Positions 1-37,968 of a stretch of 37,968 nucleotides of DNA are shown here, piece by piece. Under the pieces are notes generated by a model that saw only the letters and a program-made list of their open reading frames with translations, did not search any database and was not told where the DNA came from. How positions within the stretch are numbered: the first letter of the stretch is position 1; each line of letters opens with the position of its first letter. The position numbers were made by a program, and so were the translations under genes. Source of the stretch: Candidatus Heimdallarchaeota archaeon LC_3 (GTDB taxonomy: Archaea > Asgardarchaeota > Heimdallarchaeia > Hodarchaeales > LC-3); assembly GCA_001940645.1 (NCBI GenBank), contig MDVS01000043.1, forward strand, positions 1-37,968, read 5' to 3'.

Positions 1-858
1 CTTCTTCTATTAGGCATTGGATTAAAAAACATTAGAATTATTGAGACACACGAAGATTTTTCTATAAATATTGATATCCTAAAAAAAACAATTGAAAATG
101 ATAAAACTAATACTGATAATTTTCCAGCTATTATAATAGCTAATGCAGGTACTACCAATACTGGAGCTATTGATGATTTAATAGCACTTCATAGAATCGC
201 AAAGAAAAACAATGCTTGGCTGCATATTGATGCTGCATACGGTGGATTTGCTAGAATATCAAAAACATCAGCTTCCGAACTTTTAGCTGACATTAATTTT
301 GCAGATTCTATTGCTTTAGATGCGCACAAATGGTTATTCGTACCCTTTGAAGCAGGGATAGTATTGGTAAAAAACAGAGAATGTCTGAAACATGCTTTTT
401 CAGAAGATGCAGGTTACTTAGTAGATACTCAATCAGTAAGTGAACATCAATTAATGGTCAATTTCTGGGAGTACAGCTTTCCAATGAGTCGTGAATTTAG
501 AGGATTGAAAGTTTGGATGTTAATAAATGCGTATGGGAGAGAAGGATTAAGCAACTTAATTACAAAAAATATTTTACTTGTTAAATATTTGTCTACTCGA
601 GTGGAAGAACATCCCGATTTGGAATTAATGTCTTCAAGTGAATTAAGCATTGTATGTTTTCGTTGGAGAGATTCAGATGAATTTAACAACATGATAATAG
701 AAAAAATACAAAAAAACCAAAAATATTATGTTAGTAGAACTAAATTAAAGGGTAGATCGACAATCCGTGTTTGTATTGTGAATTTAGAATCAGATACAGA
801 CGTTATTGATGGATTAATTCAAGAAATTGAAAATATTGGTATCACATTGGCAATTTAA
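1..858 (+). CDS. PLP-dependent group II decarboxylase, copy 1 (5' end off window)
   Basis: The reading frame is open from base 1, so the N-terminal part lies outside the window; 285 residues are visible. The frame shows the group II decarboxylase fold-type I core: an NAGTTNTGAID stretch, HIDAAYGG (the Asp contacts the pyridine nitrogen of PLP) and DAHKW, whose Lys forms the Schiff base. Members of this family (aromatic amino acid, glutamate and MfnA-type tyrosine decarboxylases) remove the alpha-carboxyl group of an amino acid; the substrate cannot be told from what is visible. By hand count about 27 of the 285 residues differ from the second copy near 9-10 kb. No frameshift is seen in the visible part, so this may be the working copy. 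The ATG at 364 is internal, not the start. Confidence 0.88.
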   Translation, partial: LLLLGIGLKNIRIIETHEDFSINIDILKKTIENDKTNTDNFPAIIIANAGTTNTGAIDDLIALHRIAKKNNAWLHIDAAYGGFARISKTSASELLADINFADSIALDAHKWLFVPFEAGIVLVKNRECLKHAFSEDAGYLVDTQSVSEHQLMVNFWEYSFPMSREFRGLKVWMLINAYGREGLSNLITKNILLVKYLSTRVEEHPDLELMSSSELSIVCFRWRDSDEFNNMIIEKIQKNQKYYVSRTKLKGRSTIRVCIVNLESDTDVIDGLIQEIENIGITLAI

Positions 859-908
859 CTCAATTATTTGATTCCAAATTAAAAAACCACTTTCAAAATT
901 TTTTCCGG
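1..908 (+). repeat. Direct repeat, left copy (decarboxylase gene plus about 50 bp downstream)
   Basis: Base 1 aligns with base 9252 at a constant offset of 9251 through the stop codon, with no indel. Similarity continues past the stop (the segment from TTAACTCAATTATTTGATTC to a T-run followed by CCGG) and then fades. The left boundary of the repeat is outside the window. Confidence 0.85.
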
Positions 909-934
909 GTAGAATATTTTTAAAGAAAATTTTA

Positions 935-1948
935 TTACATCGAAATTTCTGGTTGTTTTTCTTCGGAAAATAATCGATTTTTATCATTTTTTTTAAAAAC
1001 GAACAAAATTCCCCCTACAAAAATTACAAATAGTTCACGTATCATATGATCAAAAAATGCTATTAATATTGCTTCCTGAATGGTTAAAGGGGTTAGTAAT
1101 AAAAGTACAGTACCTATACCTGCTTCATAAGATCCTAATCCACCGGGTAATAAAGGTATAGCAGCACCAATAAATCCTAAAGTTGCAGCCATCATACAGA
1201 TCGTAAAGTCTATTTGAAAACCCAGTGCACGGGCAATTAAAAAGACAGATGTTGATTCTAGAATCCAAATTGATATGGTTAACCCGATACTAGCAACGAA
1301 ACGTATGGGGGTTCGTTTTAATGATAATATTCCTTGATTGAAATTTTGAATAACTTTCAAAAGATTAATTTGTAAAGTTTTATTTGGTAACTTTTTTACC
1401 CATTTTTCAATAACCTCAGGATAAAAGGAAATTAAGACAATTAAAAAGAAGAATGAGGAAATCATCCCTAATACTACTATGAGAATCCATAGTTGGTACT
1501 CATTATCCACAAAGGAAAATCCATATAATAACCAGAAAAAAAGCAAAAAAACAAGCATTGATAAATCCAGTAATCGGTCTACAATTAAGGCAAACAATGA
1601 GTTTCCGGCTGATGACTTATTGTCTTTCCTAGGGTAATACACACGTGATAAATCACCAATCCGTGAAGGCGTTACAGCGTTTAAAAACCAAGCAATGTAA
1701 ATTAATTTATAAAAATACAATTTTTCCTTGGTGTTTTCTAAAAGTAACAAATTCCAACGTAATGCTCTAAAAAAAAATGCTAGAGCAAAAAGAATCAGGA
1801 AAAAAACAACCAATTCATAATTACTAAGTAAAATTCTTAACCCTATTATGATATACTCTGGATTATCAGAATTAATTATCGATATGATACTAATTAATAC
1901 CAAGAAAGTTATCGAACCAATTAAGATGGTTTTTAACCATTTTTTCAT
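935..1948 (-). CDS. AglD-like / LPG synthase transmembrane-region family protein
   Basis: A polytopic membrane protein of 337 residues with about eight hydrophobic segments. It carries the hallmarks of the lysylphosphatidylglycerol synthase TM-region family (UPF0104, PF03706): NAVTPSRIGDLSRVYYPRK around residues 90-110, DRLLDLSMLVF soon after, and PGGLGSYEAG near residue 268. Archaeal members include AglD, linked to dolichol-phosphate-sugar use in N-glycosylation, and others are thought to be flippase-like; the exact role here is inferred. Its divergent neighbour is a nucleotide-sugar epimerase followed by a Dpm1-like transferase, which fits a surface-glycan function. The C-terminus is a charged cytoplasmic tail. 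Confidence 0.82.
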   Translation of the reverse strand: MKKWLKTILIGSITFLVLISIISIINSDNPEYIIIGLRILLSNYELVVFFLILFALAFFFRALRWNLLLLENTKEKLYFYKLIYIAWFLNAVTPSRIGDLSRVYYPRKDNKSSAGNSLFALIVDRLLDLSMLVFLLFFWLLYGFSFVDNEYQLWILIVVLGMISSFFFLIVLISFYPEVIEKWVKKLPNKTLQINLLKVIQNFNQGILSLKRTPIRFVASIGLTISIWILESTSVFLIARALGFQIDFTICMMAATLGFIGAAIPLLPGGLGSYEAGIGTVLLLLTPLTIQEAILIAFFDHMIRELFVIFVGGILFVFKKNDKNRLFSEEKQPEISM

Positions 1949-2184
1949 ACGATAAAATTTCTTTTGAAAAATAAATATATCTTTTATTATTAAAAAACTA
2001 CCAAGATAAGATTTCCAAATGCTTAGTTGATTTCATTACCTACTTCTAAAAAGAGATGTTAAGAGTAAAAAACTTCAATTAAAATATAAAAATTACTTTA
2101 TTTTCATTAATTAATTCATAATTATAATTATTCATTTTATTAAAAGTTAAACAAAGTTTCAAACTTCAAAAAGGTTTTGATTAA

Positions 2185-3222
2185 ATGACTGGAATTTTCA
2201 TCACTGGTTCCCAGGGTTTCATTGGTTCATATCTATGCAATGAGTTTCTGGATAAAGGCTATACAGTCTTTGGTATTGATAACTATTCTAAATATGGAAA
2301 AATCGTGCGAAGACATGATTCTCATAAAAATTTTTATTTTAAATCCATTGATTTAGCTAAATCTACCGTTAAAAATATAGAGAATGAAATTAAGGATTGG
2401 AAGTTTGAATATATCATCGCAGGAGCTGCTATGATTGGAGGGATATCATATTTTCACAAATTCGCTTATGATTTATTAGCTGCAAATGAAAGAATTTTAG
2501 CCAATACATTTGATTTGGCCATACAGAAATTTAAGGAAAATAATTTAAAGCGTATCTTGGTTCTTAGTAGCAGTATGGTTTTTGAACGCACAACCGTTTT
2601 TCCAACACCAGAGTTAGAAATTGATAAATGCCCTCCACCTCTGTCTACTTACGGATTTCAAAAATTAGCATCAGAATACTTTTGTAAAGGTGTATGGGAA
2701 CAACACAATGTCCCTTATACGATTATTCGTCCCTTTAATGCAATAGGTATAGGAGAAGAAAAGGCTATAAGTGATAATGAATCTTATACTTCTGGAGATC
2801 TACAATTATTGTTGTCCCATGTTGTTCCTGATTTGATAGTTAAATGCTTAAAAGCTCAAGATCCATTACACATTTTAGGTAAGGGAAACCAAGTTAGACA
2901 TTATACCAATGGAAAAGATATTGCAAGAGGGGTTAGATTAGCACTTGAATCAGATAAAGCAGTAAATCAAGATTTTAATATCAGTCATCAACAACCTCAC
3001 ACAGTTTTGCAAGTGGCAAAAGTAATTTGGAATAAGATTAACCCGAATAAACCATTTAAAGTTGTAAATGATCCGCCTTTCGAATATGATGTCCAAACAC
3101 GAAGTCCAGATGTCACAAAAGCAAAAAATATTCTGGGATTCGAAGCAGAAATATCTCTTGAAGAAAGTCTTGACCAAATTATTCCTTATTATAAAGATAA
3201 AGTCGAAAAAAATCTTCTTTAA
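2185..3222 (+). CDS. NAD-dependent sugar epimerase/dehydratase (extended SDR)
   Basis: The protein has 345 residues, the usual length for the extended short-chain dehydrogenase family. The N-terminal Rossmann motif GSQGFIG is at residues 8-14. The catalytic set is present: Ser in SSSMVF (about 128-130) and YGFQK with Tyr156 and Lys160. A TIIRPFNAIG segment follows, as in GalE-like proteins. The expected reaction is epimerisation or dehydration of a nucleotide sugar in the cytoplasm; the substrate is not readable. The ATG at 2185 follows an AAAGG stretch about 13 nt upstream. The gene lies 31 bp ahead of the GT2 gene and probably shares its transcript. Confidence 0.88.
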   Translation: MTGIFITGSQGFIGSYLCNEFLDKGYTVFGIDNYSKYGKIVRRHDSHKNFYFKSIDLAKSTVKNIENEIKDWKFEYIIAGAAMIGGISYFHKFAYDLLAANERILANTFDLAIQKFKENNLKRILVLSSSMVFERTTVFPTPELEIDKCPPPLSTYGFQKLASEYFCKGVWEQHNVPYTIIRPFNAIGIGEEKAISDNESYTSGDLQLLLSHVVPDLIVKCLKAQDPLHILGKGNQVRHYTNGKDIARGVRLALESDKAVNQDFNISHQQPHTVLQVAKVIWNKINPNKPFKVVNDPPFEYDVQTRSPDVTKAKNILGFEAEISLEESLDQIIPYYKDKVEKNLL

Positions 3223-3253
3223 TTATCTATTAAAAGAAAAGAGGGTTTTCAAT

Positions 3254-3967
3254 TTGGATAAACAATTAAAAGACACCACTATTCTTATACCTACCTTAAA
3301 CGAATATAATAATCTTAGAATTCTTTTAAAACAATTTTTACTACTTAGTAAAGAAATAAAAATTTTATTGGTAGACGACTCTTCAGAAAAGGAATATAAT
3401 AAACTTTTCAAGCTAAAAGAGGACTATCCAAGACTTGAAATTATAATTATTAGGGGAAAAAAGCGAGGAGTCGGAACAGCAGTTAGGATGGGAATAAAAA
3501 ATATTAAAACGAAATATTTTATCATAATGATGGGAGATTTGTCTGATGATCCTAAGGATGTTCCAAAATTAATTTCAAAATTACGAGATGGATATCAAAT
3601 AGTTTTTGGATCACGATTCATTAAGGGTTCTTATATTTTGGATTATCCAGTTATTAAATTTATATCCAATCGTCTCACAAACATATTGGTTGCTCTTATT
3701 TTCATGATTAAATCGCATGATATAACAGGTGCTTTTGCAGGGTATCTAACTTATCCTTTGATAAATGAGAAATTTATTTCCCAAAGGTTTTCGATTTTCA
3801 TCGAAATTCCAATAATTGGAAAGCTTAAAGGAATGAGTTATTGTGAGGTTCCAGTAACTTGGCGAAATAGAATCGAAGGCCAAAGTAATATGAAATTAAT
3901 AAAAGCTGGAAATGATTATTGGTTAACGATATTGAGGTTATTTTTTAAAAGATTAAGAAAACATTGA
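3254..3967 (+). CDS. Family 2 glycosyltransferase, Dpm1-like
   Basis: I choose the TTG at 3254 because GAGG (3241-3244) sits 9 nt upstream, the preceding gene ends at 3222, and the GT-A fold begins right after it; the longer open frame from 3068 only overlaps the epimerase. This gives 237 residues. The motifs are TILIPTLNE near residue 9, the nucleotide-binding LLVDD (Asp41, Asp42), and a DxD-like GDLSDDP at 94-100 followed by GSRF, the pattern of polyprenyl-phosphate mannosyl/glucosyl transferases. No C-terminal membrane domain is present. It probably charges a dolichol-type lipid with a sugar for surface glycosylation. It ends 1 bp before the convergent dehydrogenase gene. Confidence 0.86.
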   Translation: MDKQLKDTTILIPTLNEYNNLRILLKQFLLLSKEIKILLVDDSSEKEYNKLFKLKEDYPRLEIIIIRGKKRGVGTAVRMGIKNIKTKYFIIMMGDLSDDPKDVPKLISKLRDGYQIVFGSRFIKGSYILDYPVIKFISNRLTNILVALIFMIKSHDITGAFAGYLTYPLINEKFISQRFSIFIEIPIIGKLKGMSYCEVPVTWRNRIEGQSNMKLIKAGNDYWLTILRLFFKRLRKH

Positions 3968-3968
3968 A

Positions 3969-5138
3969 TTATTTTTGAATGAAATTCCAAACATCGATAA
4001 TTTCCTTTGGAGTTTGAATATTTTTATATTCCTGATGAGGGGTTGCTAATATTAAAATGTCAGATAATTCAATTAATTTAGTTAAAGGAAGAAAATTTGG
4101 ATCTTTAATGTATGTATCAGTACATAAAACTTTTTTTGCTTCAAATTCTAATATGTTTTTAAGTTTGTAAGACAAAGAAGTCCTTTTGTCATCACTTTCT
4201 GCTTTGAAAGCCATACCTAGAATTCCTACAGTTAATTCTTGAATATTTTTTTCTTTTTTTAATTGTTTGACAATAAAATTTGGTAATCCTTCATTAATAA
4301 GCATAGCAGAATGACCAAGGAAAAATTGATTATCAGAAACTGAAGAGAGTTGCATAGTATCTTTAAAAAGGCACGGACCTGCTGCAAATCCCGCTTTCGG
4401 AAATCCTTTTGTTCTTGGATAATTAAAAGTCATTGCATGATATATCTTGTAAAAATCCAACCCCATAGATTCAGCTAACATATAATATTGGTTAGCTGTA
4501 GCAAATTGTATATATCTCCATGAATTAGTAAATAATTTTGCCAATTCTGCTTCCATAGGTTGAAGATATACTAAATCCTTGGTTAAATATCGAAATACCT
4601 CAGTTGCTTTTGATACACCTTCTTCATCAAAACCGGATATTATTTGAGGTAAGGAATATAGTTCAATCATTGCTTTTCCTTCAGCAATCCTTTCAGGACA
4701 GAATGCTACATGTATATTTAGATTATACTGATTAAATAATTGATGTATCTTTTGACTGGTTCCTGGATATACCGTACTTCTAAGTATCACTGTCTGATTG
4801 TCTGAAAAAAATTCAATGGAGTTCTCAATAAAGTCTTTGAAGACTTTAAAGGAAGGATTTAGATACTCATCTACAGGTGTTCCAATAATAACAATAACTA
4901 CATCTGCTTTTTTAACAAAATTCAGATCATCGGTAGCAAAGAGATTTTTATTTATTACTTTTTTTAATTTAATGTCTGCGCCATCTTCTTTAAATGGTAA
5001 TATTGAACTATTTATCAATTCGTTAGTTTCTTTATTAATATCAATTATTGTAATATTCAAATCTTCACTTGCATCAGCAAGAGTTATACTTAACGGTAGC
5101 CCAACATGTCCGCCACCACCTATAATTGCAATCTTCAT
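3969..5138 (-). CDS. UDP-sugar 6-dehydrogenase (UDP-glucose/UDP-ManNAc dehydrogenase family)
   Basis: I use the ATG at 5138 because the Rossmann motif IAIIGGGGHVGLPL starts at once there; in-frame ATGs at 5144 and a start at 5168 would add 2 or 10 residues. The 389-residue protein has all three family domains: NAD-binding, a central dimerisation helix with ELAKLFTNSWR (catalytic Lys201), and a C-terminal UDP-binding domain. The catalytic Cys is in FAAGPCLFKD (Cys256) and CPERIAEG is at 147-154. The family oxidises C6 of a UDP-sugar to a uronic acid in two NAD-dependent steps. The CPERIAEG sequence suggests the WecC-like (UDP-ManNAc) branch; the substrate remains inferred. Confidence 0.9.
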   Translation of the reverse strand: MKIAIIGGGGHVGLPLSITLADASEDLNITIIDINKETNELINSSILPFKEDGADIKLKKVINKNLFATDDLNFVKKADVVIVIIGTPVDEYLNPSFKVFKDFIENSIEFFSDNQTVILRSTVYPGTSQKIHQLFNQYNLNIHVAFCPERIAEGKAMIELYSLPQIISGFDEEGVSKATEVFRYLTKDLVYLQPMEAELAKLFTNSWRYIQFATANQYYMLAESMGLDFYKIYHAMTFNYPRTKGFPKAGFAAGPCLFKDTMQLSSVSDNQFFLGHSAMLINEGLPNFIVKQLKKEKNIQELTVGILGMAFKAESDDKRTSLSYKLKNILEFEAKKVLCTDTYIKDPNFLPLTKLIELSDILILATPHQEYKNIQTPKEIIDVWNFIQK

Positions 5139-5344
5139 ATTCATAACCAAGGATATTTCAAAACTCAAAAGTAAATTTCATTTTAAATTTTATATTTATT
5201 TTATAAATTAATCTTTTTTCTTTCTATGTTGAATTTTGAAAACAAAATTAAAAATATCAGTTTAACTATTTATCTAACTGTAAATTTTTCTTTTACTGTT
5301 CAGATTCTAACTTTTCTTACTTCAACTATCCAATGAGAAAGTTT

Positions 5345-5626
5345 TTACTCATGATTTCTATAAGTTTTTGTTTCTAATTCAACATTTTCTAATTCTAGTA
5401 AAGAATCTTTAAAAAGATCGGGTAGATCATTGAAAGTGATTAAACAGAAAGATCCAACTCCAGATAATGGTCCATCTGAAATAGTAATAAAGGTCATATG
5501 GTCTATTTTTTCACCTATCCCAAACCCCCAGCTATTATCTGTTAAATTGCATATCCAAAAATATCCGATTAACTTCAAAACACTATGGGTTGTTTTTAAT
5601 ACAATTTTATGATCAGAATACGTCAA
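5345..5626 (-). CDS. Hypothetical protein, 93 residues
   Basis: No family was recognised. The frame starts at a TTG (5626) with an in-frame stop about 24 nt upstream, so it cannot be much longer. The product is soluble, with alternating beta-like segments (LIGYFWICNL, MTFITISDG, GSFCLITFN) and an acidic helical end. The plus-strand frame across the same bases is shorter and less protein-like, so I prefer this strand. No clear ribosome site was seen. It sits alone between the dehydrogenase and the GT-C gene, and the flanking 5169-5344 and 5627-5841 hold nothing I can name. Confidence 0.4.
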   Translation of the reverse strand: MTYSDHKIVLKTTHSVLKLIGYFWICNLTDNSWGFGIGEKIDHMTFITISDGPLSGVGSFCLITFNDLPDLFKDSLLELENVELETKTYRNHE

Positions 5627-5841
5627 TACAATTCGATAAAATTTGTTTTAGAAAATTTAAATATAGAGATCAATATTTTCTTTTCACCTCTAATAAGTAA
5701 TAACTAGTCTAAACATGACTATATTTATGAATTATCAAAAAAAGAGAAGAATGGATATTAAAATTATAATGTCAACTTTTTTATTGATCATTTATTACCT
5801 AGAGTCGTTATCATGGGTTTTTCATTCTTTTGGTGAAGGTA

Positions 5842-7128
5842 ATGTTAGTTGAAATTATGTTTTTATTTATAGTATCAGCCAGTATAGGGGCAATGATTAT
5901 CGGAGAAAGATATTTAAAATTAAATAATATATCTAATAATGCATTCTATGGTATTAGTACTATAATCTATATCGTCACTAGGTTTGTTTCATTATTTGTT
6001 ATTTTTTTTCTTCTTAATCGTCAAGGACCAGGAGATCTATTCACTACTTTTTATCCGCAAGCATTACATGCTTTAAGTGGCAAAATAATTTACTTAGAAT
6101 TTGATTCCGCATTTTCACCAGGTTTTCCTTATTTATTAGGGTTAGCAATTTTTATTTTAAATCATTATTTGACAATAATACTTTTTTATATAATTTTTGA
6201 CTTTTTAACATTAGTTATTAGCGTAAAATTCATACTTCCCTTATTAAAAATCAATAACCTGCGATTATTTTTATGGTTTTATTTATTTTGTCCATTGGGT
6301 TGGATATTTGTAGTTTATTGGGTACAAGATGATATAATTCTTGCTTTTGTGATTACTTTATCTCTCATTTTAATTTTGAACAAAAAGGAAAATGAAACAA
6401 TTGTGTTATTCGGTTTAAGTTTCGTATTTACAAAATTATTATCTTTAATTTTCTTTCTTCCAATTTTTACTTTATTCTCCAGACCAATCCGTGGTATAAT
6501 TCTAACCGGTACAATCATAATAATTGCATATCTTCCTCTAATCTTAATTGGTGTAGATATATTCTATCCGATAAAAGCAGGAACTTTAGAACCTATTGGA
6601 ACTAATATTTGGGTTATATTAGGAAGAAGCGGATTAAATTTAGGTATTTTACCTAACATTTTAGTTCTTATTGTTCTAGCTACTTTATTCATTTTTTTTC
6701 TTCCCAATATCAATTTAATAAAGAGTGGATTTTTTACCCGAATACGAAATTTTTTAACAAATCTAACTCCTGAAGCGCGCATTATGATGTTTGCTCTTAT
6801 TTTCATGATTTTAGCACAAAAATCCCTCTCATTTTATTTAGAAATCACAGTAGTTTTTTTTATACTTATCTATTTCCGTATCTCCCAACATGAAATGATT
6901 TCTAATACAACTTTCAAATTTTCAAAAGAAAAAATTCTATTCTTCTTTTCATTATTTATGATTTCCCTAGTTTATTATCCAAATGACGCATTAAGATATG
7001 ATACAATATTTTCTATAACATGGATTTTGAATATTTCATTTGTTATACTCACAACAATATCTTTAATAGCATTGTTATATGTAATTTTAACTCATGAAGC
7101 CTTTAAAATTGAAAAATTACATCAATAG
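5842..7128 (+). CDS. Polytopic GT-C-type glycosyltransferase-like protein
   Basis: I choose the ATG at 5842 because GGTGA (5832-5836) is a good ribosome site 5 nt upstream; TTG 5830 and GTG 5833 lie within or before it. The product has about 428 residues and around ten hydrophobic segments. The first outer loop reads GPGDLFTTFYPQALHAL, followed by SPGFPYLLG; an Asp in this loop and a downstream P-x-PY-type stretch are typical of GT-C enzymes that use polyprenyl-phosphate sugars (GT87/DUF2029 or PIG-M-like). Function is inferred from topology, this loop and the neighbouring glycan genes. The insertion sequence begins 16 bp after its stop codon. Confidence 0.62.
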   Translation: MLVEIMFLFIVSASIGAMIIGERYLKLNNISNNAFYGISTIIYIVTRFVSLFVIFFLLNRQGPGDLFTTFYPQALHALSGKIIYLEFDSAFSPGFPYLLGLAIFILNHYLTIILFYIIFDFLTLVISVKFILPLLKINNLRLFLWFYLFCPLGWIFVVYWVQDDIILAFVITLSLILILNKKENETIVLFGLSFVFTKLLSLIFFLPIFTLFSRPIRGIILTGTIIIIAYLPLILIGVDIFYPIKAGTLEPIGTNIWVILGRSGLNLGILPNILVLIVLATLFIFFLPNINLIKSGFFTRIRNFLTNLTPEARIMMFALIFMILAQKSLSFYLEITVVFFILIYFRISQHEMISNTTFKFSKEKILFFFSLFMISLVYYPNDALRYDTIFSITWILNISFVILTTISLIALLYVILTHEAFKIEKLHQ

Positions 7129-7143
7129 TAAATTGAAATAAAA

Positions 7144-7161
7144 ACAGTACTTCCGCAAGTC
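7144..7161 (+). repeat. IS left terminal inverted repeat
   Basis: ACAGTACTTCCGCAAGTC is the exact reverse complement of bases 8497-8514. Confidence 0.95.
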
Positions 7162-7220
7162 TTCGAGGTACGAATATAAAACCTTCTATTTTTGTACTTT
7201 ACACCCGACAAAAAACATAA

Positions 7221-8498
7221 GTGACTGTTTTGTTGATTATTTCAACAGCTATGAAAAAACAAAACAACTCCACAGTCAGGCAGCAAGTATGGTCAGAACT
7301 TCATAAACTTTTCGGTAGGTTTATTGAAGGTACAGAAGGTTGGATTTATTCAAAGCAGTCTCGCTGGAGTTCTACTCATGTTTTCCAACGATTAGCTCAG
7401 GCAGCACTGGAAACAGCATCAATTGAGGATGTCTGCAATTCATTTGAAGGTTGCAGTGCTGATACTGTGCAATATAGGATTAGACAACTTGATTTTGAGA
7501 AAATAGTTCAACAGATTAATGATATATTAAGATATAATGCTCAAAGTTTTCAAATTCATAAAAACACTATTTTAACTATTGCTGTTGATGTTACTGATTA
7601 TCCATGGTATGGTGATCGTGATCATGATCTTTCTGTGGGATCTAAGGAAAAAGCAGGGACTTTGTTTTTTAATCGTTATTTTACAGCCTGTATTATAACA
7701 AAAACTTATCGTATTCCTATTTATGTCTGTCCTTTAAGGCAAGAAGATGGAGTTAGTCCATATAAGCTCATGAGGGATTTAATTAGAGAGATTAATTGGT
7801 GGTGTCCATTTTCACGGGTTTTAGCAGATGCTTGGTTTTTCTCCAAAGAATTGTATGATTTGTTAGATCTCTATAAAATCGAGTACTTATTCAATTTAAA
7901 AACTCAACGAATAGGTAAACAGAAATTAGAGATGATTAGAAAGACTCAAAGATTTATGGCAAAATTTGATGGCGTGGATGTGTCAAATCCAAAGATTTTT
8001 TACAAATGGCTGAAAAAACATAGACTTCTAACCTTCAAATTTGATTCTTTCCTTACTATGAGGAATAATCGTCGCTTTCCGGTTGTTGTACAAACAGTTC
8101 TAGCAAAGAAGAAAAAAGGACGAAAACCCCATAAAGAATATATTCAATTATACGCTTATACAACGAATATATCAGCTTCAGGAGAGTATTTAAAAGATCT
8201 ATATAAATTACGATGGGGAATTGAGACTCAATATCGTGTTACTCATCAATTTCAAGCTAAAACTACCTCACTATGCATTAATTTACGTATTCTCCTGGTT
8301 GGACTGAGTTTCATCTTAACAGGTCTTTGGCTTCGTGTCAATCTTATATTAAATCGAATAAAGTCTCATACTGATAGTGTCATTGATTTTGATCTTCCTA
8401 TAAAAATTAATATTAAAGATACACTAGTGTTGACTGTTCCAGGATTAAAACGTATCATTCAAGCGATATGGTGGATGAAATTGGGAGGTGAAAAATGA
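7221..8498 (+). CDS. IS transposase, DDE type (ISH3-like)
   Basis: The 425-residue protein has a full DDE triad: Asp123 in LTIAVDVTDYPWYGD, Asp203 in VLADAWFFS and Glu335 in LRWGIETQYR, the Y/R-WxIE block typical of IS4-superfamily enzymes. The N-terminal 110 residues are helical and probably bind the ends. The GTG at 7221 gives this length; an ATG at 7251 (codon 11) is an alternative, and neither has a strong ribosome site. The stop codon at 8496-8498 overlaps the first two bases of the right inverted repeat. It cuts and pastes its own element. Confidence 0.88.
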   Translation: MTVLLIISTAMKKQNNSTVRQQVWSELHKLFGRFIEGTEGWIYSKQSRWSSTHVFQRLAQAALETASIEDVCNSFEGCSADTVQYRIRQLDFEKIVQQINDILRYNAQSFQIHKNTILTIAVDVTDYPWYGDRDHDLSVGSKEKAGTLFFNRYFTACIITKTYRIPIYVCPLRQEDGVSPYKLMRDLIREINWWCPFSRVLADAWFFSKELYDLLDLYKIEYLFNLKTQRIGKQKLEMIRKTQRFMAKFDGVDVSNPKIFYKWLKKHRLLTFKFDSFLTMRNNRRFPVVVQTVLAKKKKGRKPHKEYIQLYAYTTNISASGEYLKDLYKLRWGIETQYRVTHQFQAKTTSLCINLRILLVGLSFILTGLWLRVNLILNRIKSHTDSVIDFDLPIKINIKDTLVLTVPGLKRIIQAIWWMKLGGEK

Positions 8499-8514
8499 CT
8501 TGCGGAAGTACTGT
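8497..8514 (+). repeat. IS right terminal inverted repeat
   Basis: GACTTGCGGAAGTACTGT mirrors the left end exactly and overlaps the transposase stop codon. Confidence 0.95.
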
Positions 8515-8638
8515 AAAAATTTGAAATTTAAAGTAATTTATTTACATCACTGGGTTAATGAAAATAATCCTACAAAAAAATTCTAAAAACATCCTTTTTT
8601 AATTTCTTATAATTCTAAAAAATATTGATTGATTACAA

Positions 8639-10109
8639 ATGAATAAAAAATTCACCGTTATAAGGGAAAAAATTAATAATATTCCTTCTCCAGAAATTAT
8701 TTCACCAGATGAAGTATTCACACATTCAATAAATTTCTACCAATTATTAATGATTTTCTTAATAATATTGACAATAATTCATTTCATCAAGATGAAGAAT
8801 TCTCTAGTATTGAAAAAAGGTTTATGAAAAGTATTCCCGATCAACCAGTAGATTGGGATATTATATTTTCAATTTTTAAAAATGAAGTTATTCCTCGTTT
8901 GAATTCTGTTGCTAATAAACATTTTTTGGCATATATTCCTGGAGATCCTGCTCCTCCAGCTATGATTGGAGCTATGATACACCAGTTTTGAATCAATTTA
9001 TTGGAAGTATGATTGGATCACCGGGTGGTGTTGTTATTGAAGGTCTTGCACTACATTGGATTAAACAGATGATGGATTACCCAGAATCAGCAGGAGGATG
9101 TTTTACATCCGGTGGATCAGTTGCAAACTTGACCGGTTTATATTCTGGTTTAATTAATAAGGCTCCTTGGATTAAAAGTGATGGATTGTTTGGAAATAAA
9201 AAACCTTTGGTTTATTGTTCAGACCAAACTCATAATTCGATTACAAAAGCTCTTCTTCTATTAGGAATTGGATTAAAAAATATTAGAGTTATTGAGACAC
9301 AAGAAGATTTTTCTATAAATATTGATATCCTAAAAAAAACAATTGAAAATGATAAAATTAATACTGATAATTTTCCAGCTATTGTCATAGCTAATGCAGG
9401 TACTACCAATACTGGAGCTATTGATGATTTAAAAGCACTTTATAACATTGCAAAGAAAAACAATACCTGGTTGCATATTGATGCTGCTTATGGTGGATTT
9501 GCAAGAATATCAAAAACCACAGCTTCAGAACTTTTAGTTGATATTAATCTTGCAGATTCGATTGCTTTAGATGCGCACAAATGGTTATTCGTACCCTTTG
9601 AAGCAGGGATGGTATTAGTAAAAAATAGAGAAGATTTGAAACACGCTTTTTCAGAAAATGCAGATTACTTAGTAGATACTCAATCAGTTAGTGAATATCA
9701 GTTGATGGTCAATTTCTGGGAATATAGCTTTCCCATGAGTCGTGAATTTAGAGGATTGAAAGTTTGGATGCTAATAAATGCATATGGGAGAGAAGGATTA
9801 AGCAACTTAATTACAAAAAATATTTTTCTTGCTAAATACTTGGCTACTCGAGTGGAAGAACATCCCGATTTGGAATTAATGTCTTCAAGTGAATTAAGTA
9901 TTGTTTGTTTTCGTTGGAGAGATTCAGACGAATTTTACAACAAGATAATAGAAAAAATACAGAAAAACCAAAAATATTATGTGAGTAGAACTAAATTGAA
10001 AGGTAAATCGACTATCCGTGTTTGTATTGTTAATTTAAAATCAGATACAGACGTTATTGATAGATTAATTCAAGAAATTGAAAATATTGTCTTCACATTG
10101 GCAACTTAA
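8639..10109 (+). pseudogene. PLP-dependent decarboxylase, copy 2, with two frameshifts
   Basis: The coding signal runs through three frames. Residues from ATG 8639 (MNKKFTVIREKINN onward) continue to about 8745. The signal then moves to the frame containing NDFLNNIDNNSFHQDEEF and FLAYIPGDPAPPAMIGAMI (to about 8978), and then to the frame giving LNQFIGSMIGSPGGVV to the stop. Adding one A near 8745 and one A near 8978 restores a single protein of about 490 residues, the normal group II length. The TTG at 8988 that opens the last frame is therefore not a true start. PLP motifs HIDAAYGG and DAHKW are intact. Whether this is a dead gene or consensus error cannot be settled from the sequence. The upstream IS may have removed its promoter. 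Confidence 0.85.
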
Positions 10110-10160
10110 CTCAATTATTTGATTCCAAATCAAAAAACGACCTTCAACTATTTTTTTCCG
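9252..10160 (+). repeat. Direct repeat, right copy (decarboxylase gene plus about 50 bp downstream)
   Basis: This aligns to bases 1-908 without indels through the stop codon and stays similar until the T-run plus CCGG about 50 bp downstream. With the left copy it frames a segment of about 9.25 kb carrying the glycan genes and the IS. Confidence 0.85.
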
Positions 10161-10251
10161 GCTGGAAAAAGCATTTAATTCAATGAATAATTTATCCAAT
10201 TAATCTAATTTTAATTATTATTTTAACTAAAAATACAGTATTGGTGTTTAA

Positions 10252-10932
10252 ATGAATTTACAACATACTTCATGTAGTTATCATCCTAATAAAGTTGCTG
10301 TATCAATTTGTGAAAGATGTCGTAGGCCAATATGTCTTGAAGATAAAAGAATTTATAGGAGATCTCATTCTTCGGGAACAGATTCTCATAGTAGAAGATA
10401 TTACACAAGTCATGAGTTTTGTGTTATTTGTAACTCTGCTAAATTATCTTCTGATGCTAAATGGTCCCCTATGATATTGATATGCTTTATTCCCTTCATC
10501 CTAATGTTTTTCGGAATGTTTTTTCTAATTCCCTTCGAAGTATCAAATTCTGGACCATTTGATTTTGGATTTTTTGGGTACATTCCAATGATTTTTATTG
10601 GTTTTATCGCGTTTTTTATACTAATAATGTTTGTTTCTATAAATCAAACGAAAAAGAAAGCAACAAATGCTGAAATGGAAGCTAGTTCCTTTCGTAATTC
10701 ATTGAATAATTCTTCTGCTCCTTTTACTTATCAAAAATATGTAAATAATAGTTTTGAACCTGCAAGAGAATCCAGTGGGTTTTCATCATCTAGCAGTGAC
10801 TTTAACTATTCTGAAGCGTTTTCCTTAGTTTGTTACGAATGTGGTAAAAGTATTTCGGTTCAAGACAAATTTTGTCCGAATTGTGGGGATAGTACAAAAG
10901 AGGAACTTGAAAAACACTATTCACAAAGATAA
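10252..10932 (+). CDS. B-box-like zinc finger / two-TM / C-terminal zinc ribbon protein
   Basis: The 226-residue protein has three parts. The N-terminus has a B-box-like metal site: Cys8, His11, Cys20, Cys23 and Cys28, then a Ser/Arg-rich loop and a CVIC pair at 57-60. Two hydrophobic segments (about 74-95 and 105-128) anchor it in the membrane. A Ser-rich linker leads to a C-terminal zinc ribbon, CYECGK to CPNCG (about 194-210). Both zinc modules would face the cytoplasm if the two segments form a hairpin. Archaeal proteins of this layout are common and mostly uncharacterised; a role in protein-protein contact is a guess. It stands alone on the plus strand and converges on the next gene. Confidence 0.75.
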   Translation: MNLQHTSCSYHPNKVAVSICERCRRPICLEDKRIYRRSHSSGTDSHSRRYYTSHEFCVICNSAKLSSDAKWSPMILICFIPFILMFFGMFFLIPFEVSNSGPFDFGFFGYIPMIFIGFIAFFILIMFVSINQTKKKATNAEMEASSFRNSLNNSSAPFTYQKYVNNSFEPARESSGFSSSSSDFNYSEAFSLVCYECGKSISVQDKFCPNCGDSTKEELEKHYSQR

Positions 10933-10973
10933 AACAATCATAAAAAGTGGTTTTATGAATTTACTATTGAAAT

Positions 10974-11666
10974 TTATGAACTTTTTCGAAATCCCAAATA
11001 GATAAATATAATCCCAATTAATTCAACAAAAAATTGGACGACAGTTATACCGAAAATTGAAGTAACAGCACCTGCACCCGCTAATAATATTGCTCCTACC
11101 GTAATAAGCAAAATAAAGGGTTTTCTATCTAAATAATATGATCCAAGAGTTCCCCCAATAATTAGAAGACTTCCAGGGATTGTTAGAAGGGGACTAAATA
11201 TTCTTATAATACTTCTTCTTTCTAATGAATATTCCTCACCCCAACCTATCCCTCCGGGAATGACACCCACTAATTTGTTAACATCAACTGTACTTATGAT
11301 AGCAAATATTATTACAAAACTAATTATTATAGCTCCATATATTAAATATATTCGTCCATGGATTTCTTTAAAGATGATTTCATGAGAGATCATATAAAAT
11401 AGTTGTCCTCCACCCAAAAAAAATACTAATAAGATTGCAGATACATAATATAATCGATAAGTAATATCAGACCATTCAATTAACGGAGATATTCCTTCAA
11501 GGAAGGTTGCAATAAAGAAAAAAAGGAAACTTACAGCCCATAACCCAAAAGATAGCTCTTTTCTCGAAATATAACTTTTAATTAGTGTTATACTTATAAT
11601 TAAACTAATCATTGACGCTCCAATTGGGATTATACTATAAATCGGTTCAAGTGTTGTATCAATCAT
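10974..11666 (-). CDS. Polytopic membrane protein, about seven TM segments, unknown
   Basis: The 230-residue protein is almost wholly hydrophobic, with about seven membrane spans and short loops. No transporter or enzyme motif was seen. The layout (FGLWAVSFLFFFIATFLEG, then LYYVSAILLVFFLGGGQ) recalls the N-terminal seven-TM sensor modules that sit ahead of kinases, but no kinase follows, so this is only a resemblance. The ATG at 11666 is the first start available. It converges on the zinc-finger gene 41 bp away. Confidence 0.6.
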   Translation of the reverse strand: MIDTTLEPIYSIIPIGASMISLIISITLIKSYISRKELSFGLWAVSFLFFFIATFLEGISPLIEWSDITYRLYYVSAILLVFFLGGGQLFYMISHEIIFKEIHGRIYLIYGAIIISFVIIFAIISTVDVNKLVGVIPGGIGWGEEYSLERRSIIRIFSPLLTIPGSLLIIGGTLGSYYLDRKPFILLITVGAILLAGAGAVTSIFGITVVQFFVELIGIIFIYLGFRKSS

Positions 11667-12243
11667 ATCTTAACGTAATAAAAACTTATTATAAACAATT
11701 TTTGCTTAAAAAGAATATTGATAATGAATTTTCTTTAATGTTGATAACTAATATTTTTCTACACAATTTCAAATTCCGATAAGAAAAAAATCAATAACTG
11801 TAATTTTTTCTAGTAAACTAAGCAATTCTTATTCATATTAAAAAAATTCTTAATTAATAAAGTTTGGTTCGAGAAAAGCATATTTTTATTGATAATAACG
11901 TCTTTTTTTCATGCATTTCAAAAATAAGGATTTGGAACGATCCTAACATAGTTCAATTTGAATAAGTATCTGTTCAATTTTCTTTTTTACACTTACACTA
12001 TAATCTTGAAGTGAGTATGTGAATTAAAACAAATAGTGTCAGACCGTGGTTGGGCTGATAATTAAAATGTATGAACCTATAAACAATAATTTTCTCCTTT
12101 GTTTACCATAATTGGTAGCCTTGCATTAATAGGGGGAGTGTTTCACTCCTATTATGCTTGGCAAAGGGGTATTGAAAATTATTCTATTGTTTTAGTGACT
12201 CAAATGATTTTTAACTTAAACTTTTTTTCCTTTTCTTCGGATT
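11667..12243. other. 577-bp gap, mostly without recognisable genes
   Basis: The stretch is AT-rich with many stops in all frames. One small hairpin, GGAGTG-TTT-CACTCC, lies near 12137-12151. The only protein-like trace is the short membrane-type frame near 12099-12251, listed separately. No tRNA or clear promoter was identified. Confidence 0.5.
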
Positions 12244-12251
12244 TTAAATAG
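12099..12251 (+). other. Possible small membrane ORF or remnant, 50 residues
   Basis: A TTG-initiated frame encodes a short hydrophobic peptide (FTIIGSLALIGGVFHSYYAW, then a second hydrophobic stretch). It ends inside the last codons of the convergent TrmB gene. Composition looks like one or two membrane spans, but there is no ribosome site and no family match, so it may be chance or a decayed membrane gene. Confidence 0.2.
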
Positions 12252-13077
12252 GGATTTTAAATTCATCACTATTTTTCCATAATCTATCAAATTGAGACAA
12301 AAAATGTCTAGACAAATCATCTACCGAAGCTTTCAGGCAGAAATTTATTTTATTTTCGCTGGGAAATATAAGTACAGCATTTATATTATCAAACAACAAA
12401 AAATTTTGATGCATTTCTTCAGATAATTTAATTTTTAATCTATTTGAGGTAACCCAGTGATGAACAGTATTTTGAGGAAAAAATTGACCTGTAAACATTT
12501 TTTCTCTCATTCTACCAACGAAACTGTTTTTAGATAATAGCATTGAAACATTAGTTGTTTTTCGCTCAAAAGCTCTCAAAACAGCAGGCTGAATTTTAGA
12601 CATCAATCCCATACCAACATCATGAATAGCTAATTTAAAAGAATACAATGTTTCATCAATTAATGAACTTAATAATTCTCCCGCATTATCTCCTGAGATT
12701 ATATCTATCTGTAAATGCTTATAGATGCTTATTTCTTTGTTATTTTCAGGAGAAAATTGGAAAATTTCTTTTAAGAATTTCTCTTTCTCATCCCTTTTTC
12801 CTTCTAATCGCAATTCCTGCTGATGGATAAATGATGATACAAGATCATCAGGTAATACACATTTGTAAATATTTCCTTTATTTGAGAACTGTACAACAGA
12901 TACAAACTTATCCTTCACTAATTTATCTAATAGAGTATAAACCTTTTGGCGCGTAAACCCAGTTTTCTTATAGAATTCACCTATTGGACTAGGACCTTGT
13001 TGCCATAATTGATAATATACGAGAGCCCATTCTTCAGGTATATCAAAATAATTTTTCAAAATTTCTATAGGTTCCAT
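12244..13077 (-). CDS. TrmB-family transcriptional regulator
   Basis: The 277-residue protein starts with a winged helix-turn-helix of TrmB type: helices around IPEEWALVYYQLWQQGPSP, then FTRQKVYTLLDKLVKDKFV as recognition helix and wing (residues about 15-65). A coiled stretch (FIHQQELRLEGKRDEKEK) links to a C-terminal effector domain of about 150 residues, including IYKHLQIDIISGDNAGEL. Archaeal TrmB proteins repress or activate sugar-uptake and central-metabolism genes in response to a ligand; the ligand here is unknown. It begins 33 bp after the phosphatase stop codon, so the two are probably co-transcribed. Confidence 0.8.
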   Translation of the reverse strand: MEPIEILKNYFDIPEEWALVYYQLWQQGPSPIGEFYKKTGFTRQKVYTLLDKLVKDKFVSVVQFSNKGNIYKCVLPDDLVSSFIHQQELRLEGKRDEKEKFLKEIFQFSPENNKEISIYKHLQIDIISGDNAGELLSSLIDETLYSFKLAIHDVGMGLMSKIQPAVLRAFERKTTNVSMLLSKNSFVGRMREKMFTGQFFPQNTVHHWVTSNRLKIKLSEEMHQNFLLFDNINAVLIFPSENKINFCLKASVDDLSRHFLSQFDRLWKNSDEFKIPI

Positions 13078-13110
13078 AAACGTCAGCTAATTTGTAAATT
13101 TTTAAATAAA

Positions 13111-13596
13111 TCATAAAAAATCTTTTAACTTCCTTTGAGCACTATTCATTTTCTTTAAGAAATCATGTTGATTTTTACTTTCTATTGCGCATTCCCTAAT
13201 ACTTCTGATTTTTTTTAGCGATTTTTCGTAAGTATAATTATATGTTTTCATTAAATAGACAGCTAACATCACTCCTGTTCTTCCACAACCTGCATAGCAA
13301 TGTACAAGGAGTGGTTGATTATTTTCCTTTGCCATTTTTGATATAGATACAAAATTTTCAACGATTTCGTTATCAGGTACTCCAAAATCAGGGATTGGCA
13401 ATTGTATATGAGTTATTTCTGTTCCTTTTAATAATTCAGCGACTTCTTTAGGGTACGTCAATGACACTACTATTTTAACATTGTTTGTCTTTAAAATATC
13501 AACTGAAGATTTATTATGTATTAAACTAGAACCTGCAATTTCATTTTCAATAATCCAGTAAAATTCGAATTCATCACGTGAATAAGGATAATACAT
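13111..13596 (-). CDS. Dual-specificity / tyrosine-type protein phosphatase
   Basis: The 161-residue protein is a compact Cys-based phosphatase. The P-loop HCYAGCGRTG has His99, the nucleophile Cys100 and Arg106 (HCx5R). A candidate general acid, Asp70, is in LPIPDFGVPD, at the spacing typical of DSP/PTP-like enzymes. No signal peptide or membrane segment is present, so it acts in the cytoplasm, removing phosphate from protein Tyr/Ser/Thr or a small phospho-compound. The gene leads a likely two-gene unit with the TrmB regulator. No kinase is adjacent. Confidence 0.87.
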   Translation of the reverse strand: MYYPYSRDEFEFYWIIENEIAGSSLIHNKSSVDILKTNNVKIVVSLTYPKEVAELLKGTEITHIQLPIPDFGVPDNEIVENFVSISKMAKENNQPLLVHCYAGCGRTGVMLAVYLMKTYNYTYEKSLKKIRSIRECAIESKNQHDFLKKMNSAQRKLKDFL

Positions 13597-13644
13597 TATT
13601 AAATTCCTAATTTTTCAGCAAATTTAATTTTTAGATTAAAATTA

Positions 13645-14661
13645 TTATTCGATGCACTTTAACAAAATTTTTCCAATAGATTCTCTTGATTCGATAAAAT
13701 CATGTGCGATTCCTGCATCTTTTAATTGAAAAATTTTTCCTATTTTAGGCCTAAGATTATGTTTGGTTACAAAATCGACTAATTCATTCCATGGAACTTT
13801 ATAACCTGAATCCATTAGACGACCAATGTGAAACCCACCAATAATTTTATTTTCACTAATCATTTTTAAAACATTAACTCGTGGTAGTGTTCTATAAGTT
13901 TTCAGCCAAGATAAAGGACGCCAGATGGAAAAATCAATACTAGAAATTCCTATAGTCAATAACATACCTAAGGGTTTTAATACTTTAACACTATCACTAA
14001 ATACTTTTCCGCCTACAGATTCTAGACAAAAATCAATTGAATCTCGGGGTAAATATTTAGCTAACGGTTGTTTTTGATAATTAATCACTTGATCTACTCC
14101 CAGTTCTTCTAATATGCCAAATTTCTTATCATTTCCCACTGCTCCAACAACTTCAGTACCTAATTCTTTGGCAATTTGTACAGCTGATGTCCCTACGCCT
14201 CCTGCTGCAGAATTAATTAAAATTTTTTTGTTTTTCCCAACATATTGACGGCCAATTACACATAATCCAATGAAAGCTGTTATCCAAGTCGCAAGGAATC
14301 CACCGTTCTCCTGCATAGAATACTGAGGAACTATAGGAAAAACTTGGTTTTCTTTTGTTATAATTTCTGTGGAGTAACAACCATATTGACTCCCAATAAT
14401 CACATTTTGACCAATTTTAAACCTGTTATCGGCCTCTTCCCCAATTTCTAATATTTCCCCGGATCCTTCAAATCCAAGAACGTAAGGTTTTTTTGGAGTC
14501 CATTTATAGATCCCTTTTCGTGCAAGGATATCAGCATAATTTACTCCTGCATAATGAAGTTTTACACGGATTTCATCTTTTTTAAGAGTTTCGGATTTAT
14601 ATTCCTCAATTTTCAGAATTTTAGAGGATCCAGAACGTTTTAAAAATACCCCAGACGGCAT
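13645..14661 (-). CDS. Quinone oxidoreductase-like MDR protein (zinc-free)
   Basis: The 338-residue protein is a medium-chain dehydrogenase/reductase: an N-terminal GroES-like domain (GVNYADILARKGIY, then PYVLGFEGSGEI near residue 60) and a Rossmann domain with INSAAGGVGTSAVQIAKELG at about 148-168. The structural and catalytic zinc cysteines of alcohol dehydrogenases are not seen, which places it with quinone oxidoreductase/VAT1-like enzymes using NADPH. Its substrate is unknown. It lies 157 bp after the Liv-type ABC operon on the same strand and 48 bp before the phosphatase gene. Confidence 0.83.
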   Translation of the reverse strand: MPSGVFLKRSGSSKILKIEEYKSETLKKDEIRVKLHYAGVNYADILARKGIYKWTPKKPYVLGFEGSGEILEIGEEADNRFKIGQNVIIGSQYGCYSTEIITKENQVFPIVPQYSMQENGGFLATWITAFIGLCVIGRQYVGKNKKILINSAAGGVGTSAVQIAKELGTEVVGAVGNDKKFGILEELGVDQVINYQKQPLAKYLPRDSIDFCLESVGGKVFSDSVKVLKPLGMLLTIGISSIDFSIWRPLSWLKTYRTLPRVNVLKMISENKIIGGFHIGRLMDSGYKVPWNELVDFVTKHNLRPKIGKIFQLKDAGIAHDFIESRESIGKILLKCIE

Positions 14662-14818
14662 GTTTCATTTATCTCATTTTACTATTCATATTTTTTCTTT
14701 AAAAAGATGACAATAAGCTTGAGCACGTATAAAAGTGATTTTTCGAATTTAGAAAGAAGGGAGTAGAAATAATTCAAAAATTATTCGAAGTCAATTTTGA
14801 AGAAAATACCAACATCAA

Positions 14819-15616
14819 CTAATAATCTGCACCTAAATAAGCCTCAATTACAACACGATTATTTTCGACTTCTTGTGGAGTACCTTCGGCTATTACTTTA
14901 CCCCGAGCCATAACCCAAATTTCATCAGAGTAATTAAAAACAATGTCCATATTATGTTCTATCAAGAAGATGGTTGTCTGTTTTTTTAATTCCACGATTT
15001 TATCCATAATTTTATTCGCTAAAGTAGGATTAACTCCTGCTAATGGTTCATCTAGAAGAAGAATTTTTGGTATTGCCATTAAAAGTCTACCCATTGCTAA
15101 TAACTTTAGTTGACCACCAGATAACTCATTTGAAAGTTGATCCCTAATATGGGTTATCTCTAAAAAATCCAAAATTTCTAGGGCTTTTATAGTATTTTTC
15201 CTTTCTTCTTCTTTTATTTTCTTTCTTTTCAAAAACACATTAAAAAACGATTCCCCGGTTTGTTTTGAAGGTGCAACCAAAAGATTTTCTAACACTGTTA
15301 ACTTCCCCCAATTTCTAGTTGTTTGAAATGTTCTTAGAAGATGTTTTAGTGCTATTTCATGACTTTCTAACCCATCAATTCGCTTATCTTCAAATTCAAC
15401 AAACCCAATATCCTTATTACTAGATTCATCTTCTGTATCGGTCTTTTGTAACCAACCAGTTATTATATTAAATAATGTGGTTTTTCCAGATCCATTTGGT
15501 CCAATTAAGGCTGTTAATTTCCCCTTTGTTACAGTAACACTTGCTCCTTCTAAAGCTTTTACTCCAACAAAGTATTTATGGATATCTTGAGCTATTAAAT
15601 GAGGTTCCTTTTCCAT
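14819..15616 (-). CDS. livG: Branched-chain amino acid-type ABC importer ATPase, LivG-like
   Basis: The 265-residue ABC ATPase has Walker A GPNGSGKT (39-46), the signature LSGGQ (165-169), Walker B ILLLDE (185-190) and the switch His in FLIEHNMD. The C-terminal extension (VMARGKVIAEGTPQEV, then a tail ending EAYLGADY) is characteristic of LivG. It would pair with the LivF-like ATPase to drive uptake through the LivH/LivM permeases. It is the last gene of the operon, 33 bp after livM. Confidence 0.88.
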   Translation of the reverse strand: MEKEPHLIAQDIHKYFVGVKALEGASVTVTKGKLTALIGPNGSGKTTLFNIITGWLQKTDTEDESSNKDIGFVEFEDKRIDGLESHEIALKHLLRTFQTTRNWGKLTVLENLLVAPSKQTGESFFNVFLKRKKIKEEERKNTIKALEILDFLEITHIRDQLSNELSGGQLKLLAMGRLLMAIPKILLLDEPLAGVNPTLANKIMDKIVELKKQTTIFLIEHNMDIVFNYSDEIWVMARGKVIAEGTPQEVENNRVVIEAYLGADY

Positions 15617-15649
15617 TATTTCTACCTACAATATTTATTCATTTGTTTT

Positions 15650-16912
15650 TTATTCTCCTGTTTCATCGAGTTCTTCTCCAGTAAGTCTTGCTTTTTCTGT
15701 TAAACTTTGTCTTGCCTTTATTGCATCATCAGATCTTTTCTTAACTTCTTCTGGAACTAAATTTAAATATTTTGAGTTATTAGTTCTTGGTTCAGGTATT
15801 AATCCTTGGGGTTTAAACAATAAAAATAAGATTAAAATTGTTCCTAAAATTATTAACCGTGTATTATCCGGGTTTATTATGATGTCTAATTGCAACCAAT
15901 TGAATAAATCTCCAAAAATATCCATTTCTGGAAAAAGTCTTAAACTTATTCCTTTTTTAATGATATCTGCTTGCGCAGCTCGAATGTAAACTTGTACAAG
16001 TAGTACTCCAGCAAAAACTCCTCTACTATTTCCTAATCCACCTATAATTATAAAAACGAACAATTCAAAGGTAAGAAAAGGTCTGAAATCCCCATGTTCA
16101 AACGCAGCTAACACAATTCCATACATAACACCTGCTAAGCCTGCTAATACTCCAGCAAATGTAGTAACCTGCCAACGAAATCGATAAACATTTTTTCCCA
16201 CCGATGTTACTGTAATATCATCTTCCCGGATAGCTCGTAATGTACGTCCATATGGGGATTTTCTTATTTCTTCAACTATCCAATATACAAAAAGTGAAAT
16301 GAGTGCAAAAATTATTACTAGAAGTATATGCCACTGCCTAACGATACCTAAACCGAGAGTTTCAAATATTTCTATTTTTCCGTTAAACAAAGCTACGAAA
16401 TCAGTCTTGATACTATTAGATATAAGAGGAGTCCCTTTAAAATAAAAATACCTCTCTTCATTTTGAAGTAGAAACCTAATAACCTCAGCACCAGCAATAG
16501 TCATAATTGCAAAATAGTCGGCTCTTAACTTTACTGTTGGTATTGCAATTATAAAACCAAAGAATCCGCAAACAATAAGAGCAAAAGCAACTCCAATTGG
16601 TAGCGGCACTCCAGCAGTATATGTAAGAGATGAAATATAGGCACCGAGAGCGAAAAATGCTACTTTACCAAAATTCGGTAACCCAACTGATCCTACTTCC
16701 AAATCCAAGCTTAATGCTCCAATGAAAAGTACAAAAGTAAAAAGTAGAATGTTTAAAATCCATTGAGCACGATTTGTAAATGATAAAAATGCTGTTATAA
16801 ATAAAATGAAAATGGGAATAACAAGAATTAAATTTATCTTATTTACTTTAACCCATTCTATGAAATCAGCTACATCCGAATTAGGTTTATCTTTTGTTTC
16901 ACTTTCACTCAT
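15650..16912 (-). CDS. livM: Liv-type ABC importer permease, LivM-like
   Basis: The 420-residue permease has about ten membrane spans. Family marks include FGKVAFFALGAYISSL near residue 80, PTVKLRADYFAIMTIAGAEVIR, the cytoplasmic coupling loop SPYGRTLRAIREDDI (about 218-232) and FLLFKPQGLIPEPR near the end, a standard LivM ending. It is longer than many LivM proteins because of a charged N-terminal tail and a Lys/Glu-rich C-terminal tail. It forms the channel with LivH. Spacing to livH is 21 bp. Confidence 0.88.
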   Translation of the reverse strand: MSESETKDKPNSDVADFIEWVKVNKINLILVIPIFILFITAFLSFTNRAQWILNILLFTFVLFIGALSLDLEVGSVGLPNFGKVAFFALGAYISSLTYTAGVPLPIGVAFALIVCGFFGFIIAIPTVKLRADYFAIMTIAGAEVIRFLLQNEERYFYFKGTPLISNSIKTDFVALFNGKIEIFETLGLGIVRQWHILLVIIFALISLFVYWIVEEIRKSPYGRTLRAIREDDITVTSVGKNVYRFRWQVTTFAGVLAGLAGVMYGIVLAAFEHGDFRPFLTFELFVFIIIGGLGNSRGVFAGVLLVQVYIRAAQADIIKKGISLRLFPEMDIFGDLFNWLQLDIIINPDNTRLIILGTILILFLLFKPQGLIPEPRTNNSKYLNLVPEEVKKRSDDAIKARQSLTEKARLTGEELDETGE

Positions 16913-16933
16913 ACTACCACTACCTGAATTTTT

Positions 16934-18052
16934 CTAAACACGTGCACGCGTAGCCTCTACTTTTCCACTGATTCCTTGTGGCCGAAATAGAAGAACCAAT
17001 ATCAATATAACAAATCCAATCGCATCAGCATAAGACGGATGGAAAGTGATACCGGGAAAAACAACACCTGGAATGATTTCAATATTAGAAAGCATATCTT
17101 CTATTCCTCCATCCTTTTGAAACTCTGTTAATATAATAAAAAATGCTTGACGTACGAATCCATAAATCAAGGCAGCAATAATTCCTCCTCGGAAAGATCC
17201 AACACCTCCCAAAATCACTACAGCAAATATTGGCAATAACAATAAAAATCCAGTAAAAGAATCGAATTTTGGTAAGTTTGCTCTATAAAATGTGGCTCCG
17301 AAGCCAGTAATTCCGCCAGCAATAAACCATGTATATAAAACAATTCGTTTTGTATTAATACCCGATATCTGAGCCAATTCCCTGCTATCAGAAGTTGCTC
17401 TCATTGCTATTCCGAATTTTGTTCTTCTAAATAAGAAGTCAACAGCAAATACCATAACAATAGCCAATATTATAATAAAAAATTCATATTTCGTAATTAA
17501 AATTGATTGAGTTCCGAAAAATGAATCATTATTGAACAAAACAAATTCATAAACATCATTATGTAAAAAACTTGGAAAAAAACCAGGTAAATTAGCGTCC
17601 TGTGTACAATTCGGACAACGACCTCCGAAGGTTCCTCTTCTATATGCTGTTTCACTAAAAATCATGGACAATAAATTACGTACGATTAATCCAATTCCAA
17701 TGGAAGCCACAACAAAACTTGTAGGACCTGCTTTTGTGTTTCTCAATCTTGAATATATTAAAATTTCACCAAGAATTCCAAATAATCCTACCATAACAAA
17801 AGCAAACATTGCATGGACAAAAATATTATTTATCAAAAAATTATTATCCCAGGGGATCCAAAAATATAACAGTTGAAGTCCCCACCATCCAATATACATT
17901 CCAAACGTTACCCATTCTGCATGAGCAAAATTAGAAAATTTCATGACAGAATAAATCATGTTTAATCCTATAGTAAGTAAAATCAATAAACCTGAAAGGA
18001 AAAGTGCTTGTGAAATGTTTTGGAGAATATCAAACCCAATTGCTTGCATCAT
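16934..18052 (-). CDS. livH: Liv-type ABC importer permease, LivH-like
   Basis: The 372-residue permease has about eight spans. It has GLNMIYSVMKFSNFAHAEWVTFGMYIGW at residues 28-55, the LivH opening, the coupling loop FGIAMRATSDSRELAQISGI, GGVGSFRGG, and the closing LFRPQGISGK. An extra loop around residues 140-180 holds a CPNC pair, unusual for LivH and possibly an outer-face insertion. It partners LivM. The gap to the livF stop codon is 16 bp. Confidence 0.88.
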   Translation of the reverse strand: MMQAIGFDILQNISQALFLSGLLILLTIGLNMIYSVMKFSNFAHAEWVTFGMYIGWWGLQLLYFWIPWDNNFLINNIFVHAMFAFVMVGLFGILGEILIYSRLRNTKAGPTSFVVASIGIGLIVRNLLSMIFSETAYRRGTFGGRCPNCTQDANLPGFFPSFLHNDVYEFVLFNNDSFFGTQSILITKYEFFIIILAIVMVFAVDFLFRRTKFGIAMRATSDSRELAQISGINTKRIVLYTWFIAGGITGFGATFYRANLPKFDSFTGFLLLLPIFAVVILGGVGSFRGGIIAALIYGFVRQAFFIILTEFQKDGGIEDMLSNIEIIPGVVFPGITFHPSYADAIGFVILILVLLFRPQGISGKVEATRARV

Positions 18053-18068
18053 TTAACCTCAATTACTA

Positions 18069-18800
18069 TTAATCTCGTGCTCCAAGATAAAGCTTTCTTA
18101 TCCTATCTTCTGCTAATAATTCCTTAGTAGTCCCCTCAGCGGCAATTTTACCCGTTACTAAAACGTACCCACGATCAGAAATTTCAAGAGATCTTCTTGC
18201 TCGTTGTTCTACAAGGAGAATGGAGATTGAAAGTTCTCTTATTAATTTGAGAATTAATTGGAGGATTTCTTCTGCAATATTTGGAGCTAAAGCAGCTGTT
18301 GGTTCATCTAAAATTAAAATTTCGGGGTTTGGAATCAATGCACGTGCTAAAGCAAGCATTTGTCTTTCTCCTCCACTTAGTAAACTTGCTTCTTGTTTAA
18401 ATCGTTCTTCTAAAATAGGAAATAATTCAAGCATACTTTTTAATCGTTCCCTATAAAATTTATCCCATTTTCTTACATAAAACCCCATTTTAAGATTTTC
18501 TTCAATTGTCAATGAAGGGAAGACATTGTTGAGCTGAGGGACATAACTAAGAGGAATACCCGATCTAATTATTTCGTGAGGTAGCATATGACTTACTTCT
18601 CTTCCTCGAATAAAAACATTACCAGAAAACAATTCAACTAACCCTATTAGGGTCCGTATTAAAGTTGATTTTCCAGATCCGTTCGGTCCAATAATTGTTA
18701 CGAGTTCCCCTTCTGAAATTTGAATATTAATACCATTAATAACTTGAAGCTTACCATAACCTGAAATTATATTTCTTCCTTCGAGAACTACCTGAGACAT
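18069..18800 (-). CDS. livF: Branched-chain amino acid-type ABC importer ATPase, LivF-like
   Basis: The 243-residue ATPase has Walker A GPNGSGKS (38-45), signature LSGGERQMLALARAL (from 141), Walker B ILILDEP (161-167) and the LivF-typical opening ISGYGKLQVINGI. The gene is first in the operon livF-livH-livM-livG, all minus strand with 16-33 bp gaps. No periplasmic-type substrate-binding protein is found next to it, so the substrate class cannot be read from the locus; amino acids, short amides or urea are all possible for this family. Confidence 0.88.
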   Translation of the reverse strand: MSQVVLEGRNIISGYGKLQVINGINIQISEGELVTIIGPNGSGKSTLIRTLIGLVELFSGNVFIRGREVSHMLPHEIIRSGIPLSYVPQLNNVFPSLTIEENLKMGFYVRKWDKFYRERLKSMLELFPILEERFKQEASLLSGGERQMLALARALIPNPEILILDEPTAALAPNIAEEILQLILKLIRELSISILLVEQRARRSLEISDRGYVLVTGKIAAEGTTKELLAEDRIRKLYLGARD

Positions 18801-18840
18801 ACTGTTTACCTAAATTTTAGACTTTTCCCCCACTCTTAAG

Positions 18841-18850
18841 TATATATTTA
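18841..18850 (-). promoter_or_regulatory. Likely TATA box of the Liv-type operon
   Basis: On the minus strand TAAATATATA lies about 40 nt upstream of the livF ATG, with A/T-rich sequence before it. An archaeal start about 25 nt downstream would leave a leader of roughly 15-20 nt. The region between this and the transposase remnant holds no gene. Confidence 0.45.
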
Positions 18851-19043
18851 AAAAATTTTTCCCGATTCAATTTTAAAATAAATTTTCTTTAAAAAAAGCA
18901 AAAATATTAACAGTACTATTTAGGCAATTGCAAAAAGAAATTTTCTCTCTTCTATTTATGACCAAGTGTTTAAAAATATTTTGAAATAAAGCATAGGCCA
19001 TAATATTAGTCGAAAAATCTCTAAAAAGAAAAAAAAACAAATA

Positions 19044-19865
19044 TTAAATGAATTTATTGAGCTTTAGTGAAGAAAATCTGTTTCGTTTATGGATTTTAAT
19101 CCAATTCACCTTGCCTATTAATTGAGAAAGAATACACGTAAATAGAATATATTTTCTAACCTTTTTTAATCCTCTAACCGGAACTACACGACCTTTAAGG
19201 ATATCTTTAAACGTGGACTGATATCTTTCAACAGAACTTCTTTTTGTCCTACTCAAATTTCTTATCCTAACTCCTTCTCTCCCTAAAGCTATCTTTCGCC
19301 AATTAGATTTTCTAAGGTAGTTAAAATGCTTGATTTTAGCCTTTTTAGGGTTATATGATATAGCAGGAATTAATCCTAACTCAATGTTTCGAGAATAACA
19401 CTTTTTATCATCAAAAGCACCATCCATAGTCATAACAGAAGCTGAACATAGATCACGTTTCTCTAAATGATTGAAAAGAATCATTGCACCGTTTGATTGA
19501 TGTATATTTGCTGGAAGAACCCAGGATGACCGTGCAATTTCGCTTGTTGTTCCGCTAACAAAATAGGCCCAATAACCATGAAAACGCTCTTTATCAGTTT
19601 TATAGCCATATCCAGCGTCTGGATCTAAATTATGCTTATTACGACCATTTGATAATATATCTGTAGCATCTAATGCTAATTCGTCTTCATCAAACATCCC
19701 AAGGGATACCAAATGTTCATCAATCTTTTTTAATATTTTCAAAATAGTTATTTCAGATAAATTTCGCAGAAATCGAGAAAAAGTGTCATGAGAGGGAATA
19801 TTTTCTCTACTGAAACCACAAAATTTCCTGAAATCATTATTTTCGTATAATTTTTCTTCACAAAA
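19044..19865 (-). pseudogene. IS5/IS1182-like transposase remnant lacking its N-terminus
   Basis: The frame reads open from a TGA at 19866-19868 to the stop codon near 19044, about 273 residues with no sensible start codon early on; the TTG at 19742 is internal. The N-terminal part (RKFCGFSRENIPSHDTFSRF) is the DUF772-like helical region of IS5-group enzymes. The catalytic core follows: Asp in ELALDATDIL, Asp in VMTMDGAFDD and Glu in SSVERYQSTF. Missing start and flanking debris show that it is a decayed element. No convincing inverted ends were found. Bases 19870-20020 on the same strand hold a short open stretch that may belong to the lost N-terminus or to another gene. Confidence 0.75.
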
Positions 19866-19984
19866 TCACTACAATAATAATCCTTCAATTCACAGATCCG
19901 TTGATTTTTCGCACCCCTGCAGGAATGATAACAATATCATCGTCTAGACCGTTATTATCTAGTTTTTCTAATAAAATTCTTATC

Positions 19985-20002
19985 CCTTGAAATATTTCAA
20001 GG
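19985..20002 (-). terminator. Perfect palindrome after the membrane-protein gene
   Basis: CCTTGAAATATTTCAAGG can fold into a 7-bp stem with an ATAT loop, 20 bp after the stop codon of the upstream minus-strand gene. The T-run after it is weak, so its use as a terminator is only plausible; it could also be a protein site or an element end. Confidence 0.35.
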
Positions 20003-20021
20003 AATAATTTTAAGTAAGTTA

Positions 20022-21230
20022 TTAAACGTTACTGGATAATGTATTTAGGAACTCTATTACTATGTCTAATGATTTGTTAATTATTGCAATTGTAATTGCA
20101 ATAATTATTGGGACGATCACACCTGAAATGAATGTGAGATTGAATGCCCAAGGAGATTTTTTTGATTCTTTTGCAATTAATAAATGAATTCCATTGATTT
20201 TTTGTTCTAATATTTTTAATTGAGCGATATCACTATTAACGTTAAGAGTCAATTCTAATAAATTTTTCATGTAATTAGAATATATTTTTTCCAGATTAGA
20301 AATAATATTTAGTTTAGCTGATAGTAAAATACCTCGAAATCTTATTTGAACAAGTATAAAATTGAGGAAAATCACGATATTGATAATTATTAAGATATTT
20401 AATGATAAACCTAATACGCGTCCAAAATTTATTTGTTGATTTGCTAGAAACATGAAAATGAGAAATAAGGCGATAATAAATAATTTAAAGAATACTTGAA
20501 AAACAAAATCACTGATAAATTGGAATCTATACTTAAAAGAAGAATAAGATAATTCTCCTTTAATGGAATTTGATAAATCAATTTGAATAATATTCAGATT
20601 TGTTAGAAAATCTTTTTCTAAAGTTTCTGGTCTAACTATTCTTTTTATCAATGATAATGCTATGACAAACACCATGATATGCCATAGAGCTGAACTAGCT
20701 AGTAATCCTAAAAATAAACCTGTAAATAATAGAACTAAGACTGAAATATCAGTATAGGGAAATACTTGCAAACCTTCATAGTAATATAAACCATCAAATG
20801 TCCACCAATTATCAAACGCAACAAGTAAGCCAATTAAAACAGTCATTCCACCTGCTATAAGTTCAAATTTAGAAAACATCCATTTTTTTACTATTTCTTC
20901 AAAATTTCTGTAAGCCGTGGGGGTAAACAGCTCTTTAAATTGATTATTCTTCCTTGTTTCGATTTCGGATTTCACTTTTGGATCAAGCATAGGCATTAAA
21001 TTATATAATGAATCCAAGATACTATTTAAAAAATAAACACTAATTAAGAGGAGAATAGGAACAGTCCACATTAGTATATCTTCAAAAATATTGATTCTTC
21101 TATCTAAAGACGTTTCTTGAGGTATTAATAAGATCGGGCCAATAAATCCTAATAGAAATATAACTATAAAGATTACAGTTCTTCGATAACTTGTAATAAA
21201 ATTAATTTTCAGAAATAATGGTTTATACAT
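20022..21230 (-). CDS. Polytopic membrane protein, 402 residues, unknown
   Basis: No family was recognised. About eight hydrophobic segments are visible, in two groups: residues about 15-65 and 125-215, then 240-305 and 365-390. Between them are amphipathic, possibly coiled stretches (PKVKSEIETRKNNQFKEL and IAQLKILEQKING) that would face the cytoplasm. The ATG at 21230 is the first start. It lies 200 bp downstream of the protease/nuclease gene on the same strand; a functional tie, such as a membrane partner, is possible but unproven. No signal peptide or enzyme motif is apparent. Confidence 0.62.
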   Translation of the reverse strand: MYKPLFLKINFITSYRRTVIFIVIFLLGFIGPILLIPQETSLDRRINIFEDILMWTVPILLLISVYFLNSILDSLYNLMPMLDPKVKSEIETRKNNQFKELFTPTAYRNFEEIVKKWMFSKFELIAGGMTVLIGLLVAFDNWWTFDGLYYYEGLQVFPYTDISVLVLLFTGLFLGLLASSALWHIMVFVIALSLIKRIVRPETLEKDFLTNLNIIQIDLSNSIKGELSYSSFKYRFQFISDFVFQVFFKLFIIALFLIFMFLANQQINFGRVLGLSLNILIIINIVIFLNFILVQIRFRGILLSAKLNIISNLEKIYSNYMKNLLELTLNVNSDIAQLKILEQKINGIHLLIAKESKKSPWAFNLTFISGVIVPIIIAITIAIINKSLDIVIEFLNTLSSNV

Positions 21231-21430
21231 ATATAATTCCCATACTTTGATTTTCTATTTGAGAAGAGGAATTTTGAAGATTATTATTAAAGTATAAAAG
21301 GTTAATATTAAATTATCAATCAATCCTCTTCAAACTTTTTAAAAAGATTCTTTACAATTTTTTCCATTTTTTCGAATAAATATCATTCTTGTGGAGTAGC
21401 TTTGTTTTTTGTTAAAGTAAATGGTCATAA

Positions 21431-23536
21431 TTAAAACCTAATATCTTCCAGATTGCGAATAAGACGAAATTGTTCAATTTCAGAGGTTTCTTTGGTATCT
21501 ACTTTTTTAAGTTTCCCAAAATCGATATTTGTGAGTTTTTCAAGATCATTGATTGAAATCTGGTATAAAAATGTCTCAGCAGTCGAAAGTCTTTCGAATA
21601 CATTCCCTTCTTCAATCCTATCAATATCTAGAACCTGATCTTGTTGACTAAGTAGAAATGCTGTAGCTACTAGTTTTCTGTTCTTCAATATAACAATTAA
21701 TTTCCAAAAAAATTTTGGAATAGGAATTTTTTTGAATTTAGGGTCGGAATGAGGAAAGTCTTCAGGATTCGGTAATGTTCCAGTAGGAGTTAACGGTCCA
21801 TCAAAGATCGGTCCATTGAATACACAGCCTCTACGTTTTTCTGCTTCTAATTGATCTAGAACGTATTCTTCAATCCCCAACCAGAGTTTTCTTCCTTGAT
21901 TGAATTTGAAAAATTGTGGGGCACAATTTGTGAAGTGAAAAGTATCGTCACCATTCCTTTTTGCCTCTGCTTTTGTATCCCCCCAAGTTGCATCGAGTCG
22001 ACGAACTAGATGTCCCCGATCAAATGGATTATTTGTGCGACTCTCATCTAACCTCTGCCGTTTATAAAATTCATTGCCAATCTGAACGTTCTCATCTATA
22101 CGTGGATCAAATAACCATCGATCCCCTCTGCGCCTACCAACATCTCTTCGCAACCCTCCATCAATATTTACTGCTACAAAAAATGCTAACTTTTTCTCTT
22201 TATTCATAACAACACTATAATTATAGTATTTAAGCACAAAATCAGTCGAAGAATTATTCAAATAAGCAATTTTCGATTTCTGATTCTCATTTATTTGTGG
22301 AAGGGGGATTTTATGTTTACTTCCAAGAAAAGCATCTTTATATCCTGGACGTTTATTCAAGTTGGTATGGTCAATTTCAACTCTTTCAGTTGGTATACTA
22401 TCAGGAGGTAACACTGATGGGGAAAGAGATTGGGGAGGAAGCTCTCTACCAATGATTTCCAGAGGAAACTTTGCAATCAATGATACAAAGTCATTTTTAG
22501 TTTCTGTATGAATAATACTACCTTTAAATTCTTGTGATGAATAAGAATCATGTATTAAGTATCTTTTTGGTTTAGGAGGTGAAAATTCTAACGCTTTTTT
22601 TATCAAAGGATGATTTCCTAAATTATCTTGAAGATGTTTAACAATCGAACTAATCCTAATTCCCTCATTCGCTATCCATTTGATTCGAGACTCACCCATT
22701 GAAGAGTCCCAAATAGCACCATCATGTGTCAACCAATTCCCATTATCATCTTTTTCAGGAACTCCACTATGATGTAGTGCTGCAATTTGCCAAAACATAT
22801 TAAAAACCGGTGAACCAGAAGAACCACCAAGAGTATCAGTCTGGTACCACAATGTCTGATCCATAAACTTAAGAAGCTTATTTTCCCGGACACAAATCTG
22901 TTTTAACCTTCCCTCTGGATGCTGAATTATTGTCAAATATTCACCCACGTTCGCTTTACCCCGTTCAGGTGATAAAGATAACCATCCCCAATCTTCAAGA
23001 CGAAAATTCCCTTCTTTTGAAGTAGGAGCAATAGCCACTATAGCGAAATCTAATTCCTCATTTGCATAGAAAAATTTTTCTGGATGAAAACTGAATCTTA
23101 CTACGGGTTTCTCGTAATTTGTAATGTCAAGTTCATAATTGAAATCCGCAATTGAATAGGTAGCATCCTCTTTCCTTTTGAAGACATGATTATTAGTAAG
23201 TAAAACTTCAGGACCGATAAGAAACCCTGTTGCGTAACCAAGTAGTCTTCCTGACCTATTTCGTAATTGGATTCGGCAAATAGCTCGCGAGGCTATTAAA
23301 CCCTTTTCGAGGAAGTTGATGTTGACTAGGTCATTCCCTCCAATGATCCTTTCAAAAGCGCTTCGAGCACGTTCTGGGTTGCCCGTTTCATCAAGTAAAC
23401 GTTGAAATCGAGAGTCTCTTTGCTCTATACTGAGAAATCTACCACGATCTATTTCTCCTACTTCTTTTGATCGCTCTATTGGATCAAAATCAAGACGTTT
23501 CCTTGAAGCTTCGATTAATTTCTTGAAAATTGCCAC
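21431..23536 (-). CDS. Trypsin-like serine protease fused to a DNA/RNA non-specific nuclease (NUC/ENDO_G)
   Basis: I favour the GTG at 23536, 8 nt after a strong GGAGG; a GTG at 23551 would add five residues and is used for numbering here. Residues 1-80 are a charged helical region. Residues about 85-310 are an S1-like protease with TNNHVF (His122), ELDFAIV (Asp168) and GGSSGSPVF (nucleophile Ser245). A Pro-rich linker follows (about 320-425). Residues about 435-690 are a NUC domain: DRGHLVRR with catalytic His514, then TNCAPQ and FNQGRKLW with metal-binding Asn551 and Glu561. No signal peptide or TM segment is seen, so both enzymes would be intracellular. Related fusions in bacteria are linked with conflict systems, but no partner was identified here. 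Confidence 0.85.
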   Translation of the reverse strand: MAIFKKLIEASRKRLDFDPIERSKEVGEIDRGRFLSIEQRDSRFQRLLDETGNPERARSAFERIIGGNDLVNINFLEKGLIASRAICRIQLRNRSGRLLGYATGFLIGPEVLLTNNHVFKRKEDATYSIADFNYELDITNYEKPVVRFSFHPEKFFYANEELDFAIVAIAPTSKEGNFRLEDWGWLSLSPERGKANVGEYLTIIQHPEGRLKQICVRENKLLKFMDQTLWYQTDTLGGSSGSPVFNMFWQIAALHHSGVPEKDDNGNWLTHDGAIWDSSMGESRIKWIANEGIRISSIVKHLQDNLGNHPLIKKALEFSPPKPKRYLIHDSYSSQEFKGSIIHTETKNDFVSLIAKFPLEIIGRELPPQSLSPSVLPPDSIPTERVEIDHTNLNKRPGYKDAFLGSKHKIPLPQINENQKSKIAYLNNSSTDFVLKYYNYSVVMNKEKKLAFFVAVNIDGGLRRDVGRRRGDRWLFDPRIDENVQIGNEFYKRQRLDESRTNNPFDRGHLVRRLDATWGDTKAEAKRNGDDTFHFTNCAPQFFKFNQGRKLWLGIEEYVLDQLEAEKRRGCVFNGPIFDGPLTPTGTLPNPEDFPHSDPKFKKIPIPKFFWKLIVILKNRKLVATAFLLSQQDQVLDIDRIEEGNVFERLSTAETFLYQISINDLEKLTNIDFGKLKKVDTKETSEIEQFRLIRNLEDIRF

Positions 23537-23620
23537 AGTTCTTTCCTCCACACTATTAAAGGATCAAAATAATTCATAAATTATGTTCTTAAGTAATGTT
23601 CCTTTTACAATCGGGATTTT

Positions 23621-24658
23621 CTATAATTTTCTTTTCTTTAGAAGCATCATAAAAACGAAACTTAGTAATAATACAGCTATTGTCCATCCTGGTGTAGGAG
23701 CTGGTTCTGGATTACACCTCAATTCTCGTTCATTTGGACTTGTGTAATGATTGTTGTCTTGATTACCAGCTGTACCAGCAATTACGTAAGGATTATCAAC
23801 AATTCCATCTTGTGGAGAAGCATCAGGGCTTGTCATATCGTCCCAGAAGTTATCAGAAAAAATATTCTGAACACCATCGTCCTTTGCTTGTGAATTCCCT
23901 ATATTATTGGACATAAAATCATTACATGTTATGTTATTTTGAACGGATCCTGAAGATACCGTTAAACCTGTAGTAGTTACATTAACAAGATTATAAGCAA
24001 AAGCACTGTTATTAGTGTTCATATAGATACCATAATTATCATTGATTACATTATAGAATATATTTATGTCCGATAAATTCCACAAATAAAGACCATTACC
24101 CCCTCCATCGACTAATACATTATTCGTGATATTAATAGATTTAGAATGAGCAACAAACATTATATGATCAGTTGTATTTTGAGCGTTATTTTCCTCGATC
24201 TGAATATTTGTTGTATATCTTAAATCGAAACCGTTTCCAGTGTTATGTAATAATGTATTATTCACAATTCTCCCATTAGTCACATTATTGAGTACAATTC
24301 CACTGGTTCCATAGTTTAAACAATTATGTTGAATAACAAAGAATTTATCAACATTGTTAATTTCAATTAAATTAACACCAATATTAAACGTATTAATATC
24401 AAACTCTTCAATGATAAATGGTAATAAGGCTGAACCATCCCCCTGCCAACCCTCAGAACTTGCTAAAGCAATTAAATCAGCATTTGAATTAATGAGAATT
24501 GGTTGATGAGAAGAACATTGATGTGTTGAAAGGTTTATTGAAGAATTTTTATTTAATATAGAAGTTTCATTTCCATTAATTGGCGAAATCATAGTTGCTA
24601 AGCTAAAGGAAAATACGAGAATAATTAAAAATAATTCAAAATAGTTTTTAGTTTTCAT
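23621..24658 (-). CDS. NosD-like beta-helix surface protein with C-terminal anchor
   Basis: The 345-residue protein has an N-terminal signal peptide (hydrophobic core LFLIILVFSFSLATMI, about residues 10-25). The middle (about 75-270) is a right-handed parallel beta-helix of NosD/CASH type, with repeated Asn-rich turns such as IVNNTLLHNTGNGF and INITNNVLVDGGGNGLYLW. Then come a typical NFWDD segment and a C-terminal tail PGWTIAVLLLSFVFMMLLKKRKL: a PGW motif, one membrane span and a basic end, like archaeosortase or related C-terminal sorting signals. It should be exposed on the cell surface, probably binding or processing glycans; no catalytic residues can be assigned. It ends 69 bp before the protease/nuclease start but need not share its function. 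Confidence 0.82.
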   Translation of the reverse strand: MKTKNYFELFLIILVFSFSLATMISPINGNETSILNKNSSINLSTHQCSSHQPILINSNADLIALASSEGWQGDGSALLPFIIEEFDINTFNIGVNLIEINNVDKFFVIQHNCLNYGTSGIVLNNVTNGRIVNNTLLHNTGNGFDLRYTTNIQIEENNAQNTTDHIMFVAHSKSINITNNVLVDGGGNGLYLWNLSDINIFYNVINDNYGIYMNTNNSAFAYNLVNVTTTGLTVSSGSVQNNITCNDFMSNNIGNSQAKDDGVQNIFSDNFWDDMTSPDASPQDGIVDNPYVIAGTAGNQDNNHYTSPNERELRCNPEPAPTPGWTIAVLLLSFVFMMLLKKRKL

Positions 24659-24879
24659 TTCAGTCTCCTATTTTTAAATGAATATTAGAACTTAATTGAA
24701 GAAACCTATTTGATAATTATAGTTTGTAACTAACATCTATTTATAAAAATTTACTTGTTTGTTGTACAAAGTTAGGTAATGGGTGATATTCATCATTATC
24801 AATTTATGCAGCTATTTTATTTAAATTTTGAAATAAATCCAAAAAAGACAAGAATTCTTAGTATTATGTACGAGATTAA

Positions 24880-25188
24880 TTTTTAGTTATATATCTTTAT
24901 GGTAGACAAACAATAGTAAGAGATATTTCAAAATTAGACGAAAAAATTACTTTTAATTTACTTTCAAATTTGTTATGTGAGGAAAATGATAATTGGTTCT
25001 TTCCTATTTAAAAAAAACTTGTATACAGTGTGGAAGATATTAAAAATAATATTTTAAATGAAAAAGAACAATATCCAGAGTTAGCTGAAAAAATTGATAA
25101 GTATAGAATTGGATTTTCATGGATAGAAAAACAAAACCAGTTCCAATTAGATGAGAAGTTTTACCAATTGAAAAGAAAAAATTCATGA
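24880..25188 (+). pseudogene. Unassigned gene remnant with one in-frame TAA
   Basis: One plus-strand frame stays open for about 100 codons apart from a TAA at 25009-25011 inside an A-run. Before it reads GRQTIVRDISKLDEKITFN, after it VEDIKNNILNEKEQYPELAE and a Lys-rich end. The composition is protein-like but no family is recognised and no start codon is present, so it looks like the tail of a decayed gene. The rest of 24659-25462 holds only this and the alternative-stem element. Confidence 0.35.
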
Positions 25189-25281
25189 TTATAATGTATC
25201 ATTTATTATCAAATGATTTAAGGAAAATTTGTAACACATAGTGTGCATTAAAATAAAATAAATTAATACTTGACCCTAGTT

Positions 25282-25325
25282 GTTGAGTCCTTTCAACCGA
25301 TAGGTTGTTAAAAACAATTCAACCT
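25282..25325 (+). other. Chain of mutually exclusive short stems
   Basis: Four segments pair alternately: GTTGA (25282-25286) with TCAAC (25293-25297); CAACC (25294-25298) with GGTTG (25303-25307) over a GATA loop; and AGGTTG (25302-25307) with CAACCT (25320-25325). The pattern resembles an attenuator, but no gene is correctly placed to be controlled by it. Confidence 0.25.
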
Positions 25326-25462
25326 CTCTGGAATCAAAAACAAGAAATTTCAACAACTAATGTCGAAATTGTGTCTGAAAAGAGTTTTGCATAACCAGAA
25401 ATAAATCGATTGGTAACTAATCTTCTGCTATTTATTCGCTTGTTGATTGTTCATTAATTATT

Positions 25463-26023
25463 TTAAAAAAAATTCTTGAAAAAGGTAACTGTTTGTAAAG
25501 GTAATTCATATTTTATATTATAAAAAACAATGTCCAATCTCTGTTCTTCAATTGTATCAGAAGGAATAACAGCTCCTTCCAACCGTTTAAGTAACCCTTG
25601 AGTCTTAAGTATTTCGATATTTCTCAATAGATTATTCCGATCCTTAATTTCAACTCTCAATTTTTTTAATAATATATCCTGATCTACTTCATCAAGAGTC
25701 TTTCCTTTAATATTCATTTTTAATATCCAAAACAACAAATCCATTTGATCTATTGATAATTTCTTGAAATTCTCTTCAAAAATGGGATCAGAAATTGATT
25801 CGCTTGAAATTTCTGATATCAACATTTTATCAACGTTTGTTATTGTTTTTTTGAATCTAAAAGAATTAATTTTGAACACTAATTCTTGAAACCAAAGTGG
25901 GATGATTTCAATTATAATTATGACTGATATTGCCCCTAATCTAAAATTTTGATCAATATCGAGGACTGTTAACGGTAACACTAATAATAACAGGCCTGAT
26001 AGAGCTAATTTCTTAATAAACAC
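25463..26023 (-). CDS. Membrane-anchored protein with C-terminal helical domain, unknown
   Basis: The 186-residue protein opens at a GTG with two hydrophobic segments (about 5-20 and 28-48), then a soluble part of about 130 residues. That part is helical, with a possible winged-helix-like stretch, DEVDQDILLKKLRVEIKD then LLRNIEILKTQGLLKRLEGA, resembling a degenerate DNA-binding fold near a membrane anchor. No family is recognised. It is flanked by gene remnants on both sides, and its own status as intact rests only on the clean 186-codon frame. Confidence 0.5.
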   Translation of the reverse strand: MFIKKLALSGLLLLVLPLTVLDIDQNFRLGAISVIIIIEIIPLWFQELVFKINSFRFKKTITNVDKMLISEISSESISDPIFEENFKKLSIDQMDLLFWILKMNIKGKTLDEVDQDILLKKLRVEIKDRNNLLRNIEILKTQGLLKRLEGAVIPSDTIEEQRLDIVFYNIKYELPLQTVTFFKNFF

Positions 26024-26088
26024 AATTTTTTTCTATTTTACAACCTTTAAAAAGATTTTTCATATTGAAGGACACTAGGTCCATAAAT

Positions 26089-26385
26089 ATGATAAATGGG
26101 ACAACAAAAACAATTAGTTGATTATTAACTGATGAAAATCCCAAAAATTATGTTATTTATAAAAATGGTGTAATAATTGATTCTGACAATTGGTTATACG
26201 GTGCAAATATTAGTTTATTAGTAAATACTTCTCAATTAAATCTCAAAAGTTTCTCAATTAAATCTCATAAATTTTCATTCCAAAAAATGAACAATGGATC
26301 GATTACTACCTTTTTCAAACAAACCACCATTAATAAAATCAACAAAGTTATTGGGCATTCAAAAATAAAAAGATGTTTTAAATAA
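26089..26385 (+). pseudogene. Remnant of an Ig-like repeat from a surface protein
   Basis: After ATG 26089 the frame has a TGA at 26119 and then stays open to 26385. The text around it, TIS-stop-LLTDENPKNYVIYKNG then IIDSDNWLYGANISLLV, matches the repeated archaeal surface domain pattern SW-x-hydrophobic-x-D-x-NP...Y-x-VY-x-NG...W...I. The TGA falls where Trp is expected, so it looks like a TGG to TGA mutation. A 21-bp tandem duplication (TTCTCAATTAAATCTCA at 26229 and 26250) then breaks the domain. It is a fragment of a former secreted protein. Confidence 0.55.
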
Positions 26386-26508
26386 TAAAGGAAAATTCTT
26401 ATGAAAAATTAAGTCAGAATTATGACACTAATTCGGACAAAGAAAGATTTGGCAAAATAATAATCTACTTATAACGTAAAAAAATTATATTTGGAGTTTT
26501 ATAAATCT

Positions 26509-27204
26509 ATGACGATTATTTGTGGTATTCGGGGAAAAGATCATATCCTTTTAGGATGCGATAGTTGGTCTTATGATAAAAAGAGAAAATATGCAGGTCC
26601 AAGTATCAAATATAGTGTTATAAACAATGGAAATATGGGAATAGGTGTAGTCACCTCTGGAGCTACTTCAGTACTTGGTAATGAAAGTAGAAGACCACTT
26701 CGCGAGGTTTTTGAACATGTGAACATAATTCATGAAATGTACAGAGATAAAATTAAATCCACTAAAAACTTTATCGATTATTTAGAATTGGAATTTATAA
26801 AAGAATTGGAATTATTGAAGGATGTTATGTTTGAAGAAGAGACTAATGAGATAAATAGGGAAGATCTTAGAAATAGCTTTCTAATATACAAATTTCTCGT
26901 TGGGGGATGTTTTAACAATATTTTGCATTTAGAATTTTTGAATCTAACTTTTGAATCTGATTACCATGTCAAAGTATCGAGGAAAAAGATTATGCAGACT
27001 AATCAGTTATATTTTGATGGAACATCTATAGTGAAAGGAGATTATGCAAAGAAACTAGCAACTAAACTCATTTCTGATAGTGGAACGTTACCAAAAAATA
27101 AAAGAATTATAAAAAATTATATGGAGAAAATGATAAGTTACGATATTAAAAATAACCCAAAATTAGATCCGAATTTTTTTGGTAGGACAATTGGGGAGAA
27201 TTAG
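26509..27204 (+). CDS. Diverged proteasome beta-type Ntn hydrolase
   Basis: I choose the ATG at 26509, with GGAG at 26493-26496 upstream, because the next residue is Thr and the chain then follows proteasome numbering: counting this Thr as 1, TIICGIRGKDHILLGCDS gives Asp17, and Lys33 falls in GPSIKY. Thr1, Asp17 and Lys33 are the catalytic set of proteasome beta subunits. A Met-Thr start means Met removal alone would free the Thr amine, so no propeptide is needed. A glycine-rich turn follows (GVVTSGATSVLG). The other 180 residues are diverged from standard beta subunits. It is a 231-residue protein, near normal size, and stands alone without an alpha subunit or ATPase nearby. It could form its own peptidase ring (as in HslV or Anbu types) or join the main proteasome. 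Confidence 0.75.
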   Translation: MTIICGIRGKDHILLGCDSWSYDKKRKYAGPSIKYSVINNGNMGIGVVTSGATSVLGNESRRPLREVFEHVNIIHEMYRDKIKSTKNFIDYLELEFIKELELLKDVMFEEETNEINREDLRNSFLIYKFLVGGCFNNILHLEFLNLTFESDYHVKVSRKKIMQTNQLYFDGTSIVKGDYAKKLATKLISDSGTLPKNKRIIKNYMEKMISYDIKNNPKLDPNFFGRTIGEN

Positions 27205-27374
27205 TAATAATGTCAATAAGAAATAATTCAGTCAAAGTAAGAATATAGGTTGAAGTTAGTTGAATATTGAAATTAGTAGACTATTAAATTGAATTCCTAT
27301 TAATAATTCATCACGATCATCCCATCATTCTGTACAAATGACAACAAATAATCCAATTTTCTTCTTCCATATCT

Positions 27375-27818
27375 TCAACTATTATTATCTAATAAGATCC
27401 CTGAATATTGATTCTTCATTAGAATTGTTCTTTTGTCTAAAAATATTTTGAATTTATTTATATCCAAATACTCTTCAGGAATATAGTTTTTACGAAGATA
27501 ATCCATTTTTCTTTGTTCATCTACAAAGAAATTATTTATCCATTCGTTTGGTAATTTATCTAGCTTCTCCTGATTTTCATGCCCCTCCATTATTTGTAAA
27601 TTAGCTAATGAGTCGACGTTATTTTTATAGAATTCAATATCTTCTTCAATAATCCCAAGTTTTTTTAATTTTCTCTTATCAAATAGACTTCTTGGAAATA
27701 TATGATCTATGTGGAACTTATTTTTATAATCAAGGTTTGGATAAAGTAATGCTAGAACGGAGAAAGTATGTTTATGAATAACTAAAATCAAAGAACAGAT
27801 AAATTTTAAATAATCATT
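27375..27818 (-). pseudogene. C-terminal fragment of a GmrSD-like (DUF262/DUF1524) HNH nuclease
   Basis: The frame is open from just after a TAA at 27819 to the stop near 27375, about 147 codons. It carries the DUF1524 HNH-type site: FHIDHIFPRSLF, then NNVDSLANLQIMEG and NQEKLDKLPNEW, the ordered motifs of the GmrD half of GmrSD type IV restriction enzymes and related DUF262 proteins. The N-terminal DUF262 (nucleotide-binding) half is absent, and no start codon lies at a domain boundary; TTG 27791 is inside the fold. It is most likely a deletion remnant of a defence gene. Confidence 0.7.
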
Positions 27819-27933
27819 TTATTTCCATTTTATATCTTGGATTTTTGTCGATTAAGAAACATGTAGTTACCATTCCAGGATTCAAATTAATCAATATGCA
27901 TATTAAACCAAGATTACAGTAAATAATATAAAT

Positions 27934-28080
27934 ATGTACAAGTATTTATGCAAAAAGAATAAATTAAAAGGAGTTAATTCGCCAAAACATTTAGGAAAAA
28001 TCTCATTAGAAATAAGTAAATTTAATTTAATTGGCGAGTTTACAAATAAATTTAAAGTCAAGCATGATTTAGATAATTAA
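27934..28080 (+). CDS. Very small ORF, 48 residues, uncertain
   Basis: ATG 27934 opens a Lys-rich basic peptide (MYKYLCKKNKLKGVNSP, then a mixed tail) ending at TAA 28080. There is no ribosome site and no family match. It is the only candidate in the 357-bp gap 27792-28148, which otherwise shows short inverted copies of TTCGCCAA / TTGGCGAA near 27979 and 28131. Confidence 0.2.
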   Translation: MYKYLCKKNKLKGVNSPKHLGKISLEISKFNLIGEFTNKFKVKHDLDN

Positions 28081-28148
28081 ATCCAATATATTCAATTTTT
28101 ACTTTATTTACTTATCATTTTACTGCGTATTGGCGAAAGACGATTTAT

Positions 28149-29627
28149 ATGATATTAGAATTTCAGATATACACCTTATTTGAAGAAAAGTTATTCATAA
28201 AAAATTTCCATCAGGTTATTTCTCCTGATCAAACTACGATTATCAATAAAACTATTCCTTCCTTAATCAAAGTTATAAAGAATCTCTTCAGTATCAATAG
28301 TACAAATTCGAAAGTATTTTCTATTGCAGGGCTAAATATTTACTTTAAAATTCTTAACGAAAACATTTATATAATAATAACATCTATAGGATCAATTGCT
28401 TCTATTTTTGACGATTTTATTAAAAAAATCGACACTTCTATTAAAGAAATTCTTAGTCTGGAACCAATTTTTGATTTAAATTCAAACCATTATTTTCTTA
28501 GAAAATTAGAATCTTTAAAAATTCTTGCAGAGAACAAAATTCTAGGAAAGAAACAATCACAAATTGAAGAAAAGAGTCAAACAATTTCTGTTATGAGACA
28601 ATCACTTGTTAATAAAAGTAAAAACAAGTATTTAATTATGGGAGCGGCAGCAGCAGGCAAGAGTTCAATAATAGCTCAATTTTTTGAAAGTTGGAAACAA
28701 GAACAATTATTAAACATAAAACCAACAGTATTAAATGCGATAAGGCAATTCAATGATAATTATACTAAAGAATCATTTTTGATTAGGGATTTAGCAGGAC
28801 AAGCAGTTTATAGGAAGAAGCATCTAGAAGACCCAAAAAATTTTGAAAATGTTAACTGTCTAATATATGTGATTGATATTGAAGAGACGAATAACTTTAG
28901 CATTGTTCAAACATATTTCCTAGATATTTTAAATAAGCTAAAGACTCAAAAACAAAATCCATTAGTATCGATCTTCCTACACAAGTTCGATCCGTCAATC
29001 AGAGAGAAAATATCTAATCAATTGTTATTTTGGATAGAATGGTTAGAAGAGATTTTTAGTAAAGAGGAATATCGATCCTTACATTTAAATTTTCATCTTT
29101 CATCTATACTAGATAGTACAGCTAAAGAAGCTTTAGCACGAACATTATTATTTACTCTTCCTCATTGGTTCTTGGGCCAAACTATTCAAAATGAGCTAAT
29201 CATTAAATCAACTAATAGTCTATATCCAGTGTTTGGACAATTTCACAAAGTTCTAACGGAAATTGAACAAGACCAAATTAAGAATGAACTATATCAAGCA
29301 TCTTATTTATTTGGATTGGAAGTAGCTAATGAAATTGTATCCAATTGGATAAAATATATGATAAAAGATGAAGAATTTATTAAGAGCTTTAATTTAAATA
29401 ATCAGATATCTGATGTGGAAATAAGAACATTTGAAGAAGAAAAAAAAATCGAATTTTGTTTTAAGTGCCCACTTAAAGAAGAACTGAAGGTTCATCCTTC
29501 AATGTGTGAAATTACTCATGGATTATTTCAAGGAGTCGGTCAATTAATTGGATTTCCAAGCGCAAAAATGAAAACTACCCAAATCAGAAATAAAAGTGAG
29601 TATTGCATCATTGATTTGTCGTATTAA
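28149..29627 (+). CDS. Longin-like / Ras-Rag-like GTPase / V4R-like fusion protein
   Basis: Three parts are visible in 492 residues. Residues 1-105 alternate strands and helices (ILEFQIYTLFEEKLFIKNF, then YFKILNENIYIIITSIGS) as in longin-type folds. Residues about 158-335 are a small GTPase: P-loop GAAAAGKS (165-172), a switch I Thr near 193, DLAGQ (214-218, G3), and HKFD (278-281, G4 with His for Asn, as seen in Rag/Gtr proteins). Residues about 350-490 end in CEITHGLFQGVGQLIGF and a spaced Cys (488), like the 4-vinyl-reductase (V4R) ligand-binding domain. GTPase assignment is firm; both flanking domains are inferred. It is probably a cytoplasmic switch that reads a small ligand. It faces the response regulator convergently, 18 bp apart. 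Confidence 0.78.
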   Translation: MILEFQIYTLFEEKLFIKNFHQVISPDQTTIINKTIPSLIKVIKNLFSINSTNSKVFSIAGLNIYFKILNENIYIIITSIGSIASIFDDFIKKIDTSIKEILSLEPIFDLNSNHYFLRKLESLKILAENKILGKKQSQIEEKSQTISVMRQSLVNKSKNKYLIMGAAAAGKSSIIAQFFESWKQEQLLNIKPTVLNAIRQFNDNYTKESFLIRDLAGQAVYRKKHLEDPKNFENVNCLIYVIDIEETNNFSIVQTYFLDILNKLKTQKQNPLVSIFLHKFDPSIREKISNQLLFWIEWLEEIFSKEEYRSLHLNFHLSSILDSTAKEALARTLLFTLPHWFLGQTIQNELIIKSTNSLYPVFGQFHKVLTEIEQDQIKNELYQASYLFGLEVANEIVSNWIKYMIKDEEFIKSFNLNNQISDVEIRTFEEEKKIEFCFKCPLKEELKVHPSMCEITHGLFQGVGQLIGFPSAKMKTTQIRNKSEYCIIDLSY

Positions 29628-29645
29628 ATTTTATTTTAGCAGTAT

Positions 29646-30566
29646 TTATTTAAAAGTCGAATTAATGCTCACATCATGATCTTGTATGAGAATTTTAGAA
29701 ATCTCTTTCCAAGAATCGATTAATTCCCAAACCTCTGAAGATTTGATTTTTTTTTCAATTTTTTCAAAAATTTTTTTTATATGTAGCGAATCAAAGTATG
29801 TGATTAGTGGAGCAATAGTACATAGCATAAATTGACGCTGATTTCCACGCACACTAGTATCAAAAATTGAACCAAAATAAATATATCCAAAACGGTTGAG
29901 GTTTCGTATTTGGAGTAAAACTCCTTCTCCATGTTCATAATCTTCATGACCATAAATCGCTACGGTTGTCTGAAATAATTGAACACCGATTTCATTTATT
30001 GAAATTTTTATTGAATAGTCCTTAGGAAAAACATCTTTAATAACCGGTCCTAATTCTTCATCCCAAAAAGCATAAAACAAACAAATATCTTCTTGAAGAA
30101 TATTTCTTGCTTCAAAACCCTCAACAAGTTTATTATCTAACATTTTCATAAACTTTTCATTAAATTTAGATAACTGCTTTTTTCTATGCAATTTTCCTTT
30201 TATCGAACTAAGTAATTCTTCTTCTTGAAATGGTTTAGTTATATAATCATCTATCCCTAATAATTTTCCTAATTGAATATCTTCTGGAGTCGCTTTTGCG
30301 GATAAAAATATGAATGGGATGCTAAACCATTTAGGATTTTTTGATATTGTTTTAAAAAATTCATATCCGTCCATTTTTGGCATCATAATGTCACTAATAA
30401 TTAAATCAGGTTTTCTATCTGAATTAGATAACGTATCAATAGCATCAATTCCATTAGAGGAAGTAATTATATTATAATCGTTAAATTCAAGCATCATTTG
30501 AATATTTTTCAAAATTTTGGGATTATCTTCAACAACTAAAATGAGTTCATCCATATTTGACACCAT
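29646..30566 (-). CDS. Response regulator with a longin-like C-terminal domain
   Basis: The receiver domain fills residues 8-125: acidic pair Glu13/Asp14, phosphoacceptor Asp59 in IISDIMMP, Thr/Ser in LSAKA and Lys111 in TKPF. There is no DNA-binding domain after it. Residues about 155-290 form an unassigned domain opening with FYAFWDEELGPVIKDVFP and including VRGNQRQFMLCTIAPLI; the strand order and the D-x-x-GP start recall longin/roadblock-type folds common in Asgard GTPase control, but this is inference. The gene begins 5 bp after the histidine kinase stop, so it is its cognate partner. An internal ATG at 30554 is an alternative start. Confidence 0.85.
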   Translation of the reverse strand: MVSNMDELILVVEDNPKILKNIQMMLEFNDYNIITSSNGIDAIDTLSNSDRKPDLIISDIMMPKMDGYEFFKTISKNPKWFSIPFIFLSAKATPEDIQLGKLLGIDDYITKPFQEEELLSSIKGKLHRKKQLSKFNEKFMKMLDNKLVEGFEARNILQEDICLFYAFWDEELGPVIKDVFPKDYSIKISINEIGVQLFQTTVAIYGHEDYEHGEGVLLQIRNLNRFGYIYFGSIFDTSVRGNQRQFMLCTIAPLITYFDSLHIKKIFEKIEKKIKSSEVWELIDSWKEISKILIQDHDVSINSTFK

Positions 30567-30571
30567 TCATG

Positions 30572-32524
30572 TTATTTAGGAGCTTTATCTTTCCTTAAAT
30601 CTGGTAAAAAAGCGGAAAAAATACTTCCGATTTGATAGTTGCTTTTAACATAAATTTGACCTTGGTGAAGCTCGACAATTTCTTTAGCAATTGCGAGACC
30701 GAGACCCGTTCCTTGAATTTCAAGAACGTCTTCTGACCGGAAGAACCGCTCAAATAAAAATGGTAATTCATGCTGTTTTATACCAATTCCCTCATCAATT
30801 ACTTGAATAAGGATCCCTGGTAGAATTTTTGGGTTGTATTCTCCCAGATAATTTTCAAAAATTTTAATCTCTATTTTTTTATATTCTTGTGAGTATTTTA
30901 TAGCATTTTCAATAAGAATACGTATTATTTGATTTATTCTTGAACTATCACCATAGAAGTGAAGATCAGGATTAACATCAGCAATCATATCGATCTTTTT
31001 TGATTTTAGTTGGGGAGTAAAATACATCTTTACATCAGTAATAATCTCTATTATTGGAAATATAAACATATTTAACTCTATTTTTCCAAATTCAATACTA
31101 GATATAATTAACAACTCTTCTATCATTAAATTTAAAAGTTCTGAACTTTCTTTAATCATAGATAAAGTTTCATTAATTTGAACAGCAGACATTTTATTTT
31201 TATAATTAATCAAGTTATTAATTGAAAGACTTATTGATGTAATCGGAGTCCTAAGCTCGTGAGACACATTTGAAACAAAATGTTTTCTCATATTTTCAAA
31301 TATTTGAAATTTCGTTATATCTCGTAATTCAACCATAGTTCCTAATGGTTGATTTGAATTAGGAAGAAAAATATGAACTAGCGATGTTTGAAAATAAATA
31401 CCATCAGTTGTTTCAATGATAACGGGTTTAGGATCTTTCGATGTAATAATCTTCAGAATTGAATCAATAAGTTTAAGTCCACATAAATCATAAATAATAA
31501 ATTTTTTGGGTAAAGTTTGATTGCATGTTCTCTCAAATAAAGCCTTAAAACTGTTATTTGCATAATAGAGCAAGCCATTATTTGATAATACTAATATACT
31601 GTCAGAAATAGCATCGAGCATCGTTTCAATTCTAAATTTTTCTTTAAGAACTTCTTCGGTTTTTTCCTCAACTTTTTTAACTAAATTTTCCTGGGATAAT
31701 CGTAATTTTTTTTCCATTAATTTTTTTTCAGTAATATCAGCATGTGTTCCAATTAAACGAACAGGTTCATTTTTGTCATTGCGCAATACTTTACCATGAG
31801 CTAAGACCCATTTATATGAACCATCTTTGCATCTCATTCTATACTCAGCAATATATTCTGAAGTTCGACCAACTAAATGATCATTAATAATATTAATAAT
31901 TCTTTGGTAATCATCAGGATGAACCCGTCGATTCCATTCATCTGCTCGGTTAGTTATTTCATATTCTTGGTATCCCAGGATCTCTTTCCATTGTTTAGAA
32001 AAGAAGGTTTTCTTTGATAAAAGATTTGCATCCCAAACACCGATGTTACTATGTTCCAATGCGATTTTCCAACGATTTTCCGAAAACAGGTTTTCTCTTT
32101 CTTTTAATCTATCGTCAGAAATATCATAATTCAAACCAATTATCAAAAAATTTGATTGTTTGTTATCAGCGACATAAAGTGTAAGATGAAATTCGTTTAT
32201 TTTACCATTCTTTAGTCTTAATCGGTATTGAAATTCAGTCTTTATTTTATTTTTGCGCGTAATCTCAAGTGAATTTAGAAAAATTTCTCTATCATCTGGA
32301 TACACGTAAGATAGATATTCCTCTATTGGAACTTTGTCTGATATTATTTCATGATCCAGAATGCTTTTATCTTTATTTAAGAAATGGACAATGTTGTCTT
32401 TATCGATAGACCAGACAAAAAGTTTGCAATCGGATAAATTATTTTTAAATTTTGGTATGATTAAACTATCAAGCCCAATATTGTTCGTATTTAAACCCCA
32501 ACGACTATCAATAGTTGCTATCAT
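30572..32524 (-). CDS. PAS-domain sensor histidine kinase
   Basis: The 650-residue protein has no membrane segment, so it senses inside the cell. It has three PAS-like modules: about 30-140, 150-270 (PAC motif YRMRCKDGSYKWV, then ITEKK) and 300-408 with DAISDSILVLSNNG. A short coiled linker precedes the dimerisation domain with phospho-accepting His422 in SNVSHELRTP. The ATP-binding domain shows the N-box around Asn540, G1 DEGIGI (577-582) and G2 GTGLGL (605-610). It should phosphorylate Asp59 of the adjacent regulator. The ligand is unknown; PAS domains often bind heme, flavin or small molecules. Confidence 0.92.
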   Translation of the reverse strand: MIATIDSRWGLNTNNIGLDSLIIPKFKNNLSDCKLFVWSIDKDNIVHFLNKDKSILDHEIISDKVPIEEYLSYVYPDDREIFLNSLEITRKNKIKTEFQYRLRLKNGKINEFHLTLYVADNKQSNFLIIGLNYDISDDRLKERENLFSENRWKIALEHSNIGVWDANLLSKKTFFSKQWKEILGYQEYEITNRADEWNRRVHPDDYQRIINIINDHLVGRTSEYIAEYRMRCKDGSYKWVLAHGKVLRNDKNEPVRLIGTHADITEKKLMEKKLRLSQENLVKKVEEKTEEVLKEKFRIETMLDAISDSILVLSNNGLLYYANNSFKALFERTCNQTLPKKFIIYDLCGLKLIDSILKIITSKDPKPVIIETTDGIYFQTSLVHIFLPNSNQPLGTMVELRDITKFQIFENMRKHFVSNVSHELRTPITSISLSINNLINYKNKMSAVQINETLSMIKESSELLNLMIEELLIISSIEFGKIELNMFIFPIIEIITDVKMYFTPQLKSKKIDMIADVNPDLHFYGDSSRINQIIRILIENAIKYSQEYKKIEIKIFENYLGEYNPKILPGILIQVIDEGIGIKQHELPFLFERFFRSEDVLEIQGTGLGLAIAKEIVELHQGQIYVKSNYQIGSIFSAFLPDLRKDKAPK

Positions 32525-33045
32525 TATAATGTACAGTGCAAATAAGTTATAATAAATATTTTATTTGTATAATATTAATATTCAAAAATATTCGTATTAT
32601 TGTCTTTATATAGTAGCACACTTTTTAGTCTTGAAAATTTCTAATTTTTGGTTGAACCAATGAATTTGAGCCACTCATTCGATTTATTCTTTAAAAATGG
32701 ATAGATTGGTATATTTAACTAGAATTTATTGAAATTATGATCACATTGATATCAAATTTTCGAATAACAAAAAAAGTAATTATTTTGTATTTTAACTAAA
32801 CAGTTTTTGAGAGTCCGAAGTGAAATAATTCTTCTTAATTAACGAAATAATTCCGATATTTATTGGTCATTTTATTGTTTAGCTTAAATTTTTCTTTTAC
32901 TTTTACAACCGTCTAGAAAACGAGGTCTTATATTTCATTATGGGATTTATTTTAATCATTTCATTTTTTGGTGCCTGAATTTTCTCTTACGAAAATTATA
33001 GTATTGAATAATCAATTAAACCTAAATGAGTTTGTCTTAATGTCT
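32525..33045. other. 521-bp gap without recognisable genes
   Basis: The stretch is AT-rich with stops in all frames. It must carry the promoter of the kinase operon at its left end (TATA-like TATATAG near 32606 is too far to assign). No structured RNA or repeat was identified. Confidence 0.5.
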
Positions 33046-33282
33046 TTAAGTTTCAATTACAGGTAGTGAAACCGTTTGAATAATATTTGGGATGTTTCTT
33101 AATTTTCCGAGAACCATTCTTTGAAGCTCTCCACTGGTCTCAGCTCTTAATTGTACAATAAGATCGTATTCCCCTGTGACAATATCAATTCTATCAACTA
33201 ATCTTGGTATATTTTCGATGGATGATTTAATAACCTTTTCAAATCCAGTTTGACATTTGATTAACACAAAAAGGATTGCCAT
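33046..33282 (-). CDS. Stand-alone Lrp/AsnC RAM domain protein
   Basis: The 78-residue protein is only the ligand-binding (RAM) half of Lrp/AsnC regulators: AILFVLIKC as first strand, then VTGEYDLIVQLRA and a closing strand. It has no helix-turn-helix. Such single-domain RAM proteins bind amino acids or other metabolites as octamers or modulate full-length Lrp partners. It is monocistronic. A second, truncated RAM gene lies near 35.2 kb. Confidence 0.85.
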   Translation of the reverse strand: MAILFVLIKCQTGFEKVIKSSIENIPRLVDRIDIVTGEYDLIVQLRAETSGELQRMVLGKLRNIPNIIQTVSLPVIET

Positions 33283-33462
33283 AAGAAAAATCTTCGGATG
33301 AATAAGAATTTTTTAATGTTAGTTTTCATTCCCATACTTTTTTTTAGAAATATTCTCTTTTAATACTTTCGAATGTTATTTGGCCTTCTATTTTACTCGA
33401 AATATACTTGTTTAATGAATGAACATTAATATAACACCTGTTGTCAGAGTGGTAAATCCTAT

Positions 33463-33981
33463 CTAAGGAATCATCTTAATTTTAGCAATGAGACTTTCCA
33501 CTTTTTCTGAGACATCAGCGTTATCTGGTTCTTTTAAAATATTAAAGGCTAATTTGATTTCTCTGTTTTCTAAAAAAAGATGAAAAAGGTATAATCCAGT
33601 TATCATAAGAATACCGAGTAAAAATAAAATATTTTCGATTCTTAGAAAAAAATAATCAACGTTCCAATAACTAATATCATTTAAAGTGTTATACCACCCA
33701 AGTAGGACAGCAAAAAAAGCTACTACACTTACGGTTCTAAAAATTCTAGGTATAAGATAACCTATGATTTCAAATTGGGTCGATTTTTTCATCTGTTCAA
33801 TTTTCGGTAACAGGATTGTAATTAAGAAAAAAACCATTCCCCACCACATGAATCCAGTAATGATATGGATCATTCTCCTCCATCGGTATTCAAGCGTCAG
33901 GATTATGAAAAAAATTACTAGAATGACAACCCATTTTAATAAAAGATATCTTCCTCTTGTCCAATCTTTATTATAGAACAT
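33463..33981 (-). CDS. Small polytopic membrane protein, unknown (CopD/DUF-like topology)
   Basis: I use the ATG at 33981 rather than the TTG two codons upstream. The 172-residue product has about four membrane spans. A conserved-looking HIITGFMWWGMVFFL segment carries a His in the first membrane helix region, and a short cytoplasmic C-terminal tail follows. This recalls heme- or copper-linked CopD/DUF2269-type membrane proteins, but with no second diagnostic residue I do not assign a function. It is monocistronic. Confidence 0.55.
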   Translation of the reverse strand: MFYNKDWTRGRYLLLKWVVILVIFFIILTLEYRWRRMIHIITGFMWWGMVFFLITILLPKIEQMKKSTQFEIIGYLIPRIFRTVSVVAFFAVLLGWYNTLNDISYWNVDYFFLRIENILFLLGILMITGLYLFHLFLENREIKLAFNILKEPDNADVSEKVESLIAKIKMIP

Positions 33982-34139
33982 TACCAAATATCCAATTGTC
34001 TTTGAAGAACAAAATAAGTATTAATTATTTTAATTTTTTTATTCTGGTCTCGTCCAATGAAAAGAAAGGATTGTGTAATAACTTTAATAATTTTATAGGG
34101 ATATCTATATGATTTTTTAGTAGTGCCTAAGAACATGAA

Positions 34140-34547
34140 TTGTTTCCAGAGGTTGGTACAGCTAGACTTTTGCATAAAAAGGAAGTATTAAAGATCTTAA
34201 TCGTAGACGATTTACCGGATAACCTCGAACTATTAGAATTATGTATGAAAGATTTATCACCAAAGGTGGACCGTGCAGAGAACGGAAAACAGGCAATATC
34301 TTTGATAAAGAAGAACGAATATGATATAGTTTTCATGGACTTACGAATGCCAATTTTAGACGGCTATTCTGCTATGAAACATATTCGAGAGTGGGAAAAA
34401 CAAGAAAACAAGGACCAACTACTAATCGTAGCAGTAACCGCATATTCTATGGACTATGAATATGAAAAATCATTACAAGCAGGTTTTTCAGATTTCTTGA
34501 CAAAGCCAATCTCCAAAGAATTGATCAAAGAGGTAGTTAAAAAATAA
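34140..34547 (+). CDS. Stand-alone response regulator receiver (CheY-like)
   Basis: The product is a single receiver domain: acidic pair in LIVDD (23-24), phosphoacceptor Asp67 in FMDLRMP, Thr in AVTAYS and Lys122 in LTKPIS. The frame begins at TTG 34140; the domain itself starts near codon 17, so a later start such as TTG 34173 is possible. There is no output domain or nearby kinase, so it probably receives phosphate from a distant or hybrid kinase and acts by protein contact. Confidence 0.85.
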   Translation: MFPEVGTARLLHKKEVLKILIVDDLPDNLELLELCMKDLSPKVDRAENGKQAISLIKKNEYDIVFMDLRMPILDGYSAMKHIREWEKQENKDQLLIVAVTAYSMDYEYEKSLQAGFSDFLTKPISKELIKEVVKK

Positions 34548-34734
34548 TTATCAAAAAAGAAGGTTAATGAAAAGGATCGATAAGTCAATTCAAAAATTGC
34601 ATAGAAAATCAGAAATAACATTCACATTGATTCTAAACAAATAATTAAGGTCTCCAGTTGTGTCTTCGTTATAGCATCAACTTGTAATCAAAATGAAGAT
34701 TTCTTCAGTTTACATTAATATTCATATTACCTTA

Positions 34735-34884
34735 CTAAAAAGACATTAATAAAAATACTGAAAAAATTACTGAAAATACGATAACAAAAGCAATTACAAA
34801 AGCAAAAAGAACCAATTTATATCTATTGAACTTAGAGGAAATGTTGCCATTAGATTTATCTTGACTCAAATAATCCGACCCCAT
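34735..34884 (-). CDS. Small single-span membrane protein, 49 residues
   Basis: I prefer the ATG at 34884 with an AGG about a dozen bases upstream over the TTG at 34941. A polar N-terminal half is followed by one strong hydrophobic segment (VLFAFVIAFVIVFSVIFSV) at the very C-terminus, a tail-anchored layout. No family was recognised. Confidence 0.35.
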   Translation of the reverse strand: MGSDYLSQDKSNGNISSKFNRYKLVLFAFVIAFVIVFSVIFSVFLLMSF

Positions 34885-35183
34885 TAAAGCAATGTTTGAC
34901 CTGCATAAAAAAATGGTTTGACCTTTAATAATTCTACTCAAATTTTTTTTATAATGTTTGATACGGGTATTTCTTCAATAAATAGAATTTTTTAACACGA
35001 TTAGATAAGAAGGGTCAAAATTTTGATTATTCAAAAAATTATTTTCTAATAAAAAGATATTTTAGATTCTTTAAATCAGAAAGAAAATATAGCAAATCAA
35101 TAAAATAATCGTTTTTAAGAAATGTTCCATTCTTTTCTCCTGTCGAGAAAGATATTAAAAGTCATTATCAAATAAATCACTTT

Positions 35184-35280
35184 ATGTCTAGTGCATTTAT
35201 TTTAATCAGCAGTGAAACTGGTAAAGAGCTATTTATTCTAAAAGAACTAAGAAAAAATCCTTATGTCTCTAAAGCATATA
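35184..35280 (+). pseudogene. N-terminal fragment of an Lrp/AsnC RAM protein cut by a transposase fragment
   Basis: ATG 35184 opens MSSAFILISSETGKELFIL then KELRKNPYVSKAY, the first strand and helix of a RAM domain. The expected G-x-YD-x-hydrophobic strand is missing: from about 35263-35280 the bases belong to a transposase frame, and this frame stops at 35333. The gene was evidently broken by an insertion or a deletion joining it to the element. Confidence 0.55.
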
Positions 35281-35883
35281 AAACTTTCACCTGCTTTACA
35301 GAAATTGAGTCTAGATTATCGAATAGATGGTAAAAGTACTTATTCTGTTCAGAAAGTTGATCATGATGCAAAAAAGAAAGCCAAAGATCAGACAAGAGGT
35401 CGTAAACGTACGCGTTTTGTAAAATATGAACAAATAGTCAAGTTTATGGGTGAATTTGAAAAGTGGTCTTTTTTTACTCATCCAACGTCTGGTGAACGTA
35501 TTTTCTATAAAAAGTCATTTGTGACCTTGAAAGCAGGAGGACAATGCATAATCTATGCGTACAAAAATGAAAAGTATAAAAATCCTAAATTTATCATGGT
35601 GAACCCTAAGCGTAATCATATGCCTGATCCGCGGACTATTTATCGTGATTATTCTTTTAGATGGGTGATTGAAGTGTGTCACAGAGAAATAGAGCAACAA
35701 TTTAATATTGGTAAGTGTCAAAGCCGAGATATGTGGATTGTTAATGGTTTTCTTATGTTAGTGGGCCTTATATTTTCAGTTTGGAAAGTAACAATCTTTT
35801 TTGATTCACAAAAGGTTAATAATCAACTTGGATGTCCAACTTGGGCTAACTGGTTTCATGAACAATATATCAAGAGTCATTAA
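35263..35883 (+). pseudogene. C-terminal fragment of an IS4-like transposase
   Basis: The 206-residue frame has the IS4-superfamily C-terminal block YRDYSFRWVIEVCHREIEQQ with its catalytic Glu, followed by NIGKCQSRDMW and a hydrophobic end. The two catalytic Asp regions that should lie before it are not present, so the N-terminal half is lost. The ATG at 35263 lies inside the RAM-gene junction and is unlikely to be a native start. It is not closely like the complete IS at 7.1-8.5 kb. No inverted end was found after 35883. Confidence 0.7.
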
Positions 35884-36076
35884 GAGCTGATTTTTGTAAA
35901 ATAAGGTGATGAGAAAAATGAAAAAAAGGGAAAAATTCATGAGTTCAAAAAAAGCAACTCGAGTAAACTGATAACAAATCTAATACCAAAATGGGTAATC
36001 TTACTTTACTAAAGTCAACAACTAGACAAAATTTTTTTATTTATACAATTTTCAATCCTGAATAGAGGTGAAATTG

Positions 36077-36548
36077 GTGAAGGATAGCGAAAGTACAGAA
36101 TATAATCAAATCTCAGAAGATTGGCGACATCGTGATAATTTCACTTGGCAACTCCCTTCTGTTATTCTTGTAATTGGAAGTGCATTAATTGTAACGGCAT
36201 TTGGACTTGACATTGATCTTAGATATTTAAATACCGTTAGAATAATATTACTTGGACTTGGTGCACTTTTGTCATTTAGTTTGACTTGGGCATTAATTCA
36301 AAACCTTTGGTATCAAGTCGGTAGTAGTCAAGCTCTCATAAATCTTCAAAATAATGAAGGAATCAGCGGTCAAAAATTGAAGAATAAATCACACAGAACT
36401 ATTAGATTCCAAAAATCTTAATATTACTTATTTAGAATTTGTAAAAAGGCTTGTTTTCAATTTAACTGGATCATTTTTGTTAATAATTTTATCTATATTA
36501 ACTGCAGTTATTTTAGTTTGGTTGTTTCTTGATATAATCATATCTTAA
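36077..36548 (+). pseudogene. Three-TM membrane protein split by a one-base frameshift
   Basis: I choose GTG 36077 because GAGGTG (36065-36070) lies just upstream. The frame gives a charged N-terminus with EDWRHRDNFTWQLPS, two membrane spans, and stops at 36421. A different frame continues at once with NITYLEFVKRLVFNLTG and a third span, ending at 36548. Removing one A from the A-run near 36411-36415 joins them into about 156 residues. It may be a real mutation or a base-calling error. No family was recognised. Confidence 0.5.
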
Positions 36549-36615
36549 TCCCTCAATACACATAGAAATACTTTGTCTCTGGAAATCTTTTATTAGATTG
36601 TAAAGGAAATTTTAA

Positions 36616-36825
36616 GTCTCTGAAACACATGGAGACGGTAAACCTCATATTGAAGTTGATTTACTGGGTTTTCACTTCGTATCTTCTGAAAGAGGAGCGA
36701 AATTTGAAAGAATGATTAAAAAAGATTTAGATGGGCTTCTTTACTGGGTCTTTAGAGATGTAACTTTAAATATGGCTTATCCTATGAATTCAAAAATAGG
36801 AGTGAAAATCAAGAACTTTTATTAA
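36616..36825 (+). other. Possible gene remnant, about 69 residues, no start
   Basis: After a TAA at 36613 the frame is open to a TAA at 36825 and reads like a soluble protein (HGDGKPHIEVDLLGFHF, then KKDLDGLLYWVFRDV). There is no start codon at its beginning; an internal ATG would leave a very short product. It could be the 3' end of a lost gene. Confidence 0.25.
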
Positions 36826-37010
36826 CGATTAATATCGTATTTGTCATAATTTTCTTGATTACCTTTTTTTGCTCTTAGCAAGTTAATCCATTGGAATTCA
36901 TCAAGATAAATTTTTTTCATATATAAATTCGGCTTATTTTAATTATATAATGTAAAACTTTTAAGAAAATTAAACTCAGAAGTGATTCAAAAAACCAAAT
37001 ATTAGCTGTA

Positions 37011-37319
37011 ATGAGAGAAACGATACCATTTTCAATAAAAACGAAATTCATTCAGCATGAATTAGCAACTGATAAAAAAACTTCTGTTTATGAACAGAAA
37101 AAATTTATTTACCTATTTCAAAAAAAAATTCTATCTGATTTGCCATACATGTGCAAACAATCAATTTTCTTAACCTTCCATCCAATGGATACTAATATTA
37201 CAAATACATTAATTGATGATTCAGGAATACTCTTTGATAAACAAATACGGTCAATTTTATCAATCACTAGAAGTAAAATTAATAAAAATAGAAACAATAT
37301 TATAAATATCAAAATTTAA
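37011..37319 (+). CDS. Hypothetical protein, 102 residues
   Basis: No family was recognised. ATG 37011 opens a basic, Lys/Asn-rich soluble protein with a possible beta segment (YMCKQSIFLTF). A TATA-like TATATAATG near 36943 lies about 65 nt upstream, but there is no clear ribosome site. Composition is close to the AT-rich background, so it may not be a gene. Confidence 0.35.
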   Translation: MRETIPFSIKTKFIQHELATDKKTSVYEQKKFIYLFQKKILSDLPYMCKQSIFLTFHPMDTNITNTLIDDSGILFDKQIRSILSITRSKINKNRNNIINIKI

Positions 37320-37588
37320 TTATTTCAGTTAAATATAAAAATAAGTACGACTTTGGTAATAGATTTAAATTGAATTTCTTAGTGTAAATTAAAAAGAGAA
37401 AGGAAAAAATAAAGAGAGGAGAACAAGGAACAAGTTGTCAATTTATGCATAAAGAGATCTTAACTATTAATTTCACCATTGATTTCAGTCATGTCTTCTA
37501 ATTTATTTACGATAAAGTCACTACTGAAATTTAGAAATCACTTGTAAAAGTAATTTTGAGAAAAAAAGATAATTTCAAAATGAAAATC

Positions 37589-37968
37589 TTAAAATGAGTT
37601 AGAAATAAATTCTTTTAGCCTATTGATCTCGTCTGGCATGTGATCTGGACTTATTGAATCAACAACTATATCAATTCCTTTTGAATTTGTTTTTTTTCTC
37701 CCTAATGGTCCTCCTAATATATTTTCAAGCACATTCTCCAAATCACCTGTATTCCAAAAAAATATCCCATAATCCTCTAAAATTTGTATAAATTCTAAGT
37801 AACATTTATTGATTATTTCTTCACACTTAATTTCAAGAAATTTATCCAATTTTGTCATAATATTTTCTTTGAATACTTTTTTTCCAATAATGGTTTGTCT
37901 AAAATATTCTTGATTTTCAAACAACGCATCATTGTCTAAAACAAATTTCGCTTTTAAATTGAATTTCT
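37589..37968 (-). CDS. C-terminal part of an OLD-like TOPRIM nuclease (5' end off window)
   Basis: The frame is open to the right edge, so the gene continues outside; 126 residues are visible. It starts KAKFVLDNDALFENQEYF, where VLDND is the DxD motif of the TOPRIM domain of OLD-family (overcoming lysogenization defect) ATPase-nucleases. Further on, ILEDYGIFFWNTGDLENVL matches their typical closing segment of a glycine-led strand plus LE. The TTG at 37924 is internal. In this family an AAA ATPase domain precedes the TOPRIM; it would lie beyond 37968. These proteins often act in antiviral defence, alone or with a UvrD-like partner (Gabija). Confidence 0.6.
   Translation of the reverse strand, partial: KFNLKAKFVLDNDALFENQEYFRQTIIGKKVFKENIMTKLDKFLEIKCEEIINKCYLEFIQILEDYGIFFWNTGDLENVLENILGGPLGRKKTNSKGIDIVVDSISPDHMPDEINRLKEFISNSF

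Follow-up and report, generated by a model that had tools for sequence, protein, structure and literature searches.

In Candidatus Heimdallarchaeota archaeon LC_3, a two-component system probably acts directly on a Rag-like GTPase switch, most likely as a phosphorylation-gated GAP, and not on transcription, a reading to which we assign a probability of roughly 55%. The response regulator of this system joins a receiver (REC) domain to a longin-type output domain, and the coupling of such REC-longin regulators with GTPase genes is observed in other Asgard genomes. Because the regulator ends in a domain that resembles eukaryotic GTPase controllers and is encoded beside a Rag-like GTPase, a phosphorylation signal of bacterial type may set a eukaryote-like switch. 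Asgard archaea are the prokaryotes closest to eukaryotes, and no description of REC-longin regulators was found in the literature searched. The preliminary description of this DNA had already interpreted the locus as a signaling pair facing a GTPase switch, and that interpretation is supported by the analysis of the window, a 37,968-nucleotide stretch of contig MDVS01000043.1.

Three open reading frames make up the locus. A PAS histidine kinase of 650 residues (30572–32524, minus strand) is followed after 5 bp by a regulator of 306 residues (29646–30566, minus strand), which converges, with 18 bp between the stop codons, on a GTPase fusion of 492 residues (28149–29627, plus strand); this is the arrangement that had been described. 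The kinase matches the Pfam families PAS_3 (6.3e-32, in two stretches; PAS at 31742–32008), HisKA (4.5e-11; 31091–31288) and HATPase_c (5.2e-23; 30599–30952), all on the minus strand. The adjoining regulator possesses a REC domain at residues 9–122 (30201–30542, minus strand; Response_reg, 2.4e-25), in which the phospho-acceptor Asp59 (30390–30392, minus strand) is an aspartate in 200 of 200 relatives and Lys111 is kept in 199, so that a kinase with HisKA and HATPase_c lies next to a REC protein with its acceptor residue, as in a two-component system. Pfam gives no convincing match for the output domain and finds no DNA-binding domain in the regulator, in agreement with the earlier reading. 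As the genes are convergent, the kinase-regulator pair and the GTPase are not co-transcribed. Rfam and tRNA scans of the whole window were empty.

The GTPase belongs to the Rag/Gtr family, with a Gtr1_RagA match of 2.1e-17 (63.8 bits, cut-off 22) and the Rag-type HKxD motif at residues 278–281 (28980–28991, plus strand); NCBIfam gave no match to this protein. Its G domain spans residues 156–337 (28614–29159, plus strand), includes Gln218 (28800–28802, plus strand), and is of the same family as that of the Asgard Rag-like GTPase LokiRagO (8yl2). In the AlphaFold model, the segment before the G domain (residues 1–141; 28149–28571, plus strand) shows, over residues 2–141, the element order b-b-a-b-b-b-a-a. 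The proposal that this N-terminus is longin-like is therefore borne out in topology, which is that of the regulator longin, and not in sequence: no sequence relatives of known fold were found, a profile search returned two unrelated matches with E about 7, and a profile-profile comparison between this domain and the regulator longin gave no match. Foldseek and VIA-align lists for the whole GTPase were filled by G domains.

Rag/Gtr GTPases carry a C-terminal roadblock-type dimerization domain. The C-terminus of the window GTPase (residues 339–492; 29163–29624, plus strand) is modeled by AlphaFold as helices followed by b-b-a-b-b, and may be the V4R-like domain suggested previously, for which support is weak. 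MetOD1 matches it below the family cut-off (E 0.0047 in the whole protein; 4.7e-4 and 20.7 bits, against a cut-off of 23.8, for the C-terminus cut out), and V4R itself matches one of 11 family members (E 0.16). Four residues, Cys440, Cys453, His457, and Cys486, are invariant (eight of eight). Profile matches of the C-terminus to a designed repeat protein (4e-6, no single stretch passing) and to vigilin (0.16) are not believable. The alignments of the N- and C-terminus each retain one row (L056) that is an unrelated outlier.

The output domain of the regulator (residues 156–294; 29685–30101, minus strand) is predicted by AlphaFold to follow the longin topology, with the order b-b-a-b-b-b-a-a over residues 162–294. 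Profiles of its family have a single PDB match up to E = 10, the longin protein C9orf72, which is marginal in both of the overlapping profiles that find it (E 0.03 and 0.013). Together the topology and this match support the earlier suggestion that the output domain is longin-like. Folliculin is among the weak Pfam matches of the domain, alongside other weak matches, some of them stronger. Searched by itself against the protein database, the longin part yields three close relatives, and matches to receiver domains took up the Foldseek and VIA-align lists for the whole regulator, together with three dual-sensor kinase entries with an rmsd above 15. The regulator ends about 12 residues beyond the last longin helix and, with no DENN domain following, does not qualify as a longin-DENN protein.

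In eukaryotes, longin GAPs work as pairs and have a DENN domain, and an arginine finger is proposed to act on Rag and Arf in the case of the longin-domain GAPs NPRL2, FLCN, and SMCR8. The candidate for such a finger in the regulator is Arg240 (29847–29849, minus strand), which 197 of 200 relatives share (78/80 from genome loci and 119/120 from the database). Arg240 sits in loop 236–242 of the AlphaFold model, between strands 225–235 and 243–252, which are longin strands 4 and 5, and the regulator thus has the arginine in the strand 4–5 loop in which longin/DENN GAPs carry their finger (PMC12803157). The finger of SMCR8 is Arg147, whereas C9orf72 holds Arf1 and leaves the finger to the other subunit (PMC8213707); in the profile match, the C9orf72 residue opposite Arg240 is an asparagine.

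That asparagine would suit a less likely alternative, in which the longin would serve the GTPase as an exchange factor or a docking platform, like TRAPP longins, Ragulator roadblocks, and MglB. Arg240 would then be structural or serve binding, and phosphorylation would switch recruitment or exchange and not hydrolysis. The sole PDB match, C9orf72, does hold its GTPase without supplying a finger, roadblock and longin domains are known as platforms, GEF parts, or GAPs (PMC10933270), and MglB is described as both GAP and GEF (PMC11016934). Against this stands a near-invariant arginine placed exactly in the strand 4–5 loop, as in the longin/DENN GAPs, and we favor GAP activity.

The neighborhood of REC-longin genes in related genomes had been proposed as a check on the link to GTPases, and the linkage does recur, mostly in a tighter and co-directional form, unlike in the window. 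We compared 80 loci, comprising all REC-longin matches with E ≤ 8.2e-22, of which L095, L106, and L120 were left out of linkage counts because no REC was recognized on the same frame. Of the 77 remaining loci, in other Asgard genomes, 60 have a GTPase no more than 5 kb away, compared with 4 of 40 random regions (p=6e-13), which were drawn from the same contigs, on contigs >100 kb only, and at least 20 kb from any strong REC-longin match. As the GTPase HMM was partly built from neighbors, an HMM-free detector was also used and gave 57/77 against 3/40; the GTPase detector picks up Ras-superfamily GTPases in general. The loci are not fully independent because the genomes are related, and when collapsed at 62% identity, 26 of 40 have a GTPase. 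In five genomes, GTPase linkage was found at 5 of 12 REC-longin loci and at 2 of 52 other kinases, with 150 of 183 Gtr1_RagA matches used. Co-directional GTPase-kinase-regulator runs occur at 35 of the 80 REC-longin genes (median gaps 26 and 36 bp), and seven of nine loci found with the GTPase alone have a REC-longin gene close by. The Rag-type HKxD motif is present in 57 of 73 neighboring GTPases, and NKxD in 12. At one locus, L001, a plain REC protein without a longin stands among the GTPases.

Several distinct GTPase lineages adjoin REC-longin genes in a tree of 71 neighbors, 13 of which fall in the other half, where references match Gtr1_RagA weakly (E 4e-9 to 3e-6). The idea of a single dedicated GTPase clade is weakened by an operon-GTPase profile: 46 of its best 64 matches have a listed REC-longin match no more than 6 kb away, and 18 are unlinked. 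Linkage is concentrated by rank, with 38 linked among the best 41 and 8 among the 23 that follow, and since all 18 seeds of the profile came from REC-longin neighborhoods, linked copies are favored in the top tier. Inspection of the 18 unlinked loci revealed no REC-longin gene. Those among the best 41 are L188, on a 3.8-kb contig, L189, which has 1.6 kb of contig left in its reading direction, and L190, where a kinase follows immediately downstream before the contig ends. Conversely, 17 of the 77 REC-longin loci have no GTPase inside the 5-kb range, and 8 of these are full-extent loci.

These unlinked copies on both sides, the variety of adjoining lineages, and the longin-less REC protein of L001 would fit a single pathway without contact, in which the longin output binds another partner, such as another longin or a membrane protein, while the GTPase acts in parallel or downstream. 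We regard this as improbable, as a longin next to a Rag-like GTPase is a textbook pairing of regulator and target; the fact that several lineages are linked suggests, moreover, that the constant requirement is for a GTPase. Chance adjacency is ruled out as a general explanation by the three comparisons above, and for the window it is very improbable: the gene order is convergent and Asgard genomes are rich in GTPases (each of the five has 22 to 54 Gtr1_RagA matches), but the linkage recurs across genomes, relatives of the window regulator and GTPase occur on contigs of the same sizes (6736 and 10118 bp), and L060, L067, L078, and L124 also have convergent REC-longin/GTPase pairs.

Under the preferred reading of direct action on the GTPase, the PAS kinase would phosphorylate Asp59 of the regulator, and phosphorylation, perhaps through pairing of C-terminal longin domains, would let the longin engage the neighboring Rag-like GTPase. 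Arg240 would most likely be offered from the strand 4–5 loop to the GTPase active site, accelerating GTP hydrolysis as proposed for NPRL2, FLCN, and SMCR8. The longin-like domain of the window GTPase could complete a longin pair, and its V4R-like domain could bind a ligand. Counting against this reading are the marginal C9orf72 match, the stronger Pfam matches beside Folliculin, the lack of a DENN domain, the unlinked copies, the neighbors with NKxD, and the convergent gene order in the window.

Among known longin GAPs (GATOR1 NPRL2, FLCN-FNIP2, C9orf72-SMCR8, and Avl9-type DENN proteins), the regulator shares the longin topology, the arginine between strands 4 and 5, a marginal profile match to the C9orf72 longin, and a Rag-like GTPase as likely partner. 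It differs in that its longin serves a REC domain as output and is not followed by a DENN, its GAP role is putative, and the sequence relation is marginal. The nearest analogues of the whole module are the conservons and the Myxococcus MglA module. Conservons, the actinobacterial G protein systems, comprise the CvnA kinase, the CvnB roadblock, CvnC, and the CvnD GTPase (PMC13343842), and by analogy likewise combine in one operon a small GTPase with a histidine kinase and a regulator of the roadblock/longin class; in the system described here the GTPase regulator is instead fused to REC, making it a true response regulator, with a longin in place of the MglB roadblock and a Rag-like GTPase. In Myxococcus, the receiver-domain protein RomR and the roadblock GAP MglB control the small GTPase MglA (PMC9481161, PMC6785124), again combining a receiver-domain protein and a roadblock/longin-class regulator with a small GTPase. 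There, however, RomR with RomX is a GEF separate from the roadblock, whereas REC and longin form one chain here. NitrOD3, a REC-roadblock among thaumarchaeal output domains, also joins an archaeal REC to a domain of the roadblock/longin class, but it is Roadblock/LC7-related and the available text mentions no GTPase linkage for it (PMC5847659). Asgard proteins have been described in which a roadblock or longin is fused to a GTPase, or a longin to TRAPPC3, and in MK-D1 the small GTPase genes as a rule do not share operons with genes for RB, longin, or TRAPPC3 (PMC10933270). Unlike the fusions described in the available text, the window chain is longin-like, G, and V4R-like, and stands beside a two-component system.

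A broader and more tentative proposal, which we hold at somewhat less than even odds, is that REC-longin regulators work as arginine-finger GAPs on Rag-like GTPases and are gated by phosphorylation. They would form a prokaryotic branch of the GATOR1/FLCN/C9orf72 longin GAP fold under direct two-component input, so that Rag-type switches would have been under histidine kinase control in the lineage giving rise to eukaryotes. If true, this would connect, in the archaea nearest eukaryotes, a bacterial phosphorelay in one step to a GTPase switch of eukaryotic type, and a GTPase-directed class would join the known response-regulator output domains. A small soluble system of two or three proteins from one operon would then be at hand in which to test how longin-domain GAPs arose, and the finding would suggest by what means Rag-type GTPases were regulated in the time before the Ragulator, GATOR1, and FLCN complexes.

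The PAS histidine kinase gene (30572-32524, minus strand; 650 aa, with Pfam PAS, HisKA and HATPase_c domains) is followed after 5 bp by a response regulator gene on the same strand (29646-30566; 306 aa), whose sole Pfam domain is the receiver domain (REC). The GTPase gene (28149-29627, plus strand; 492 aa) faces this pair, and its stop lies 18 bp from that of the regulator. Its product matches Gtr1_RagA (Pfam), with a sub-threshold C-terminal match to MetOD1, a domain that has been likened to HNOB, V4R and ATC hydrolase domains (PMC5847659). All three genes are intact and converge just as the preliminary description had placed them. A second, stand-alone REC protein (34140-34547, plus strand; 135 aa; Response_reg 1.1e-25) is encoded 1.6 kb from the kinase, which could be common to both REC proteins. 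The window also contains two DDE_Tnp_1 transposase matches on the plus strand (7221-8498 and 35263-35883, the latter to the profile end only) and a 706-aa protein (21431-23551, minus strand) that carries trypsin-like peptidase and DNA/RNA non-specific endonuclease domains.

The output domain of the regulator had been described as having longin/roadblock-like features, and in an AlphaFold model (60 sequences, mean pLDDT 79.8) residues 162-294 are predicted to follow the longin order of elements, b-b-a-b-b-b-a-a. Whole-model fold searches with the regulator returned lists occupied by receiver-domain matches, which left the output-domain fold without a direct score. When a profile of 39 output-domain relatives was searched against all PDB sequences (to E=10), the single match was C9orf72 residues 27-161 (E 0.03); a second profile, built from 44 relatives with less redundancy, which shares content with the first and is thus not independent of it, matched two sequences, each of them C9orf72 (E 0.013 and 0.019). 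In Pfam, Folliculin was matched by 2/39 and 2/44 members at E about 0.06. The two member sets also gave other weak matches, some with lower E, including DUF2536 (E 0.014, 4/39) and ElaD_SseL-like_N (E 0.00064, 1/44); these are presumably chance. C9orf72 and folliculin are longin-DENN proteins, and the longins of their complexes are described as forming GAPs that act on Arf and Rag GTPases (PMC8213707). Among contig regions fetched from Asgard genomes, longer proteins of about 690 aa also have a REC-longin end (L102:6351-8438 and L110:7998-10073), and a longin domain ends a 565-aa protein in which REC was not recognised (L095:7998-9692). Weak longin-domain matches lie inside frames of about 1142 aa, for example on a contig of one scanned genome (G008:C8:124951-125214).

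Recurrence of the pairing was assessed by a GTPase-profile scan, an output-domain scan with a random control and a five-genome count, and the three approaches agree. The output domain is present in 74 of the 227 genomes of the phylum (profile scan, E <= 1e-5), and 80 loci were fetched around all matches with E <= 8.2e-22. Repeated adjacency, which the preliminary description had left to a survey of Asgard genomes, was found: a GTPase lies within 5 kb of 60/77 REC-longin loci, against 4/40 regions drawn at random from those genomes' contigs (Fisher p=6e-13), and an HMM-free GTPase detector gave 57/77 against 3/40. This linkage is retained in 26/40 loci once collapsed at 62% identity. In 17 loci no GTPase lies within 5 kb, and 9 of them end inside that distance. 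A kinase lies within 300 bp of the REC-longin gene in 59/77 loci. The co-directional run GTPase-kinase-REC-longin is found for 35/80 REC-longin genes (median gaps 26 and 36 bp), and the window-like layout, with the GTPase facing the regulator's end, occurs at four further loci (L060, L067, L078 and L124). Scanning with the GTPase profile alone gave nine loci, one of them a 4.1-kb contig (L003); a REC-longin gene lies close by in seven, and in six of these the order is GTPase, kinase, REC-longin. Across five genomes, a Gtr1_RagA match lies within 5 kb of 5/12 REC-longin genes (random expectation 0.97/12), compared with 2/52 other kinases more than 10 kb from such a gene (p=0.0018). For the Asgard archaea taken together, we consider it very likely that kinase, REC-longin regulator and GTPase form a working unit; for the window we consider it probable.

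Other arrangements were also seen. L001:1-11186 (Hodarchaeota YT5_056, JAEOTY010000079.1), another of the nine loci from the GTPase scan, is a signalling island with at least five GTPase genes. It consists of a kinase end, a small GTPase, three fusions built like the window's GTPase, a further gene that by eye resembles a P-loop GTPase, a kinase, a REC protein with no longin domain, and an Arf-like GTPase that carries a GAF domain. At L056:3917-7373 (minus strand) three GTPase genes (425, 321 and 407 aa) follow one another downstream of a kinase gene paired with a REC-longin gene; the two that were scanned both match Gtr1_RagA. Tandem REC-longin genes occur at L055, L076 and L126, where hetero-pairs of longin domains would be possible.

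Relatives of the regulator with a named source (among the best 120 of 3089) come from Hodarchaeales, Helarchaeota, Lokiarchaeota and other Asgard archaea, and a marine sediment metagenome supplied the closest among the matches listed (95%). For the GTPase, the search gave nine proteins, the window's own included. Because regulator relative P0002 and GTPase relative P0123 share a contig size of 6736 bp, and P0004 and P0124 one of 10118 bp, the adjacency appears to be retained at 86% and at 54-61% identity.

The neighbouring GTPases carry HKxD in 57/73 cases and NKxD in 12/73. A tree of 117 G domains groups 43 neighbours with 8 genes from the GTPase-scan loci in one clade (support 0.999), here called the operon clade; it contains 0/20 Gtr1_RagA proteins from sites away from REC-longin genes, taken from two genomes, and 0/6 control GTPases. 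Another clade, apart from this one (support 0.999), unites the window's fusion with four relatives. Since the remaining neighbours are scattered over several positions, with 13/71 neighbours in the opposite half of the tree, REC-longin genes are linked to more than one GTPase lineage. Of the best 64 matches to the operon clade in the 227 genomes, 46 lie near a listed REC-longin match (38 of the top 41 and 8 of the 23 that follow); the regions fetched around the other 18 contained no REC-longin gene. The operon clade is not exclusive to REC-longin neighbourhoods.

Direct action of the phosphorylated regulator on the GTPase would be the simplest mechanism. Regulator residue Arg240 is kept in 78/80 genome-locus and 119/120 protein-database regulators, a constancy comparable to that of Pro174 (198/200) and near that of Asp59 (200/200). 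In the model it sits in the loop that joins strands 4 (225-235) and 5 (243-252). According to an Avl9 preprint, DENN GAPs have their arginine finger in the longin subdomain, between b4 and b5 (PMC12803157), and SMCR8 Arg147 is reported to point at BeF3 in the Arf1 complex (PMC8213707). We propose Arg240 as a candidate catalytic residue. On account of this loop arginine, and because the profiles lean towards C9orf72, we favour a GAP role. The main rival is that REC-longin serves as a GEF or platform for the GTPase: the residue aligned with Arg240 in C9orf72 is Asn, which fits its place as the Arf1-holding subunit, with the finger coming from SMCR8, so the sole relative detected is itself a non-catalytic subunit. 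For the favoured GAP role, a longin pair as in known GAP complexes is speculation, with which the tandem genes would agree, as would the longin-like domain at the start of the window's GTPase.

Earlier papers cover the parts: the GTPase, roadblock, longin and TRAPPC3 proteins of Asgard archaea (PMC10933270), archaeal response regulators in a census that includes the roadblock-related NitrOD3 (PMC5847659), conservons (PMC13343842) and the MglA module (PMC9481161). Within the open-licence PMC literature searched, no account was found of REC-longin regulators or of GTPase genes linked to them; conservons are the closest in spirit to the window's two-component system with its proposed GTPase-directed output.
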